A stretch of DNA of 64,000 bases, from contig NZ_AP026738.1 in NCBI RefSeq assembly GCF_002157685.2, positions 3,844,001-3,908,000 on the forward strand. The letters run 5' to 3'. Under the pieces are notes generated by a model, which saw nothing but the letters and a program-made list of their open reading frames with translations, had not been told where the DNA came from and did no database searches. The stretch is from Comamonas thiooxydans (GTDB lineage Bacteria; Pseudomonadota; Gammaproteobacteria; Burkholderiales; Burkholderiaceae_C). The position numbers were made by a program, and so were the translations under genes. Shown piece by piece: positions 1 through 64,000 of the stretch; position 1 is the first letter of the stretch, and each line of letters begins with the position of its first letter.

Positions 1-1
1 G

Positions 2-58
2 GGCAAATACGGCAGCTACGGCAAGAACGCCGAAGTGCCCATCACGCGCGGCGGCTGA
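2..58 (+). CDS. C-terminal end of an unidentified protein (partial)
   Basis: The window opens inside a reading frame that ends at a TGA after the residues GKYGSYGKNAEVPITRGG. Only 18 residues are present, so I cannot name the protein. A good Rho-independent terminator follows about 50 bases later, which fits the end of a real transcription unit. The tail is basic and glycine-rich with no recognisable motif. Confidence 0.5.
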   Translation, partial: GKYGSYGKNAEVPITRGG

Positions 59-105
59 TGCAAGGCGGCAGGAGCGGCTTGCGCAGCTCCTGCCCCGGAA
101 ACAAG

Positions 106-137
106 AACACCCCGTCAGCGAAGCTGCGGGGTGTTTT
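106..137 (+). terminator. Rho-independent terminator after the upstream partial gene
   Basis: A GC-rich stem (AACACCCCG pairing with CGGGGTGTT) is followed by a run of T on the plus strand. It lies just downstream of the partial gene that ends at 58. Confidence 0.8.
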
Positions 138-190
138 TCATGGGAAAGACCGACTGCAGATCTGCTATCAATAAGGAAGCTTCTCTCGCA

Positions 191-208
191 TGAAATCAAA
201 TGATTTCA
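191..208. repeat. Perfect palindrome TGAAATCA-AA-TGATTTCA
   Basis: Eight-base arms are separated by two bases. It sits in the AT-rich gap between the upstream terminator and the 3' end of the chemoreceptor gene. A similar TGATTTC/GAAATCA palindrome is present at 12168. Its function is unknown. Confidence 0.5.
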
Positions 209-296
209 GATATAAAACATTCCAAAACTTAATGAAATGATGCGGAAGCCGCTTCCCTGTCAATAGCAAGACCCGGACCCAAGCCGGCCACCGGAC

Positions 297-2075
297 TTAG
301 AAGCTCTCCCACTCGCCATCGTCTGCCGTCGCGGCCTTTTGCGACTGGGGTGCTGCTGCGCTTTTCCCGGGGCTCAGAACCGGCGGCTTGCTCGCAGCCG
401 ACATCGCGGGACGCCTGAGCGCAGCCGACGGGACCTTGAGCGGGGCCGGAACCTTGATCGCAGCCCTGGCAGGCGCGGACCTGAGCGCCGCAGGCGCCAG
501 GGCCGGTGTGGCCTGCAGACCGGACTGAGCGCCGAGCTTGAAGAAGCTCACCGTCTCGGCCAGCGCGGCGGCCTGGCTGCGCAGCGCATCGGTCGCGGCC
601 GCCGCCTCCTCCACCAGGGCGGCGTTCTGCTGGGTCATCTGATCCATCTGCGTCACGGCCTGGGTGACCTGCTCGATGCCCGAGGTCTGCTGGTGGCTGG
701 CCACCGAGATCTCGCCCATGATGTCGGTGACACGGCGCACGCTCATCACGATCTCGTCCATGGTCCTGCCGGCCTCGTCGACCTGGGTGCTGCCTTCCTG
801 CACCTTGCTCACGGAGTCGTCGATCAGCTGCTTGATCTGCTTGGCCGCCTCGGCCGAGCGCTGGGCCAGGGTGCGCACTTCGGAGGCCACCACGGCAAAG
901 CCACGGCCCTGGTCACCCGCACGGGCCGCTTCCACCGCCGCGTTCAGCGCCAGGATATTGGTCTGGAAGGCGATGGAGTCGATCACGCCGATGATGTCCA
1001 CGATCTTGCGCGAGGACTCGTTGATGGCCGACATGGTCTGCACCACCTGGGCCACGGTGGCTCCACCGCGTACGGCCACCTGCGATGCGGCAGACGCCAT
1101 CTGATTGGCCTGCTGTGCATTGCCGGCGTTCTGCTGCACGGTGGCGGTCAACTCCTCCATGGAGGCTGCCGTCTGCTCCAGCGAGCTGGCCTGCTCTTCG
1201 GTGCGCGAGGACAGATCCTGGTTGCCGCTGGCAATCTGGCTGCTTGCCGAGGCAATCGAGTCCGTGCCCTGGCGCACCTGACCCACGATGCGTTGCAGGC
1301 TTGTATTCATGTCCTTGAGCGCCTGCAGCAACTGGCCCACCTCATCCTGGCTTTGCACAGTGATACTGGCGCTCAGATCGCCCGCAGCCACGGACTGGGC
1401 CAGTTGAACGGCCGACTGCAAAGGACGCGAGATGGAGCGTGCGATCAGCACCGCCAGCGCCACACCGATGACGATGGAGCCCAGCAGCAGCGCCATCACC
1501 CACCAGCGGGCAGCGGCATACAGGTCATCGCCGGCCTGATTGGTTTCCTCGGTCGCCTGATGGTTGATCTCGCTGAGAGCGTCCAGCCGTGTATTGATGC
1601 CGCGGCTGATCTTGAGCGACTCGCCGCGCAAGATTTCGCTGGCGTCATCATTGAGCAACTGGTGCGACAGATCCACCACCTTGGCCGTCTGCACGGCATA
1701 GGCCTTGAGCTCCTCGCCGATTTCGGCCAGCAGGGCTCGCTCCTTGTCGGTCCTCACGTACTTGGCATACGACTGCTGGTTCTGGACCAGTTCGTCCCAG
1801 AGCTTGGGCATGCTCTTGTCATAGACCGCCATTTCCTCGGACGACTGCGCCATCACATGCTGCATGGTCTGCGAGCGATAACGCTGAAGCTGATAACGCA
1901 TGTCCTGCAGGTTGCGGGCCGCCGGCAGCCACTGGCGCGCCAGATCGGTGGCCGTGGCATTGACACGCTCCATCTGGACCAGGCCGTACAGACCCGATAC
2001 CGCACTGATCAGCAGGATCAGCACAAAAGACACCAGCAGCTTGTTGGCCAGCTTGAGGTTGCGAAAGAAGTTCAT
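297..2075 (-). CDS. Methyl-accepting chemotaxis protein
   Basis: This 592-residue chemoreceptor is inner-membrane and senses periplasmic ligands for CheA/CheW signalling. The first membrane helix is at about residues 13-33, followed by a periplasmic four-helix-bundle-type sensor. The second helix is at about 190-212 (WWVMALLLGSIVIG), then a HAMP linker and a cytoplasmic signalling domain. The conserved hairpin tip (AGDQGRGFAVVASEVRTLAQ) lies near residues 382-402. The last residues are EWESF, matching the C-terminal xWxxF tether that binds CheR/CheB in high-abundance receptors. I chose the ATG at 2075 because the protein then begins MNFFRNLKLANKLL, as in related receptors. A GTG at 2159 would add 28 residues that are not typical. 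No chemotaxis genes are adjacent. The ligand is unknown. Confidence 0.93.
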   Translation of the reverse strand: MNFFRNLKLANKLLVSFVLILLISAVSGLYGLVQMERVNATATDLARQWLPAARNLQDMRYQLQRYRSQTMQHVMAQSSEEMAVYDKSMPKLWDELVQNQQSYAKYVRTDKERALLAEIGEELKAYAVQTAKVVDLSHQLLNDDASEILRGESLKISRGINTRLDALSEINHQATEETNQAGDDLYAAARWWVMALLLGSIVIGVALAVLIARSISRPLQSAVQLAQSVAAGDLSASITVQSQDEVGQLLQALKDMNTSLQRIVGQVRQGTDSIASASSQIASGNQDLSSRTEEQASSLEQTAASMEELTATVQQNAGNAQQANQMASAASQVAVRGGATVAQVVQTMSAINESSRKIVDIIGVIDSIAFQTNILALNAAVEAARAGDQGRGFAVVASEVRTLAQRSAEAAKQIKQLIDDSVSKVQEGSTQVDEAGRTMDEIVMSVRRVTDIMGEISVASHQQTSGIEQVTQAVTQMDQMTQQNAALVEEAAAATDALRSQAAALAETVSFFKLGAQSGLQATPALAPAALRSAPARAAIKVPAPLKVPSAALRRPAMSAASKPPVLSPGKSAAAPQSQKAATADDGEWESF

Positions 2076-2369
2076 GGGGGAATTGGGCGCCTGAGCGACC
2101 TGCAAGGTCTGGCACCTGCGAGATGGGGAATAGGGGAAACTGCCTGAAAGCGCGTACACACTGCGCGCGCCTGCGAATTCTATTCAGAATTTGTTACCTC
2201 GAGTAACGGCATTCATGAATAAAACCGATGGTGGTATCAGGGGCATAGCTGGGCTCAAAAGACACCCCGATGAAGCACTCAAAAGCCCTGTCGAAGGCCA
2301 TTGCATCCTTACAGCCGTCCGGCATGAGAAAATCAGCCCTTATTTATCAGCAAGAACAACGGATTCACC

Positions 2370-3474
2370 ATGGAAGCAGAACGCGTCAACTCTATCGGCA
2401 ACACCCTCCAAGATCTGGCCGAACGCACGGCAGATCTCCGGAGGTATCTTTGACTACGATGCCAAGTACGAACGCCTGCGCACGGTAAACGCCTCACTGG
2501 AAGACCCTGCCGTCTGGAACGACCCCAAGAAGGCACAGGAGCTGGGCAAGGAGAAGAAGTCGCTCGACTCCGTCGTGCTGACCCTGGAGAAGCTCACCAC
2601 CGAACTGGCCGACAATTCCGAGCTGTTCGAGATGAGCAAGGAAGAAGGCGATGATGCCGGCCTTGAAACCATCGAAGCCGAAACCGCCAAGCTCAAGCCG
2701 CTGATCGAGGAGCTCGAGTTCCGCCGCATGTTCGGCGGCGAAGCCGATCCGCTCAACTGCTTCATCGACATCCAGGCCGGCGCCGGCGGCACCGAAGCCT
2801 GCGACTGGGCCAGCATGCTGCTGCGCCAGTACCTGAAGTACGCCGAGCGCAAGGGCTTCAAGGCCACTGTCGAAGAAGAGACTCCGGGTGACGTAGCCGG
2901 CATCAAGAGCGCCACCATCAAGGTCGAAGGCGAGTATGCCTACGGCCTGCTGCGCACCGAAACCGGCGTGCACCGTCTGGTGCGCAAGTCGCCCTTCGAC
3001 AGCTCGGGCGGCCGTCACACCAGCTTTTCCTCGCTGTTCGTCTACCCCGAGATCGATGACTCCATCGAGATCAACATCAATCCGTCGGATGTGCGCACCG
3101 ACACCTACCGCGCCTCGGGCGCCGGCGGTCAGCACATCAACAAGACCGACTCGGCCGTGCGCCTGACCCACATCCCCACGGGCATCGTGGTGCAGTGCCA
3201 GGACGGTCGCTCGCAGCATAGCAACCGTGACGTGGCATGGCAGCGCCTGCGCTCCAGGCTGTACGACTTCGAGATGCGCAAGCGCATGGAAGAGCAGCAA
3301 AAGCTCGAGGACACCAAGACCGATGTGGGCTGGGGTCACCAGATCCGCTCCTATGTGCTGGACAACAGCCGCATCAAGGACTTGCGCACCAACGTCGAAG
3401 TCTCGGCCACCCAGAAGGTGCTGGACGGCGACCTGGATGTGTTTATCGAAGCCTCGCTCAAGCAAGGCCTCTGA
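2370..3474 (+). CDS. prfB: Peptide chain release factor 2, with programmed +1 frameshift
   Basis: RF2 recognises UGA and UAA stop codons and triggers peptide release. Translation starts at the ATG at 2370 ([11 protein letters not shown]). After 27 codons it meets an in-frame TGA at 2451-2453, and it must shift +1 to continue from the GAC at 2452. The joined product is about 367 residues, the usual RF2 size. The codon-recognition tripeptide SPF is present ([11 protein letters not shown]), and the catalytic GGQ motif is in [14 protein letters not shown]. Reading the downstream frame back to 2191 gives a plausible ORF but loses the conserved N-terminus, so that start is wrong. pepN follows 18 bases after the stop codon. 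Synthesis is autoregulated through the frameshift, as known for this family. Confidence 0.97.
2440..2454 (+). promoter_or_regulatory. Programmed +1 frameshift site of prfB
   Basis: An internal Shine-Dalgarno-like GGAGG is directly followed by TAT CTT TGA C. This is the known RF2 arrangement, in which the ribosome slips from CUU to UUU when RF2 is scarce. The E. coli site has AGGGGG in place of the GGAGG seen here. Confidence 0.95.
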
Positions 3475-3492
3475 TCCTAGAAAGGAATCGAT

Positions 3493-6195
3493 ATGCTGCA
3501 ACTGCGTGACGGGCAAGCCCCGGCCACCGCCATTTACCGTGCCGACTACGAGGCTCCGGCCTGGTGGATCGACACGGTAGATCTGACTTTTGACCTGGAC
3601 CCGACCAAGACGCGCGTGCTCAGCAAGATGCGCGTGCGCCGCAACCCCGAAGTGCCGGCACAGGCGCTGCGCCTGGACGGCGACGAGCTGAATCTGGCGC
3701 GGGTGATGGTCAACGGCGGTGGAACCTCCTTCAAGATGGATGGCGACCAGCTGGTGCTGGAGAACCTGCCCGAGGGCAACGAGCCCGTGGAGCTGGAGAT
3801 CTTCACCACCTGCGCCCCCATCAAGAACACCAAGCTCATGGGCTTGTATGTGAGCGAGGACACGTTCTTCACGCAGTGCGAGGCAGAAGGTTTCCGCCGC
3901 ATCACCTACTTCCTGGACCGCCCCGACGTGATGGCCATGTACACCGTCACGCTGCGCGCCAGCAAGGCCCAGTACCCGGTGCTGCTGTCCAACGGCAATC
4001 TGGTGGAGTCCGGCGACCTGGAAGACGGCCGCCACTTTGCCAAGTGGGTCGATCCGCACAAAAAGCCCAGCTACCTGTTTGCGCTGGTGGCCGGCAATCT
4101 GGTGGCCCGCGAGCAGAAGATCAAGAGCCGTGCCGGCCGCGATCACCTGCTGCAGGTCTATGTGCGCCCCGGCGACCTCGAAAAGACCGAGCACGCCATG
4201 AACTCCCTCATGCACTCCGTTGCATGGGACGAGGCCCGCTTCGGCCTGAGCCTGGATCTGGACCGCTTCATGATCGTCGCCACCAGCGACTTCAACATGG
4301 GCGCCATGGAGAACAAGGGCCTGAACATCTTCAACACCAAGTATGTTCTGGCCAGCCAGGCCACGGCCACCGACACCGATTACGCCAATATCGAATCCGT
4401 CGTCGGTCACGAATACTTCCATAACTGGACGGGTGACCGCGTCACCTGCCGCGACTGGTTCCAGCTGAGTCTCAAGGAAGGCCTCACGGTCTTCCGCGAT
4501 CAGGAGTTCAGCATGGACATGGCGGGCACGGCCTCGGCCCGCGCCGTCAAGCGCATCGACGATGTGCGCGTGCTGCGCACCGTGCAGTTCCCCGAGGATG
4601 CAGGCCCCATGGCCCACCCCGTGCGCCCCGACAGCTATATCGAGATCAACAACTTCTACACGGTCACGATCTACGAAAAAGGTGCGGAAGTCGTGCGCAT
4701 GCAGCACAACCTGGTCGGCCGCGAAGGCTTTGCCAGGGGCATGAAGCTGTACTTCGAGCGCCATGACGGCCAGGCCGTGACCTGCGACGACTTCTCGCAG
4801 GCCATTGCCGACGCCAACCCCGACTCTCCCTTGGCCCAGCATCTGCAGCAGTTCCGCCGCTGGTACAGCCAGGCCGGCACGCCTGTGCTCAAGGCCGTGG
4901 GTCAGTACGATGCCGACGCCCAGACCTATACGCTGACGCTGTCGCAAAGCTGCGCGCCCACCGTGGGCCAGGTCGAGAAACTGCCGTTCGTCATTCCCGT
5001 GCAAATGGGTCTGCTCACGGCCAGCGGCCAGCCCATCGCCCTGCAATTGCAGGGCGAAGATGCAGCCCACGCAGTCGCCAGCCGCATGCTAGTGCTGACC
5101 GAAGCCGAGCAAAGCTTTGTCTTCAGCAATGTGAGCGAAGCCCCCGTGCCCTCGCTGCTGCGCAGCTTCAGTGCCCCGGTGGTGCTGGAGCATGAATTCA
5201 GCGATGCCGATCTGCTGACCCTGCTGGCCCATGACAGCGACCCCTTCAACCAATGGGAAGCCAGCCAGCGCCTGGGCCTGCGCTATGCCCTCAAGGCGAT
5301 CGCTGCCAGCGGCGAAGTCAGTGCCGAGATCCTGCCGGCAGACTTCATCGAAGCCATGCGCCGCGTGCTGCGTGATGACAAGCTGGATGCGGCTTTCAAG
5401 GACCTGGTTCTCACGCTGCCGTCCGAGAGCTATATCGCCGAACAGCTGGCCGAGGTCGATCCGCAGCGCGTTCATGCGGTGCGCGAAGCCATGATCTTGC
5501 AACTGGCGACCGCGCTGCAGCCCGAGTGGGAAGCCGCCTGGGAGGCCGACCGCGACACCGGAGCCTACCGCCCCGACCATGTCAGCGCCGGCCGCCGTGC
5601 ACTGGCAGGCCGCGCCCTGTCCATGCTGTGCCTGCAAGCCGCCCGGACTGGCGACACGGTCTGGCCCGGCAAGGCCTACCAGCGCTGCAAGGACGCCGGC
5701 AATATGACGGACCGTATGGCCGCCCTCTCCGCTCTGGTCTACAGCGCCAGCCCTCTGGCCGAGCAGGCACTGCAGCGCTTCCATGCTCTGTTCAAGCAGG
5801 ATGCACTGGTGCTGGACAAATGGTTTGCCCTGCAGGGTGCAGCCAGCGACCGCGGCGGCGATGTGCTTCCGGCCGTCAAGGCGCTGATGAAGCATGCCGA
5901 CTTCCAGATCAAGAACCCCAACCGCGCACGCAGCCTGATCTTCAGCTACTGCAACAATGCCGGCGCCTTCCACCGCGCCGATGCGGCGGGCTATGTGTTC
6001 TGGGCCGATCGCGTGATCGAGATCGATGGCTTCAATCCGCAGGTGGCGTCCCGTCTGGCCCGTGTGATGGATCGCTGGAAAAAGCTGGCCGAGCCCTACC
6101 GCTCTGCCGCCCGCGAGGCCATCGCCCGCGTGGCAGCCAAGCCCGATCTGTCCAACGACGTGCGCGAGGTCATCACCCGCGCCCTGGCGGACTGA
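3493..6195 (+). CDS. pepN: Aminopeptidase N (M1 family zinc metallopeptidase)
   Basis: This 900-residue cytoplasmic aminopeptidase removes N-terminal residues from peptides. The exopeptidase motif GAMEN is at residues 270-274. The zinc site HEYFH is at 306-310, and the third zinc ligand E329 is in LKEG, with the standard spacing. The C-terminal half is the helical M1 domain. Length matches bacterial PepN. The start ATG is preceded by AAAGGA at a suitable distance. It lies 18 bases after prfB, and its stop overlaps the start of the next gene (TGATG), so the three genes are probably cotranscribed. Confidence 0.96.
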   Translation: MLQLRDGQAPATAIYRADYEAPAWWIDTVDLTFDLDPTKTRVLSKMRVRRNPEVPAQALRLDGDELNLARVMVNGGGTSFKMDGDQLVLENLPEGNEPVELEIFTTCAPIKNTKLMGLYVSEDTFFTQCEAEGFRRITYFLDRPDVMAMYTVTLRASKAQYPVLLSNGNLVESGDLEDGRHFAKWVDPHKKPSYLFALVAGNLVAREQKIKSRAGRDHLLQVYVRPGDLEKTEHAMNSLMHSVAWDEARFGLSLDLDRFMIVATSDFNMGAMENKGLNIFNTKYVLASQATATDTDYANIESVVGHEYFHNWTGDRVTCRDWFQLSLKEGLTVFRDQEFSMDMAGTASARAVKRIDDVRVLRTVQFPEDAGPMAHPVRPDSYIEINNFYTVTIYEKGAEVVRMQHNLVGREGFARGMKLYFERHDGQAVTCDDFSQAIADANPDSPLAQHLQQFRRWYSQAGTPVLKAVGQYDADAQTYTLTLSQSCAPTVGQVEKLPFVIPVQMGLLTASGQPIALQLQGEDAAHAVASRMLVLTEAEQSFVFSNVSEAPVPSLLRSFSAPVVLEHEFSDADLLTLLAHDSDPFNQWEASQRLGLRYALKAIAASGEVSAEILPADFIEAMRRVLRDDKLDAAFKDLVLTLPSESYIAEQLAEVDPQRVHAVREAMILQLATALQPEWEAAWEADRDTGAYRPDHVSAGRRALAGRALSMLCLQAARTGDTVWPGKAYQRCKDAGNMTDRMAALSALVYSASPLAEQALQRFHALFKQDALVLDKWFALQGAASDRGGDVLPAVKALMKHADFQIKNPNRARSLIFSYCNNAGAFHRADAAGYVFWADRVIEIDGFNPQVASRLARVMDRWKKLAEPYRSAAREAIARVAAKPDLSNDVREVITRALAD

Positions 6196-7190
6196 TGGAC
6201 CTGCACATGCTTGCTCGACGCGCGGCCCGGGGCTTACAGACCCTTGCCGTCGCTGCGGCGAGCATGTCGCTGGGCGCCCAGGCCGCCAGGCCGGACGCAG
6301 GTTTCGAAGCGCGTTTTTCGCCCTTGTATGCCACGGTCTTCGACGAAGGCGGCAGCTTCAGCGGCAGCACCATGAGTGCCGATCTGCAGGCGCTGGAGCC
6401 GTTGCTGAAAAAGCCCGGAGCCGCTGCACGCGACCGCTTCCGGCTCTACTACACCCAAGCCAGCGTCTATGCACGCCGCAGCATGCCCAAGGAGGCTGCC
6501 AAGGCAGCCAGCACGGCGCTGACCGCTTTGCCCGGCGCCCAGGCAGACCCCGAGCTGTCCTATGCACAGTTCTTCCTGCGCTACTCCGGCATTCGCTGGC
6601 TGGCGCAGGCCGGTCAGCATGAAGCGGCGCTCAGGCAGGTCAAAGCCTTTCAGGCTCTGTACCCGCTGCCACGGATCGCCGAGCTGCCGACCGAGATGCG
6701 CTGGGACGAAAGCGTGAAGCCTGCGCGGGCTCTGGATTTTCCGAGCCAGATGCAGATTCTCGGCGTCTATGAGGACGAAGGATATCTGCTGCATGAACTG
6801 GGGCAATTTCGCGAGGCAAGGCAAGCCAACGAGCGACTGCTTCCTGTCGCGCGTGAACGCCTCAAAGTCATGGGCAAGCTGCAGCAAATACGCGGTGTAC
6901 TCACCAACATTGCGCAAAATTGCTATGAGCTGGGCGATCTGAAGCAGGCTGCCACCTATCTTCAGGAGCGCCTGCAGATTGCGCAGGCGGCGCAAGACCA
7001 TGCCACTGTCTACGACAGCTATTTCCAGCTCATGGTCCTTGCCCATGAGCAAAAGCAAGAACCGCAGGCCCGCCAATGGCTGGCCCGCTATGAACAATAC
7101 GCGCTGAACCAGAAAGACAGCGAGCAGCAAACCCGCGTCAAGGAACTGCTGGCGGAACTGGAGCAGCACACTGCGGGGCGTCGTCCATGA
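6195..7190 (+). CDS. Secreted tetratricopeptide-like protein
   Basis: A 331-residue protein whose ATG overlaps the pepN stop codon. An N-terminal signal peptide is visible: RRAARG, then a hydrophobic stretch ending AAASMSLGAQA near residue 30. The rest is helical with TPR-like spacing (YEDEGYLLHELGQFREARQANERLL and NCYELGDLKQAATYLQERLQIA), typical of a protein-interaction scaffold. An internal ATG at 6207 would give a tighter signal peptide and could be the real start. I do not recognise a specific family. Translational coupling to pepN suggests coexpression but does not reveal the function. It probably acts in the periplasm. Confidence 0.8.
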   Translation: MDLHMLARRAARGLQTLAVAAASMSLGAQAARPDAGFEARFSPLYATVFDEGGSFSGSTMSADLQALEPLLKKPGAAARDRFRLYYTQASVYARRSMPKEAAKAASTALTALPGAQADPELSYAQFFLRYSGIRWLAQAGQHEAALRQVKAFQALYPLPRIAELPTEMRWDESVKPARALDFPSQMQILGVYEDEGYLLHELGQFREARQANERLLPVARERLKVMGKLQQIRGVLTNIAQNCYELGDLKQAATYLQERLQIAQAAQDHATVYDSYFQLMVLAHEQKQEPQARQWLARYEQYALNQKDSEQQTRVKELLAELEQHTAGRRP

Positions 7191-7255
7191 AGGCAGATGC
7201 CCTGCCCTGTTTTCTGTCCATTTCAGATTTGCATCGAATATCAAGGAGTTGAAGT

Positions 7256-8278
7256 ATGAAGAAAAACATCAGCCTGACCCGCTATCTGGTCGAGCAACAA
7301 CGTGTTGACGGGCTCATCCCGGGCCAGCTGCGCCTGCTGCTGGAAGTGGTGGCCCGCGCCTGCAAGCGCATCAGCTTTGCCGTGAACAAAGGTGAGCTCG
7401 GCGACGTCATGGGTACGGCCGGCAGTGAAAACGTGCAGGGCGAAGTGCAGAAAAAGCTGGACATCATCGCCAACGAAACCCTGATTGAAGCCAATGAATG
7501 GGGCGGTCACCTGGCCGCGATGGCATCGGAGGAAATGGAAGGCATCTATGTGGTGCCCAACCGCTACCCCCAGGGCGAATACCTGCTGATGTTCGACCCC
7601 CTGGACGGCTCGTCCAATATCGACATCAACATGTCCATCGGCACCATCTTCAGCGTGCTCAAGAAGCCTGAAGGCCACCCAGGCGTGCACGACAGCGACT
7701 TCATGCAGCCCGGCACCCAGCAAGTGGCTGCAGGCTACTGCATCTACGGTCCCCAGACCACCCTGGTGCTGACCGTGGGCGACGGTGTCTCCATGTTCAC
7801 GCTGGACCGCGAGCAGGGCTCGTTCGTGCTCATCGAGGAAAACGTCAAGATCCCCGAAGACACCAAGGAATTCGCCATCAACATGTCCAATATGCGCCAC
7901 TGGGATGCCCCCGTGAAGCGCTATGTGGACGAATGCCTGGCCGGCGTCGACGGCCCGCGCGGCAAGAACTTCAATATGCGCTGGGTGGCTGCCATGGTGG
8001 CCGACGTGCACCGCATCCTGTGCCGCGGCGGCATCTTCATGTACCCCTGGGACAAGCGCGAGCCGCAAAAGGCTGGCAAGCTGCGCCTGATGTACGAAGC
8101 CAACCCCATGAGCTGGCTGGTCGAACAGGCTGGCGGCATGGCCACCAACGGCCGCCAGCGCATCCTGGACATCCAGCCAACGCAATTGCACGAGCGCGTG
8201 AGCGTCGTCCTCGGCTCCAAGAACGAAGTGGAACGCGTGACCAGCTACCACCTCGAGGCCGATGAAAAAGCGCTATAA
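7256..8278 (+). CDS. fbp: Fructose-1,6-bisphosphatase class I
   Basis: A 340-residue enzyme that hydrolyses fructose-1,6-bisphosphate to fructose-6-phosphate in gluconeogenesis. The metal-binding signature [18 protein letters not shown] is at about residues 112-129, preceded by ASEEME, the acidic metal-binding segment. The length is typical of class I enzymes. The ATG has a good ribosome site (AAGGAGTTGAAGT) just upstream. It is followed almost at once by a tRNA gene. In an organism that also has aceA here, it supports growth on acetate and other non-sugar carbon sources. Confidence 0.96.
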
Positions 8279-8291
8279 TCTATAGCTTATC

Positions 8292-8367
8292 GCCGGTGTA
8301 GCTCAGTCGGTAGAGCAGCTCATTCGTAATGAGAAGGTCGGGTGTTCGATTCATCTCTCCGGCACCA
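8292..8367 (+). tRNA. tRNA-Thr (anticodon CGT)
   Basis: A 76-base cloverleaf with an encoded CCA end. The anticodon loop is in CTCATTCGTAATGAG, with CGT at 8325-8327 reading ACG codons. The D-arm has AGCTCAGTCGGTAGAGC and the T-loop TTCGATT. The acceptor stem GCCGGTG pairs with CTCCGGC except for a T-T mismatch at the sixth pair. The T-stem uses two G-T wobbles. Confidence 0.95.
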
Positions 8368-8372
8368 GAATA

Positions 8373-8407
8373 AAAGCCCCAGGTTCGCAAGAGCCTGGGG
8401 CTTTTTC
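8373..8407 (+). terminator. Rho-independent terminator after tRNA-Thr
   Basis: AAAAGCCCCAGG pairs with CCTGGGGCTTTT around a short loop, followed by a T-rich tract. The remaining 275 bases to 8682 hold no convincing gene. A possible -10 TATAAT is at 8459-8464, with only a weak -35. Confidence 0.85.
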
Positions 8408-8682
8408 TTTTGCCGCTCCTCAGTTTCATCACGATTTGCGCATAAAAGAACAATGCTTTATAATCTGCAGATTGCTGCGTGGCACTTGCCCTGCGCAGTA
8501 TCTCTCAGGCAGTTCTCACGTTGCCCACGCTTGGTTCCATACAGCCATAGCACTCCATGGCAAGAAGCACAAGCCACCCGCAAGCGGCTGGCTTATTGAT
8601 CTTGGCTCATCAGAGCCGGATTCCTTCATTTTTCATTGGTCGGCATGCCCTGCCCTGGGTTTGTGCCGCCCGTTGACTCGAT

Positions 8683-8901
8683 ATGCACACAGAACAAATC
8701 ACAGAGCGTGTCGGCAACTACATTGTGACTGCCCTCACCCAAATGACTCACTCCGGCAAGGTTGCTGCAGCGGTTTCCATCCGACGCGGAACCTATGATC
8801 GGATTTTCAGGTTTATCCGCCAGTTCGACACCCCGGATATGGCCAGCAAATATGCCCTCGCCGAGGGGCGCAGCATGGTGCTGGACAACCAGTTGAACTG
8901 A
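8683..8901 (+). CDS. Small hypothetical protein upstream of infA
   Basis: A 72-residue basic protein (MHTEQITERVGNYIVTALTQ and onward) with no signal peptide or membrane segment. It has charged helices and an arginine-rich middle (SIRRGTYDRIFRFIRQF). It ends 23 bases before infA on the same strand. I do not recognise the family. Codon use resembles coding sequence, but the ribosome site is weak, so the start is uncertain. It may be a real small protein coexpressed with this IF-1 copy. Confidence 0.55.
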   Translation: MHTEQITERVGNYIVTALTQMTHSGKVAAAVSIRRGTYDRIFRFIRQFDTPDMASKYALAEGRSMVLDNQLN

Positions 8902-8924
8902 CCTCTTTGTAGAAAGGAAATATT

Positions 8925-9188
8925 TTGGCCAAAGAAGAATTGATTGAAATGCAAGGCAGAGTGGACGAGGTTTTGCCGGACGCCCGCTTCCGTGTGACGC
9001 TGGACAACGGCCACCAGCTGATTGCCTATTCCGGCGGCAAGATGCGCAAGCACCGTATTCGCGTGCTGGCCGGCGACAAGGTAACGCTGGAGATGTCTCC
9101 CTATGATCTGAACAAGGGTCGCCTGACCTTCCGTCATATCGAGCGTTCCAACAACAGCAACCCTGCACCGCAGCAGCGTCGCCACTAA
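8925..9188 (+). CDS. infA: Translation initiation factor IF-1
   Basis: An 87-residue S1/OB-fold protein that binds the ribosomal A site during initiation. It starts at a TTG ([20 protein letters not shown]), supported by AGAAAGGAAA upstream. The IF-1 core is intact ([26 protein letters not shown]). Relative to the roughly 72-residue norm it has a C-terminal extension ([13 protein letters not shown]). Many betaproteobacteria carry two infA copies, one with the ribosomal protein operon and one isolated. This isolated, extended, TTG-starting gene is probably the second, which cannot be tested from this window. Confidence 0.93.
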
Positions 9189-9877
9189 GCTTCGGCAGTT
9201 GATCTGGTGCGCTACGGTCACCAGCTCTGACATGCTTGTGTCAGCTGCAGGATCACGGGGCCGCGCAAGCACCCGGCCTGCAGCTCAATTGCAAGCTCCG
9301 CCTGCTCCAGATGCAGATCGCAGCGTTCAGCTCTGGCTCTTCGACGCTCGCACTGCCTTCAGCGCGTGTCGATATGGATCGCTGAGGCACTCTCACGCCA
9401 TTTGCTTGAGATTCCCGCAGCCTGCACATCCAGCCTGGAATCAGGCATACACAAAGTCCGCCACCAGTCACCGGTGGCGTTGCTATCGCCGGCCTCATCC
9501 CAGCACCAGCCTCTCGCTGCAAGTGTTGAACTTCCTTGTAGATCTGCGACCTTCCTGCACGTAGCGCTGGCGTCGATGCAGCTCATAACCATCAGAGCCA
9601 GCATCAACCATACATCTACATGATGCCCTGTCGTGAATCATGCGATAGGCCAACCGGCATGCCTTCGCGGGCAGCAGTGTTCAGACCAGATATTCGCAGG
9701 AATACGCTAGCCGGCTTCGGTGCTTTTGCTGCGCCCTGCGCCGACCTCTTGGCCATGGCTCGACAAATACCTCCAGGCAGCGTTCCCCTTTGGCAAGACT
9801 ACGGATTTGAAATGACGGCTCGCGCCCTCAGATTGCTTGACGGTCGTCAAAGGATCCGAGAGACCAGCTCCGACAGC
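9189..9877. other. Gap without a convincing gene
   Basis: About 690 bases lie between infA and the convergent diguanylate cyclase. Open frames here are short, lack ribosome sites and overlap one another. On the minus strand, a frame from about 9604 to 9359 begins like a signal peptide (MLALMVMSCIDASA), and a different minus-strand frame downstream (about 9360-9220) reads like coding sequence. A decayed small secreted-protein gene is possible but unproven. Confidence 0.4.
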
Positions 9878-11494
9878 TCAGCACTCGGCACGATTGCGTC
9901 CAGCCGCCTTGGCCCGATACAGGGCTTGATCGGCCGCTTCAACCAGATCCAGCGGACTCGCCAGTCCATGCCTGCCCTGCATGCTTGCCGCTCCTATGCT
10001 CACAGTGACATGGCCGAATTGGCTGGACTCATGGGCAATGCCCAGTCCTCGTATGCACTTCAGCAACTCCTCGGCAACGCGCATGCCTCCCTCCAGCGCG
10101 GTATTGGGAAGAATGATGGCAAGTTCCTCTCCGCCGTAACGTGCTGCCAGATCCCCTGAGCGCTTGGCCGAGAGCTCCAGCTGCCGCGACACCGCTTTCA
10201 GGCATTCGTCACCGGCGACATGACCATAGCGGTCGTTAAAGCCCTTGAAATGATCCAGATCGATGAGCAAAAGCGAGAGCACCGTCCCGTCACGCGCGGC
10301 ACGCCGGACCTCCAGTTGCAGTACCTCGTCGAAGCGTCGCCGGTTCGCCAGCCCTGTCAATGAATCCAGGGTAGCCAACCGCTCCAGTTCGAGGTTGGCA
10401 TCCAATAACTTCTCACGCACTGCCATCAAGGATGTCTCGGCCTGCGCACGCTGTCGGATGAGCAGGATCAGGCGCCAGCCTATCAGTGTGACAACTGCCA
10501 GCAGTCCTAGCACCACACCTGCCGTCAGCAGCGCCTGGCTTCTCCAGGCTTGCAGTGCCTCATTCCGCCCCCGGGCCACCACCGTGAAAATGGGATAACG
10601 ATCATTGCTCCTGAAGGCATATAGCCTTTCCGTTCCATCTATGCCGGACTCAAAGGACGCCGTGCCGGATTTCAGGTTTGAGTAGTAGCGCCGAAAGTTG
10701 GGTGAGCGAGAGAAGTCGTGCCCCAGATCCTGCTCACGAAATGGATAGCGCACCAGCAACTGTCCGCTGGTCATTACCAATCCAATAGATCCTTGCTCGC
10801 CGACATCGATCTTGCCGAACAAGTGCAGAAAGTTCTCTATCCCCAGCACGACAACGATGACCCCGGCAAAGTCGCCTTCCTGGTTCTCAAATCGCCGGCT
10901 GATGGTAAGCACCCATTCACCCGTAGAACGGCTGCGTATGGGCGCACCGATGAAGATCTGGTGCGACGGGTTATCCCGGTGATATGAAAAAAAGCGACGG
11001 TCAGCGCTGTTGGTTCCCTCGAGAAATCTCCCTCTCGATGACATGAGCCATTTACCGCTCGCATCGATGACGAGCAATTCGTTGAGCTGGGAAAGCAGAT
11101 GCTCCTGGCGAGCGACCAGCTGTTGCATGCGGACCAGATGCTCAGGCGTGGTGCCCTCCACCTCCAGCCGCTCAAGCATGCCGAGCAGCAGCATGGAGCT
11201 CTGGGTGAAGACACCCTCGGCATAGGTGTTCAGCGTCTGTGCAAGATTGCGATTGTTGGTATCAATCTCGCTCAGTGTGCGCTGATGCGCCGACCAGATT
11301 TGCCAGCTGGTGGCCACCAGTACGGAGACCCAGATTACCAACAACAGACTAGTCGCCAGTTGAGCATCGCGCTTGGCAGCCAGAACTTTGCACACGCCAT
11401 CACGACTGGTGACGCCGGTCTCCCTCTTCTTCTTTCGACACCACACCTCGACATTCCTCTCATCGTCAACCTGGCAAGAGCGGCACTTTTGCAT
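9878..11494 (-). CDS. Membrane-bound sensor diguanylate cyclase
   Basis: A 538-residue inner-membrane enzyme that makes c-di-GMP from two GTP. A membrane helix at about residues 46-66 (LATSLLLVIWVSVLVATSW) is followed by a periplasmic dCACHE-like sensor. A second helix (LLTAGVVLGLLAVVTLIGW) lies near residue 340, and the GGDEF domain is C-terminal. The active site reads RYGGEEL. The product-inhibition site RxxD (RSGD) lies five residues before it, so feedback control should work. The N-terminus before the first helix is unusually long, basic and cysteine-containing, so the true start may be internal. It could supply c-di-GMP to the LapD receptor encoded about 5 kb away, but that is inference. 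Confidence 0.9.
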   Translation of the reverse strand: MQKCRSCQVDDERNVEVWCRKKKRETGVTSRDGVCKVLAAKRDAQLATSLLLVIWVSVLVATSWQIWSAHQRTLSEIDTNNRNLAQTLNTYAEGVFTQSSMLLLGMLERLEVEGTTPEHLVRMQQLVARQEHLLSQLNELLVIDASGKWLMSSRGRFLEGTNSADRRFFSYHRDNPSHQIFIGAPIRSRSTGEWVLTISRRFENQEGDFAGVIVVVLGIENFLHLFGKIDVGEQGSIGLVMTSGQLLVRYPFREQDLGHDFSRSPNFRRYYSNLKSGTASFESGIDGTERLYAFRSNDRYPIFTVVARGRNEALQAWRSQALLTAGVVLGLLAVVTLIGWRLILLIRQRAQAETSLMAVREKLLDANLELERLATLDSLTGLANRRRFDEVLQLEVRRAARDGTVLSLLLIDLDHFKGFNDRYGHVAGDECLKAVSRQLELSAKRSGDLAARYGGEELAIILPNTALEGGMRVAEELLKCIRGLGIAHESSQFGHVTVSIGAASMQGRHGLASPLDLVEAADQALYRAKAAGRNRAEC

Positions 11495-11595
11495 TGCCTG
11501 CTGTTTCCCTGCTCAGATTGGACAGGGTCGGACGGATTTTCCACCATCTCGTGAAACGACATGGAACAGAGCAGCAGACGAGGCAGAATCTGAAG

Positions 11596-11850
11596 CTACG
11601 GTTCAATCGCTGCCAACGCGGCCGCAGCGATCATTCCTGCCCAAAGAAACATACGGTACAGATCCCAGGGCTGCGGCAGCATCTGCCAAACTGTGCCTGG
11701 TGCCCATCGACAGAAGCCATTCAGGCTCTGCCTGCCCGGCTTGCCGATGGGAACGGCAGGCAGACGGGTGATCCATCCAGTGAGCAGGACATGGGCCCTG
11801 TCCCCTATGGAGCCGCTGATCCGGCGATAGACGGCACCAGCGCCGAGCCA
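11596..11850 (-). pseudogene. Possible decayed gene: 84-codon open frame without a start
   Basis: Read on the minus strand, this frame runs from just after a TGA to a TAG at 11596. It ends with a protein-like tail (WQMLPQPWDLYRMFLWAGMI, then an alanine-rich hydrophobic stretch AAAALAAIEP). It has no good start codon and is preceded by two close stops. The adjacent frame just upstream (FPDGIALVAVAGACWQVMA) looks like its continuation across a frameshift. I do not recognise the family. It could be chance. Confidence 0.25.
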
Positions 11851-12167
11851 TCACCTGCCAGCACGCGCCAGCTACAGCAACCAAGGCAATACCGTCAGGA
11901 AACATCTGCCCGGAAAGCGGCCGCCATGGCCCAGACTTGCAATCCAGCAGTTCGAAGCCTCTTCTGGCGCAGACATGCCTCGATAGGAAACAGGTGATCT
12001 GGCTCAAAGCGGTCTTGCAAGGCTCAGCCAATCCCGGCGCCGGTTTGCGAGATCAATGCCCCCCTGAAGCCATGGCATTCAAGTGGTTGCATCTACCACG
12101 GTCCAGGTCAAAGCAGCCATCTATTGAACAGCTATGTTTTGAATAGCTTGTTCCGATTGAATTTACT

Positions 12168-12193
12168 TGATTTCAGATAGAAATCATGTCAAG
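12168..12193. repeat. Palindrome TGATTTC-N5-GAAATCA with outer CTTGA/TCAAG
   Basis: Perfect seven-base arms lie about 190 bases upstream of the His-rich protein gene, with additional flanking CTTGA and TCAAG. It resembles the palindrome at 191-208, so the two may be copies of one site or element. Confidence 0.4.
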
Positions 12194-12382
12194 GCTAATG
12201 TATTTCAAGCACAAGCCGCTCTCTTTCTTATAAGAACCAGCACCTCACGCACGTCCGGCGCACAGCCACAGCACAAGTCTCGCTCATGAATTGATACAGT
12301 CTCTTCGGTGCATTGCGCTTATGCTCGTAGCGTTTTGAAACCGATGCGGCCATGGCTCGGACCATGGACTGCCCCACCCACC

Positions 12383-12700
12383 ATGAAGAAAATCCTTGCT
12401 CTTGTTTCCATCTGCCTGCCTGTGGTGCTGATTGCCACACCACTGAGCAGCCAGGCACATGACCGCCATCACCATCACCACCACAAGCGCGAGCACAAAG
12501 AAGAGTACTGGGACGGCCACTGCAAAGTGGAGCGCAAGTGGAAGAGCAATGGCGAGTACAAGGAAAAGCGCAAGTGCAGAAACCGCCCAGATGCCTACTA
12601 TGCGCCACAACCTGTTTATGTAGCCCCGCCCCAGCCGGTATATGTCGCGCCGCAACCGCAAGGGCTGGTGATTGATTCACGCATCGTGCTCAGGCCCTGA
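12383..12700 (+). CDS. Small secreted histidine-rich protein
   Basis: A 105-residue protein with a clear signal peptide (MKKILALVSICLPVVLIATP) ending near SSQA. The mature protein begins HDRHHHHHHKREHKEEYWDG, a natural run of six histidines. A lysine/arginine-rich middle contains two cysteines, and a tail repeats PQPVYVAP. A longer frame from 12308 adds residues unlike a signal sequence, so I chose the ATG at 12383. It is probably periplasmic or surface-exposed. The histidine cluster suggests metal binding, which is inference from composition only. It is convergent with the LysR gene, with only four bases between their ends. Confidence 0.8.
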   Translation: MKKILALVSICLPVVLIATPLSSQAHDRHHHHHHKREHKEEYWDGHCKVERKWKSNGEYKEKRKCRNRPDAYYAPQPVYVAPPQPVYVAPQPQGLVIDSRIVLRP

Positions 12701-12704
12701 ACCG

Positions 12705-13637
12705 CTATTCGCCCAGCAGATCGACCGCCTCCTCTGCAATCAGATCCCAGACCAGATGCGCGACAGGCGATAGCTCACGCTGCTGCCGCTTGACCAGCAT
12801 GATGCTGCGCTGCACCTTGGGCACCAGAGGACGGCTGACCAAAGCGGCACTACCAGCTGCCGCGGTCGTAGCAGCCTGAGTTGCCCAGGCCGAGGGAATA
12901 GCGAGACGCGGCACCACGCTCAAACCCAGACCTTGCTGCACCATGCTGTAGATGGTGGCCGTATGCCCCACCTCCTGCACCACCGATGCAGCCGCGCCAT
13001 GCGCCTGCAGTGCGGCATCGATCAGGCGTCGGCTGCCCGATGCATGATCGAGCAACACCAACGATTCACCCGCCAGCTGTGCCCAGTGCACCTCTTGCTT
13101 GCGCGCCAGGCCATTCGAGGAAAGGCAGACCAGACAAAAAGGCTCGGTCAGGATGGTCTGTGCATGCAGGTCCTGTTTCTCGGATGGGTCAATCACCACC
13201 CCAAAATCCACCTCCCCGCTGCGCACGCTGAGCAGCACATCGCTTTGAATACGATCGAGCAGCTGGATATTGACGCCCGGCGACTGCTGTCTGCCACGCG
13301 CAATGCATTGCGGCAGCAGATTCGCGGAAAGTGTGGGACTGCTTGCCACTTTGACGCGCCCCTTGCGCTGTGTCGCCAGGCCCTGCACCTCCAGCAGACA
13401 GGCATCCAGGTCCTCCAGCACGCGCGAGAGATTACCCAATAGCAGACGTCCGGCTTCGGTCAGCTCCACCTCACGCGTGGTGCGATGCAGCAGCAGCAAG
13501 CCCAAGGCCTGCTCCAGATCCGTCACATTGCGGCTGACGGCAGGCTGGGTCAATGCCAGGGCGTCGGCCGCACGACTGAAACTGCTGCTTTGGGCCACTG
13601 CCACAAAGGCACGTAGTTGACGCAGGCTGATATTCAT
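12705..13637 (-). CDS. LysR-family transcriptional regulator
   Basis: A 310-residue regulator with an N-terminal winged helix-turn-helix (SLRQLRAFVAVAQSSSFSRA, then AADALALTQPAVSRNVTDLE). A periplasmic-binding-protein-like effector domain follows. It is transcribed divergently from the symporter gene at 13757, with about 120 bases between the two starts. That is the classic arrangement for a LysR protein controlling its neighbour. The effector is unknown and may be the transported substrate. Length is typical. Confidence 0.93.
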   Translation of the reverse strand: MNISLRQLRAFVAVAQSSSFSRAADALALTQPAVSRNVTDLEQALGLLLLHRTTREVELTEAGRLLLGNLSRVLEDLDACLLEVQGLATQRKGRVKVASSPTLSANLLPQCIARGRQQSPGVNIQLLDRIQSDVLLSVRSGEVDFGVVIDPSEKQDLHAQTILTEPFCLVCLSSNGLARKQEVHWAQLAGESLVLLDHASGSRRLIDAALQAHGAAASVVQEVGHTATIYSMVQQGLGLSVVPRLAIPSAWATQAATTAAAGSAALVSRPLVPKVQRSIMLVKRQQRELSPVAHLVWDLIAEEAVDLLGE

Positions 13638-13756
13638 ATCAAAAAATTATAGGTCTATCGAATAAATCCATTTCTCTTTTAAATGGATTGCGTGTCCAAT
13701 ACGCAGCCATCGCGCACCGGCCCGGTGCTTTGCATGGATGGCTTCAGTTCAAGAAT

Positions 13757-14746
13757 ATGTCTCGCCCCCGCTTTGTCCCCGATAACTTCACGCTGGCTTT
13801 GATTGCCACCGTCGTCCTCGCCAGCTTTCTGCCTGCATCCGGCCAGTTGGCCGAGTATGTGGAAATTGTCACCACAGGCATCGTCAGCCTGCTGTTCTTT
13901 CTGCATGGCGCCAAGCTCTCGCGCCAGGCCATCCTGGCGGGCATAGGTCACTGGCGCCTGCATATCTGGATCTTCATCGCCACCTTTGTACTGTTCCCCG
14001 TTCTGGGACTGGTACTGCGCCCGGTGCTTTCGCCCATGGTCACCACCGAGATGTATATCGGCGTGCTGTTTCTTTGCACCCTGCCCGCCACGGTGCAATC
14101 GGCGATTGCCTTCACCTCCATGGCGCGCGGCAATGTGCCCGCCGCCGTGTGCAGCGCGTCCGCCTCCACCTTGCTGGGCATTCTGGTCACGCCGATTCTG
14201 GTGAGCCTGATCCTGCACAAGAATGCGGAAGGCGGCGATGCCTTGCATGCCATTGGCAAGATTGCCATGACGCTGCTTCTGCCCTTTGTCATCGGCCATC
14301 TGATGCGCCCCGTGATCGGCGGCTTTTTGCAGCGTCGCGCGTCCATCATCAAGCTGGTGGACCAGGGCTCCATCCTGTTTGTGGTCTATGCGGCCTTCAG
14401 TGCTGCCGTCATCAGCGGCCTGTGGAAGCAGACACCACTGCCCTCGCTGCTGGGCTTGATCGTGTTGTGCTGCATTCTGCTGGCCGTCGTGCTCCTCATC
14501 ACCACCTGGGGTGCACGCCGCCTGGGCTTCAGCAAGGAGGACGAGATCACTCTCGTTTTCTGCGGCTCCAAGAAAAGCATGGTCAGTGGTATTCCCATGG
14601 CCAATGTGCTCTTTCCCGCCGCCTCCGTGGGTGCAATCGTGCTGCCGCTGATGCTGTTTCATCAGATACAGCTCATGGTCTGCGCCGTGCTGGCGCAGCG
14701 CTATGCCAAGCGTGTGCAGATCGCCGACCAGAGCGAAGCTCATTAG
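13757..14746 (+). CDS. Bile acid:sodium symporter family transporter
   Basis: A 329-residue membrane protein with about ten hydrophobic helices and the family's intramembrane motifs (LFFLHGAKLS; TLPATVQSAIAFTSMARGN; GSKKSMVSGIPMANVLFP). This matches the SBF-like (YfeH-type) branch of the BASS family, whose bacterial substrates are mostly organic anions and often unknown. I chose the ATG at 13757 (MSRPRFVPDNFTLAL). A TTG at 13688 would add 23 residues with no family match. It diverges from a LysR gene that probably controls it and ends at a strong terminator. Confidence 0.9.
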   Translation: MSRPRFVPDNFTLALIATVVLASFLPASGQLAEYVEIVTTGIVSLLFFLHGAKLSRQAILAGIGHWRLHIWIFIATFVLFPVLGLVLRPVLSPMVTTEMYIGVLFLCTLPATVQSAIAFTSMARGNVPAAVCSASASTLLGILVTPILVSLILHKNAEGGDALHAIGKIAMTLLLPFVIGHLMRPVIGGFLQRRASIIKLVDQGSILFVVYAAFSAAVISGLWKQTPLPSLLGLIVLCCILLAVVLLITTWGARRLGFSKEDEITLVFCGSKKSMVSGIPMANVLFPAASVGAIVLPLMLFHQIQLMVCAVLAQRYAKRVQIADQSEAH

Positions 14747-14762
14747 GAGCACAAGACCCATA

Positions 14763-14790
14763 AAAAGGGGCGCTTCATGCGCCCCTTTTT
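14763..14790 (+). terminator. Bidirectional Rho-independent terminator
   Basis: AAAAAGGGGCGC pairs with GCGCCCCTTTTT around TTCAT. It serves the symporter gene on the plus strand. It could also serve lapD, which ends at 14814 on the minus strand. Confidence 0.88.
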
Positions 14791-14813
14791 CTTTTCATGG
14801 AAGATCAGTCATT

Positions 14814-16799
14814 TCAAGTAGCCAGCGTCAACGCGTTTTGCTGATGCAACAGCTTCGCAGCCTCCGCATTGACGACATCGGTCACCACCACTTGAATTCC
14901 AAGCCCTGTCGCAGTCTCGACGATGGCTTGCAACAGATGCAAGGCACCAGGGCTTTGCGCAGCCTGCTCCGAGAATTCTCCCCCCAGCTTCACATAGCGC
15001 AGCGGCAAGGTATGGAGCTTGGTCAAGCCCATGGGCTGCTGATCCAGGCGACGCAGCCCCACGCCCACACCAGCCATTGCCATGGCCTGGCAGAATTCAG
15101 TGACTTCATCGGGATACGCCGCAAGTCCGTGCGCATCCAACTCCAGACAGAGTAGCGGCAAGCGGCGCGCCCATCCCGGAGCGTTCAGCTCTTCACGCAG
15201 TCGCCCCAGGAAGTCCGGCTGAGCCAGCGAGGGCAAGGAGATTCGAATGACCAGCTCGCAGTCGTTCTGTTCAAGCCACGCAGCCCCGAGGGCCACCGCT
15301 CGCAAATCGAATTCTGCCGACAAGCCCAGGCGCACGGCGACCGGCAGGAACAACGACCCCATCAAGGTCTCACCTGAAGCAGTGCATAGCGAGAGCGAGG
15401 CTTCGCCACGCTCCTGCAGCCCATACCTGCCCCTGAATTGCAGGGGCTGAACGGACAGGGAAAGCGTATCCCGAGCCTCCAATGAACCAATCAGCATCTG
15501 ACGCCACAAGGTTTCCCCAGCCAGATCAGAGACCACCTCATCATCCCCGTAGGTCACATACTCCACCTCTGCCTGGCCCGAACTCTCGGCTCGCATCAGA
15601 CCGTAGTCCAGCCGCGCAAGCACGCCTGTGACCGAACTCGATGCCGAGTAATCGGTCAGGGCAAAGCTCCAGCGGCACCATTGGCCGCTGCTCAAGGTCA
15701 CACGCATGGACAGCAGCACCTGTCGGATCTGCTGCACCAGCGACATGGCCTGGGGCCCGGCCAGGGCCGGCATGAGAACCACAAAGTCCGAGCCATTGAG
15801 GCGTGCCAGCTGAGCCTTGCACTCGGCACGCCCCCTCAACACCTGATTGACCTGTTCACCCATCGCGGCCAGCCAGGCATCGGCACTGGCTCGGGACATC
15901 TGCGCATTCAGAGCCAGCAGATCTCGCTGCCTGAACAGCATCACATGGCCATGTGCCGCAACGCCATCAGCTCCGCTGAGCGCACGACGCAACTCATTGA
16001 CAAAGTATTTGCGATTCGGCAGCTGAGTAACAGGATCACGATTGACCTCCAGCTCCAGTGATTCGATACGCGCCATTTGCTCCTGCGCCGTAGCCTGCAC
16101 CCGCTCTCGGGTGTCTGCAATGGCACTGAGTACGGGCACCAGCTCGGCAACGACGGCCCTGGCGGGCTTCGCCAGTACCTCACTGCCGGCTTGACGTCCA
16201 ATCGCCTGAACCTGTGCCGAGATTTCCTGCTGCAAGACCTTGCGAAACCATCTGAACAGCAGGACTACAAAGAAAGCCCAGGCCAGCCCGGCCAGCACCA
16301 CCACACCCGTCAAGCGCACGCTGCTGCCCCACAGTGCCTGGCTCGCATAGCTGTTGTCCACAACCAGCGTCAATTGCCCAACCTGCTTCCAGCCGTCGCT
16401 GATCACACGCTCTGCCTTTGGCGAACGCAGCGGCAGCATCTCCACAAACCACGGCGGAGCAGCACTGTCCTTGAGCTTGGCTGCAGAGGCAGAACCATCG
16501 GTAACGCCGTTGTCGCGTCTGCGCTCGAACAAGGTCTCGCCCTGCGGGGACGCCAGGCGGATCAGCTTGAACTGCCCGCCATCGAACAAGGCCATCATCA
16601 GCAACTCCTGCGTGACCGGATCCTGGTTGGCCGGCTGCGACAGCGACAAGGCCAGCGAAGATGCTGCGTTCTCGCTCTCGGACTGCAACTGCCCATCCAG
16701 ATACTGGCGCGCAGCACCGATGCTGAAAGCCAGGGTGCCGATCAAGATTGCCACAATGGCCACCGTCACGCTGATCAAAAGTTGTTTTAACAACGACAT
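14814..16799 (-). CDS. lapD: LapD-type c-di-GMP receptor (degenerate GGDEF/EAL)
   Basis: This 661-residue inner-membrane receptor binds c-di-GMP and sequesters the protease LapG to keep the adhesin on the cell surface. It has an N-terminal helix, a periplasmic LapD/MoxY-type domain (about residues 35-150) and a second helix (LTGVVVLAGLAWAFFVVLLF). HAMP-like, GGDEF and EAL domains follow. Both catalytic motifs are lost: the GGDEF site reads NGSDF, and the EAL position reads GEASL. It should therefore bind rather than make or break the nucleotide. Length and domain order match Pseudomonas LapD. It lies 65 bases downstream of lapG in the same orientation, so they form an operon. Confidence 0.93.
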   Translation of the reverse strand: MSLLKQLLISVTVAIVAILIGTLAFSIGAARQYLDGQLQSESENAASSLALSLSQPANQDPVTQELLMMALFDGGQFKLIRLASPQGETLFERRRDNGVTDGSASAAKLKDSAAPPWFVEMLPLRSPKAERVISDGWKQVGQLTLVVDNSYASQALWGSSVRLTGVVVLAGLAWAFFVVLLFRWFRKVLQQEISAQVQAIGRQAGSEVLAKPARAVVAELVPVLSAIADTRERVQATAQEQMARIESLELEVNRDPVTQLPNRKYFVNELRRALSGADGVAAHGHVMLFRQRDLLALNAQMSRASADAWLAAMGEQVNQVLRGRAECKAQLARLNGSDFVVLMPALAGPQAMSLVQQIRQVLLSMRVTLSSGQWCRWSFALTDYSASSSVTGVLARLDYGLMRAESSGQAEVEYVTYGDDEVVSDLAGETLWRQMLIGSLEARDTLSLSVQPLQFRGRYGLQERGEASLSLCTASGETLMGSLFLPVAVRLGLSAEFDLRAVALGAAWLEQNDCELVIRISLPSLAQPDFLGRLREELNAPGWARRLPLLCLELDAHGLAAYPDEVTEFCQAMAMAGVGVGLRRLDQQPMGLTKLHTLPLRYVKLGGEFSEQAAQSPGALHLLQAIVETATGLGIQVVVTDVVNAEAAKLLHQQNALTLAT

Positions 16800-16864
16800 C
16801 TTGCTGCCTTATCTGTGTCGACCATTCAACATCGCCCCACTGTCCGCACTGCCAAACATGGCAT

Positions 16865-17626
16865 TCATGGCAAAAAACCTTCCTGCTTCATGCGCGCCAG
16901 CAGATCGCGCCAACGCGTGATCCTGTCCACCGAAGCAGGCTGTGCGCCCGCGACATATACACCCTGTGCATTGAAGCTGAATACAGGAGTCAAGTCCTTG
17001 CGCTGGCTTGCCGGCATGATGTTGTCCAGCAGACTGTCCAGCACCAGCGGCTCGGCTGCGGGTGTCTCGTAATAGCCCAGCACCATATGCGCAATGCTCT
17101 GCGTACTACCCACGCCCCCCAGGCGGGCACGCACATAGATCAGGCGCAGTTTCTCTACCGCGATGCCCAGGCGCAGCAGCGAGAAATACTTGCCAATCAC
17201 GTAATCCTCGCAGTCTCCAGCCCCCCTGCCCAGGGTTTCAAGGGGCGTGGCCCAATAGTCCGACTGGGACCAGAGGACGCTGTCCTCCGACTGCAGCACT
17301 GCGCGATTCCAGAACGTGTTGACGGCCGGCAGTTGCTGCTGCAGCGACCTGTCTTTCTGGGCTTGCAGCATCGTCAGCCACTGACCCAGCCTCTGGACAC
17401 CTGCGGCACCATAGCGGGACTGCATGCTGCTCTGCAGCCGCTCGCCGTCGAAATCCAGCGCAACGGCTTCAAACCCGTTCTGCAGCGCCCAGGCTCCGAG
17501 AATCGCCGAGCCATACAAAAGCATACCTCTGCGCGACAGGCGCTGCGTTTTTTCCACGGGCTGTGGAAACAGTAGGCTGGGCGAAGTACTCAAGCGAGTT
17601 GCAAAAAGAGCAAGCGCGCAAGACAT
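16865..17626 (-). CDS. lapG: LapG-type periplasmic cysteine protease
   Basis: A bacterial transglutaminase-like cysteine protease of 253 residues that releases the surface adhesin by cutting its N-terminal retention module. The catalytic triad is visible as C139 (GAGDCEDY), H180 (SIAHMVLGYY) and D197 (VLDSLLDN). D138 and E140 beside the cysteine match the calcium-binding acidic residues of LapG. An Arg-Arg plus hydrophobic segment at about residues 32-52 (SRRGMLLYGSAILGAWALQN) is the likely export signal. The start is uncertain: an ATG at 17626 is used here, but the next internal methionine (MLLYGSAILG) also suits a signal peptide. A TTG at 17725 seems too far upstream. Confidence 0.93.
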   Translation of the reverse strand: MSCALALFATRLSTSPSLLFPQPVEKTQRLSRRGMLLYGSAILGAWALQNGFEAVALDFDGERLQSSMQSRYGAAGVQRLGQWLTMLQAQKDRSLQQQLPAVNTFWNRAVLQSEDSVLWSQSDYWATPLETLGRGAGDCEDYVIGKYFSLLRLGIAVEKLRLIYVRARLGGVGSTQSIAHMVLGYYETPAAEPLVLDSLLDNIMPASQRKDLTPVFSFNAQGVYVAGAQPASVDRITRWRDLLARMKQEGFLP

Positions 17627-17770
17627 AAATTGCTTGAGACGCCTGTAAATATTGTGATGACTGCTATGAATCTTGAAAGGTCGACGAGAACACAGACAAG
17701 ATTCAATGCTCACAAATGTAACCAATCAAGCAAGTTCTTGAAACAACCTGCCGATCACAGCCGAGCGAAG

Positions 17771-17804
17771 AGGCAGAAGACTTGATATTTCAAGACTTCT
17801 GCCT
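17771..17804. terminator. Hairpin downstream of the adhesin gene
   Basis: AGGCAGAAG-A-CTTGA pairs with TCAAG-A-CTTCTGCCT across a short TAT loop with one internal mismatch. It lies 21 bases past the adhesin stop on the minus strand. There is no clear T run, so it may be a weak terminator or an RNA-stabilising hairpin. Confidence 0.5.
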
Positions 17805-17825
17805 GACCTCACCGGGGACTGCTTA

Positions 17826-20800
17826 TCAGCTGTGGTCGATCTTGAGCTTGCCTTGATCGATCAGCTCCTTGATCAAGGCGTTCTGATCCGCCGTGCTGGT
17901 CAACGAGTGCCCAGCGGTGAGATCCACTCCCTTGAACGTGATCAGTTGATCGTAGTTGGAGCCTGAGGTACCCAAATTTCCATCGGTAGAGACCTTGAGT
18001 ACGGTATCTGCACCACTCTTGGAGAAGTTCAGGAACTTGGACAGATCCGTGCTGCTCTCCTCTCCTTGCAGCAGATCATGCAGGTCCAGCACATCATTGC
18101 CGTTGACGTCGGAGCCGCCCTTGCCGAAGTCGTTGATCACATCCTTGGCAGGAGCGTCAGGTGTTCCCTGATCGCCCTTGAGCCAGACAAAGATATCGTC
18201 GCCCGCTCCGCCGATCAGAATATCGTCGCCCTTGCCACCAATCAACGTGTCGTTGCCGGAGCCCCCATCCAATGTATCGTTGCCAACTCCACCGTAAAGG
18301 ATGTCATTGCCATCGTCGCCGAACAGAGTGTCGTTGCCGCCCTGGCCGTAAATGATGTCGTTGCCGTTGCCGCCATGCAATTCGTCACTACCGCCACGCG
18401 TATCGCCCTGCACGTCGAACATCCCATGGTTATCCGAGATGAACTTGTGCAGATCGGCGTCCGTAGGTTGTACGCCGTTCTTCAGGAACAGAAACTGCTT
18501 GAGTCCATCCAGGCCGGACCCGTCCAGGTAATCGGCGGGTTTGGCGGGATTGCCGTTGACACCCCACGGCAGCTGGTCCGTGTTGATCGCATCCCCGAAC
18601 AGGATGTCATGGCCGTCGCCGCCGAAGATCTTGTCGTTGCCGACAGGCGCAAGTTCGCTGGTCGTGCTGCCGCCGATCAGCGCAGTCGCTAGGTCCGACG
18701 GATTGAGTACGACCTGCGAGTTGTCGGTACGGCCGGTGGTGTACGTACGGATGTTGTCGATGTCCACGCGGAGTTGGCTGCTACCCGAGGTCTTGTCGTT
18801 CAGAACGAACTGATAGAGGTAGTCGCCCGGACCATAAATCCCGCTCGTCTTGGTATTGGCGTCGGTACCAGACTCAACTTCCTTCCATTCCGAACCGTTC
18901 CACTTCAACAGAACCCACTTGAATGTATCGCCCGTATTCTTGTTTGCGACAGTTGCATCGAATCCGAACGAGGCGCCAGCGGGATTGGTTACCGTAATCT
19001 TGTTGGCCGCATTCATGGTCACGGTAAATGCCTGACCGTCAGCGGAGGTATCCGTGACGCGCATTTTGTAGCTATTGCTGCCATTGTTGTTGTTGCTGCC
19101 AATTCTCGTCACGGAACCCGTGCCGTCCTGTTGCCACGTGTTCGGATTATTCGCGCCCGTGGGGGAGCTTCCTCCGGAGAAATCTACGTAGACTGATCCA
19201 CCAGTGGAGAAGCGGCCGCCGGTGTTGTCGTAGTTGTTCAGCGTCGAGGTGGAGACGCCCGAGCCGATGCCGATGCCATGTACTTCGCTGACGCCGGCCA
19301 GGGAGCTGAACTCAGTGTTGCGGTCATAGCCCCACAGCCCTTCGGAAGTGGGTTCACCGTCGGTCAGGAAGAATGTCAGGTTCTTGTACGCGTTACCGTT
19401 GCTATCCACCGTGGGCTGTCCGTCAAACCAGGACTTGGTTTCATGGAAAGCGGCGCCATACGGCGTGCCGCCGTCAGCCTTCAGACCCAGCAGGATGTTC
19501 ACCATCTGATCGACATTGTCGGGGGTCAGACCAGAGATGGCCTTTTGCATCTTGGCGCTGCTATCCGCGAACGTGATCAGCGACACGTTGATAGTGCCAT
19601 CGTGGTTTGCCAGCTGATTTTCCAGCAGCGATTTGAGTGCTTTTTTGGCAGTATCGAGGCGCTTTTCCTGGTTGGAACCACTGCCCCAGGTGTAGTCCAT
19701 CGAACCCGACAGGTCCAGTACCAGCGCGATGTTGTAGCTGGTGCCCGGCGTCACGTTCTTCAGCATGCCGCCCTGGTCTCCCAGCAGCACGTCGTCGCCC
19801 GAACCTCCCTTCACGGTTTCGTCGCCGTTGTTGCCCGTCGCGAACTGATCCACGTGCAGTGTGAATGTCTGCTGACTGGACGAGTCCTGGCCGCCGTTGG
19901 CGGTACCGCCAGTGTCCTTGACATGGAACTGGAAGGATGCGCCGGCGTTTTCGCCGACGTTCGAGGCATTCGGCGTATACACCAGCTTGCCACCCAGCAA
20001 ATCCGCCGCGCTGATCTCTTGACCTTGCGTCACAGCCTGGCCATTGAAGTACAGCGTGCCACCGGAAGGTAGGGAATCGATGATCACCGACTTCATCGAA
20101 TGGCCTTCCACTGGATCCGAGAACGCGAAGTCCTTCGTGCCGAACACGTAGTCCTTGCCTTCGGTCACATGGCCGAAACCGTCCTTGGATACGGGAGCAT
20201 CGTTGACCGGCAGGACATTGATGTTCAGCGTGGAGGAAACCTGGGCGGTGCCGTCCGATACGGTGTACGTGATTGTCGGGACTACCCCGTTCCAGTTGGC
20301 GTTCGGCGTGAAGATATAGCTGCCGTCGGCTTTGATGAAGATCGCACCGACGCCAATGACGTTGGCCGTGGAGCCTGCCGTGTACTTCGTGCCGTTGATC
20401 GTGAATTCAGCGACGGTCAGCGTGTCGCCGTCCTTATCGGTGGCGCCGACAAGCACGTTGCCGGACACCGAGTGGTCTTCCAGACCCTGGTTGGTTTGGG
20501 CCTGGAGCAGCGGTACATCGTTGGTGCCGTTGATGGTGATGGTGATGGTGCTGGTGGCGGTGCCATCGGCGGAGGCAACCGTGTAGGTTTCAACGATCGA
20601 CTGACCAGCCTTCAGGAACTGCACCGCGGCGTTATCGACCTTGTAGGTGTAGGTGCCGTCGGGGTTGATGTCGATGGTGCCCAATTGGCCGCCAGTATGC
20701 GTGGAGCCGGTGAACTTGAGGCTGCCCGCGTTGAAGGTCGACTCGCCGGTGTCGGTGTCGTTGATGGTGACGGCGCCGTTCACGCTGAGCTTGCCGCCGG

Positions 20801-23702
20801 AGACACCCACGTCTTCGGTGACCGACTTGGCATCGTTTGTCACCGTCGGCACGTCGTTGGTGCCGTTGATGGTGATGGTGATGGTGCTGGTGGCGGTACC
20901 GTCGGCGGAGGCGACCGTGTAGGTCTCGACGATGGACTGGCCGGCCTTCAGGAACTGCACCGCGGCATTGTCGACCTTGTAGGTGTAGGTTCCGTCGGGG
21001 TTGATCGTGATGCCGCCCAGCTGGCCGCCGACATGCGTGCTGCCGGTGAACTTGAGGCTGCCGGTATTGAAGGTGGACTCGCCGGTGTCAGCATCGCTGA
21101 TGGTGACGGCGCCGTTCACGCTGAGCTTGCCGTCGGATACACCCGCGTCTTCGGTGACCGACTTCGCATCATTGGTCACTACGGGGATGTCGTTAGTGCC
21201 CTTGATCGTAATGGTCAGCACTGCCACGCTGGAGTCGCCATCAGCATCGGTAACGGTATACCGGATGGTTTCGGTCAGGAGCTGGCCCGCCTTCAAGGCT
21301 TGGACAGCGGACAGGCTGTTGTTGAGCTGGTACGACCAGGTGCCGTCGCCGTTGTCCACCAGCGTGCCGTACTTGGCGTCGCCGGTGGTGATGACAACCG
21401 TGCTGGCATCGGCGCCGAGCGTGTCGTTGGTCAGCACGTTGCCGGTGATCGCAGCGGTGGCGTCTTCGGTGACGGTGCCGCCGTCATCGTCCTTGGCCAC
21501 GGGGGCGGTGTCGATGATCTGGATGACCAGGTCGTTGCTGGTGGACTTGCCGGCCACGTCGGTGACGGTGACGGTGAAGTGGTCCTGGACGCTGTCGTCG
21601 CCTGCCGTGTGGTCGTCGGCGCCGCCGGTTTCCTGGTAGGTGTAGGTGATCTTGCCGCTGGCAGCGTCGTAGCCGCTGACGGTCAGGATGCCCTTGTCGG
21701 TGGTGATGACGACCGGGGTGGCGGCGGTGGCGCCGGTGACGTCCTGGCCGCCGACGGTGACGCCGGCGATGCCGGCTTCGGCGGTGACGGTCACGGAGCC
21801 GGTGACGGTGTCGCCCGTGCCTTCGACCACGCTGTTGTGGGCGCCGGTGACCGTGCCGTCACTGTCCTCGGGGGTGATGACCGGGGGCGCATCCGTCTGG
21901 CCCGTGATGGTGATGGTCAGCGTGGCGGTGCTGGTACCGCCTTCACTGTCCGTGACGGTATAGGTGATCGAGCTGGTTGCCGTCTGGCCGGTAGCCAGGT
22001 ACTGGAAAGCATTGCCGGGGTTGAACGAGTACGAACCGTCGGCATTCAGGATGAACGTACCGCCGTTGGAGCCAGCCGTCGGCGTGCCCACGCTGGCAGT
22101 GGCACCATTGACTTGCGAGACAGTCAGGATGTCGCCATCCGGGTCAACGTCATTGACCAGGACGCCGTTCTGAGCGTCGACGTTGAGCGTGGTGTCCTCG
22201 TCCGTGGTACCAGTATCGTCGGCAGCAGAGGGGGCCGGGTTGGTAACGTCCCAGTTGAAATTCTGGGAGGTCGTAGCACCGGACGGGTCGGTCGCAGTCA
22301 CGGTGACCGTGTAGACACCGTTGTTGCCGCCCTGCGAAGCGGAATGATCGATGCTGCCAGTGATTAGGCCGGTGTTCGGATCGATGCTCAGGCCGGGCGG
22401 CAAGCCGGTCGCAGTGTAGGTGAGCTTATCGCTGGTGTCAGGGTCCGAGAAATGGCTGGATACGTCATAGCTCACACCGGTTTGAGCATCGATGCCCGAA
22501 GTGTCGGAAATGGAAGTGGAAACCGGACCGTCGTTGGTACCAGTGATGGTGACGGTGATGGTCTGAGTCGCTGTGCCGCCGTGGCCGTCGTCGACGGTCA
22601 CGGTGATGGTGTCGGTGACCTTCTGACCTTCGGCCAGGGCCTGCACCTTGGGATCGTCGTTGTTCAGCACGTAGGTCCACTCGCCGTTCTGGTCGACCGA
22701 GAAGCTGCCGTACTGACCCTTACCTTCGTTGCTGACGCTCCAGCTGTGGGTATCGGTGATGTCGACATCGGCCACGTCGAGCTTGCCGGTGACCACCGAC
22801 ACGCCGTCTTCGGCCAAAGCCCCATCGGCCTTGCCGGTGAGGACGGGATCGTCATTGGTGCCAACGATGGTGACAGTCAATGTCGCAGAAGAACTGGCGC
22901 CGTCTTTATCGACCAGGGTATACGTAAAAGTTTCGACCAGGGTCTCACCCACACCCAATGCCTGCACAGCATTCAAGCTGCTATCAAGCTGATAGCTGTA
23001 GCTGCCATCGGAATTGAGGGTAATCTTGCCGTACTGCCCTTGATCTGCACCGACCAGAACAACTCGATGTTCTGTCAGAGTCCCTTCACCCAACCTGTCG
23101 TTGGCGAGCACATTGCCTTGCAAGGCAGATACGGCATCTTCGAAGATCGCACCCGAATCAGCACTTGCCTGGGGAATGCTTGTGACAGGCTGAGGCGGCG
23201 TAACTTGATCCGTGTTGTCCGCCAAAGCGCTCACCCCACTAAAAAGTGGAAGGACGGTAGTCGCTGGTACAGAACGTCCATACTCCAGCGCCAGCGGCGA
23301 CACTGCCTCAATGATGCTGGAAAGGCGCACAAAAGTACTGCCACCCTCGCTGCCGCCCGACAATGTGGCCGCCGTGGGATCCAGCTCATCGAACGGATCC
23401 TGGCCAGCGTTGATGGCCGCAATGATCTGGTCAATCTGTGCATTCGCGGGGCTCGCCACAGCAGCCTCTTCCACGGTGGGCGGCTGAATCAGGTCCGCAG
23501 TGAGATGCACATCCTGATTCTCGCCCACCATCAGCGGTGGCTGGCCACCCACCTGCAACTGCACGGTGCTGCCGGAAGCCGTCACTATCTCGGCGTCAGC
23601 GGGGATGCGCATGCCTTCACGGAGTTCCGTCAGATTGCCATCAGGACCACGCATCCAAGCTTGGCCAGTGAGTTTGGTAACGAGAACGGTTTGAGCTGCC
23701 AT
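17826..23702 (-). CDS. LapA-like giant surface adhesin (retention module, VCBS-type repeats, vWA, RTX)
   Basis: A 1958-residue type I-secreted adhesin. Residues 1-130 form a retention module with a di-alanine site PTAAT (A111-A112). This is almost exactly where LapG cuts Pseudomonas LapA. Many VCBS/cadherin-like repeats follow (recurrent GTNDxP and LADVDITDTHSW-type segments). Two nearly identical 112-residue copies are encoded at 20518-21189. A von Willebrand A domain starts near residue 1328, with the MIDAS motif DLSGS. RTX nonapeptides (GGxGxD type, for example GGNGNDIIYGQGGND) lie near 1770-1845, followed by a C-terminal secretion region. It has its own promoter region after the terminator at 23857. 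It is the smallest class of such adhesins but has all the parts. It probably mediates biofilm attachment. Confidence 0.93.
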   Translation of the reverse strand: MAAQTVLVTKLTGQAWMRGPDGNLTELREGMRIPADAEIVTASGSTVQLQVGGQPPLMVGENQDVHLTADLIQPPTVEEAAVASPANAQIDQIIAAINAGQDPFDELDPTAATLSGGSEGGSTFVRLSSIIEAVSPLALEYGRSVPATTVLPLFSGVSALADNTDQVTPPQPVTSIPQASADSGAIFEDAVSALQGNVLANDRLGEGTLTEHRVVLVGADQGQYGKITLNSDGSYSYQLDSSLNAVQALGVGETLVETFTYTLVDKDGASSSATLTVTIVGTNDDPVLTGKADGALAEDGVSVVTGKLDVADVDITDTHSWSVSNEGKGQYGSFSVDQNGEWTYVLNNDDPKVQALAEGQKVTDTITVTVDDGHGGTATQTITVTITGTNDGPVSTSISDTSGIDAQTGVSYDVSSHFSDPDTSDKLTYTATGLPPGLSIDPNTGLITGSIDHSASQGGNNGVYTVTVTATDPSGATTSQNFNWDVTNPAPSAADDTGTTDEDTTLNVDAQNGVLVNDVDPDGDILTVSQVNGATASVGTPTAGSNGGTFILNADGSYSFNPGNAFQYLATGQTATSSITYTVTDSEGGTSTATLTITITGQTDAPPVITPEDSDGTVTGAHNSVVEGTGDTVTGSVTVTAEAGIAGVTVGGQDVTGATAATPVVITTDKGILTVSGYDAASGKITYTYQETGGADDHTAGDDSVQDHFTVTVTDVAGKSTSNDLVIQIIDTAPVAKDDDGGTVTEDATAAITGNVLTNDTLGADASTVVITTGDAKYGTLVDNGDGTWSYQLNNSLSAVQALKAGQLLTETIRYTVTDADGDSSVAVLTITIKGTNDIPVVTNDAKSVTEDAGVSDGKLSVNGAVTISDADTGESTFNTGSLKFTGSTHVGGQLGGITINPDGTYTYKVDNAAVQFLKAGQSIVETYTVASADGTATSTITITINGTNDVPTVTNDAKSVTEDVGVSGGKLSVNGAVTINDTDTGESTFNAGSLKFTGSTHTGGQLGTIDINPDGTYTYKVDNAAVQFLKAGQSIVETYTVASADGTATSTITITINGTNDVPLLQAQTNQGLEDHSVSGNVLVGATDKDGDTLTVAEFTINGTKYTAGSTANVIGVGAIFIKADGSYIFTPNANWNGVVPTITYTVSDGTAQVSSTLNINVLPVNDAPVSKDGFGHVTEGKDYVFGTKDFAFSDPVEGHSMKSVIIDSLPSGGTLYFNGQAVTQGQEISAADLLGGKLVYTPNASNVGENAGASFQFHVKDTGGTANGGQDSSSQQTFTLHVDQFATGNNGDETVKGGSGDDVLLGDQGGMLKNVTPGTSYNIALVLDLSGSMDYTWGSGSNQEKRLDTAKKALKSLLENQLANHDGTINVSLITFADSSAKMQKAISGLTPDNVDQMVNILLGLKADGGTPYGAAFHETKSWFDGQPTVDSNGNAYKNLTFFLTDGEPTSEGLWGYDRNTEFSSLAGVSEVHGIGIGSGVSTSTLNNYDNTGGRFSTGGSVYVDFSGGSSPTGANNPNTWQQDGTGSVTRIGSNNNNGSNSYKMRVTDTSADGQAFTVTMNAANKITVTNPAGASFGFDATVANKNTGDTFKWVLLKWNGSEWKEVESGTDANTKTSGIYGPGDYLYQFVLNDKTSGSSQLRVDIDNIRTYTTGRTDNSQVVLNPSDLATALIGGSTTSELAPVGNDKIFGGDGHDILFGDAINTDQLPWGVNGNPAKPADYLDGSGLDGLKQFLFLKNGVQPTDADLHKFISDNHGMFDVQGDTRGGSDELHGGNGNDIIYGQGGNDTLFGDDGNDILYGGVGNDTLDGGSGNDTLIGGKGDDILIGGAGDDIFVWLKGDQGTPDAPAKDVINDFGKGGSDVNGNDVLDLHDLLQGEESSTDLSKFLNFSKSGADTVLKVSTDGNLGTSGSNYDQLITFKGVDLTAGHSLTSTADQNALIKELIDQGKLKIDHS
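20518..21189 (-). repeat. Two tandem 336-bp repeats inside the adhesin gene
   Basis: The segment starting TCGTTGGTGCCGTTGATGG at 20518 recurs at 20854 with very few differences. This gives a period of 336 bases, or 112 residues. The translated copies differ at only a few positions (for example HVGGQLGG against HTGGQLGT). Such identity suggests recent duplication or homogenisation, and the copy number could vary between strains. Confidence 0.92.
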
Positions 23703-23856
23703 GAGGGTCTGCCTATCCAGTCAGATTAAAAAGTGAAGGTGCACAAAGGCACCTCTCCAATATTTCAGCTGAATGTTAGAAGCCAAGGCCCCACAGCACT
23801 ATTGGCGCCAAAGCCAATCGGGATCTGTTTTATTCGATCTCTGCTGCTGTAAATCA

Positions 23857-23896
23857 AAAAAGCCTGAAGCCTGCAATATGCAGGCTTCAGGCTTTT
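23857..23896. terminator. Strong bidirectional terminator between luxR-type gene and adhesin gene
   Basis: AAAAGCCTGAAGCCTGCA pairs perfectly with TGCAGGCTTCAGGCTTTT around ATA. On the minus strand it ends the lapE-lapB-lapC-regulator operon. The adhesin gene starting at 23702 therefore needs its own promoter in the roughly 155 bases that follow. Confidence 0.9.
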
Positions 23897-23959
23897 CAGC
23901 AACAGGCACTCGAGAGGAAAGAGGTGACTATGTATTCATCAGCAGCCCAAAAATCAGGT

Positions 23960-24598
23960 TCAAGCCAGCTGCTTGCGCCCGATACCGTGAACCCTCAGGG
24001 TCAGCGCCAATCGATCCTGTACCTGCAGCTTTTCAAAAACCGCAGACAGATGGGCGCGCACGGTACGCTCGCTGATAGACATGCGCTCGGCGATCTCGGC
24101 ATTGCTGTCGCCCAGCGATGCATAGCGGGCCACCTCCTGCTCGCGTGCCGACAACGGCTCGGCCCAGTCTGACTCCTGCTCAGGCAGGCGGGCGTCCACA
24201 TCGCGCAGCAAACGCTGCAGCAAAGAGCGTCCGAGCCAGATATTGCCGCCAGCCATGCTTTGCAGCATCCGCGACAGCACCTCCGGGCTCGATTGCGCAT
24301 GGGCGTAGCCCGATGCTCCGCGGGACAGCAGGTTTCGCCCCTCCTCATCGCGAGGACGGTTGCTGAGAACCAGAACCTGAAGATCCTTCAGCAGCTCAAT
24401 CCAGCGGGCCGCAGTCGACTCGGGCAAGGATGGCAGGGCTGCATCCAGCACCACCACGGTACGACCTTGCTGCTTCCAACGTTGCAAATCGGCCAGGCTC
24501 TGGCCGCGCGCAGGCATCCACTGAGGGCCTGCGATCTGCTGCCATTCCTGCCACAGCGTGGCATCCTGAGTCAGCATCAATACAGGCAAGGCATTCAT
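23960..24598 (-). CDS. LuxR-type regulator with an atypical receiver domain
   Basis: A 212-residue regulator with a C-terminal NarL/LuxR helix-turn-helix (LSAREQEVARYASLGDSNAE, then IAERMSISERTVRAHLSAVF). Its N-terminal domain resembles a response-regulator receiver. The aspartate at the phosphorylation position is present (VVVLDAALP), but the acidic pair near the N-terminus (LTQDA) and the usual lysine region (GASGYAHAQ) are not canonical. Phosphorylation is therefore doubtful. I chose the ATG at 24598 because AAAGGAACTCT precedes it. An upstream ATG at 24628 lacks a ribosome site. It is the last gene of the type I secretion operon and sits immediately before the adhesin gene, which is its likely target. 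Confidence 0.88.
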   Translation of the reverse strand: MNALPVLMLTQDATLWQEWQQIAGPQWMPARGQSLADLQRWKQQGRTVVVLDAALPSLPESTAARWIELLKDLQVLVLSNRPRDEEGRNLLSRGASGYAHAQSSPEVLSRMLQSMAGGNIWLGRSLLQRLLRDVDARLPEQESDWAEPLSAREQEVARYASLGDSNAEIAERMSISERTVRAHLSAVFEKLQVQDRLALTLRVHGIGRKQLA

Positions 24599-24631
24599 AG
24601 AGTTCCTTTGTAATTGTTGGCGATCCATGAA

Positions 24632-26044
24632 CTAACGTTCGATCAATGCGTTGGACTTGGCACGCAGAATCGGCTTGAGCAGATACTGCATCAGGGTGCG
24701 CTTGCCCGTGAGGATATGCACCTCGGCCTGCATACCGGGAATGATGGGGCGCGAGTCATCGCCCACGTGAGCCTTCTCCGTGCGCACCTTCACGATATAA
24801 AAGGAGTTCCCCTTTTCGTCGGTAATGGTGTTGGCACCGATCTGCTCCAGTTTCCCCTGCAGACCTCCATAGATGGCAAAGTCATAGGCAGTGAACTTCA
24901 CTTCGGCCTGCTGACCAAAATGCAGGAAGCCGATATCGCGTGGATTGATTTGCACTTCCATCAACAAGGTGTCATCCAGCGGCACGATGTCTAGGATGTC
25001 CTTGCCCGGCTGCACGACACCGCCGACGGTATTCGCCATCAAGGTGTTGACCGTGCCGCGCACGGGCGCGCGCACCTCGGCCAGCTTGACGCGATCCTCC
25101 AGCGCCACCTTGCCCTGCTCCAGGGTGCCCAGTTTGGCCTGGGTTTCCGAGAGCTCGGAGCGAGACTGATTGCGCATATTCAGTTCCGACTCCTGAATCT
25201 TGCGCTCCGCTTCCTGAATCGCGGCCTGAATGCGCCCGATTTGCGCACCGGCCGCCTTGGCCTCGCCACAGAAGCGAGCCACATCACGCTGCAGGCGCAG
25301 CAAATCCACTTCGGACACTGCCCCGCTCTTGAGCAAGGGGCGAGTCACCGAAAGCTCTTCGGACGTCAAGCTGCAACTGGACGAGGCCTGGTCGCGATTG
25401 GCCTGGGTTTCGCGCAGCTCTTGCTGACGTTGGCGCAGCTGGTCACGCGCAATATTGACGTTGGTGTTGAGCTCCTGGGAGCGGCTTTCCCACATGCGCC
25501 GCTCCATCTCCACCAACTGAGGCGCCAGAGCCTGCACATCTTCCGGAGCCTTGAAAGGCTCGCCCGATGCCAGGGCCTGAAGACGCGCGGCCTTGGCCTT
25601 CAAGGCCAGAAGTTCGGCCTTGTTCTCACCCAGGGATGAGCTGTAGCGCGTTGGATCGATGCGCAAGATGACCTGCCCCTGCTCCACATGCTCGCCGGGA
25701 TGCACCAGAATTTCCTTGACGATGCCACCATCCAGGCTTTGCACCACCTGAACCTGACGAGAAGGAACCACCTTGCCCTGGCCTCGCACCACTTCATCAA
25801 TGCGACCCAGGCAAGCCCAGAGCAGCAGAACCACCACGGTGACCAGAGATACCCATATCAACAGACGCGAACCACGCGCCTGCTGCTGCCCGGCAGCCCA
25901 CTGCGCATCGGCCTTGAGGTCATCTGGCCGATGCGTTCCGACAACCTCGCTGCCGTCAAGCAGCCATCGCTCCACTCGCGTCCAACGCTCCTTGAGCGCA
26001 CCCTTGAAGTGCGACGGCTTTTTTTCTGGTTTGGACTCGCTCAT
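24632..26044 (-). CDS. lapC: Type I secretion membrane fusion protein (LapC/HlyD family)
   Basis: A 470-residue periplasmic adaptor that links the ABC transporter to the outer-membrane pore. A single membrane helix is at about residues 60-82 (LLIWVSLVTVVVLLLWACLG). The biotinyl-lipoyl half-motif GRIDEVVRGQGKVVPSRQVQ is followed by a long coiled coil (about 140-310) and the HlyD C-terminal beta domain (VRAPVRGTVNTLMANTVGGV). Its ATG overlaps the lapB stop codon (ATGA), so translation is coupled. The name follows Pseudomonas, by context with lapD, lapG and the adhesin. Confidence 0.93.
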   Translation of the reverse strand: MSESKPEKKPSHFKGALKERWTRVERWLLDGSEVVGTHRPDDLKADAQWAAGQQQARGSRLLIWVSLVTVVVLLLWACLGRIDEVVRGQGKVVPSRQVQVVQSLDGGIVKEILVHPGEHVEQGQVILRIDPTRYSSSLGENKAELLALKAKAARLQALASGEPFKAPEDVQALAPQLVEMERRMWESRSQELNTNVNIARDQLRQRQQELRETQANRDQASSSCSLTSEELSVTRPLLKSGAVSEVDLLRLQRDVARFCGEAKAAGAQIGRIQAAIQEAERKIQESELNMRNQSRSELSETQAKLGTLEQGKVALEDRVKLAEVRAPVRGTVNTLMANTVGGVVQPGKDILDIVPLDDTLLMEVQINPRDIGFLHFGQQAEVKFTAYDFAIYGGLQGKLEQIGANTITDEKGNSFYIVKVRTEKAHVGDDSRPIIPGMQAEVHILTGKRTLMQYLLKPILRAKSNALIER

Positions 26045-28347
26045 GCTCGCCCTCCTACTCCACCAATCCGCCCCTGCTTCAGGGCCTCGATCACCTGATC
26101 CTTGGCTCCATCGGCAACAATTCTGCCGCCATCAATCACGATCAGCCGGTCAACCAAGGTCAACAAGGCCGTGCGATGAGTAACCAGCAAAATGGTCTTG
26201 CCCTGGGAAGCCTCTTCCAGACGACGTTTGAGTTGTGCCTCGCTCTGGTTATCCAGATTGCTGCTAGGCTCATCCAGCAACAATATGGCCGGGTCATTGA
26301 TCAGGGCACGAGCGACAGCAATGGATTGGCGCTGGCCGCCAGAAAGTGACTCGCCCCGCTCGCCAACCAACATGTCGTAGCCCTTGGGATTACGCGCCGC
26401 GAAATCATCCACACCCGCGATGCGTGCCGCATGCAGCATGTCCGTCTCATCCGCGAATGGCGCGCCCACCAGCAAGTTGTGCTTCAAGCTGCCATAGAAC
26501 AGCATCGGGTCCTGCGGCACATGCCCGATGGCCCGACGCAGATCCACCGGGTCTATCTGACGGGCATCCATACCATCGATCAGAACCGAGCCTTCACTGG
26601 GCTGATACAGACCCAGGACCAGCTTTTCAAGCGTGGTTTTGCCTGAACCGATACGCCCAATGATGCCAACCCGTTCGCCAGGCCGGAGCGAAAAGCTCAC
26701 CCCCGAAAGACTGGCCTGCTCGCTTCCCGGATAGCTGAAGCTGACATTGCGAAACTCGATGGCGCCACGCAGATCCGGACGTGAGACGAATTCGCGCTCA
26801 GCCTCGTGCTCGACCGGCATCTTCATATAGTTGTCAATGGAATTGAGCGAGGTACGCGCATTGTGAAACTGCATCATCAGCCCCGCCACCTGACCAAAGG
26901 GTGCCAGACAACGCCCTGCAATCATGGAAGCTGCAATGATGCCACCCATGGAAAGTGACGCATCCTGCACCTGGTACACGCCGATGACGACCACGGCTAT
27001 GGTGACCAGTTGCTGCAAGGTCTGAACGAAGTTCACCGTACCGGACGAGATGAACTTGATCTTGCCCCCCATATAGGCAATGTACTGAGTGGAACTCTCC
27101 CACAGCCGCTGCACTCCGCTTTGGGCATTGAGTGTCTTGACCGCCTCCAGGTTGGTCAGCGACTCCACGAGCAGCGCGTTGCGCTGAGACGAAGCCTGAA
27201 AGGTCTTGAGCGTCAGACTCTCCATGCGTGCCTGGGCCCAGAAGGAAACCAGCAAGATCGCTGCGATCGCCACCACAGGCGGAATCAGCATCCAGGGCGA
27301 AACCCATGCAATCGCCACCAAAAACAGAAGCACAAAAGGCAGATCCACCAAGGTCGTGAGACTTGCAGACGCAATGAAGTCACGAACCGACTCAAATGAG
27401 CGCAGATTGGCCGCAAACGAACCGACGGATGCGGGTCGGCTCTCCATGCGCAAGTCCAGGACGCGCTCCATGATCTGCGCGGACAACTGCACATCCACAC
27501 GCTTGCTCGCGGCATCCACAACATAGGCACGCGTCGTCGTCAGCACAAAGTTGAAGATCAGCACCAAAGAAATGCCGATAGCCAGCACCCACAATGTTTC
27601 CACCGCGTTGTTGGGCACCACCCGGTCATACACATTCATGCTGAACAAGGGCATTGCCAGTGCGAAGACATTGATGAGTACGGCTGCCAACAGGGCATCG
27701 CGGTACAAGCGTCGATTCTCAAGGATCACCGCCCAGAACCAGTGACTGCTGCGGGGCTCCATGCCTTGCTGCACGGAGCGCGGCTCGAAGCGAAACTGCG
27801 GACGCACAAAGCACATCAGCCCAGCGTAGTCCTGCTGCAAGACCTGGGCCTCTACCTCGACCGGACTCTCCGACTCCGGATACTGCAACAGGAAGCGACC
27901 ACTCTCCAGCGCTCTGAGCAACAGACAGGCACGGTCTCCATGGAGAATCAAAATTGCCGGCAGCAAGCCCTGAGGAACGTCGTCAAGACTGCGCTGCACG
28001 ATACGCGTGCTGAACTGTGCGCGAGCCGCAGCCCGAGCCAGCAATGAAGGCGTCAGGCGCTGATCCACCAACGGCAGACCATTGCTTAGTGCCTGAGCCG
28101 TATAGGGCTTGCCATGCAGGTGGGTGAGCTGCACCAAGCAATCCAGCAAGGGATCAGCATGGGTCTCATGGGCCGGCATGCGCCAGTCCCCCGCCGGTGC
28201 ACGCGCCGAGCTTCGCGCTCCCAGAAAGGCCGGGCCGGCCTGCTCCGCCGCTGCCGCGGCTTCCGGCATAGAACCTTGCCCGGTCTTCTGAGTCGCATCC
28301 GTACCGTTGCTCGATGCCAATGAAGGCTCAAAGTCTGGTCTGGTCAT
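26041..28347 (-). CDS. lapB: Type I secretion ABC transporter (LapB-like)
   Basis: A 768-residue inner-membrane exporter energising adhesin secretion. An N-terminal C39 peptidase-like domain (about 50-180) is followed by a six-helix transporter domain and an ATPase domain. Walker A reads GRIGSGKTTLEK, the ABC signature LSGGQRQ, and Walker B ILLLDEPSSNLD. The peptidase-like region lacks a clear Gln/Cys/His catalytic set and probably only docks the substrate, as known for RTX exporters. I chose the ATG at 28347; a TTG lies three codons upstream. About 60 residues before the C39-like domain are low-complexity and alanine-rich. Confidence 0.93.
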   Translation of the reverse strand: MTRPDFEPSLASSNGTDATQKTGQGSMPEAAAAAEQAGPAFLGARSSARAPAGDWRMPAHETHADPLLDCLVQLTHLHGKPYTAQALSNGLPLVDQRLTPSLLARAAARAQFSTRIVQRSLDDVPQGLLPAILILHGDRACLLLRALESGRFLLQYPESESPVEVEAQVLQQDYAGLMCFVRPQFRFEPRSVQQGMEPRSSHWFWAVILENRRLYRDALLAAVLINVFALAMPLFSMNVYDRVVPNNAVETLWVLAIGISLVLIFNFVLTTTRAYVVDAASKRVDVQLSAQIMERVLDLRMESRPASVGSFAANLRSFESVRDFIASASLTTLVDLPFVLLFLVAIAWVSPWMLIPPVVAIAAILLVSFWAQARMESLTLKTFQASSQRNALLVESLTNLEAVKTLNAQSGVQRLWESSTQYIAYMGGKIKFISSGTVNFVQTLQQLVTIAVVVIGVYQVQDASLSMGGIIAASMIAGRCLAPFGQVAGLMMQFHNARTSLNSIDNYMKMPVEHEAEREFVSRPDLRGAIEFRNVSFSYPGSEQASLSGVSFSLRPGERVGIIGRIGSGKTTLEKLVLGLYQPSEGSVLIDGMDARQIDPVDLRRAIGHVPQDPMLFYGSLKHNLLVGAPFADETDMLHAARIAGVDDFAARNPKGYDMLVGERGESLSGGQRQSIAVARALINDPAILLLDEPSSNLDNQSEAQLKRRLEEASQGKTILLVTHRTALLTLVDRLIVIDGGRIVADGAKDQVIEALKQGRIGGVGGRA

Positions 28348-28361
28348 CTTCAACAATCAAC

Positions 28362-28607
28362 CTATAAAAGCTCTTCGTCGTCATCAATCAAGTCCAGCGA
28401 ATTACGCATACGCTGGCGCGCCTGCTTGCGCTGGTTCAGCTTGTCGAGCGCCTGCGGCGGAAGATCCGTCAAGCGCAAAGCCCCATTGGCAAGCAAGGCG
28501 TCAATCAAATCCTCGAGAACGCGGATGAAATCCGCATCCAGTGCCGACAACTCCTGCCGGGAGGACTGCTCCGAAGGTGGTGAATCGCTTTTATCCATCT
28601 TGTTCAT
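28362..28607 (-). CDS. Small acidic protein inside the type I secretion operon
   Basis: An 81-residue protein between lapE and lapB, starting at an ATG with GGGAGTTG upstream. The sequence is helical and charged (ALDADFIRVLEDLIDALLAN; LPPQALDKLNQRKQARQRMR), with an acidic tail IDDDEELL. It has no signal peptide or membrane segment, so it should be cytoplasmic. I do not recognise a named family. Tight spacing (38 bases after lapE, 14 before lapB) suggests a role in adhesin secretion, perhaps as a chaperone or regulator, but this is inference. Confidence 0.8.
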   Translation of the reverse strand: MNKMDKSDSPPSEQSSRQELSALDADFIRVLEDLIDALLANGALRLTDLPPQALDKLNQRKQARQRMRNSLDLIDDDEELL

Positions 28608-28645
28608 CAACTCCCACTAAAAGCTGCGCCAGACACCACCAGCTA

Positions 28646-30157
28646 TCACTGGCGGCCAGCCGCACCAGATACCGGCGCCTGGGCTGGAGCCCCCAGATCA
28701 ACCGCCGCGCTGGCAGGCACAGGCGTCAGATTGCTGGTGTCAGGCACCGAGGATTTGCAGCTACGCAGCAGATCATCCGGCAAGTTCAGCGCCTGCTGCT
28801 CATCCGGACGGCTGTCGTCATGCGGCTGCGCGAGCCCCAGTACAGGTAGGATCTGGCTGGACAAGGTCAGCCACTGGTACTCGGCCTTTTTCAGGTCATA
28901 TTGAGCGTTGACCAGAGCGCGCTGGGCATCGAACAACTCGTTTTCCGTATTGAGCAAATCCAGCAGCGAACGCTGACCGATCTTGAATTGCTGCTGATAC
29001 GCCACGCGAACCTTGGCCGTGGAAAGAACATGCTCACGCAGGAACGGCGTTTGCTGACGCAGGCGGGCCATGTTGTTCCAGGTAATCGACAGTTCCTGCT
29101 GGAGGTTTCGGCAGGTGTAATCGCGCACGTCCTGTGCGGCATAGCCCTGGGCAATCGTCTGACGCAGGCGCGCCTCGTCTGCACCACCGCGGTACAGGTT
29201 GTAAGTCAGCATCAGCTGCACTCGCGAACTCTGCACATCCCAGTAGGCCGGCGAATTCTGATCACGATCACGCCCCGTGGACGCCAGCAGCTCGAGCTTG
29301 GGCATATGCGCCCCCTTGGCAGCCTTCTGACCGGCCTCCGCCGCTTGCACCAGAGCCTGCTTCGACAATAGCAGCGGACTCGCGCGCAGCGACTCGCCGA
29401 AATCCTTGGCCACCCCGGAAGCAGGCAGCTTGGCACTCACATCGGGCACCGGGTCCAGCGTGGCCGCAGGATACTCACCCACCACGCGGCGGTAGCGCTG
29501 CAGCACATCGTTGAGGTTGTTGCTCTCGGTCATCAGATTGGTCTGCGCCAGCGACAGACGACCACTTGCCTGCTCCAGGTCAACACCGCGGCCCACGCCG
29601 GACTGTTGGCGCTCACGCAACTGCCCCAGCGTCACCTGGTGCGTGCCGAAATTCTCACGGGCCAGCTTTTCCATTTCGCGATAACGCTGCACATCCAGAT
29701 AGGCGGCGACAACATCATTGGCCAAATTTTCAGTGGTGGCGCGCAGATCGTAGAACTTGGCCAGCTTCTCAAAGCCCAACTGACGGATATTGCTGCTAGT
29801 GGTGAAGCCATCAAAGATCAGCTGACGCAGTTGCAGGTTCCAGCCCGGACGGCTCCAGTTCTGCGATGGAGCATCCTGAATATGGCTACGCCACTCGCGA
29901 CCGACCCAACCCTGCGCGGTAACTTGCGGACGCCAACCTCCCCGAGCCACATTCTGACCTTCAGCGGACGAACTGAAATCCTGAAAGCGCGCCTGCACTT
30001 CCGGATGAGTCATCAGTGCCTGCTCGACAACCTTTTGCAGTGCAACACCCTGCTCGTTGGCTTGTTGCGCATTCATGGTCGTCTGAGCCATACCCCCCAT
30101 GGCCCACGAGGCCACACCCAGAGTGGCTACCACTTGTGCAATCTGACTGAATTTCAT
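28646..30157 (-). CDS. lapE: TolC-family outer-membrane channel (LapE-like)
   Basis: A 503-residue outer-membrane efflux protein forming the exit duct of the type I system. A signal peptide is visible (MKFSQIAQVVATLGVASWAM, ending near GMAQ), then the two long repeats of TolC helices and strands (for example VDLEQASGRLSLAQTNLMTE and GQRSLLDLLNTENELFDAQR). The C-terminal 60 residues are proline/alanine-rich and extend past the barrel. I chose the ATG at 30157 because AAGAGGGATAACA precedes it. It is the first gene of the secretion operon. Confidence 0.93.
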   Translation of the reverse strand: MKFSQIAQVVATLGVASWAMGGMAQTTMNAQQANEQGVALQKVVEQALMTHPEVQARFQDFSSSAEGQNVARGGWRPQVTAQGWVGREWRSHIQDAPSQNWSRPGWNLQLRQLIFDGFTTSSNIRQLGFEKLAKFYDLRATTENLANDVVAAYLDVQRYREMEKLARENFGTHQVTLGQLRERQQSGVGRGVDLEQASGRLSLAQTNLMTESNNLNDVLQRYRRVVGEYPAATLDPVPDVSAKLPASGVAKDFGESLRASPLLLSKQALVQAAEAGQKAAKGAHMPKLELLASTGRDRDQNSPAYWDVQSSRVQLMLTYNLYRGGADEARLRQTIAQGYAAQDVRDYTCRNLQQELSITWNNMARLRQQTPFLREHVLSTAKVRVAYQQQFKIGQRSLLDLLNTENELFDAQRALVNAQYDLKKAEYQWLTLSSQILPVLGLAQPHDDSRPDEQQALNLPDDLLRSCKSSVPDTSNLTPVPASAAVDLGAPAQAPVSGAAGRQ

Positions 30158-30925
30158 TGTTATCCCTCTTGTTTGACTCCGACCGGGCAATGCGATGCCT
30201 AGCCCGCCAACAAATTGACGAGAGCAATCGGTACGACTTCTACAAATCGTTCCCGCGGAAGCTGGTTGTTAATGTGGATCGGCTCGCTGCTGCCCGAAAA
30301 GGCATTGCATACGGCCTCAGAACTCGCAAAATGGAATTCTGTAACTCTCGTGCTCACAGCCTTTGGCGTCATGCCAACACCGCACAGGAGACTGACGGCC
30401 AGGTCAAGCTTGTTGCCTGATCGACAAAACTCACTATTTTTGCTTGACGAGCCACCACTCAGCAGTGGTACAGGGATGACATCGCCAACCCCTTGGCCAA
30501 ACAAATCGCGCGGACAGGCTGTGGAGCGTCTATAGGCTAGACACAGCGCATTTGGAGATTTTCCTTTCCACGATAGCAAGGCGGAGCCTCCGGTTTCCGG
30601 CCGGTGTTCTTGACGCATAACCCTGCATGCGAAGCCGTGCGTTGATGGCAGATCTCCTGGCAACACCATCAAACAAATGGATTCAGTTGCAAATCTAGCA
30701 CAAGGCATGCAAGGATTTGTTTCAAAAAACCACTCAACTAGCCGAACTTCGAATTTTTTGCCGGGAATTGGCAATTCTTTTCATTCCTTCTTTATATCAA
30801 AGAAATTAAGAATCAATACCGCTTCCAGCACCGCAGCCATAGCGGCGCACGCGCTACAAAGTGAAATCAGCCTGCATTCAAAGTCGTAATCGAACAATTG
30901 ACAATGAATTGATCCGCAATAGAAA
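30158..30925. other. Long upstream region of the secretion operon
   Basis: About 770 bases lie between the lapE start and the tRNA-Pro terminator. No open frame has a ribosome site or recognisable product. The segment around 30730-30900 is AT-rich and is the likely place for promoter and regulator binding of the lapE operon. I see no palindrome strong enough to name. Confidence 0.5.
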
Positions 30926-30957
30926 AAGGGCTCCTGACTGAATAGTCAGAAGCCCTT
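30926..30957 (-). terminator. Rho-independent terminator after tRNA-Pro
   Basis: On the minus strand, AAGGGCTTCTGACT pairs with AGTCAGGAGCCCTT and is followed by T. It ends the merR-tRNA-Pro transcript just past the tRNA. Confidence 0.88.
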
Positions 30958-30964
30958 GTCTAAT

Positions 30965-31041
30965 TGGTCGGAATGGCGGGATTCGAACTCGCGACCCCTT
31001 GCACCCCATGCAAGTGCGCTACCAGGCTGCGCTACATTCCG
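30965..31041 (-). tRNA. tRNA-Pro (anticodon GGG)
   Basis: A 77-base cloverleaf on the minus strand with encoded CCA. The acceptor stem CGGAATG pairs with CATTCCG. The D-arm reads AGCGCAGCCTGGTAGCGC. The anticodon stem CTTGC/GCAAG holds the loop ATGGGGT with GGG at positions 34-36. The T-loop is GTTCGAATC. It follows the MerR gene by 30 bases. Confidence 0.97.
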
Positions 31042-31071
31042 AAGACTTGAATTATACACAGAAATTCAACA

Positions 31072-31521
31072 TCAAAGAGAAAGCAGCGCCCTGATCTGCA
31101 AAAGCTCCTCTTTGACCTCCTCCATGCCCATTGCACCGGCAGGCTCCGAGCGGCCCTGTTCCAGCATTGCAGCCAGCAGATGGCTTTGCGCCAGCTCTTC
31201 CTCCTGCAGGGGCAGGGCCGGATGCACAAGCACCGGCTGCTGCTCGACTGCCCTGCCGTGACCCGTCACCAGTTCGCGCAGACGATTTCGTGCACCGCTG
31301 ATGGTGAAGCCCTGCTCGTAAAGCAGCTCGCGAATGCGACGCACCATCAACACCTCATGATGCTGGTAGTAACGGCGGTTGCCACGACGCTTCATGGGCT
31401 TGAGCTGCACAAACTCCTGCTCCCAGTAACGCAGCACATGAGGCTTGACGTCGCAAAGATCCGCGACCTCACCGATGGTGAAATAGCGCTTGGCGGGAAT
31501 TGCTGGCAAAGAAGAAGCCAT
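31072..31521 (-). CDS. MerR-family transcriptional regulator next to ihfA
   Basis: A 149-residue protein with a MerR winged helix (RYFTIGEVADLCDVKPHVLR, then YWEQEFVQLKPMKRRGNRRY). The C-terminal half is helical, without the cysteines of metal-sensing members. I chose the ATG at 31521 (MASSLPAIPAKRYFTIGEV). A longer frame to 31644 has no support. This regulator is commonly found directly downstream of ihfA in beta- and gammaproteobacteria. Its ligand and targets are not established. Confidence 0.9.
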   Translation of the reverse strand: MASSLPAIPAKRYFTIGEVADLCDVKPHVLRYWEQEFVQLKPMKRRGNRRYYQHHEVLMVRRIRELLYEQGFTISGARNRLRELVTGHGRAVEQQPVLVHPALPLQEEELAQSHLLAAMLEQGRSEPAGAMGMEEVKEELLQIRALLSL

Positions 31522-31761
31522 GGCTGGTTGCAAGCGGTCAGTGAAGGGATGGGTGAAAGATATGCAATCACGACTTGCGCAAATTCGGGTCAGGCACGGT
31601 GTTTTGTCATTAGAAATGCCCGCCATGCATTCCTGTTTGTGCAAGTCCTAGCAATATAGCGCGAAGAGCTGACAGGACCTTGCACCGCACGCGACGCAAG
31701 ACTGTCAGCTCTTCAATGACCGATGCTCCGCTTGACAGTGCATCAGCCGTGTGCCAATTGC

Positions 31762-32088
31762 TTAAGATCCCGAACTCTCGCCCTGGATCAGCTCCTTGAG
31801 CTTGCTGCTGGCATGGAAGGTCACCACGCGGCGCGCAGCGATGGGAATCAGCTCGCCAGTGCGCGGGTTGCGACCGGGACGTGGTGCCTTGGTGCGAATC
31901 TGGAAGTTGCCAAAGCCCGAAAGCTTGACATCTTCGCCTTCCACCAGCTTTTGCGAGATCAGGTCGAAAAACGCATCCACCATATCCTTGGCTTCGCGCT
32001 TGTTCAAACCGATTTCGTCAAACAGCAGATCGGCCAGCTGCGCCTTGGTCAACGCGGGGCTGTCGATGCTCTCTACGGCAAGCTCCAT
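31762..32088 (-). CDS. ihfA: Integration host factor subunit alpha
   Basis: A 108-residue DNA-bending protein that pairs with IHF-beta. The family core is intact ([60 protein letters not shown]). The beta-arm proline in GRNPRTGE, which intercalates in DNA, is present. The ATG at 32088 is preceded by AAGGAGATCGACCC. It is 28 bases downstream of pheT, its usual neighbour. Confidence 0.97.
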
Positions 32089-32116
32089 GGGTCGATCTCC
32101 TTGTGGATTGAACATA

Positions 32117-34570
32117 TCAACGCAGGCGAGCCGCAACGCGTTCAACCAGAGCTGCAATTGTGCCCTGCATGGCGGCATCGATTTCCGCATCGGTCAGCGA
32201 CGCGGTGTCGCTGCCCAGCGTCAGACGCACGGCCAGGCTCTTTTCGTCCTGGGCCAGGCTGCCCGGCGCCGCTTCCTCACCCGCCTTCAGCTTCTTGGGA
32301 CGGAATACGTCGAACAGCACGGCCGAGCGCAGAATGCCGCCCTGCACACCTTGCTGCACGGCTTCCATCACCTGGGCGTGGGTCACGGCTTCCTTGACGA
32401 CCACGGCAATGTCGCGCTCCACGGCCTGGTGCTTGGCCACGGGCTTGAACACGGGGACCTCGCGGGCCAGCACGGCATCGAGTTCCAGCTCGAACATCAC
32501 GGGAGCCTGGGCCAGATCCCATTCCTGGCGCCACTGGGGATGCAGCTCGCCGACAAAGCCGATGGCCCTGCCGTCCAGCAGCACGCGTGCGCAGCGGCCG
32601 GGGTGCATGGCGGGATGTTCGGCAGGCTCGAACACGGGCTTGGCCGGGGCCAGCAACGCTTCCACATCGCCCTTGACGTCGTAGAAGTCGACCTTGGCCT
32701 CTGCCCTGCCCCACTGCAGCTGGTCGGCAGCGCCGTAGGCCAGACCCGCCACGCGCATGGGCTGGTAAAAGCCCTTGACGGTGGTGTCGGAGTCAACCAC
32801 GGACTCGTCCTTGAAGAACACACGACCCAGCTCGAACACGCGCACGCGCTGAGCCTTGCGGTCCACGTTGAACTTGAGCACCTGCAGGAGCGAGCCCAGC
32901 AGCGACGAGCGCATCACGCTCAGATGGCTGGCGATGGGGTTGAGCAGCTTGATGGCGTTGTTGTTGCCAGCCAGCTCCTGCTCCCACTTTTCTTCGACAA
33001 AGCTGAAGTTGATGGTTTCCTGGTAGCCCAGGCCCGCCAGTTCGTGGCGCACGGCATAGGGGCTGCGCTCGTTCTCGGCGCGCAGCTTGGGCGAGATCGG
33101 GGCCAGCGGCTTGGTGGTCGGCAGGTTTTCATAGCCGATCATGCGGGCCACTTCTTCGATCAGATCTTCTTCCAGATTGATGTCAAAGCGGAAGGTCGGA
33201 GCCGTGACCGAGATCACACCTTCGCTGACCACAGTCGCGGGCAGACCCAGGCCGTTCAGGGCATCCAGCACCTGCTGCTGGGTCACGTCCATGCCGATGA
33301 CCTTGGCCGCACGGGCCACGCGCAGTTGCACGGGCTTGGGGGCTGGCATATTGGGCTTCTGGTCGTCCATGACTGCCACTTGCGTGTCAGGCGTGCCGCA
33401 GATCTCCAGCACCAGCGCGGTGATGCGCTCGATATGCTCGGTGGTGAACTCGGGGTCCACGCCGCGCTCGAAGCGATGCCCTGCATCGGTCGAGAAGTTG
33501 AAGTGGCGCGAGCGGCCGGCCACGGCCTTGGGGAACCAGAACGCGGCTTCGATGTAGATGTTTTGGGTGTCGTCGGACACGGCCGTGGCGTCGCCGCCCA
33601 TGATGCCGGCCAAGGATTCGACCTGCTGGTCATCGGCAATCACGCCGACCTTGATGAAGTCGTCGATCTTGATGGTGTTGCCATTGAGCAGCTTGAGCGT
33701 TTCACCTTCCTTGCCCCAGCGCACATTCAGGCCACCGCTGATCTTGTCCAGATCGAAGATATGGCTGGGACGGCCCAGCTCGAACATCACATAGTTCGAG
33801 ATGTCCACCAGCGGGCTGACCGAGCGCTGGCCGCAACGCGCCAGACGGTCCACCATCCATTGGGGCGTCTTCACCTGGGTGTTGACATTGCGCACGATAC
33901 GGCCAGAGAAACGACCGCACAGATCGGTGGCTTCAATCTTGACGGGCAGCTTGTCTTGCAAGGCCACGGCGGCAGCGGGAAAGGACAGGGCTTTGAGCGG
34001 CGTGCCGGTCAGCGCCGACAGCTCGCGTGCCACGCCATAGACGCTCAGGCAGTGCGCCAGGTTGGGCGTCAACTTCAGCGTGAACAGCGTATCGTCCAGA
34101 TTCAGGTACTCGCGCACGTTCTGGCCCAGGGGCGCATCGGCGGGGAACTCCAGCAGGCCGCTGGCGTCTTCATCAATGCCCAGCTCCTTGGCCGAGCACA
34201 GCATGCCAAAGCTCTGCACGCCGCGCAGCTTGCCGATCTTGATCTTGAAGGGCTTGCCATCGGCACCGGGCGGCAGCTCGGCACCCACGGTGGCGCAGGG
34301 AATGCGGATGCCCACGCGCGCATTGGGCGCGCCGCAGACGATGTTCAGCAGCTCGGGGCCGCCCACGTCGACCTGGCAGATGCGCAGGCGGTCGGCGTCG
34401 GGGTGCTGCACGGCTTCCTTGATTTCACCGACCACGATGCCGGTGAAGGGAGGCGCCACAGGATCCAGCTCTTCCACTTCCAGACCGGCCATGGTCAGGG
34501 TATCGGCCAGCTGCTGGGTGGTCAGATTGGGGTTGCAGTATTCGCGCAACCAGGATTCAGGAAATTGCAT
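32117..34570 (-). CDS. pheT: Phenylalanyl-tRNA synthetase beta subunit
   Basis: The 817-residue beta subunit of the alpha2-beta2 enzyme that charges tRNA-Phe. The N-terminus [20 protein letters not shown] is typical. An EMAP/OB-type tRNA-binding domain follows ([20 protein letters not shown]), then B3/B4 editing, B5 and the C-terminal anticodon-binding fold ([20 protein letters not shown]). Length is normal. It is separated from pheS by 165 bases that contain an inverted repeat, a wider gap than usual. Confidence 0.98.
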
Positions 34571-34635
34571 AGTCAGACTCTTTGGCGTTCATGCCAGTCG
34601 CACCGCAGGCGGTCTGCAACTGGCTGGGCATGCGT

Positions 34636-34731
34636 ATCTCAAAAGAGGAGCTATCTACGCTTGATTCACAACGATTTCATTATCAAAGTCACTTGAAATC
34701 ATTTATATACAAACGCTAGAAGCTCACTTTT
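34636..34731. repeat. Imperfect inverted repeat between pheS and pheT
   Basis: A left arm AAAAGAGGAGCTATCTACG resembles the reverse complement of the right-end segment CGCTAGAAGCTCACTTTTTT. The middle (GATTTCA ... TGAAATC) also forms an inverted pair. It resembles short AGCTA-rich intergenic elements that I associate with Comamonadaceae, and the element at 51344-51431 has the same design. It could affect pheT expression. Confidence 0.5.
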
Positions 34732-34735
34732 TTAA

Positions 34736-35788
34736 TTACTGAAACTGCGACAGAAAACGGATGTCGCCGTCGAAGAACAGGCGCAGGTCGTTCACGCCAT
34801 AACGCAGCATGGTCAGGCGGTCGGGGCCCATGCCAAAGGCAAAGCCGATGTATTTTTCGGGATCCAGGCCCATGTTGCGCACCACATTGGGGTGCACCTG
34901 GCCGGAGCCCGCCACTTCCAGCCACTTGCCGGCCAGCGGGCCGCTCTGGAACTGGATGTCGATTTCGGCCGAAGGCTCGGTGAACGGGAAGAAGCTGGGG
35001 CGAAAGCGCAGCACCAGATCATCCTGCTCGAAGAAGGTCTTGCAGAAGTCGGTGAACACGACCTTCAGGTCCTTGAAGCTCACGTTCTCGCCGATCCACA
35101 GGCCTTCGCACTGGTGGAACATGGGCGAGTGGGTGGCATCCGAGTCCACACGGTAGGTGCGGCCGGGGGCAATCACGCGGATCTCGGGCATGGTCTGACC
35201 GGCATCGAGCGCGTTGCGGTAATTCTTCACATGCTGCACGGCATGGCGCACCTGCATGGGGCTGGTGTGCGTGCGCAGCAGATTGGGCGCGTGCTGGGTG
35301 CCGCCTTCGACATAGAAGGTGTCGTGCATGGAGCGCGCGGGATGGTCTTCAGGCGTGTTCAGCGCCGTGAAGTTGAACCAGTCGGATTCGATCTCGGGGC
35401 CCTGGGCCACATCAAAGCCCATGGAACCGAAGATGCCCTCGATACGCTCCATGGTGATGGAGACGGGGTGCAGCCCTCCCGCGCCACGACGGCGACCGGG
35501 CAGAGTCACATCCAGCACCTCGGCCTTCAGATGGGCCTGCAGCTCGGCGTCTGCCAAAGCCTTGCGACGGGCGGTCAAGGCCGCTTCGATCGCCTGCTTG
35601 GCCACGTTGATGGCGGCGCCGCGCGACTTTTTCTCTTCGACGGAAAGCTGCGCCATGCCCTTCATGAGCTCGGTCATCTTGCCCGACTTGCCCAGAAACT
35701 GCGCCTTGGCATTTTCCAGATCAGCGGGGGTGTGGGCTTGCGCAAACAGTTGCTGTGCGCTTTCGACCAGAGAATCCAACTCGTTCAT
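34736..35788 (-). CDS. pheS: Phenylalanyl-tRNA synthetase alpha subunit
   Basis: The 350-residue catalytic alpha subunit. An N-terminal coiled coil (about 1-90) is followed by the class II core. Motif 2 and the phenylalanine pocket are recognisable ([40 protein letters not shown]), as is the C-terminal motif 3 region ([20 protein letters not shown]). Its length fits the family. It lies 200 bases after rplT, with a terminator-like hairpin in between. Confidence 0.98.
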
Positions 35789-35818
35789 ATCGACTCTTTA
35801 TCGACTTGTAAAAATAAA

Positions 35819-35852
35819 CAAGGGCTAGTGCCTTTTCAAGCCCTAGCCCTTG
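35819..35852 (-). terminator. Terminator or attenuator between rplT and pheS
   Basis: On the minus strand CAAGGGCTAG pairs perfectly with CTAGCCCTTG and is followed by TTTATTTTT, ending about 20 bases before the pheS start. It would stop or reduce read-through from the ribosomal genes. E. coli pheST is controlled by attenuation, but I see no Phe-rich leader peptide here, so simple partial termination is the safer reading. Confidence 0.8.
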
Positions 35853-35988
35853 CTGTTTGTGCATCAGCAGCTACTGAACAAGACACGACTTCTGCAATCA
35901 AGTTCAAGCAAGATGCTCGCCCATCGGCAAACGCCTATGGGGATTCTTGTCTGCAAAAGTCCTACAAGAGTAACTACCGATCGTGACC

Positions 35989-36348
35989 TCAGGCAGCCAG
36001 CTTGGCCTTGACTTGGTCGACGATAGCTGCAAAAGCAGCCTTGTCGTGCACGGCGATATCGGCCAGCATCTTGCGGTCGATTTCGATGGCAGCCTTCTTC
36101 AGGCCGTTGGCGAATTGGCTGTAAGTCAGACCCAGTTCACGTGCAGCAGCGTTGATACGAGCGATCCACAGCTGACGGAACACGCGCTTCTTGGTACGAC
36201 GGTCACGGTAGGCGTATTGACCAGCCTTCATGACCGCTTGCTTGGCAACGCGGAAGACGTTACCACGGCGACCGCGGAAACCCTTGGCCAGATTCAGAAC
36301 TTTTTTGTGACGGGCACGGGCCGTTACACCACGTTTGACGCGAGGCAT
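35989..36348 (-). CDS. rplT: 50S ribosomal protein L20
   Basis: A 119-residue basic ribosomal protein, full length. The N-terminus [20 protein letters not shown] and core [20 protein letters not shown] match L20. In gammaproteobacteria L20 represses its own operon by binding the rpmI-rplT mRNA. Gene order infC-rpmI-rplT is conserved. Confidence 0.98.
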
Positions 36349-36374
36349 GTGTTTTCTCCTAGTTCGTCAGTGAA

Positions 36375-36578
36375 TTACAGACCAGCGCCAGGCAACATCT
36401 TTGCGATGGAGCCCATATCGCCTTCATGCACGTTGACAATGCCACGCAGGTGACGCTTGTTCTTCGTGGTCTTCTTGGTCAAGATGTGACGCTTGAAGGC
36501 TTGACCGCGCTTGACGGTACCACCGGGACGAACGCGAAAACGCTTCTTCGCGCTGCTCTTGGTCTTCATTTTGGGCAT
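36375..36578 (-). CDS. rpmI: 50S ribosomal protein L35
   Basis: A 67-residue basic protein ([20 protein letters not shown]). The ATG at 36578 is the family start; upstream codons to 36632 are not part of it. It lies 26 bases before rplT. A GC-rich inverted stretch at 36640-36760 separates it from infC. Confidence 0.98.
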
Positions 36579-36770
36579 ATGAATGCTCCTATTGAATTTG
36601 TGCTCGCAAGGCGGTGTGCAACCCGCACACACTTCGCTGGCCTCCGAGGCACTTGTTTGTCAGTCCGGCCAGGCCGGGCTGACTCTTGCAGGCAAGCCTG
36701 CAAATTCTTTGTCTGCCGCACAAAACAAAAGTGGGCCAAGCCCACTCTTGCCCGAAAGGCAAAACCGCAA

Positions 36771-37394
36771 TTATGCCTTATCTGCAGCTTCAGGTGCAGC
36801 TGCGACGCCATCACCTTGTGGTTTTGCACCACCGGCAGGCTTCTTGCCGCCTGCACGAGCCGGCGCAACCATCATGATCATCTGACGGCCTTCCAGCTTG
36901 GGGAACTGCTCCACCTGGATGGAATCGGCCAGATCGTCGCGCAGACGGTTGAGCAGATTCAGACCCAGCTGCTGGTGCGTGATTTCACGGCCGCGGAAAC
37001 GCAGCGTGATCTTGCACTTGTCGCCCTCTGCCAGGAAACGGCGGATATTGCGCAGCTTGATGTTGTAGTCACCGTCATCCGTACCAGGGCGGAACTTCAC
37101 TTCCTTGATTTCGATGACGGTCTGCTTGGCCTTGGCTTCAGCAGCCTTCTTCTGTTCCTGGTACTTGAACTTGCCGTAATCCATCAGACGGCAGACTGGA
37201 GGAGATGCGTTGGCCGCAATTTCCACCAGGTCGACATCCAGCTCGCCAGCCATGCGCAGCGCTTCTTGCAGCGGCACGATGCCCAGAGGCTCGTTGTCAG
37301 GACCAGACAGACGCACTTCAGGCGCCATGATTTCTCGGTTCAGTCGATGCTTGCGCTCTTCACGGTGGCGCCGATCGCGAAATTCAGTAGCTAT
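36771..37394 (-). CDS. infC: Translation initiation factor IF-3, rare AUA start
   Basis: A 207-residue IF-3 that dissociates ribosomal subunits and proofreads start codons. Conserved segments include [40 protein letters not shown] and [14 protein letters not shown]. The conserved N-terminus [20 protein letters not shown] is preceded by ATA at 37392-37394, with AAGGGTG eight bases upstream. The start is therefore most likely AUA. This parallels the AUU start of E. coli infC, through which IF-3 represses itself. The C-terminus extends with an Ala/Gly/Pro tail. An upstream TTG or GTG would give a non-homologous N-terminus. Confidence 0.93.
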
Positions 37395-37485
37395 GGTTTT
37401 CACCCTTGGATTGAAATGGCTACAACAGCGTAGCCGGCTAGCGTGCCTTGCACGCTGACCGACCCGCCACAAAAATTAATCTGCT

Positions 37486-39405
37486 TCAGGCCTTGGCCGT
37501 GATGTCCTTGGCGAGCAATTCAATGAATGCATCAACCGACATCACACCGAGGTCTTTGTTACCCCGGGCGCGCACTGCAACCGCACCAGCGGCCTTCTCC
37601 TTGTCGCCCGCGACAAGGATATAGGGCAGCTTCTGCATGGAATGCTCGCGTATTTTATACGTAATCTTTTCATTGCGCAGATCTGTCACCACTCTAAGGC
37701 TTTGATTCGGCAATGCTTTTTGCAGCTTCTGCGCAACTTCCTGCGCATAGTCGGCCTGAGCGTCCGTGATATTGAGCACGGCAGCCTGCACAGGAGCCAG
37801 CCAGGCGGGCAGCGCGCCCGAGTGATGCTCGACCAAAATGCCGATGAAACGCTCGAGCGAACCCAGAATCGCGCGGTGCAGCATGATGGGACGATGGCGC
37901 TCGCCATCCTCGCCCACGAATTCCGCATCAAGACGCTCGGGCATGTTCGGATCCACCTGGATGGTGCCGCACTGCCATTCACGGCCCAGTGCATCCTTCA
38001 GGGTGTACTCGATCTTCGGACCGTAGAACGCGCCCTCTCCCGGCAGATACTCGAACTCGCAGCCCGATGCGCGCAGACCTTCGGCCAACGCGTTCTCGGC
38101 CTTGTCCCAGGCTTCATCGGTGCCGATGCGCTTCTCGGGACGGGTCGACAGACGATACAGGATGTTAGTGAAGCCGAAGTCGGCATACACCTTTTGCAGC
38201 AGCGAGGTGAAAGCCGTCACCTCGGCCTGGATCTGGTCTTCGGTACAGAAGATGTGACCATCGTCCTGTGTGAAGGCACGCACGCGCATGATGCCGTGCA
38301 GCGAACCCGTGGGCTCGTTGCGATGGCAGTTGCCGAACTCGCCAAAGCGCAGAGGCAGATCGCGATAGCTCTTGATGCCTTGCTTGAAGATGATGATGTG
38401 GCCCGGGCAGTTCATGGGCTTGAGGGCATATTCACGCTTTTCCGAATCGGTGGTGAACATGTTTTCGCGGTACTTGTCCCAGTGGCCGGTCTTCTCCCAC
38501 AGGCCCTTGTCCAGAATCTGCGGAGCCTTGACTTCCTGGTAGCCGTTGTCCTGATAGACGCGGCGCATGTACTGCTCGACCTGCTGCCAGACCGCCCAAC
38601 CCTTGGGATGCCAGAACACGGTGCCGGGCGAGTGTTCGTCGATGTGGAACAGATCCAGCTCGCGCCCCAGCTTGCGATGGTCGCGCTTTTCAGCTTCTTC
38701 CAATCTGAACAGATAGTCCTTGAGCTCGTCCTTGGTCGCCCAAGCGGTACCGTAGATGCGCTGCAGCATCTCGTTGCGATGGTCGCCGCGCCAGTAGGCA
38801 CCAGCCACCTTCATCAGCTTGAAGTGCTTGAGCTTGCCGGTGCTGGGCACGTGGGGGCCGCGGCACAGATCCTCGAAGGCGCCTTCGCGGTAAAGGCTCA
38901 CATCTTCATTGCTGGGAATGGAGGCAATGATCTCGGCCTTGTAGGCTTCGCCGATGCCTTTGAAGTACTGCACGGCCTCGTCGCGCGGCAGCACGCGGCG
39001 CACCACCTGCTCGTCCTTGTTGGCCAGCTCGGTCATCTTCTTTTCGATGGCGGCCAGATCTTCGGGCGTGAAGGGACGCTTGTACGAGAAGTCGTAGTAG
39101 AAGCCGTTTTCGATCACGGGACCGATGGTGACCTGCGCATCGGGAAACAGCTCCTTGACGGCATAGGCCAGCAAGTGAGCGGTGGAGTGGCGGATCACCT
39201 CCAGACCGTCGGCCTCCTTGGCGGTGATGATGGACAGCGGCGAATCCTGCTCGATCACAAAGCTGGTGTCCACGACCTTGCCGTTGATCTTGCCGGCCAA
39301 TGCGGCCTTGGCCAGGCCGGAGCCGATCGAAGCAGCGACTTCGGCAACCGAAACCGGGCCCGGATATTCGCGCTTGGAGCCATCGGGGAGCGTGATGTTG
39401 ATCAT
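37486..39405 (-). CDS. thrS: Threonyl-tRNA synthetase
   Basis: A 639-residue class II synthetase. It has an N-terminal TGS domain ([20 protein letters not shown]) and an editing domain with [16 protein letters not shown] and the zinc-site region. The catalytic core contains [20 protein letters not shown] and [14 protein letters not shown], and the C-terminus is an anticodon-binding domain. The ATG at 39405 is preceded by AAGGAATTTC. A hairpin resembling a terminator lies about 70 bases upstream, in the leader. It heads the translation operon. Confidence 0.98.
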
Positions 39406-39651
39406 GAAATTCCTTGTCAAACCAAATTTGTGTGGGTGAGGGCCAGCGCCAGAGCTTTGGAGTTGCCTGAAAGCAAAAAGCGCGGAACCAGTCCGCGCTT
39501 TGATGAGGGTGTCGAGAAATCTCGGGCAGGCGCGAACCGCCAGCTGCCATCAGCAGCTGAAGTACATCTCCGATGTAGTTCGCGGTGTCATAACCGTTGA
39601 TGCCTTTCTCGCCCTTGTGAATTGAAGTCGCGCCATTTTAACCCGGCAAAC
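39406..39651 (-). promoter_or_regulatory. thrS leader region with hairpin and possible short leader peptide
   Basis: On the minus strand the hairpin AAAGCGCGGA-CTGG-TTCCGCGCTTT plus T run (39475-39501) precedes thrS. Upstream, 39550-39591 can encode MTPRTTSEMYFSC, with three threonine codons among 13. A second stem (GGCG-GTTCG-CGCC flanked by GGCA/TGCC) sits between. The layout resembles a transcription attenuator, but the leader's ribosome site is weak. Confidence 0.4.
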
Positions 39652-39683
39652 AAAAAAGCGCCCGAGACTTTCGCCCCGGGCGC
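39652..39683 (-). terminator. Rho-independent terminator of aceA
   Basis: On the minus strand GCGCCCG and CGGGCGC form a stem around GGGCGAAAGTCT, followed by TTTTTT. It lies 46 bases past the aceA stop. Confidence 0.9.
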
Positions 39684-39729
39684 ATAACCCCACTTTTTCT
39701 ACCTAGACAGAATCACGATTCATCGTGGC

Positions 39730-41061
39730 TCAATGGAACTGCTCTTCCTCGGTGGAACCGGTCAGCGCCTTGACGCTGGAAGAGCCGCCTTGGATCACGG
39801 TGGTCACGTCGTCGAAGTAACCTGCGCCCACTTCCTGCTGGTGCGAGACAAAGGTGTAGCCCTTGTCACGTGCCGCGAATTCGGGCTCCTGGATCATTTC
39901 CACGTAGTGCTTCATGCCTTCGCCGCGAGCGTACTCGTGGGCAAACTTGAAGGTGTTGTACCAGTTGCTGTGAATGCCGGCCAGCGTGATGAACTGGAAC
40001 TTGTAACCCAGTGCGGACAGGTCTTCCTGGAAGGAAGCGATCTGGCTGTCGTTGAGGTTCTTCTTCCAGTTGAACGAAGGCGAGCAGTTGTAGCTCAGCA
40101 GCTTGCCTGGGCAGGCTGCGTGCACGGCCTGGGCGAATTCGCGGGCAAAGCCGATATCGGGCACACCGGTTTCGCACCACACCAGATCCGCATAGGGAGC
40201 GTAGGCCACGCCGCGGCTGATGGATTGCTCCAGACCATTCTTGACACGGTAGAAACCTTCCTGGGTACGCTCGCCAGTCAGGAACGGGATGTCGTTCTCG
40301 TCATGGTTGCTGGTGATCAGGTTGGCCGCTTCGGCATCGGTACGGGCCAGCACAATGGTGGGCACGCCCATCACATCGGCCGCAAAACGGGCGGCAATCA
40401 GCTTTTCGACCGCTTCGCGGGTGGGCACCAGCACCTTGCCACCCATGTGACCGCACTTCTTGACCGCAGCCAGCTGGTCTTCGAAGTGCACGCCGGCAGC
40501 ACCTGCCTGAATCATGTTCTTCATCAGCTCGAACGCGTTGAGCACGCCGCCAAAACCGGCTTCCGCATCAGCCACGATGGGCAGGAAGTAGTCGATGAAC
40601 TCCTTGTCGCCGGGGTTGATGCCCTTGCCCCATTGAATTTCATCGGCGCGCTTGAAGGTGTTGTTGATGCGGCGCACCATGGTGGGCACGGAGTCGTAGG
40701 CGTACAGCGACTGGTCGGGGTACATGGTCTCCGAGGTGTTGCCGTCGGCAGCTACTTGCCAGCCCGACAGGTACACGGCTTCCAGACCGGCCTTGGCTTG
40801 CTGCATGGCCTGGCCAGCAGAGATGGCGCCGAAGGCGTTCACATAGCCCTTCTTCGAGCTGCCGTTGATCTTGTCCCACAGCACTTCGGCACCGCGCTGG
40901 GCCAGGGTGTACTCTGGCTGCAGGCTGCCACGCAGACGCACCACATCGGCAGCGCTGTAGCCGCGCTTGACGCTCTTCCAGCGTGGGTTCTGTGCCCAGT
41001 CTTTTTCGAGGGCTGCGATTTGCTGTTCACGGCTCAGTTGCTGAGTCAGGGATTGGGGCAT
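39730..41061 (-). CDS. aceA: Isocitrate lyase
   Basis: A 443-residue glyoxylate-cycle enzyme that cleaves isocitrate into glyoxylate and succinate, needed for growth on acetate or fatty acids. The active-site signature [14 protein letters not shown] is present, together with [10 protein letters not shown] and the C-terminal NCSPSFNW. Length matches the short (about 430-residue) bacterial type. No malate synthase is adjacent. About 500 bases of AT-rich regulatory DNA with repeated blocks lie upstream. Confidence 0.98.
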
Positions 41062-41204
41062 GGTGCACTCCTTAGCGGTTAAAACAAGATGAATTGGTGT
41101 TCGTCCTTGGGATCTACTTTATGTCTGCGACGTTCTTCTGAAGAGTCTTATGTCTTATAAAAGACTGAAATTTATAATCAATAAAATCAATGACTTATTT
41201 TTAT

Positions 41205-41314
41205 TTTTCACAATAAGAAAGTGCATTTCTCGTATTGAGAAATTTTGCGGCAGCGCAGCATTTGCATTTTTCATAATAAGAAATTGGAATCTTGCTTCAT
41301 GAAAAATTTGCGGA
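41205..41314. promoter_or_regulatory. Diverged 63-bp direct duplication upstream of aceA
   Basis: The block TTTTTCACAATAAGAAA (41205) recurs as TTTTTCATAATAAGAAA (41268). TTTGCGG follows at the same offset in both copies (41245 and 41308). The first copy also holds the palindrome TTTCTC-GTATT-GAGAAA. The region is AT-rich against a GC-rich genome. It lies 140-250 bases upstream of aceA and is a likely regulator-binding region, although the regulator is not known. Confidence 0.6.
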
Positions 41315-41569
41315 AGCACGGCCTTAGGAGTCGTCATCCTTTAAACGCAGTACGAAAAAAGTCCCGGCGCCTGCCTTGATCTGCTCATTTACCCGGCACG
41401 AAGACAGGCCGAACCACTTGAACAAAAACAGGTGACACGACAAAGACATAGCGCCCAAGGCGGCGAGAACCAAAAAAACAACAGTTCCCTCCCCCTGGGT
41501 CAAATGCATGCAACAGCCCTGCCACACTGCCTTGCATCACCTTCTCTTGTCATTGAAATCCATTTCGCC

Positions 41570-42481
41570 ATGCACACGCCCAGCCGCCCCATCGCCTATC
41601 TCTGCCTGGCGCTCAGCATGTCTTTGGTAGGAAGCTATGTGGCTTTGTCCAAGCCTCTGGCTGCCATCTTTCCGGTCATGCTGCTGGCTTGGCTGCGCTT
41701 TGGCATCGGTGCCGTGGCCATGCTGGGCTGGCTCAGGCCACCAGCGCACGAGACAACTCTGACCAGGCAGACCAAGTGGCTGCTGTTTTTTGAGTCCTTC
41801 TTCGGCAATTTCCTTTTCACGCTCTGCATGATCAGCGGCGTAGCCTTGACCAGTGCCGTCACGGCGGGCGTGACCATGGCCGCAATTCCTGCCGCAGTCG
41901 CCATCATGAGCTGGCTTTTTCTGCGCGAAGCCGTTGGCGCGCGTACATGGACAGCCATTGCTTTTGCAGTAGCCGGCATAGGGCTGAATGCCTTGAGCAA
42001 GACCGAAAGCAGCAGCCTTGCCGCACATCCTCAGCAAGGCCTGGGCCAGTTGCTGCTGATTGCTGCCGTGTTGTGCGAGGCCGCATATGCCGTGATCGGC
42101 AAAAAGCTCACCGCCAGCGTAAGCCCCAAGCGCATTACGGCGCTGATCAATCTCTGGGGGTTCGTGCTTTCCACACCCGCCGGGCTCTATCTGGCCTGGC
42201 AGTTTGATTTCTCCCAGGTTTCGGTGCCTGCATGGGGTCTGTTGCTGTTTTACGCCCTGGCCGCCTGCGTCTGGACGGTGTGGCTGTGGATGACGGGACT
42301 GCGCGCCGTGCCCGCATCGCGGGCCGGCATTTTTACCGTGCTGCTACCCATCAGCGCCGCTGTGGTGGGCATGCTGGCCCTGGGCGAGCGCGTCGGCAGC
42401 ATGCAATTGCTGGCCTTCGGCATTGCCCTGATCAGCGTGGTGATCACAACCTGGCCCGGTTCATTGCAGATCAGGCGTTAG
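41570..42481 (+). CDS. DMT-superfamily (EamA) transporter
   Basis: A 303-residue inner-membrane protein with about ten helices arranged as two EamA repeats (for example LVGSYVALSKPLAAIFPVML; LPISAAVVGMLALGERVG near the C-terminus). This family exports amino acids and other small metabolites; the substrate cannot be told from sequence. I chose the ATG at 41570 (MHTPSRPIAYLCLALSMSLV), since the 46 codons upstream in frame are hydrophilic and atypical. It is convergent with rraA, ending 16 bases apart. Confidence 0.9.
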   Translation: MHTPSRPIAYLCLALSMSLVGSYVALSKPLAAIFPVMLLAWLRFGIGAVAMLGWLRPPAHETTLTRQTKWLLFFESFFGNFLFTLCMISGVALTSAVTAGVTMAAIPAAVAIMSWLFLREAVGARTWTAIAFAVAGIGLNALSKTESSSLAAHPQQGLGQLLLIAAVLCEAAYAVIGKKLTASVSPKRITALINLWGFVLSTPAGLYLAWQFDFSQVSVPAWGLLLFYALAACVWTVWLWMTGLRAVPASRAGIFTVLLPISAAVVGMLALGERVGSMQLLAFGIALISVVITTWPGSLQIRR

Positions 42482-42497
42482 GCGCCGTCGATTTCAA

Positions 42498-43013
42498 TCA
42501 GGAAAGCAGATTGCGGCGGCTCAGCACAATGCCGTCGGAGTCGGCATACAACCAGTCACCCGGGCGAATCCACAGGCCGGCGATCTGCACATAGACATCG
42601 CGCAGTCCCTGGCCTTGCTTGACGGTAGGCATGGGGTTGAGCGCCAGCGCATACAGACCCACGGGCGTGGATTTCAGCTCGGCCACGTCGCGCACGCAGC
42701 CGTAGACAAGCACCCCGGCCCAGCCGTTCTGGGCCGCCGATGTCGCCACATTCCCTCCCACCAGAGCCCGGCGTAGCGAGCCGCCGCCATCGACCACCAG
42801 CACACGACCGTCTCCCGGCTCGGCCAGCGCCGCTCGCACCAGGCTGTTGTCGTCCAGACACTGCACAGTGCTGACCGCCCCCATAAAGCTGACATTCCCG
42901 CCATAGCTGTGGAACACGGGCGGCAGCACACGGAAATCGCTGCTGTCATCGCTGATATGCGCATCGCACAAATCGCAGGTGCTGAAACCAAGAGAAGCCG
43001 AGGAATCGCTCAT
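42498..43013 (-). CDS. rraA: RraA-family protein (ribonuclease regulator / HMG aldolase fold)
   Basis: A 171-residue protein of the RraA fold. Family motifs are present: FSTCDLCDAH, the phosphate-site loop VVDGGGSLRRALVGGNVATS and NGWAGVLVYGCVRDVAELKS. Members either inhibit RNase E or act as 4-hydroxy-4-methyl-2-oxoglutarate/oxaloacetate aldolases. The Arg and Asp of GCVRD, needed for the aldolase, are conserved, so an enzymatic role is possible. The ATG at 43013 gives the usual N-terminus. Confidence 0.92.
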   Translation of the reverse strand: MSDSSASLGFSTCDLCDAHISDDSSDFRVLPPVFHSYGGNVSFMGAVSTVQCLDDNSLVRAALAEPGDGRVLVVDGGGSLRRALVGGNVATSAAQNGWAGVLVYGCVRDVAELKSTPVGLYALALNPMPTVKQGQGLRDVYVQIAGLWIRPGDWLYADSDGIVLSRRNLLS

Positions 43014-43291
43014 GAAAATCTCCACAGAACCAAGTTTCCTGCATCTTGCCCTGAGCACCGGACATAGCACAAGCACCAGCGGACACACACAGAGAGCAAC
43101 TTTTTCACAACACTCTCGAGGAAAAACCCGTGAAAACGGACACTAAAGGGCCTGAGAGCAACAAATCGAGGCAAAAAAACAGCCCACTAGCTTGGAAGAG
43201 CGATTTTTTGCCATTAGCATCAGACTCAGCCAGTGGATTGCAGCTGTATTTCGCTGGTGATAAGTCCACTACCCAATTAGGAATAAGCAAT

Positions 43292-43600
43292 ATGGCAACT
43301 GCAAAGAAGGCACCCGCTGCAGCACCGGCAGCAGCTCCCGCCGCTAAGAAGCGCACTCCCAACGCTGCCTTCATGAAACCTCTGACCCCCAGCGCCGCTC
43401 TGGCTGCCGTGGTTGGCAAGGATCCCCTGCCCCGTACTGAAATCATCAGCAAGCTGTGGGTCTACATCAAGGCCAACAACCTGCAAGACGCTGCCAACAA
43501 GCGCATGATCAACGCCGACGCCAAGCTCAAGGAAGTCTTCGGCAAGCCTCAAGTCTCCATGTTCGAGATGGCCGGCCTGATCGGCAAGCACGTCAAGTAA
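43292..43600 (+). CDS. SWIB/MDM2-domain protein
   Basis: A 102-residue protein. A lysine/alanine/proline-rich N-terminal arm (ATAKKAPAAAPAAAPAAKKR) resembles histone H1-type tails. The SWIB domain follows (LAAVVGKDPLPRTEIISKLW, VYIKANNLQDAANKRMINAD, KLKEVFGKPQVSMFEMAGLI). SWIB folds are common in eukaryotic chromatin remodellers and rare in bacteria, where they occur in Chlamydia and some betaproteobacteria. It is probably DNA- or protein-binding in the cytoplasm. The ATG at 43292 has AGGAATAAG upstream. Confidence 0.93.
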   Translation: MATAKKAPAAAPAAAPAAKKRTPNAAFMKPLTPSAALAAVVGKDPLPRTEIISKLWVYIKANNLQDAANKRMINADAKLKEVFGKPQVSMFEMAGLIGKHVK

Positions 43601-43623
43601 GCACTGCGCTTGCGCTGACCACA

Positions 43624-43649
43624 AAAAAGCTGGCCTGAGCCAGCTTTTT
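43624..43649 (+). terminator. Rho-independent terminator of the SWIB gene
   Basis: AAAAAGCTGGC pairs with GCCAGCTTTTT around CTGA, with a T run on the plus strand. Confidence 0.9.
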
Positions 43650-43771
43650 GCGTTTCTGGGACAAGCATTGTGGCCGAACGGCTGATACCACCCGACAAGC
43701 CGAGTGCTTGCCATTGAGTTCAGCGCGAAGCCACCCTGCACGGCAACGGGCAAAGGTAGTCTCGGCGCTTT

Positions 43772-45175
43772 TCAATACACATCGCGCCGATAGCGACCCG
43801 AGCCCAACAGCTCGGCCACCTTGGCCTCGCCCAGAATGGCCTGCAGCGTCAAATGCACGCCTTGACCCATGCCGTTCAGGCTGCCGCAGACATAGATGGC
43901 TGCACCACGTTCCACCCACTGCCGGACTTCCTCGGCATGGCTGCGCAGCAAATCCTGCACATAGCGCGAATCCTTGCCATTGCGCGACCAGGCCTGATCC
44001 AGCCGTGCCAGTCGACCTTGCCCGAGCCATGCGCCCAATTGATCGGCAAATAGCGCGTCATGCTGTGGACTGCGCTCTCCGAACAACAGCCATTGATCAC
44101 CTAGCTCTTGCTGCACGCGCGCCTTGATATGGCTGAGTAGGCCCGCCAGGCCCGAGCCATTGCCGATCAGCATCAACGGCCGCCCGGCGTTGTCACCGAG
44201 CCTGAAGCCGCGGTGCTCGCGCAAGGTCAACGGCAGCACATCTCCCTCGGCCATGTCGCAGCACAACCAGTGCGACGCAAGGCCCGGCGAACCATCGGCA
44301 CGCGTGCTCTCGCGCACCAGCAGTTGCAGGCTGCCGTCGGCCGTGATCGAGGCGATCGAGTAGTCGCGCGCGCGTTCAGGGTCGGCGGGCACGCACAGGG
44401 ACACCAGATCTCCCGACTCCCAGTGCGGCAGCTCGCCGGACTGCGGCGTCCACTCCAGCAGGTATAGAGCCCCGCCCTGGCTGCCGGGATTGAGCAAACG
44501 CCGTCGTCCTAGCACAAAGGGAATGCTGACCGGCGCCTGCAACCAATCCGACTCCGGCTCCTGGGTGGGCGCAGACTCGCCCAGCAAGTCCTGTCGCATC
44601 TGAGCGACCTGGGTCTGCCAGCTCTGCAAGCTCGAGGCATCCATATTGTCCACGCAGACCAGATCGCTGCGCGCGCCGCTGGTCTGCAACCACTCATGCA
44701 CCTCCACACCAAACGCACAGAACTCCTGGTATTCACGATCACCCAGCGCCAGCACCAGGCTTTGGTGCCGGGTCAGCGCAGGCTGCGTGGCCATGAGCTG
44801 CTGGACAAAGCCCAGTGCATGATCGGGTGCATCGCCCTCGCCCGTGGTGGACAGCAGCCACAGGCTGCGTGCATATTGCTGCAGCAGCTCGGTCGTCAGC
44901 TTCTCCACGGCCAACAGACGCACCTGCAGACCGCCATCGACCAACATCTTGCCCGTGGCGCGCGCCAGAGCTTCGGCCTGCCCCGTCTGGCTGGCATAGG
45001 CAATCAGGACGGCAGGCGCAGCAGCACCGCCCTGCGAGGCATTGCTCTCGGCCTCATCGGCCAAGCGCTGCTTGCGTACCTTGGTGCCAATACCCCAGCA
45101 CATGCCGGCATAGGCGGCTACCAAACCCATAGCCCCATAGATGCGCTCGGGCGTCAAAATCCATTCCACTGTCAT
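43772..45175 (-). CDS. Membrane-anchored flavodoxin/ferredoxin-reductase fusion (CysJ-like)
   Basis: A 467-residue diflavin reductase. An N-terminal helix (GAMGLVAAYAGMCWGIGT) would anchor it in the membrane. A flavodoxin FMN domain follows (VLIAYASQTGQAEALARATG; LLSTTGEGDAPDHA), then an FAD/NAD(P)H FNR module (RARDYSIASI for FAD; GNGSGLAGLLSHIKARV and CGSLNGMGQGVHLTL for the nucleotide). It should carry electrons from cytoplasmic NAD(P)H to a membrane acceptor. No sulfite reductase hemoprotein is adjacent. The last gene of the PepSY-DUF2271-DUF4198-apbE operon, its ATG overlaps the apbE stop. That context suggests it feeds ferric-siderophore or heme-linked reduction, not sulfite reduction. 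Confidence 0.9.
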   Translation of the reverse strand: MTVEWILTPERIYGAMGLVAAYAGMCWGIGTKVRKQRLADEAESNASQGGAAAPAVLIAYASQTGQAEALARATGKMLVDGGLQVRLLAVEKLTTELLQQYARSLWLLSTTGEGDAPDHALGFVQQLMATQPALTRHQSLVLALGDREYQEFCAFGVEVHEWLQTSGARSDLVCVDNMDASSLQSWQTQVAQMRQDLLGESAPTQEPESDWLQAPVSIPFVLGRRRLLNPGSQGGALYLLEWTPQSGELPHWESGDLVSLCVPADPERARDYSIASITADGSLQLLVRESTRADGSPGLASHWLCCDMAEGDVLPLTLREHRGFRLGDNAGRPLMLIGNGSGLAGLLSHIKARVQQELGDQWLLFGERSPQHDALFADQLGAWLGQGRLARLDQAWSRNGKDSRYVQDLLRSHAEEVRQWVERGAAIYVCGSLNGMGQGVHLTLQAILGEAKVAELLGSGRYRRDVY

Positions 45176-46296
45176 GCCTCAAATTGGTTGATCCAGGCGG
45201 GTGTCTTGAGCACCTGTCTGCGAGCCTCATTGCCATCGGATGCGAGATGCGATGTGAGCACGGCTGCAATCTCATGCTCACGGGCAAAGTCCAAGCCTTG
45301 CTGCGGACCCAGCACCGTGAGCACGGTGGCCAGCGCATCGGCGTGCATGCACTCCTCATGAAACACGGTCACGCTGGCCAGATCATGCGTCACCGGCCAG
45401 CCCGTGCGCGGATCCAGCGTGTGCGAATAGCGCCTGCCAGCCTGCGTGAACTGATGCCAGAAATCGCCCGAGGTGGCAAAAGCGCCCTCCCTGCAGGCCA
45501 CGACCAGCGATTCGGCCTCGGCAGAACCGCCCGTGCCCAGCTGCACCTGCCAGGGCCGCCCGTCAGGGCGCGCGCCCCAGCTGCGCAGCTCACCGCCGAT
45601 TTCGAACATGCCCGCAGCCCAGCCTGCGGCCTGCAGCTTTTGCACCGCCCAGTCCACGGCAAAGCCCTTGGCAATGCCGCACAAATCCAGCTCCAGACCA
45701 CCGCTCTGCTGCAACTGCCGGGTCTGTGCATTCCAGCGCAGATGACCATGGCCGCTGGTCTTCAGCAAGCGTTCGATCTCCTCGCTGGGCGGTGCCTGCC
45801 CTGAATGCGGCTGCAGCGGGTTCTGACGCGGCCCGAACCCCCATAGCGAGACCAGCGCTCCCATGCCGGGGTCCATCGCCGCGCCTGAAAGCCTTGCCCA
45901 ATGCAAGGCCGCTTCCAGAACCAGAGCAAACTCCGTAGGAAGAAAATGTATTTCACCGGGTCTTGAGCGATTGAACCGGGTGATCAGCGAATCCGCCTCC
46001 CAGTTGCTCATCTGGGCAATGACATCCTCAAACACCTGTTCCAGCAGGGCCTGCACCGGCTCCGTGGGCAGGTAATCGGGATTGACCAGGCGCAGCGACC
46101 AGTGCGTGCCCATGGTCTGGCCGGACAGGCGGTGAATGCGCCCGTCCTGCTGGTGCTGCAGGCTTGCGGGTCTCCAGCGCTGCACGCCAAAGTCCAGCGC
46201 CGGCGTCCGGGGACGAGCCTGACTCTGTGCCGCCGACGAGGGCAGTTGCCAGAGACTGGCGTCAAAGCGTACACGGGGGGGGGTGGGCATGGGCAT
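45172..46296 (-). CDS. apbE: FAD:protein FMN transferase (ApbE family)
   Basis: A 374-residue enzyme that attaches FMN covalently to Ser/Thr of target proteins. Family motifs are SGQTMGTHWSLRLV, GLELDLCGIAKGFAVDWAVQ, FEIGGELRSWG, GAFATSGDFW and HTLDPRTGWPV. It lacks a visible signal peptide or lipobox at its N-terminus (MPMPTPPRVRFDASLW), although most relatives are exported. A run of nine C falls in codons 5-8, so the reading frame at the start is sensitive to slippage. It lies between DUF4198 and the reductase gene, overlapping the latter (ATGA). The flavin target is probably the DUF2271 protein or another membrane partner of this operon. Confidence 0.93.
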   Translation of the reverse strand: MPMPTPPRVRFDASLWQLPSSAAQSQARPRTPALDFGVQRWRPASLQHQQDGRIHRLSGQTMGTHWSLRLVNPDYLPTEPVQALLEQVFEDVIAQMSNWEADSLITRFNRSRPGEIHFLPTEFALVLEAALHWARLSGAAMDPGMGALVSLWGFGPRQNPLQPHSGQAPPSEEIERLLKTSGHGHLRWNAQTRQLQQSGGLELDLCGIAKGFAVDWAVQKLQAAGWAAGMFEIGGELRSWGARPDGRPWQVQLGTGGSAEAESLVVACREGAFATSGDFWHQFTQAGRRYSHTLDPRTGWPVTHDLASVTVFHEECMHADALATVLTVLGPQQGLDFAREHEIAAVLTSHLASDGNEARRQVLKTPAWINQFEA

Positions 46297-46319
46297 CCAG
46301 ACAAAGACGAAAACAACGA

Positions 46320-46338
46320 CGCGCCCGTAGCGGGCGCG
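46320..46338 (-). terminator. GC-rich hairpin between DUF4198 gene and apbE
   Basis: CGCGCCCG pairs perfectly with CGGGCGCG around a three-base loop. On the minus strand it is followed by TCGTTGTTTTCG, a weak T tract. It may attenuate expression of apbE and the reductase relative to the upstream genes. Confidence 0.5.
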
Positions 46339-46365
46339 CGCATTCAGTCCATCAAGCGCTAACGC

Positions 46366-47166
46366 TTAAGGCAGGACTTCCAGAGTCGCGATATAGCCCA
46401 GGCGGCGCTCTGTTGCCTTGGCAATGCTGGTCTTCTTGTCCGTGGCATCGGCGTTCAGCCAGAACAGACCTGCACGAGGGAACTTGATCTTGACCTGCCC
46501 CTTGGCATCGGTCTTGAGCTTCATGGCGTCCACACCGTCGCGATAGCGAATGCCGTCGGCCACCAGCTCCAGCTCCAGATCGGCGGCGGGCTTGCCGTCA
46601 AGATGGAATTCGAACGTCGCTTCTTCGCTGGCCACCAGATCATTGGGGTGGGTCACGGGCTTGAGCTCCAGGCCCTTGCCGGTCAGCGCCAGCGCCGAAG
46701 GCTTGCCCAGGGACACAAAGGTTTCCATGCGGCGCAGATTCTCGGTCACGCGCACTTCCTTGGCATCGGCAGGAATCTGCTTGAGCACTTCTTCCACCGA
46801 ACCGCGCAGGCGCTTGGGCTGGCCGTTGGCATCCTTGTAGCCGCCCATCACGCCGGTCATCAGCATGGTGACGCGGTAGGTACCGGTCTTCTCAGGCTTG
46901 AAGTCGAACATGCTGCGCAGCTCGCCCTTGGCCACATTCTTCATTTCCACGGCCGCGCCGTCGGGTGCGGTCACCTTGACGGCTTCCAGACCCAGCGGAC
47001 GGTGGTTGAAGAAGAACACATCGTTGGACACGGCCGCATCCACCGTCACCCAGTCGGACTTGGACAGCACGGTGCTGGAAGGCTTGAACCACAGATCATG
47101 CGCCTGGGCGCCCAGGGCAGCCAGAGCCAGAGTTGCAGCGACGATGGCACGAGTTTGGAACTTCAT
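46366..47166 (-). CDS. DUF4198 periplasmic protein with mature N-terminal histidine
   Basis: A 266-residue exported protein. The signal peptide is MKFQTRAIVAATLALAALGA, with cleavage after AQA, leaving HDLWFKPSS as the mature start. Beta-rich domains follow, with an Ig-like segment (TFEFHLDGKPAADLELELVA). DUF4198 proteins (CbiK/NikM-like) are often linked to metal uptake. A mature N-terminal His, as seen here, could coordinate metal through the amino terminus. The ATG at 47166 has AAGGACCTGAT upstream. It belongs to the iron-linked reductase operon. Confidence 0.88.
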   Translation of the reverse strand: MKFQTRAIVAATLALAALGAQAHDLWFKPSSTVLSKSDWVTVDAAVSNDVFFFNHRPLGLEAVKVTAPDGAAVEMKNVAKGELRSMFDFKPEKTGTYRVTMLMTGVMGGYKDANGQPKRLRGSVEEVLKQIPADAKEVRVTENLRRMETFVSLGKPSALALTGKGLELKPVTHPNDLVASEEATFEFHLDGKPAADLELELVADGIRYRDGVDAMKLKTDAKGQVKIKFPRAGLFWLNADATDKKTSIAKATERRLGYIATLEVLP

Positions 47167-47259
47167 ATCAGGTCCTTGAAAACAGAAAGGGTGACAAATC
47201 CGAAAATGAGGCGAGGTGCAAGCCAGGAACACCGGGCAAGAGCCGCCTCGCAGCGAAGG

Positions 47260-47316
47260 TGTTGTCCCCCTCCGCGAAGCAGAGAGGGGGAAGGCGCTGA
47301 GCGCCTCAGGGGGTGA
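47260..47316. repeat. GC-rich intergenic repeat-like element
   Basis: The segment GTCCCCCTCCGCGAAG followed by CAGAGAGGGGGAAGGC forms a C/G-rich inverted structure, then GCGCTGAGCGCC. It fills the gap between the DUF2271 and DUF4198 genes. A related C/G-rich element is at 52170-52250. Both look like REP-type intergenic elements. Confidence 0.5.
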
Positions 47317-47838
47317 TCAAGGCTTCAATTCCAGCTTGATCGCGCCCAGCTCGGTGCTGCCATTGGCGCTCAGGCTGGTGGCCTGCTTGACGGGCCACTC
47401 GAAGGGAATGGATACCAGCTCGCGGCCGCCGACTTCACGGGCGGCTTCCACCATCAGCTTGTACTGACCGGGAGCCAGCTGGGGCAGCGGGTTCTTGCCT
47501 TCGGCAAAGGACAGCGCATGGCTGCCCACGGGCTTGGTCGGCTGGGTCACGCCGTCGATGGGGAAGCTCAGCTCACGGCCGGTACGGCGCCACCACTGGC
47601 GCATGTCCTTGAGCCACTTGGTGCCCTCGGCGTTCTTCATCTTTGCGTCGTACCAGACGGACAGATTGGCTGCCACGCCGCCATCGGCCTTTTCCAGCCA
47701 CACGGCAACATAGGGCTTGTGGTATTCGGCCACCTGCAACTGGGGCACGGTCACCGCCACATTCATACCGCCCGCGAGTGCCGGCAGGCCCACCACGGCG
47801 CTCAATGCCACCGAGGTTTTGAAAATCCGCTTCGCCAT
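47317..47838 (-). CDS. DUF2271 periplasmic protein, possible FMN carrier
   Basis: A 173-residue exported protein with a signal peptide (MAKRIFKTSVALSAVVGLPA, ending near LAGG) and a beta-rich DUF2271 domain. The segment D95-GVTQPT-101-KPVG aligns with the family's Asp...Thr motif, usually D-x-x-[ST]-G-A-T, where ApbE attaches FMN to the threonine. Asp and Thr are kept, but the Gly-Ala is replaced by Gln-Pro. Neighbouring apbE supports a flavinylated electron carrier, while the altered motif leaves it open. It lies 28 bases after the PepSY gene. The ATG at 47838 has AAGGAAG upstream. Confidence 0.88.
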   Translation of the reverse strand: MAKRIFKTSVALSAVVGLPALAGGMNVAVTVPQLQVAEYHKPYVAVWLEKADGGVAANLSVWYDAKMKNAEGTKWLKDMRQWWRRTGRELSFPIDGVTQPTKPVGSHALSFAEGKNPLPQLAPGQYKLMVEAAREVGGRELVSIPFEWPVKQATSLSANGSTELGAIKLELKP

Positions 47839-47866
47839 TTTTTCTTCCTTCACAAAATTCTTGGGC

Positions 47867-48517
47867 TCAGTGCACGAGCAGCAATACCAGCAGGGCCGGC
47901 AGCACCAGTCCCAGGCCCACCATGGGCCAGGTCATGGGTCGGCGCTGCGCATGCATCTTCAGGATCAGCAGACCCGTAATGCAGAACACCAGGCAGCCAA
48001 TCGCAAAGACATCTATGAACAGGCTCCAGGCTCCGCCCGTATTACGCCCCTTGTGCAAGTCGTTGAGGTAGGAGATCCAGCCTCGGTCGGTCTTCTCGTA
48101 CTCGACCGCGCCCTCCTTCAGGTCCACACGCAGCCAGGCATCGCCGCCCGGGCGCGGCATGGGCACATAGGCCTCGTCTTCGCTCCACTCCACTGCAAAA
48201 CCCTTGGCACTGACCTTGATCTGCTGAGCCAGCCAGCCATCCACCTCGGCAGGCAAGCCCACGGCATTCTTGTTCGCCGCTTCCACACCATGCCTCTGGG
48301 CTTGCTGCAGTTTTTCGAGCAAATCCCGAGGCAGTTGTGCATCACGCGATTCGACCTTGGGCTTGGACTCGATCTGCCCGGCGTGATTCAGGGTGAATCC
48401 CGTCACGGCAAACAGCAGCATGCCGATCAGGCAGATGGCGGAGCTGATCCAGTGCCACTCATGTAATTTCTTGAGCCAGTACGCCCGCTGCGGGGCGTTG
48501 GAGGAAGCCGCGGTCAT
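47867..48517 (-). CDS. PepSY-associated membrane protein
   Basis: A 216-residue inner-membrane protein with an N-terminal helix (WISSAICLIGMLLFAVTGFT) and a periplasmic PepSY-like domain (about 50-160). Two C-terminal helices follow (LFIDVFAIGCLVFCITGLLI; PMVGLGLVLPALLVLLLV). Histidines flank the membrane faces (LHEWHW, LNHAG, LNDLHKGRN), as in PepSY-TM proteins thought to bind heme and pass electrons. It is the first gene of the minus-strand operon, divergent from the TonB receptor. It is a likely trans-membrane electron step between the reductase and periplasmic carriers. Confidence 0.9.
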   Translation of the reverse strand: MTAASSNAPQRAYWLKKLHEWHWISSAICLIGMLLFAVTGFTLNHAGQIESKPKVESRDAQLPRDLLEKLQQAQRHGVEAANKNAVGLPAEVDGWLAQQIKVSAKGFAVEWSEDEAYVPMPRPGGDAWLRVDLKEGAVEYEKTDRGWISYLNDLHKGRNTGGAWSLFIDVFAIGCLVFCITGLLILKMHAQRRPMTWPMVGLGLVLPALLVLLLVH

Positions 48518-48891
48518 TCAGAACTTTCTGGGATTGCGTTGCCGCCGGGCCGGGCAGAGCCGACCTTTGGGACATAGCGCCACAAGGCCAGTCCTTGCTT
48601 GCGCAGCAAGCCGGCATTCTAGTTGTGCAGATTCTAAATGCATCTCACTTTTATTTACTTTACTTGACGTAAACAAAGCGCCCGCCCAAGGCCAGGGCAT
48701 TTACGCCATCCCGAAAACTCGTGGCTGCATAGACCGGCAGAACCCGCACCGTCTATCCAGGCAGCCTGTCTGTTGCCGTACTGCAACAAAACGTAGATTA
48801 TCGGACTCCATTATTGAATGGTATCGAGAATTATTATCAATATCACCTAGAATTCGCACGCTTTTTCAAAAATCGACTCTTCATCAAAAGC
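48518..48891. other. Divergent intergenic region of the iron-uptake locus
   Basis: This 374-base gap separates the PepSY operon from the TonB receptor and must hold both promoters. The right half is AT-rich and contains the Fur-box-like site listed separately. The left AT-rich stretch (48640-48675) has a possible minus-strand -10 (TAGAAT), but no convincing Fur box. Confidence 0.5.
48826..48844 (+). promoter_or_regulatory. Fur-box-like operator upstream of the TonB receptor
   Basis: GAGAATTATTATCAATATC matches 15 of 19 positions of the classical Fur consensus GATAATGATAATCATTATC. It ends 47 bases before the receptor start, consistent with repression by Fe-Fur. Confidence 0.75.
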
Positions 48892-51168
48892 ATGTCCAAC
48901 AACCATCTGACCCCGACCGACTCCAACGGCTTGCGCTGCGAGCTCAAGCAAATCGTGATTGCCGCAGGCCTGTGCCTGATTGGCGCCAGCGCGATGGCTC
49001 AGCAGGAAACCACCTTGTCCACCGTGAATGTGGAAGCCGCTGCCGACGCCAGCTTCAAGACCGAAGCCAGCCCTCAGGGCAAGTTCACAGCGCCCCTGCT
49101 GGACACGCCCAAGACCGTTCAGGTCATCAATGAAGAGATCATCAAGCAAACAGGTGCCACCAGCTTGCAGGATGCTCTGCGCTCCACCCCCGGCATCACC
49201 TTCGGCAACGGCGAAGGCGGCAACCCCAGCGGCGACCAACCCTTCATCCGCGGCATGGACGCCCAGTCCAGCACCTTTGTGGACGGCATGCGTGACATCG
49301 CCGCCGGTACCCGCGAACTGTTCAACGTCGAAGCCGTGGAAGTCATCAAGGGTGCTGACTCCGCCTACGCTGGTCGCGGCGGCGCAGGCGGCTCCATCAA
49401 TATCACCACCAAGAAGGCCAAGAACGAGAACTTCATCTCGGGCGACGTGGGTCTGGGTACCGACAACTATCTGCGCGGCACACTGGACATCAACCGCAAG
49501 ATCAACGAGACCACCGGCATTCGCCTGAACGCCATGGGCCACAGTGCCGACGTTCCCGGCCGCAACGGTCCTGACAACAAGCGCTGGGGCATTGCCCCCA
49601 CCGTGACCTTTGGCATGGGCACAGCCACCGAAGTGACCCTGTCCTGGCAGCATCTGCAGACCGACAACACCCCCGACGGCGGCGTACCTTATCTGTATAG
49701 CAATGGTGCCAACGCAGCCGGTTCAACCAACGCAACGCAACTGCCCGGTGGCTCCAAGATTCGCCCCACTTACGGCAACAGCCGCGACAACTGGTATGGG
49801 CTGAACAACCGTGACTACGAGAAGGAAAAGAGCGATCTGTTCACGGCCTCGGTCACCCACAAGTTCACCGACACCAACAAGATCCGCAACAGCCTGCGCT
49901 ATAGCAAGACCAAGCAGGACTATGTCTGGACACAGCCCGACGACTCCAAGGGCAATGCCCTCAATGGCTATGTCTGGCGCCGTGGCAACTATCGTGTCTA
50001 TGACACCACCACGCTGCAGAACGTGACCGAGTTCACTGGCAAGGAGCAGACCGGCTCCATCGGCCACAGCTATGCCTTCGGCCTGGAACTGTCCAAGGAA
50101 AAAGCAGATGGCAGCTCGGGCGCAATCCAGAGCGGCACTGGCGTGTGCACCTCGGTGTCCGACCCCTGGTGCACCACCTTGAGCAACCCCAGCGGCGCCA
50201 ATGCAGCCTGGAATGTCCCCTTGACTCTCCCAGCGCAATCTACCGTCAACAAGATCGACACCATTGCTGTCTACGGCTTTGACACTCTGAAGCTCAACGA
50301 GCAATGGCTGGTGAATGCCGGTCTGCGCGTGGACCACTACAAGCTCAACGCTTCCGGCCCCGCCGGCGGCCGTGGCGCCAGCGCCTACCCGGCGTATGAC
50401 CTGAGCCGCAGCGATACGATGTTCAACTACCAGCTGGGTGTGGTCTACAAGCCCGCATCCAATGGCAGCATCTACGCCAATATCGGTACCTCTTCGCGCC
50501 CCGGTGGCTCGACTTTGGGCAACGGCAGCGAGGACCTGACCACGACCACAGATGCGCTGATCAGCCTGAAGCCGGAAAAAACCAAGTCCATCGAGCTGGG
50601 CACCAAATGGGACCTGCTGGACAAGAAGCTGAACCTGACTGCCGCAGTCTTCCGCAATGAAGTGACCAATGTGCGCATCAGCGATGCAACCGGCACGTAC
50701 ATGGGCGGCAACAAGGAAGTCAATGGCATCGAACTGGGCTTTACCGGCCAGATCCTGTCCAATCTGAGCGTGTTCGGTGGCTATACCTTTATGGATAGCG
50801 AATTCAAGAACATGGGCAAGGACGATGTTCGCAATGGCCTGCCCTTCTACAACACACCCAAGCACAGCTTCAGCCTGTGGACCAGCTACAAGCCCATGGC
50901 CAAACTGACACTGGGTCTGGGTATCTATGCTCAGAGCGACGTTGCTGCCAGCTACATTCAAGGCCAGGGCGGCATCGTGACCAAGGGCGCCTCCGGCTAT
51001 GCCCGCTACGACGCGATGATGGCCTACCAGATCGACAAGAACCTGAGCTTTCAGCTGAACGTCTACAACCTGGGCAACAAGGTGTACTACACCGGCGTGC
51101 GCTCGCCTCATTACGCCAATATGGGCGCTGGCCGCTCGGCCGTGGCCTCGCTCAAGTTCACGTACTAA
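48892..51168 (+). CDS. TonB-dependent siderophore receptor (Fiu type)
   Basis: A 758-residue outer-membrane receptor. A long signal sequence (LKQIVIAAGLCLIGASAMAQ) is followed by a plug domain (TPKTVQVINEEIIKQTGATS; AVEVIKGADSAYAGRGGAGG; SINITTKK) and a 22-strand barrel ending in VASLKFTY with the terminal aromatic. Plug features resemble Fiu, a catecholate siderophore receptor, so ferric catecholates are the likely cargo. I chose the ATG at 48892; the 26 residues before it are not signal-like. It is energised by the TonB-ExbB-ExbD system encoded 3 kb downstream. Confidence 0.92.
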   Translation: MSNNHLTPTDSNGLRCELKQIVIAAGLCLIGASAMAQQETTLSTVNVEAAADASFKTEASPQGKFTAPLLDTPKTVQVINEEIIKQTGATSLQDALRSTPGITFGNGEGGNPSGDQPFIRGMDAQSSTFVDGMRDIAAGTRELFNVEAVEVIKGADSAYAGRGGAGGSINITTKKAKNENFISGDVGLGTDNYLRGTLDINRKINETTGIRLNAMGHSADVPGRNGPDNKRWGIAPTVTFGMGTATEVTLSWQHLQTDNTPDGGVPYLYSNGANAAGSTNATQLPGGSKIRPTYGNSRDNWYGLNNRDYEKEKSDLFTASVTHKFTDTNKIRNSLRYSKTKQDYVWTQPDDSKGNALNGYVWRRGNYRVYDTTTLQNVTEFTGKEQTGSIGHSYAFGLELSKEKADGSSGAIQSGTGVCTSVSDPWCTTLSNPSGANAAWNVPLTLPAQSTVNKIDTIAVYGFDTLKLNEQWLVNAGLRVDHYKLNASGPAGGRGASAYPAYDLSRSDTMFNYQLGVVYKPASNGSIYANIGTSSRPGGSTLGNGSEDLTTTTDALISLKPEKTKSIELGTKWDLLDKKLNLTAAVFRNEVTNVRISDATGTYMGGNKEVNGIELGFTGQILSNLSVFGGYTFMDSEFKNMGKDDVRNGLPFYNTPKHSFSLWTSYKPMAKLTLGLGIYAQSDVAASYIQGQGGIVTKGASGYARYDAMMAYQIDKNLSFQLNVYNLGNKVYYTGVRSPHYANMGAGRSAVASLKFTY

Positions 51169-51243
51169 TTCATGTACTGACAGGAGCAATGACAGCCCTG
51201 CCTGCGCTTGATCTGGCGCAGGCTTGCTGCAAACCATCATTCC

Positions 51244-51280
51244 AAGCCCCGCAGGCTCCTGATGCCAGCGGGGCTTTTTA
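51244..51280 (+). terminator. Rho-independent terminator of the receptor gene
   Basis: AAGCCCCGC pairs with GCGGGGCTT, followed by TTTT, about 75 bases past the receptor stop. The piuC group therefore probably has its own promoter. Confidence 0.88.
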
Positions 51281-51343
51281 CATGCACACTTGGCGGGTCA
51301 AGCGCATTGCCGCTGGCTCGCAAAGCCTGATCTTCGCCATCAA

Positions 51344-51431
51344 AACCATAGCTGGTAGCGCCTATCCATAAATGTTTTCAAGCCAAGAAGTCATTGAAAG
51401 CTATAGGTATCAAACGCCACCAGCTATGGTT
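51344..51431. repeat. Inverted repeat with AACCATAGCTGGT arms
   Basis: The left arm AACCATAGCTGGTAGCG and the right arm CGCCACCAGCTATGGTT are near-perfect inverted copies 88 bases end to end. A second inner pair is CCTAT/ATAGG. It resembles the element between pheS and pheT and probably belongs to the same short Comamonadaceae repeat family. It lies 50 bases upstream of piuC. Confidence 0.75.
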
Positions 51432-51480
51432 AATGATGTAACCCGGATCATCAACAGATAGATATCGCCTCACTTCCGCC

Positions 51481-52161
51481 ATGTTGCTACGCATCCCCTG
51501 CCTGCTCACTCCCGATGAAGTTCGCCACTGCCGCCAGGCGCTGGAAGCCGCCAGCTGGCAGGACGGCAAGACCACGGCCGGTCATGTGGCGGCTCAGGTC
51601 AAGAGCAATCTGCAGCTGCCGCTGGACAGCAAGACCGGCCAGCAGATAGGCGACCTGATCCTGGACCGGCTGGGCCGCAACCCGCTGTTCATGTCGGCAG
51701 CCCTGCCGCTCAAGGTCCTGCCGCCGCGCTTCAATCGCTATGAAGGTGGAGGTACCTATGGCAACCATATCGACAACGCCTTCTTCACCATTCCGGGCAC
51801 GGCCATCAAGGTCAGAACCGATGTCTCCACCACGGTGTTCTTCAGCGATCCTGACGAATACGAGGGCGGCGAGTTGATGGTAGAAGACACTTTCGGCCAG
51901 CAAAGCGTGAAGCTGGCGGCGGGCGACGCTATCGTCTACCCCGGCACCAGCTTGCACCGAGTCAACCCCGTGACGCGCGGCACGCGCTATGCCTCGTTCT
52001 TCTGGACGCACAGCCTGGTCAAGTCGGCGGAGCAGCGCCGTCTGCTGTTCGATCTGGACCAGAGCATTCAGCAACTCACGCAAGAGCAGCCCGAGCATCT
52101 GCGCATCGCTGCCCTCTCGGGTACCTATCACAATCTCTTGCGCATGTGGTCCGAAAGCTAG
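51481..52161 (+). CDS. piuC: PKHD-type Fe(II)/2-oxoglutarate dioxygenase (PiuC/YbiX)
   Basis: A 226-residue non-heme iron dioxygenase. The iron ligands are H96 and D98 ([10 protein letters not shown]) and H159 (GTSLHRVNP), and the 2-oxoglutarate arginine is R169 (TRYASFFW). This family sits beside Fur-controlled TonB receptors in many proteobacteria and is induced by low iron. Its substrate is not established. The receptor gene just upstream fits that linkage. Confidence 0.95.
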
Positions 52162-52293
52162 CTCCCTCCTGATCGGCTTTGCCGCCTCCCCTTGAGGGGA
52201 CGGCAGCCTTTGCTGGAGTTGCCTTCGCTGGCTGCCCCCCCCACTTAGCCATGCCTGCTTTGCTGCCTCGCCCCAATCCAACCGGCTTGATTT
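52162..52293. repeat. C/G-rich intergenic element between piuC and the oxidase gene
   Basis: The sequence contains CCTCCCCTTGAGGGGACGG, an inverted CCCCTTGAGGGG core, and a later run of eight C. It resembles other GC-rich intergenic elements of this genome (47260-47316). It may separate or attenuate the two genes. Confidence 0.5.
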
Positions 52294-53436
52294 ATGACTG
52301 TTGAACCTTTGAATGCCGCAGGCCAGCCCGTCAAACCGCCACTGACGCAGATTTCCGCGCAGATAGGCTCCCTGGCGGACTACGCCCGGCTAGCCCGCGA
52401 GCATATGGAGGCTCAGGCCTGGACCCACCTGGAAAGCGGTGCGGACCAGGGTCTGACCCTGGGCCACAACCGCCAGGCCTTCGACCGCATCCGTCTCTGT
52501 CCTGAGCCACTGGCCGATCTGTCCGCCGCGCATACGCGGCAAAGCCTTTTGGGTCAGAGTCTGGACTGGCCGTTGTTGCTGGCACCGGTCGCCTACCAGC
52601 GGCTGGCGCACCCCGAAGGCGAACTCGCCACGGCGCGAGCGGCCATGGCCATGCGCACCGGCATGGTGGTCAGCACTTTGTCCAGCTGCACGCTCGAGGA
52701 AATCGCCCAGGCCGCGCAAGCCGCAGCGCAGGAGCTGGGGCGCAGCGGCCCACTGTGGTTCCAGCTCTACCAGCAGCCAACGCGCGAGCACACGCTGCAG
52801 CTGATTCGCCGCGCCGAAGATGCCGGCTACCAGGCCCTGGTCTGGACGGTGGATGCCCATATCAAGCGCTCCAGCTACCCGCTGCCGCCAGGCGTGGAGG
52901 CCGTCAATCTGCGTGGCATTCCCCAGCCACGGCAGACCGGCGATCTGATGAGCGAGCACATTCTGTTCGGCAGCGAACTGGCCCGAGGCGCACCCACCTG
53001 GGACGACCTGGTCTGGCTGCGTCAGCAAACCCGGTTGCCCCTGATCGTCAAAGGTCTGCTCTCGGCCCGCGCCGCCGCGCAAGCCGTGGAGCTGGGGGCC
53101 GATGCCATCGTGGTATCCAACCATGGCGGGCGAGTGCTGGACACCGCCGTCTCCCCCCTCGAAGTGCTGCCGGCCATTCGTGCGGCCACGCCTGCCCATA
53201 TTCCACTGCTGATGGACGGCGGCGTGCGCCAGGGCACCGATGTACTCAAGGCCATCGCGCTGGGTGCCAGCGCCGTGCTGCTGGGTCGGCCGCAAATGCA
53301 TGCCCTGGCAGTGGCCGGCATGCTGGGCGTGGCTCATATGCTGTATCTGCTGCGCGCCGAGCTGGAGCTGGCCATGGCCCAGACCGGCTGCGCCAGCCTT
53401 GAGCAGATCGGGCCCGGGCTCTTAACCACTTGCTGA
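52294..53436 (+). CDS. FMN-dependent alpha-hydroxy-acid oxidase/dehydrogenase
   Basis: A 380-residue TIM-barrel flavoenzyme of the lactate/glycolate oxidase family. FMN- and substrate-binding motifs are LLLAPVAYQRLAHPEGE, WFQLYQQPTREHT, LIVKGLLSARAA, the catalytic VSNHGGRVLDTA, and MDGGVRQGTDVLKAIALGA. It oxidises 2-hydroxy acids to 2-keto acids, passing electrons to oxygen or quinone; the substrate is unknown. It is placed between piuC and bfd in an iron-starvation cluster, which suggests low-iron expression, for example as an iron-free alternative. That reason is inference. Confidence 0.92.
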   Translation: MTVEPLNAAGQPVKPPLTQISAQIGSLADYARLAREHMEAQAWTHLESGADQGLTLGHNRQAFDRIRLCPEPLADLSAAHTRQSLLGQSLDWPLLLAPVAYQRLAHPEGELATARAAMAMRTGMVVSTLSSCTLEEIAQAAQAAAQELGRSGPLWFQLYQQPTREHTLQLIRRAEDAGYQALVWTVDAHIKRSSYPLPPGVEAVNLRGIPQPRQTGDLMSEHILFGSELARGAPTWDDLVWLRQQTRLPLIVKGLLSARAAAQAVELGADAIVVSNHGGRVLDTAVSPLEVLPAIRAATPAHIPLLMDGGVRQGTDVLKAIALGASAVLLGRPQMHALAVAGMLGVAHMLYLLRAELELAMAQTGCASLEQIGPGLLTTC

Positions 53437-53465
53437 TTGTGCGTAATTTGGTGGCATGCATTGCA

Positions 53466-53484
53466 AATGCGATGGATTCTCATT
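53466..53484 (+). promoter_or_regulatory. Fur-box-like operator upstream of bfd
   Basis: AATGCGATGGATTCTCATT agrees at 15 of 18 informative positions with the palindrome AATGAGAAT-n-ATTCTCATT. It lies about 48 bases before the bfd start and probably controls bfd and the tonB genes. Confidence 0.75.
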
Positions 53485-53531
53485 TATACTCCGCCTATTA
53501 CATCAATAGCCAGCAACAACTGCCTGTAGCC

Positions 53532-53825
53532 ATGATCGTCTGTGTATGCCGCCGGGTTTCTGACCGAGAAATAGCACGCCACGCGCATGCGGGGATGAGC
53601 TTTGACGAAATCCAGTTTGAATTGGGTGTTGCCACACAATGCGGGCGCTGCGAAGGCTGCGCACGCGATGTCGTCGCCCAGTGCAGTGCAAGCCATCCGA
53701 TCGCGGCCATCCACAACGAAGCGCAATCCTGCGCGTCGGTGCAGACGGTTCAGCTTGCCACCAACATTCTGGAAAGCAAAGCATGGCCCACTTCTCCGTC
53801 CTCTCAGCCGTCTTTGGCAGTCTGA
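53532..53825 (+). CDS. bfd: Bacterioferritin-associated ferredoxin
   Basis: A 97-residue [2Fe-2S] protein that reduces bacterioferritin to release stored iron. The cluster cysteines C4, C6, C37 and C40 (VCVC and QCGRC) have the Bfd spacing, within a helical domain of about 65 residues. The C-terminal 30 residues go beyond the usual Bfd length and lack conserved features. It is preceded by a Fur-box-like site, consistent with induction at low iron. The ATG at 53532 starts the family sequence MIVCVCRRVSDREI. Confidence 0.92.
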   Translation: MIVCVCRRVSDREIARHAHAGMSFDEIQFELGVATQCGRCEGCARDVVAQCSASHPIAAIHNEAQSCASVQTVQLATNILESKAWPTSPSSQPSLAV

Positions 53826-53866
53826 TTCTCGTGATGGTATGCACCTGGTGGATCCTGCGTGAATGA
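53783..53866 (+). CDS. Possible 27-residue membrane peptide overlapping bfd
   Basis: In the frame shifted from bfd, an ATG at 53783 preceded by GGAAAG encodes MAHFSVLSAVFGSLILVMVC followed by TWWILRE, a single hydrophobic helix with a charged end. It overlaps the last 43 bases of bfd and ends 103 bases before tonB. It could be a chance ORF, but the compact helix and ribosome site make it plausible. No homolog is known to me. Confidence 0.4.
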   Translation: MAHFSVLSAVFGSLILVMVCTWWILRE

Positions 53867-53969
53867 TGCAATCCTGTCAGCGTGCCCTGCTTCCTGTGCC
53901 TGCTATTGCCGGTTGACCAGCGCTTCTCCCTTCTGATCCCAGCCTGCGCTGGTTGCTCTTCTCGTTCTT

Positions 53970-54698
53970 ATGTCCCAGTCTGATCGATTTGCACCTGCCA
54001 GCGGCCCAAGCCGCAATATGGCAGTTGCTGGTGCTGTGGTTGTCGTACACGCTGCCGCCCTGTGGGCCATGCAGCATGGCCTGGCACAGCAAAAGCCGCC
54101 AGAGATAGTGATTCCCGCCAGCGTGATTGCCCAGTTTGTGGCACCGCCGGCTGCCGAACCTACCCCGCCGGCCCCTCCCCCTCCTCCCAAGCCTCCGGCA
54201 CCAGCACCCAAGCCCGAGACCAAACCGCAGCCCAAGCCCGAAGTCAAGAAGGCTCCGCTGCCCAAGGCCATCAAGGACCCGACACCGGCACCGGCTGCAC
54301 CTCAAGGGGCATTGGAGAACAGCGACAGCAAACCGGACAAGACACCGCCGGCGCCACCCGCGCCCCCGGCACCTCCGGCTCCGCCTGCGCCTCCCGCACC
54401 ACCAGCCCCACCCAAGATCGAGCAGCCATCGAGCAATGCGGCCTATCTGAACAACCCCGCTCCCGCTTATCCTTCGGTCAGCAAGCGCATGGGGGAACAA
54501 GGCAAGGTGCTGCTGCGCGTCTATATCAACGAGCAGGGCCAGCCCGAGAAAATCGAAATCAAGCAGTCCAGCGGCTTTGACCGCCTAGATGACGCCGCCG
54601 TCAACACCGTGCGCCAGTGGAAGTTTGTCCCCGGCAAGCGCAACGGCGTAGCCGAACCCATGTGGCACATCGTGCCCATCAACTTTGTTCTCAAATAA
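53970..54698 (+). CDS. tonB: TonB energy-transducing protein
   Basis: A 242-residue protein that spans the periplasm to energise outer-membrane receptors. A membrane anchor lies at about residues 17-36 (MAVAGAVVVVHAAALWAMQH). A proline-rich spacer with PAP, PKP and PAPPAPP repeats (about 58-160) leads to a C-terminal TonB domain with GKVLLRVYINEQGQPEKIEI and WKFVPGKRNG. It is followed by exbB and exbD. The spacer DNA is a short-period repeat and could vary in length. Confidence 0.95.
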   Translation: MSQSDRFAPASGPSRNMAVAGAVVVVHAAALWAMQHGLAQQKPPEIVIPASVIAQFVAPPAAEPTPPAPPPPPKPPAPAPKPETKPQPKPEVKKAPLPKAIKDPTPAPAAPQGALENSDSKPDKTPPAPPAPPAPPAPPAPPAPPAPPKIEQPSSNAAYLNNPAPAYPSVSKRMGEQGKVLLRVYINEQGQPEKIEIKQSSGFDRLDDAAVNTVRQWKFVPGKRNGVAEPMWHIVPINFVLK

Positions 54699-54721
54699 AT
54701 CTGCAGTTCTCAGGAGTACCC

Positions 54722-55444
54722 ATGGAATCCCAATTCGGCATTGCCCACGTCTGGACACAGGGCGACTTCGTGACCAAAGGCGTGGCCATCATCTTGCTGG
54801 TCATGTCGGTGGCCTCTTGGCTGGTCATCATTCTCAAGGCGCTGGATATTGTGAAATTCAAGAAGTTCGCTACCCAGGCGCAGGACTTCTGGCACAGCCC
54901 CGATCTGGCCACTGGCCTGGAAAAGCTGGGTGACGACAAGCAGAACCCCTTCCGCTTCATGGTGCTCGAAGGCCGTGAAGCCTCCGCCCACCACCGCAAG
55001 ACCAGCGTCCACCTGCATGACACGCTGGACATCAGCGACTGGGTGACCCGCTGCCTGCGCAACGGCATCAACGAATTCACGGCCCGCCTGCAATCCGGCC
55101 TGGCCATTCTGGCCTCCGTGGGCTCGACCGCTCCCTTCATCGGCCTGTTCGGCACCGTCTGGGGCATCTACCACGCCCTGGTGGCCATCGGCATGTCCGG
55201 TCAGTCTTCTATCGACAAGGTGGCCGGCCCCATCGGCGAAGCGCTGATCATGACTGCCCTGGGTCTGGCCGTCGCCATCCCCGCCGTGCTGGGCTATAAC
55301 GCTCTGGTGCGTGGCAACAAGGGCATTTTGAACGCCCTCAACAGCTTTGCCCACGACGTGCACGCCTATTTCGTGACTGGTGCCCGCGTTTCCGTGGACG
55401 GCCAGGTCTCTGGCAACGTGCTGCCCCTGAAGAAAGGCGCCTAA
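54722..55444 (+). CDS. exbB: ExbB proton-channel subunit
   Basis: A 240-residue inner-membrane protein with three helices (AIILLVMSVASWLVIILKAL; LAILASVGSTAPFIGLFGTV; ALIMTALGLAVAIPAVLGYN). It is a MotA/TolQ/ExbB-type proton channel that powers TonB. The ATG at 54722 follows CAGGAGTACCC. It starts 23 bases after tonB and ends three bases before exbD. Confidence 0.97.
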   Translation: MESQFGIAHVWTQGDFVTKGVAIILLVMSVASWLVIILKALDIVKFKKFATQAQDFWHSPDLATGLEKLGDDKQNPFRFMVLEGREASAHHRKTSVHLHDTLDISDWVTRCLRNGINEFTARLQSGLAILASVGSTAPFIGLFGTVWGIYHALVAIGMSGQSSIDKVAGPIGEALIMTALGLAVAIPAVLGYNALVRGNKGILNALNSFAHDVHAYFVTGARVSVDGQVSGNVLPLKKGA

Positions 55445-55447
55445 GCC

Positions 55448-55864
55448 ATGTCATTCGGAACCATGGACGATGGGGACAGCGATGATGTGATGAATGAGAT
55501 CAATATGACGCCTCTGGTGGACGTCATGCTGGTTCTGCTCATCATCTTCATCATCACCGTGCCCGTGATGAAACACTCGGTCAACGTGGACCTGCCTCGC
55601 GCCACCAACCAGCCCGAGGACACCAAGCCTGCCACCGTGCAGCTGGGCATCACGGCCGACGGTAAATATTCCTGGAACGGTCAGGAAATCAGTGACGAGC
55701 AGCTGGAGACCAATCTTCAGACCGAGGCCGTCAAGGAGCCGCAGCCCGACCTGCATATCCGCGGCGACAAGGAAGTGCGTTACGAACGCGTGGCCCAGGC
55801 CATGGCCGCCGCCCAGCGTGCCGGCGTCAAGAAAATCGGCTTTGTGACCGACCCATCCAAATAA
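55448..55864 (+). CDS. exbD: ExbD proton-channel subunit
   Basis: A 138-residue membrane protein with one N-terminal helix (DVMLVLLIIFIITVPVMK), preceded by the conserved proton-carrying aspartate of MTPLVDVMLVLL. A periplasmic domain follows. It pairs with ExbB and TonB. Gene order tonB-exbB-exbD with minimal gaps indicates one operon that ends at a strong terminator. Confidence 0.97.
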   Translation: MSFGTMDDGDSDDVMNEINMTPLVDVMLVLLIIFIITVPVMKHSVNVDLPRATNQPEDTKPATVQLGITADGKYSWNGQEISDEQLETNLQTEAVKEPQPDLHIRGDKEVRYERVAQAMAAAQRAGVKKIGFVTDPSK

Positions 55865-55876
55865 GCCCATGCTTGC

Positions 55877-55905
55877 AAAAAACGGCCCTCAGGGGCCGTT
55901 TTTTT
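55877..55905 (+). terminator. Rho-independent terminator after exbD
   Basis: AACGGCCC pairs with GGGCCGTT around TCAG, followed by seven T. It closes the tonB-exbB-exbD operon. Confidence 0.92.
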
Positions 55906-56067
55906 ATTGCGGAACCTGCATCAAAACAGCATTCAAGCCGCCCGGCACAGGCACAAACTGCTGATGGACCGCCGGCAAAAGTCCTCAGATGCAGCTGGAC
56001 AGATTCCAGTTGAAAAATAAATGGCACTTTTTTGCGAATGAGATTAAGTATCACTTGCTTTTCAATT

Positions 56068-56086
56068 GAGAATTGTTATCATTACA
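56068..56086 (+). promoter_or_regulatory. Fur-box-like operator upstream of hemP
   Basis: GAGAATTGTTATCATTACA matches 13 of 19 positions of the Fur consensus and overlaps the expected promoter region. It ends 28 bases before the hemP start. Confidence 0.6.
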
Positions 56087-56114
56087 CAAGTTTTTGATCT
56101 TAAGGAATCACGGC

Positions 56115-56324
56115 ATGTCTGCACCGCTTGTTGCGACCTCACAGCCCAACAACCGTAGCACCTCCTCCATGGCTGCTGCAACCCCCTCAGCCGCTGCCGG
56201 CTCCAGCCTGGGCCTGGACAGCGCCCTGCTGCTCAACGGTCAGAAAGCCGTCACCATCTTGCACAACGGCACGCCCTATCGCCTGCAGGCCACCAAGCTG
56301 GGCAAGCTCATTCTGACCAAATAA
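56115..56324 (+). CDS. hemP: Hemin uptake protein HemP
   Basis: A 69-residue protein. The C-terminal HemP domain is clear (LLNGQKAVTILHNGTPYRLQ, then ATKLGKLILTK). The N-terminal 35 residues are Ser/Ala/Thr-rich and disordered. HemP is a Fur-controlled cofactor or regulator of heme uptake, known in Burkholderia and Bradyrhizobium. The ATG at 56115 has TAAGGAATC upstream. No heme receptor lies in this window. Confidence 0.9.
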   Translation: MSAPLVATSQPNNRSTSSMAAATPSAAAGSSLGLDSALLLNGQKAVTILHNGTPYRLQATKLGKLILTK

Positions 56325-56453
56325 ACCGTTTCATCGTGGGGCGACACCGCAAGTGTCGATTCGCCAGCCATAGTCGTTGTAGAGCACTTGCCCTCTCTTG
56401 TGCTCACACTTCACATAGCCACGCGTTTTTTCCTCATTCGCAACCCGCCAAAA

Positions 56454-56489
56454 CAAAACCCCTGCGCGCATCAAGCGGCAGGGGTTTTG
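56454..56489. terminator. Bidirectional terminator between hemP and the HbpS-like gene
   Basis: CAAAACCCCTGC pairs with GCAGGGGTTTTG. With flanking A and T runs it works on both strands, ending the minus-strand HbpS-like gene and the plus-strand hemP transcript. Confidence 0.88.
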
Positions 56490-56525
56490 TTTTGGACTCT
56501 GCCACCGCAGTGGCAAAGTCAGCAA

Positions 56526-56933
56526 TTACAGGCCCAGGGCAGCAATGCCGGCTTTGGCAACCTGTGCGTCTTCATTGGCCTTCACACCGGAAACACCCAC
56601 GGCACCCAGCACCTGACCGTCCTTGACGATGGCCACGCCACCTTCGAGCAGGCCGTCCACAAACGGAGCGCTCAGGAAAGCGGTGCGGCCATTGTTGATC
56701 ATGTCTTCAAAAGCCTTGGTGTCCTTGCGGCCCACGGCTGCAGAGCGAGCCTTGGCGGGGGCGATATGCGAAGAGATGGGAGCAGCACCATCCATGCGCT
56801 GCAACAGCAGCAGATGGCCGCCGTCGTCCACGATGGAGATCGTCACGGGCCAGTTGTTCTTCAGTGCTTCAGCTTCGGCAGCCGCAGCGATGGCTTTCAC
56901 ATCGGCCAGTTCGAGTTCGTGCTTGGTCTTCAT
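56526..56933 (-). CDS. GlcG/HbpS-family heme-binding protein
   Basis: A 135-residue cytoplasmic-type protein of the HbpS/GlcG family, seen in SIVDDGGHLLLLQRMDGAAP and LEGGVAIVKDGQVLGAVGVS. Members bind heme or cobalamin-like molecules, or take part in glycolate and propanediol metabolism. No signal peptide is visible, unlike secreted HbpS. It is convergent with hemP, so a heme link is possible but unproven. Confidence 0.88.
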   Translation of the reverse strand: MKTKHELELADVKAIAAAAEAEALKNNWPVTISIVDDGGHLLLLQRMDGAAPISSHIAPAKARSAAVGRKDTKAFEDMINNGRTAFLSAPFVDGLLEGGVAIVKDGQVLGAVGVSGVKANEDAQVAKAGIAALGL

Positions 56934-57125
56934 AAGATAAAAAGCTCCGTTGGATTGTCAATGCAGCAAGCATATTCTGTACTTTGCAGGCAAAAGTAGA
57001 TGCGATGTGAAAAACATTCCATCCTAAAACTGCCGCATTGCAACGGGGTATTGCAAAGGCTTCTCAAGACCCCCACCTAGAATGACAATGTTTCAACACA
57101 CAATTCCTGAAGGAGGAATGGCTAC

Positions 57126-57818
57126 ATGAACGAACAAGTCACCACACTGGGCTCTGCGGGCTACGGTGTCTCGCAGCAAGAGCGCAACCGTGTCTTGCGC
57201 AATACCTACTGGCTGCTGGCACTCAGCCTGATCCCCACCGTGCTGGGTGCTTGGCTGGGCGTAGCCACTGGCATGACTCGCGCGCTGACTGGCGGCGTGG
57301 GCCTGATCGTGTTCATGGTCGGCGCCTTCGGCTTCATGTTCGCGATCGAGAAGACCAAGCACAGCGCCGCTGGCGTGCCCGTGCTGCTGGCCTTCACCTT
57401 CTTCATGGGCCTGATGCTCTCGCGCCTGATCGGCATGATCCTGGGCTTCTCCAACGGCACCCAGCTGATCATGACTGCCTTTGCCGGTACCGCGGGCGTG
57501 TTCTTCGTGATGGCCATGCTGGCCACCGTGATCAAGCGCGACCTGTCGGGCATGGGCAAGTTCCTGTTCGTGGGCGCCCTGGTGCTGATGGTGGGAGCCA
57601 TCATCAACGTCTTCGTGGGCTCCACGGCTGGCATGATGGCCATCTCCATGCTGGCTATCGGCATCTTCTCCGCCTACATGCTGTATGACCTCAAGCAGAT
57701 CATCGACGGCGGCGAGACCAACTACATCAGCGCCACCCTGGCCCTGTATCTGGACCTGTTCAACGTGTTCCAGAGCCTGCTGGCCCTGCTGGGCATCATG
57801 GGCGGCGACCGCGACTAA
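57126..57818 (+). CDS. Bax inhibitor-1/YccA-family membrane protein
   Basis: A 230-residue inner-membrane protein with seven helices (for example LLALSLIPTVLGAWLGVATG; TAFAGTAGVFFVMAMLATVI). The C-terminal family signature includes SAYMLYDLKQIIDGGETNYI and the acidic residues of the calcium-leak pore. YccA modulates the FtsH protease in E. coli; other members release calcium. The exact role here is unknown. It has a strong ribosome site (GAAGGAGGAATGG) and its own terminator. Confidence 0.95.
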   Translation: MNEQVTTLGSAGYGVSQQERNRVLRNTYWLLALSLIPTVLGAWLGVATGMTRALTGGVGLIVFMVGAFGFMFAIEKTKHSAAGVPVLLAFTFFMGLMLSRLIGMILGFSNGTQLIMTAFAGTAGVFFVMAMLATVIKRDLSGMGKFLFVGALVLMVGAIINVFVGSTAGMMAISMLAIGIFSAYMLYDLKQIIDGGETNYISATLALYLDLFNVFQSLLALLGIMGGDRD

Positions 57819-57837
57819 ACCTCGCCACCACCCAAGC

Positions 57838-57866
57838 AAAAAGGAGTGCCTTGCGCACTCCTTTTT
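57838..57866 (+). terminator. Rho-independent terminator of the YccA-like gene
   Basis: AAAAAGGAGTGC pairs with GCACTCCTTTTT around CTTGC, 20 bases past the stop. Confidence 0.92.
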
Positions 57867-57963
57867 GTTTCCAGTAACCTTGGCATCAAGCGCAGTCATC
57901 GCATTGATGGATATTTCAGTCATGGCCTAAATTTCCGACTGCCGCTGCCGATAAGCAGACAAG

Positions 57964-58317
57964 ATGAAGCCAAACCACCTTCCCCGCGCACTTGCCATTG
58001 CCCTGCTGCCTCTGGTACTGGCAGGCTGCAAGATCGAAGACATTCCGGGCCTGGGCCCTGATCCACGCACCGTGGCGCGCGAATCCGAAGCCAAGGCCAT
58101 TGGCGGCGCCTGCCGGCATGCCATGCGCGGACTGGAAGACTGCTACGTCCTCAACCCCAAGGCACCCAAGGCGCTGGTGTTTGCGGGCTGGAAGGACATG
58201 GATGAATACATGCGCTCCAACAAGATCGAAGGCGTGCCTTCCGTGCTGGGACAGAGTGCCGCCGAGAAACGCGGTGCCCCGGAGCCCGACAACAGCAGCA
58301 GCCGCAACCGCAGCTGA
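57964..58317 (+). CDS. Small lipoprotein of unknown function
   Basis: A 117-residue lipoprotein. The signal (MKPNHLPRALAIALLPLVLA) ends at the lipobox LAGC with lipidated Cys near residue 22. The mature part is polar (AIGGACRHAMRGLEDCYVLN; GWKDMDEYMRSNKIEGVPSV) and carries two further cysteines that could form a disulfide. I do not recognise the family. It is a single gene ending before a terminator. Confidence 0.9.
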   Translation: MKPNHLPRALAIALLPLVLAGCKIEDIPGLGPDPRTVARESEAKAIGGACRHAMRGLEDCYVLNPKAPKALVFAGWKDMDEYMRSNKIEGVPSVLGQSAAEKRGAPEPDNSSSRNRS

Positions 58318-58380
58318 AATCGCTGATGGCAGGCCCGGAGCATGAGCTCCTGGCCCTGTCACTCAGCATTGATCGGCACA

Positions 58381-58410
58381 AGCCGTAGCAACAGCGCTAC
58401 GGCTTTTTTT
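58381..58410 (+). terminator. Rho-independent terminator after the lipoprotein gene
   Basis: AGCCGTAGC pairs with GCTACGGCT around AACAGC, followed by a run of T. Confidence 0.92.
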
Positions 58411-58470
58411 ATGTCCGGCCACCGCCCTGCCTAGGCACTCCCGGATGTCATATTTTCTTTACGTGTATTG

Positions 58471-58489
58471 AATACAAACAATTCTCATT
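58471..58489 (+). promoter_or_regulatory. Fur-box-like operator upstream of the sodA operon
   Basis: AATACAAACAATTCTCATT read on the minus strand gives AATGAGAATTGTTTGTATT, 14 of 18 informative positions of the Fur palindrome, with one perfect half-site. It lies about 95 bases before the first gene. Confidence 0.65.
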
Positions 58490-58584
58490 TATATTCATGA
58501 ATTATTGATTCCATTCTTAGCTGCACATACGCGCATCCCAGCGACGAGTTCTGTTGTGCTCTCAACCATGGGGACAAGACTGCC

Positions 58585-59133
58585 GTGCCAGATGATGACT
58601 TCAACCAACTACGCCTTGAGCATGAGGCCCTCATGCTGACCTATATGGAAGTGCAGACCCGCTGCACGGCACAGATGCAATCGCTGGCACGCGAAGTGGA
58701 AGCCCTCAAGCGGCAGCTTGTGCACCTCAGGGCCAAAGTCATTGTCCGTGACAGCGCACTGGCCTGGGAGCGTGAGCAGCGCCACGCGTTGGCCCAGGCA
58801 ATGGCACTGAATCTGGTGCAAGCTCCCCCTCAAGTACCTCAGGCAACGACGGCGGCCGACATTGACTGGCCTTCGGTCGAGACTGCCGACAGCCAGGCCC
58901 TGGCCGAGCAGCAGTTGCTGGAGGACAGCCTGCATGCTGCCGATCTGGTGATCTGCCAGACGGGCTGCATCAGCGACGGTGCCTACTGGCGGGTGAAGGA
59001 TCACTGCAAGCGCACTGGCAAGACCTGCCTGCTGGTGGATCAGCCGACCGCCTTGCGGGTGGTGCGCATTCATCCATCGGGAGAGGACGGAAAAGTCGTG
59101 GCAGCCCAAGCCTGCATCGAAGGTGCCTCATGA
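58585..59133 (+). CDS. DUF2325-domain protein
   Basis: A 182-residue protein with an N-terminal coiled coil (about 5-75: MQSLAREVEALKRQLVHLRA) and a C-terminal DUF2325 domain (VICQTGCISDGAYWRVKDHC, then KRTGKTCLLVDQ). It begins at a GTG, with MPDDDFNQLRLEHEALML as the start. DUF2325 proteins of unknown function carry conserved cysteines, here CQTGC and HCKRTGKTC, which could bind metal. It is the first gene of a Fur-linked operon with sodA and a ZIP transporter. Confidence 0.88.
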   Translation: MPDDDFNQLRLEHEALMLTYMEVQTRCTAQMQSLAREVEALKRQLVHLRAKVIVRDSALAWEREQRHALAQAMALNLVQAPPQVPQATTAADIDWPSVETADSQALAEQQLLEDSLHAADLVICQTGCISDGAYWRVKDHCKRTGKTCLLVDQPTALRVVRIHPSGEDGKVVAAQACIEGAS

Positions 59134-59645
59134 GAGTCCGCACGACAAACGCCTCGGCTGCCGATTTGCTGTCCGCCTGGAAGCGGCACACCCGCACAGC
59201 ACTGGCCGCAACGCTGGAGCATCGTCATCTCTCGGCACAAAAGCACTATCGCCATGCGCAGCAGCTGAGTCTGCAACTACTCAGCGCGGAACCCGCAGAC
59301 ACTGCCGACGATGACCGCATTGCGGCCTTTGTCGTGGCCCACCTGAATCTGGCGGATGCCTTTGACGCCGCAGGCCAGCCGGGTTCGTCCTCCGAATGTC
59401 TGCATGAGGCGCAGAAGACGCTGATGTCACTGCTGCAGCAGGGCTGCACCAGCCCTTCCCTAAGTCTGGCGATATACCGTCATCTGCCCCAGCTGCTGGC
59501 CGCACGGGCCGAGCAAGATGGAGCAGACACTCATGCCAGCGCTGACGTCTGTGCCTCGATATCTGCAGCCCTTCTCACTCACCCCGCCAGCGACAGGCAG
59601 TCCCGCCTTGCCAGCTTCGAGCCCGTGCATTCATCACTGCACTGA
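59130..59645 (+). CDS. Hypothetical helical protein in the sodA operon
   Basis: A 171-residue protein whose ATG overlaps the previous stop (ATGA). Helical sequence (HYRHAQQLSLQLLSAEPADT; FVVAHLNLADAFDAAGQPGS) resembles a tetratricopeptide pair. I do not recognise a named family. It is translationally coupled to the DUF2325 gene and lies 33 bases before sodA, so it is probably coexpressed under iron limitation. Confidence 0.8.
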   Translation: MRVRTTNASAADLLSAWKRHTRTALAATLEHRHLSAQKHYRHAQQLSLQLLSAEPADTADDDRIAAFVVAHLNLADAFDAAGQPGSSSECLHEAQKTLMSLLQQGCTSPSLSLAIYRHLPQLLAARAEQDGADTHASADVCASISAALLTHPASDRQSRLASFEPVHSSLH

Positions 59646-59678
59646 CTTCCCTCTCTCTCACTGCCAAGGCTTTCCCTC

Positions 59679-60314
59679 ATGAGCTATACCCTGCCCCCAC
59701 TGGCCTACGACTACGCGGCACTGGAGCCGCATATCGATGCGCAAACCATGGAGATCCACTACTCCAAGCACCATCAGACCTACGTCAACAACCTCAATGC
59801 GGCACTCGAAGGCAGCGAGTACGCGCAATGGTCGCTGGAAGATCTGCTCGCCAAGGTCGAATCGCTGCCGCAAACGCTGCGTCAAGCGGTGCGCAACAAC
59901 GGCGGCGGCCATGCCAATCACAGCCTGTTCTGGCAAGTCATGTCTCCTGGCGCAGGAGGCCTGCCGCAAAACGCTCTTGCAGCAGCCATTGACAAGGACC
60001 TGGGCAGCTTCGAGAACTTCAAGACCGAATTCACCAAGGCGGCCATCAGCCGCTTTGGCAGCGGCTGGGCCTGGCTCAGCGTGGACCGCAGCGGCAAGCT
60101 GCATGTGGAAAGCAGCGCCAACCAGGACAACCCTCTGATGCTGGGCATTGGCAGCGGCAACACGCCGATTCTGGGCCTGGACGTATGGGAGCATGCCTAT
60201 TACCTGAAATACCAGAACCGCCGCCCCGAATACATCGCCGCCTTCTACAACGTGGTGGACTGGAATGAAGTGGCACGCCGCTTCGCCGCCGCCACCCAGG
60301 CTGTCAGGAGCTGA
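59679..60314 (+). CDS. sodA: Superoxide dismutase, Mn type
   Basis: A 211-residue superoxide dismutase. Metal ligands H27 (EIHYSKHH) and H81 ([11 protein letters not shown]), then the [19 protein letters not shown] segment with Asp and His. G77 and the QDNPL segment point to the manganese form rather than iron. A manganese enzyme suits iron-starved cells, in agreement with the Fur-like site upstream. The gene is followed four bases later by a ZIP transporter. Confidence 0.95.
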
Positions 60315-60317
60315 ACC

Positions 60318-61235
60318 ATGGGCCCGGACGGACTGCAGACCGCCTCTTCCAGCCATACCCCTCTGCCGCTCAGGACCCGGCTCGGGCTGCTGATCTCTGC
60401 GGCCGGCGCTCTGGTGCTGGCATCCATGGTCTGGAAGCAGCTGCAGACCAATCCCGCAGCACTGAATGCACTGCTGGGCGGCAGTGTGGCGGCGCTGGCG
60501 ACCGCGCTGGGCGCTTTGCCTGTGCTGCTGACCCAGCATCCGTCCGAACGCACACAGGACACGCTGTTTGGCTTTGGCGCAGGCGTGATGCTGGCTGCCT
60601 GCGCCTTTTCATTGATTCTCCCCGGTCTGGAAGCCGCCAAGGCAGCGACCTCGCCCGCCGGCAGCGAATGGCTGGGCGGAGCCTTGATCGGCACAGCCAT
60701 CTTGCTCGGAGGTGCAGCCCTGCTGGTCATGGATCGCCTGCTGCCGCACGAACACTTCATCAAAGGCCGTGAAGGCGCCGATGCCAAGCAGCTGCGGCGC
60801 ACCTGGCTGTTTGTCATTGCCATCACCCTGCACAATCTTCCGGAGGGTCTGGCCATAGGCGTGGGCTATGCCGCCAACGAGGGGCTGCGCGCCAGCTCGC
60901 TCACGCTGGGCATTGCCATACAGGATGTGCCCGAGGGTTTTGTCGTCGCAGCCTCTTTGCTGGCGGCCGGCTATACCCGCGGTTTTGCAGTGGTGCTGGG
61001 GGCTCTGACAGGGTTGATCGAGCCCTTGGGAGCCGTGATCGGCGCCATCGTGGTCAGCAGCTCCACCATGCTGCTGCCCTGGGGTCTGGGCTTCGCCGCT
61101 GGTGCCATGCTATTTGTCATCAGCCACGAAATCATTCCCGAATCGCATCGCAAAGGCCATGAAGCCTGGGCCACCACAGGGCTCATGCTGGGCTTTGTGC
61201 TGATGATGATTCTGGATACGTCTCTTGGCGGCTGA
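60318..61235 (+). CDS. ZIP-family divalent metal transporter
   Basis: A 305-residue inner-membrane protein with eight or nine helices and the two ZIP metal motifs HNLPEG (ITLHNLPEGLAIGVGYA) and QDVPEG (AIQDVPEGFVVAAS), plus a final SHEIIPE. Histidines in the loop between helices (LLPHEHFIKG) are few. ZIP proteins import Zn, Mn or Fe. Immediate linkage to Mn-type sodA suggests manganese supply, which is inference from context. Confidence 0.93.
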   Translation: MGPDGLQTASSSHTPLPLRTRLGLLISAAGALVLASMVWKQLQTNPAALNALLGGSVAALATALGALPVLLTQHPSERTQDTLFGFGAGVMLAACAFSLILPGLEAAKAATSPAGSEWLGGALIGTAILLGGAALLVMDRLLPHEHFIKGREGADAKQLRRTWLFVIAITLHNLPEGLAIGVGYAANEGLRASSLTLGIAIQDVPEGFVVAASLLAAGYTRGFAVVLGALTGLIEPLGAVIGAIVVSSSTMLLPWGLGFAAGAMLFVISHEIIPESHRKGHEAWATTGLMLGFVLMMILDTSLGG

Positions 61236-61271
61236 ACTGCGCCGCGCAGGCGCAGTTCAGGGCATGCTCGC

Positions 61272-62771
61272 TTATGCGCGCTCGAAAACGGCCATGGACT
61301 CCACATGCGCCGTATGCGGGAACATATTCACCACACCGGCTGCCACGCAGCGATAGCCGGCCTGGTGTACCAGCAAGCCCGCATCGCGTGCCAGCGTGGC
61401 CGGGTTGCAGCTCACATAGACAATGCGCTTGGGGAACTGCCAGTTTTCCTGCCCCTCGGGCAGCGGCGGCAACAAATCGGGCTGCTCTTCGCTGGCCACA
61501 CCGGTCTGCTTGGCGCCGATGCGGATCTGGTGAATATCGGCCAGCGCCTTGGACAGCGCAAACGCACCTTCACGCGGAGGATCGACCAGCCATTTGTCGG
61601 AATTACCGTCGGCAATCAGCATGGCAGGCGTCATCTCGAAAAGATTGCGCGCCACAAAGCTGGTGGGAGCCAGCTTGTCGTCTTCGCTGCGCGTGGCATT
61701 GTTGCCAGCGTAGTTCTCGTGCGAACGCTTGACCAGTGTTTCCGAGCCTTCGATGCCCAGTACCTCGCGCGCCATGGTGGCAATGGGCAGCGTGAAGTTG
61801 CCAAGACCGCAGAACCAGTCGATGACGCGCTCGTTCTTTTTCGCATCCAGCAGACGCAGCGAGCGTGTGACCAGCACGCGGTTGATATGCGGATTGACCT
61901 GAGTGAAATCGGTCGGCTTGAACGGCATGGTGATGCCGAAGTCCGGCAGACCATAGGACAGCTGTGTGCCGCCTTCTTCCATCAAATGCACGGTATCCGG
62001 GCCCTTGGGCTGCAGCCACCATTGCACGTTCTGCGCGGCGGCAAAGTCGCGCAGGCGCTGCTTGTCGGCGTCCGACAGAGGTTCCAGATGGCGCAGCACC
62101 AGGGCGGTGACATGGTCACCGCAAGCCACTTCGATCTGCGGGCAGGTTTCGCGGGCATCCATGCTGGCGATCAGTGCGCGCATGGGCATGAGCATTGCGT
62201 CCACATGGGGCGGCAAAATCTTGCAGACCTCCATGTCGGCGATGTAGCGGCTCTTGCGCTCGTGGAAGCCCACCAGCACCTTGCCCTTCTTGGCCACATA
62301 GCGCACCGACAGGCGCGAGCGGAAGCGATAGCCCCAGGCCGGGCCTTCGATGGGGCGCAGCAACGTCTCGGGCTTGACCTTGGCCAGATGCCAGAGGTTG
62401 TCTTCCAGTACACGCTGCTTGATGGCAACCTGGGCCGCCACATGCAGATGCTGCATCTTGCAGCCACCGCAGGCGCCGGCGTGCAGGCCGAAATTGGGGC
62501 AGCCGGGCGTCACGCGCTGCGAGGATTCACGGTGGATTTCGGTCAGCGTGGCCGCTTCCCAGTTGTTCTTCTTGCGATGGGTGTTGGCGCTGACGATTTC
62601 ACCGGTCAGGGCGCCGTCGATGAAGACCACCTTGCCATCGGGCTTGCGGGCTACACCCTGGGCATCCATGTCCATGGACAGCACTTCCAGCCAGCCCTCG
62701 GGCAGCGCCGGGGCATCGGATGGGACTTCGGGCAGGTTCTCGGGAATTTTGTTGTCGCGGGATTCACTCAT
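61272..62771 (-). CDS. rlmD: 23S rRNA (uracil1939-C5)-methyltransferase
   Basis: A 499-residue RNA methyltransferase with an N-terminal TRAM domain and an iron-sulfur site ([19 protein letters not shown] plus a cysteine in MEVCKILPP). The Rossmann core has the SAM motif [20 protein letters not shown] and the catalytic [15 protein letters not shown]. This matches RlmD. The length is a little above E. coli RlmD (433). The ATG at 62771 gives [16 protein letters not shown]; the 20 codons upstream do not fit. Confidence 0.95.
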
Positions 62772-62934
62772 GGTGCCCGATTGTCTCAGGCCACCCCATA
62801 CCCGAGGGCAGACCACGGCAAAAAACTGCACGGACTACGGGATGACGCCCTGGCCCCGGCATCCGCCGCGCGTCAGATAGCAAGCATCAAAATTGCCTCA
62901 AACGCTTGGTGGTCAATCGCCAACAGCTATGCAA

Positions 62935-63246
62935 TCAGAAGCGCTGCTCTTCACGCAGGCGACGCTCGCGGTTGTTGCGCGCCGCAGCAATCTGGGCACG
63001 CTCGGCGATCAGATTGACCTCGGTGGCGCAGTTGTACTCGTCGAGCGAGAAAAACATGCGCGCTCCGGGGGAGAGTTGCGACACCGTCTGGTGCAGGGGC
63101 AGAGAGAGATCGACCGGCGCCACATTGGAGCGATAGATCAGCTCGTTATTGGGGGCATAGACAAAATAGCAGGCAGCCGACGCGGCCTGGGCCAAGGCAC
63201 AGGCCGACAAAATCAACGCAGCACGCAAGGCGGATGCAGCGGTCAT
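62935..63246 (-). CDS. Small secreted protein of unknown function
   Basis: A 103-residue exported protein with a signal peptide MTAASALRAALILSACALAQ, cleaved after ASA. The mature part starts ACYFVYAPNNELIYRSNVAP and ends in an Arg-rich tail (RNNRERRLREEQRF). Two cysteines (ACYF and EYNCATE) may pair. I have seen no named family. The ATG at 63246 has GGGAGAGTTC upstream. Confidence 0.82.
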   Translation of the reverse strand: MTAASALRAALILSACALAQAASAACYFVYAPNNELIYRSNVAPVDLSLPLHQTVSQLSPGARMFFSLDEYNCATEVNLIAERAQIAAARNNRERRLREEQRF

Positions 63247-63431
63247 GAACTCTCCCTTCCCTAACGGGGCTTCATGCCCCTGTAATGCAGCTATTTTACG
63301 AGTACGGACACAGTGAGCAAATCGGCTCGAATTTTCTTCAGCCAAAGAAAATCCGCTTCCAATCCTGCCCACCAGAGCGCGCTGATCACAGTATCAGCGC
63401 CCTAAGCAGTAAAGTGGCTTTTCAAAAACAC

Positions 63432-63455
63432 AAATTTCTGTATTGACAGAAATTT
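63432..63455. promoter_or_regulatory. Perfect palindromic operator AAATTTCTGT-ATTG-ACAGAAATTT
   Basis: Ten-base arms with a four-base spacer lie 23 bases before the GbsR/MarR gene. TTGACA (63443-63448) sits inside and could be a -35 element. A regulator bound here would block this promoter, so autoregulation is likely. Confidence 0.75.
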
Positions 63456-63478
63456 CAGACAAGACCACACTACATCCC

Positions 63479-64000
63479 ATGCAACTGAGTCCTATCGCTG
63501 AACGCTTTGTGCACCACTGGGGAGATATGGGAAACGCCTGGGGCGTAAATCGTACGGTGGCGCAAATTCATGCACTACTGTTCTTTCATGGCCGCCCCCT
63601 CAATGCCGATGAAATCTGCGAAACCCTGGGTGCGGCACGCTCCAACGTCAGCAACAGCCTCAAGGAGCTGCTGAACTGGAACCTGATTCGCAGCAGCCGC
63701 AGGAGCGGCGACCGGCGCGAGTATTTCGAGACCTCGGCCGATGTCTGGGAGCTGCTGCGCACCATCGTGCGAGAGCGCAAGCAGCGCGAGTTCGACCCCA
63801 CCAGCGCACTGCTGCGTGAATTGATCGCCCAGCCCGAATTCGAGCAGGAAACGCCCGATGCCCAGGACCGCGTGCACGAGACGCTGCGCCTCATGGATTC
63901 GCTGGGCATCTGGACCGACGAAATGCTGCGCCTGTCTCCAGCCACGCTGGACAAGATCCTGCGCCTTGGCGCCAGCGTCCAGCGCTTTGTCCGAGGCAAG
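63479..64000 (+). CDS. GbsR/MarR-family transcriptional regulator (partial)
   Basis: A regulator cut by the window edge after 174 codons (no stop). It begins MQLSPIAERFVHHWGDMGNA. A winged helix-turn-helix (RTVAQIHALLFFHGRPLNAD and SNVSNSLKELLNWNLIRSSR) matches GbsR-type repressors. A long C-terminal helical region follows. The neighbouring target gene is beyond the window. The palindrome 23 bases upstream is its probable own operator. Confidence 0.9.
   Translation, partial: MQLSPIAERFVHHWGDMGNAWGVNRTVAQIHALLFFHGRPLNADEICETLGAARSNVSNSLKELLNWNLIRSSRRSGDRREYFETSADVWELLRTIVRERKQREFDPTSALLRELIAQPEFEQETPDAQDRVHETLRLMDSLGIWTDEMLRLSPATLDKILRLGASVQRFVRGK

Follow-up and report, generated by a model that had tools for sequence, protein, structure and literature searches.

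On which side of the inner membrane does a periplasmic carrier protein receive its covalent flavin when the ApbE encoded in its own operon has no recognizable signal peptide? The usual account of covalent flavoproteins in the periplasm has them loaded by an ApbE that is itself exported, and this requires FAD on the far side of the inner membrane. The operon that raises this question lies in a 64,000-nucleotide stretch of the Comamonas thiooxydans genome (the window). It is an ordinary operon, yet with an interesting proposed assembly route. We consider it reasonably probable that it encodes a ferric reductase, under Fur control, that carries electrons from NAD(P)H to the periplasm, and that the ApbE of the operon, acting in the cytosol, attaches flavin to the carrier ahead of its export by Sec.

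The five minus-strand genes, the divergent TonB-dependent receptor gene, and the Fur-like site of the first-pass annotation were confirmed at their places, the genes by Pfam matches. The five genes encode, in order, a PepSY_TM_like_2 inner-membrane protein (47867 to 48517; PF16357, 7.6e-83), a DUF2271 protein predicted to be an exported flavin carrier with a Sec-type signal peptide (47317 to 47838, likely start ATG 47838; PF10029, 2.5e-48), a DUF4198 protein that by homology would bind metal in the periplasm (46366 to 47166, likely start ATG 47166; Pfam DUF4198, 8.7e-51), an ApbE FMN transferase without a recognizable signal peptide (45172 to 46296; PF02424, 3.6e-73), and a membrane-anchored flavodoxin/FNR reductase (43772 to 45175; Flavodoxin_1, 3.8e-20; NAD_binding_1, 1.1e-7). 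A locus comparison found this gene order repeatedly across Pseudomonadota. The earlier gene list stood, but it omitted a PKHD-type hydroxylase gene, and that annotation passed over what is unusual here, the lack of a recognizable signal on ApbE and an altered flavin attachment site. The published coverage of the gene set is better than that annotation believed. This kind of operon is already known: a 2021 survey covers such clusters, and Caulobacter has the same five genes. The window agrees with the survey's definition of a PepSY-like flavinylation system, with a PF16357 protein no more than five genes from ApbE and DUF2271 and a flavinylation target, DUF2271, that passes our signal-peptide rule. 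New here are the signal-less operonic ApbE, the attachment site T-Q-P-T, and the genome inventory, in which one ApbE and one DUF2271 were found.

The receptor gene (48892 to 51168, plus strand, likely start ATG 48892; Pfam barrel, 1.6e-53; plug, 5.9e-21) is adjacent to the gene of a PKHD-type Fe(II)/2OG hydroxylase of the PiuC/YbiX/CciO kind (51481 to 52161, plus strand; NF003975, 7.8e-106, over the cut-off), an arrangement shared with PiuA-PiuC and CciT-CciO. TonB, ExbB/TolQ-like, and BFD genes, absent from the earlier list, come after the hydroxylase gene. The receptor had been called Fiu-type, but it is nearer to 5nec (1.1e-169), 5fok (6.6e-162), and 5fp1 (1.1e-154), which we take to be PiuD/PiuA structures, than to Fiu (6bpm, 1.1e-110). 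This PiuA/PiuD-like receptor and the hydroxylase together suggest a ferric catecholate as the substrate. The hydroxylase gene, mostly together with the receptor gene, lies inside the locus in 40 of the 111 loci with a main-type DUF2271, and its occurrence in at least six arrangements suggests that it joined the locus repeatedly.

The Fur-like site in the receptor promoter (48826 to 48844, minus strand) agrees at 16 of 19 bases with a Fur consensus, is the top match of the whole window, and has a score reached in none of 1,000 Markov simulations of the intergenic region. It adjoins the receptor gene, whereas the PepSY start is 309 bases away. In front of the PepSY operon, an alignment of nine intergenic regions shows another conserved promoter block (48631 to 48663, minus strand). 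Eight of the nine scanned relatives with a divergent receptor keep the site at 14 to 16 of 19 bases (L019 reaches only 11), and no upstream Fur-like site was found in L016, L021, and L101, which have no hydroxylase in the locus (best, ≤13/19). In Caulobacter, the same operon is reported to be Fur-regulated from array, lacZ, and Fur-site work (PMC3751524), EDTA fitness defects are reported for the same gene set (PMC12004947), and the 2021 eLife survey inferred iron reduction for such clusters (PMC8238504). Such homologues suggest an iron role for the operon, along with flavinylation of its DUF2271 and metal binding by its DUF4198. The flavin path for iron that was proposed earlier, running from NAD(P)H into the periplasm, agrees with the domains, with the Fur-like site, and with what has been published on the gene set, whereas nothing in these comparisons pointed to the heme-bound iron also suggested there.

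A system for nickel, zinc, or copper instead of iron, with DUF4198 as the metal carrier, seems improbable to us. The DUF4198 signal peptide is predicted to end between AQA and HDLW, so that the mature protein probably begins with His23 on a DUF4198 fold; among the matches of the window protein's model is Zcp in complex with Cu, Zn, and Co, and an Ideonella homologue (IsDUF4198) is described as binding Ni with a Kd of 18 nM, nickel being preferred (PMC12537917). Against this stand the Fur-like site, the PiuA-like receptor, the PiuC-like hydroxylase, and the iron regulation reported for the Caulobacter operon (PMC3751524) and for such Alteromonas genes (PMC7190382).

The PepSY protein is probably a heme-b electron conduit, as its His22 (104/105) and His155 (105/105) are near-invariant, as expected of heme ligands; His45 (92/105) and His189 (78/105) are kept less strictly. 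Its single-sequence model (pLDDT, 67.7) was too poor for fold matching, so the lack of a FoxB chain among its listed matches is uninformative, and no PDB sequence match was better than E 0.3. A role as an inner-membrane siderophore permease, put forward for receptor-linked Alteromonas PepSY_TM proteins (PMC7190382), is very improbable here given these histidines and given how often a diflavin reductase and an ApbE are encoded nearby. The reductase, which matches CysJ and P450 reductase in the PDB and whose membrane anchor was judged by eye from the sequence, is proposed as the entry point for NAD(P)H electrons. A sulfite reductase partner, which if exclusive would by the first-pass annotation have counted against its proposal, looks unlikely: the CysJ NCBIfam equivalog has a cut-off of 668 bits and the protein reaches 194, and a reductase match is present in 83 of the 111 main-type loci. 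On these two lines, the reductase score and the locus counts, a sulfite-reductase role found no support.

Signal peptides were scored with a home-made hydrophobicity rule (not SignalP; threshold, 1.7), which flagged 104 of 107 DUF4198 proteins. Among the DUF2271 proteins of two classes, op_noSP and none, it flagged 96/102 at 1.5 and 89/102 at 1.7. By this rule, no in-frame ATG, GTG, or TTG gives the window ApbE a signal peptide, and neither a signal peptide nor a lipobox marks it as extracytosolic. A signal was lacking in 70 of 72 operonic ApbEs encoded as separate proteins beside a main-type DUF2271, a count that includes L023, in which DUF2271 and ApbE are split and the signal is unjudgeable, and L102, whose scoring began at an inner domain start and whose N terminus, read by eye, shows no signal. 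It was also lacking in 20/20 operons with a short-type DUF2271. Looser thresholds flagged 5/72 (1.5) and 7/72 (1.3). Of the two flagged at 1.7, L118 is probably false. The other, L133, is a genuine lipoprotein and accompanies the same set of genes. The 19 searched genomes with an apbE-less operon all have an ApbE, the best of which was flagged as exported in 19/19 (24 of all 29 ApbE matches). Signal absence is not special to these operons, as only 3 of 30 family-sample ApbE loci were flagged and 15 of the 18 not placed beside a fetched DUF2271 were unflagged; either signal-less ApbEs are common in the family or the rule misses something.

The latter would favor an ApbE exported by an unrecognized route and acting in the periplasm as usual, for which we see only a slim chance. 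The function of Salmonella ApbE is reported to need a periplasmic location (PMC12052999), and a few hydrophobic residues are encoded in frame before the ATG in three loci (the window, L010, and L011), but without an ATG, GTG, or TTG of their own. This stretch overlaps a terminator-like hairpin between the DUF4198 and apbE genes (46319 to 46339, minus strand; 9 pairs, then T-rich) and is not kept in L012 to L014, and in 16 of the 70 loci even the most distant ATG or GTG in frame is only 3 to 25 residues before the ApbE catalytic core. The hairpin itself marks a possible step-down in expression; terminator-like hairpins were no commoner than chance (4 found versus 6.3 in shuffles). Tat export of DUF2271 was rejected as a general route, with a strict RR in 2/70 and a looser KR/RR in 14/70 of the signal-less-ApbE loci. 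Most KR/RR cases come from the window clade, where the signal peptide of DUF2271 reads MAKRIFKT, near a twin-arginine motif.

Flavinylation of a DUF2271 homologue has been demonstrated (PMC8238504), and the canonical ApbE motif is D-x-x-[S/T]-G-A-[S/T] (PMC12052999). The window DUF2271 departs from this motif, reading D-G-V-T-Q-P-T (47536 to 47556, minus strand; alignment of 111 main-type loci), and retains the predicted acceptor, Thr101 (codon 47536 to 47538). Across the main-type loci, with 23 of 134 loci omitted for a short or unrecognized DUF2271 (site readable in 12 of these) and with 10 sub-cut-off Pfam matches of one search and 3 of another left unfetched, the acceptor is T or S in 111/111 and the position before it a proline in 38/111. 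Where an ApbE is adjacent or fused, 38/79 loci carry this proline (32/70 signal-less operons, 6/7 ApbE-DUF2271 fusions, 0/2 flagged-ApbE operons). Where none lies in the 11 to 16 kb fetched, 0/32 do; 11 of the 32 lie on named contigs whose genomes were unsearched. Kinship inflates the raw counts; on 108 unique sequences (35/76 versus 0/32), Fisher's test gave 2.2e-7. On a tree with long branches (tool warning), the site changed 12 times with no change on the ApbE-less branches (36% of the tree length), a chance of 0.004 by length and 0.024 by branch count, while tree-paired sign tests of proline against ApbE adjacency were weak and not significant (P = 0.06 to 0.5). One genome (G105) bears a second DUF2271 (L106, S-G-A-T, one of the 32) without an adjacent ApbE, and its sole ApbE is the signal-less operonic one.

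These counts bear on whether the proline-site DUF2271 is no longer flavinylated and works without covalent FMN, the ApbE modifying an unknown cytosolic protein. We regard this as unlikely. T-Q-P-T is off the canonical motif, a change of Ala to Val in the motif of a Klebsiella protein roughly halved flavinylation, and a signal-less Klebsiella ApbE modifies a cytosolic fumarate reductase (PMC12052999). Still, the acceptor is kept in all 111 loci, the proline is absent where no ApbE is adjacent or fused, the opposite of decay, and it is usual in the fusions. As for other substrates, a search covering FMN_bind and NqrB/RnfD found neither in the window genome (FMN_bind is present in 3/26 genomes with an operonic ApbE), and the remaining proteins of the operon almost never showed the site pattern in their matched domains (reductases, 1/58; PepSY, 0/67; DUF4198, 0/65). 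When the whole genome was searched at the DNA level, the canonical pattern was not clearly in excess (63 and 43, versus 61 and 54 in the reversed control).

The ApbE combines the Pfam ApbE domain with the catalytic S276, H292, and D320, which are kept in 68/68 aligned operonic ApbEs (L023 and L102 were excluded from all ApbE residue counts). Three residues after Ser276, residue 279 is Tyr in 28/39 operons with an alanine site versus 2/28 with a proline site, ranking first of 441 features tested, and it is Tyr in 19/19 ApbEs from the genomes with an apbE-less operon. Tree-paired tests of proline against Tyr279 were not significant (P = 0.25 to 1, some pairs reversed), and Trp280, with 3 changes only, offered too few to judge.

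Taken together, the signal-less ApbE and the non-textbook site suggest that flavin is attached before the carrier leaves the cell. Starting from the domains, their order, the lack of a recognizable ApbE signal, the altered site, and the tie of the proline to an adjacent ApbE, all read directly from sequence, we propose that electrons of NAD(P)H would pass through the anchored reductase to heme in the PepSY protein and on to FMN held covalently by periplasmic DUF2271, which would reduce Fe(III) imported via the PiuA-like receptor, while DUF4198 would hold metal on the periplasmic side. The operon's ApbE would remain cytosolic, attaching flavin to DUF2271 ahead of export, and may have co-evolved with the relaxed site; the FMN-bearing chain is assumed to pass through Sec. 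The cytosolic timing, the electron order, and the ferric catecholate are what we only infer. Our confidence is evenly balanced on the wider reading that a dedicated cytosolic ApbE loads, before export, a Sec-exported carrier with no periplasmic FAD and that, once freed from the housekeeping ApbE, enzyme and site drifted, the site to S/T-x-P-T and the enzyme with changes beside the catalytic Ser. If true, lineages would differ in the side of the membrane on which the same carrier receives its flavin. A cytosolic loading route would alter the usual picture of periplasmic flavinylation, bear on siderophore-iron release, and widen the sites usable for flavin tagging.

Among known systems, FoxB and VciB resemble the locus in tying a PepSY-type membrane protein to iron reduction, but here the PepSY protein is short, the reductase is separate, and there is a covalent-flavin partner; FoxB-type di-heme proteins have two bis-His sites; here two histidines are near-invariant and two less so, with the model at the low pLDDT given above. 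The PiuA-PiuC, CciT-CciO, and Fiu-YbiX pairs share a TonB receptor followed by a PKHD hydroxylase, but here the pair is directly divergent from a multigene flavin reductase operon. The Klebsiella cytosolic ApbE also has no signal peptide, but its substrate, fumarate reductase, is cytosolic (PMC12052999), whereas here it would be exported. Caulobacter crescentus CC_3059-3063 matches the operon gene for gene and in order, with the reported Fur regulation and EDTA fitness effects; its receptor and hydroxylase genes, cciT-cciO (CCNA_00028/00027), lie apart from the operon, whereas here a pair of this kind is divergent and adjacent (PMC3751524, PMC12004947). Finally, the PepSY-like system of the 2021 survey likewise clusters a PF16357 PepSY protein, DUF2271, DUF4198, and ApbE, with iron reduction proposed, but it is described with a conserved [S/T]GA[S/T] and extracytosolic flavinylation (PMC8238504), whereas the present locus pairs T-Q-P-T with a signal-less ApbE.

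The first-pass annotation had placed five minus-strand genes, encoding PepSY_TM_like_2, DUF2271, DUF4198, ApbE, and a flavodoxin/FNR reductase, opposite a TonB-dependent receptor preceded by a Fur-like site, and both claims held. The five genes stand in that order, the window sitting within one 5.9 Mb contig, and the site before the receptor (48826-48844) has 16 of 19 matches, a level reached in 0 of 1000 simulated intergenic regions. Nine relatives sharing this divergent arrangement were scanned, and eight of them kept 14 to 16 of the matches. A second block, before the PepSY operon (48631-48663), was conserved across nine aligned intergenic regions and was a poor match to the Fur consensus. 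By analogy, the PepSY operon of the window strain is likely to be under direct Fur control. An element resembling GTGAGATGCATTT, similar to the second block, was also present in the receptor-less loci L016 and L101. A further Fur-like match (14/19) lies at 56068-56086, in the gap separating the end of one ORF (55864) from the start of another (56388).

After the receptor, genes for a PKHD hydroxylase, an FMN-dependent dehydrogenase, a BFD-like ferredoxin, TonB, and ExbB/TolQ-like proteins follow on the plus strand (51481-55444), which puts the flavin operon inside a larger iron-uptake island. The genome has ten PepSY_TM matches, the window's included, and stretches were fetched for eight other loci (L001-L008); this organism may therefore have redundant ferric reductases. 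A terminator-like hairpin at 46319-46339 separates DUF4198 from ApbE and might hold ApbE and the reductase below the level of the first three genes.

We collected 134 loci, all picked by DUF2271 (the window, 31 from named genomes, and 102 from further genomes), and recognized the main type of DUF2271 in 111 of them. The predominant order was PepSY-DUF2271-DUF4198-(ApbE)-(reductase). The hydroxylase lay inside the locus in 40 of the 111, upstream or downstream, in divergent, convergent, or co-directional orientation, and its repeated joining in differing arrangements argues for a functional link. The distribution of DUF2271 was patchy, with the protein found in 22/120 genomes of the family, 21/200 of the order sample (19 above cut-off), and 70/398 of the phylum sample (65 above cut-off). 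DUF2271 of Comamonas testosteroni ATCC 11996 (L010) was 98% identical to that of the window, and in Diaphorobacter aerolatus (L023) DUF2271 and ApbE are each split across frames, possibly by decay or sequencing error.

The flavin-attachment site of the window DUF2271 reads D-G-V-T-Q-P-T. Proline occupied the place of the motif's alanine in 100 of 121 sequences (the window DUF2271 and its best 120 listed homologues), the last residue being Thr in 120 of these and Ser in 1, and the acceptor was Thr or Ser in all 111 main-type loci. This proline site was found in 32/70 loci with a separate ApbE lacking a recognizable signal peptide and 6/7 ApbE-DUF2271 fusions, but in 0/2 loci with a predicted exported ApbE and 0/32 without a nearby ApbE (Fisher's test of proline against ApbE presence over 108 unique sequences, kinship ignored, 2.2e-7). 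On a tree of PepSY, DUF2271 (minus the site columns), and DUF4198, which has long branches, the trait changed 12 times. None of these changes fell on the branches lacking ApbE, which make up 36% of the length; the chance of this was 0.004 by length and 0.024 by branch number. Paired contrasts gave none contrary, but were too few (p 0.06-0.5). The fusions are L165, L166, L168, L169, and L192-L194, with an eroded site, HGIARET, in L165. A shorter DUF2271 type (L108-L113, L170-L181, L183, and L195-L198) spans 23 loci and carried [S/T]GAS in the 12 of them whose protein was read.

To predict export, we used a home-made hydrophobicity rule (usual threshold 1.7) asking whether any in-frame ATG, GTG, or TTG can begin a signal peptide. 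It found no such start in 70/72 separate ApbEs encoded next to a main-type DUF2271, among which L023 cannot be judged, or in any of the 20 next to the short type; an ApbE lacking a recognizable signal occurs in 20/23 short-type loci. Looser thresholds flagged 5/72 or 7/72 operonic ApbEs and a stricter one 1/72. As positive controls, DUF4198 was flagged in 104/107, and DUF2271 in 64/70 and 32/32 at a looser threshold of 1.5; a recount of the same 102 DUF2271 proteins at 1.7 flagged 89. In the 19 searched genomes whose DUF2271 operon has no apbE, the best ApbE was flagged in 19/19, with a lipobox-like cysteine seen by eye. By this rule, exported DUF2271 is paired with a signal-less ApbE in some lineages and an exported ApbE in others. 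Only 3 of 30 ApbE loci sampled in the family were flagged and 18 were not beside a fetched DUF2271, so the signal-less ApbE is not special to the operon; family ApbEs that lack a recognizable signal peptide and lie apart from the fetched DUF2271 loci include L067, L069-L071, L073, L078, L080-L082, L084, L085, L087, L089, and L090. L133, with a lipoprotein ApbE within the same operon layout, is a natural change of enzyme location.

The window genome has one ApbE and one DUF2271, and searches of it found no FMN_bind or NqrB/RnfD, making DUF2271 the only recognized ApbE substrate among the families searched (DUF2271, FMN_bind, and NqrB/RnfD). Within their matched domains, the other operon proteins showed no recurring site of this kind. 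The window ApbE retains Ser276, His292, and Asp320, whose role we took from a review (PMC12052999). Near Ser276, residue 279 was Tyr in 19/19 ApbEs of the genomes with ApbE-less operons, and in 28/39 operonic ApbEs with an alanine site versus 2/28 with a proline site, the strongest association among 441 features tried; in kin-corrected pairs it fell short of significance, some pairs being opposite. L020, with an alanine site inside the Q-P-T clade, likewise has Tyr279.

In the accessible portions of the open-licence literature on DUF2271, ApbE location and signal peptides, DUF2271-PepSY flavinylation, and FAD exporters, we found no account of proline sites or of an exported DUF2271 being served by an ApbE that lacks a signal peptide. 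The gene set itself is what a 2021 survey (PMC8238504) named the PepSY-like flavinylation system; that survey showed one DUF2271 to be flavinylated at a conserved [S/T]GA[S/T] motif and proposed iron reduction. Caulobacter CC_3059-3063 are the same five genes as the window operon. They show 12- to 51-fold changes in the two columns of a published Table 1, apparently iron limitation and a fur mutant, which lacZ fusions and experiments on the Fur site confirmed (PMC3751524), and insertions in them reduce fitness with EDTA (PMC12004947); in Alteromonas, DUF4198/DUF2271 genes lie beside iron-responsive receptors (PMC7190382). Given these studies, the operon and its iron link were already known. 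The operon is of a known kind, and its novelty is the assembly route that it implies, which is cheap to test.
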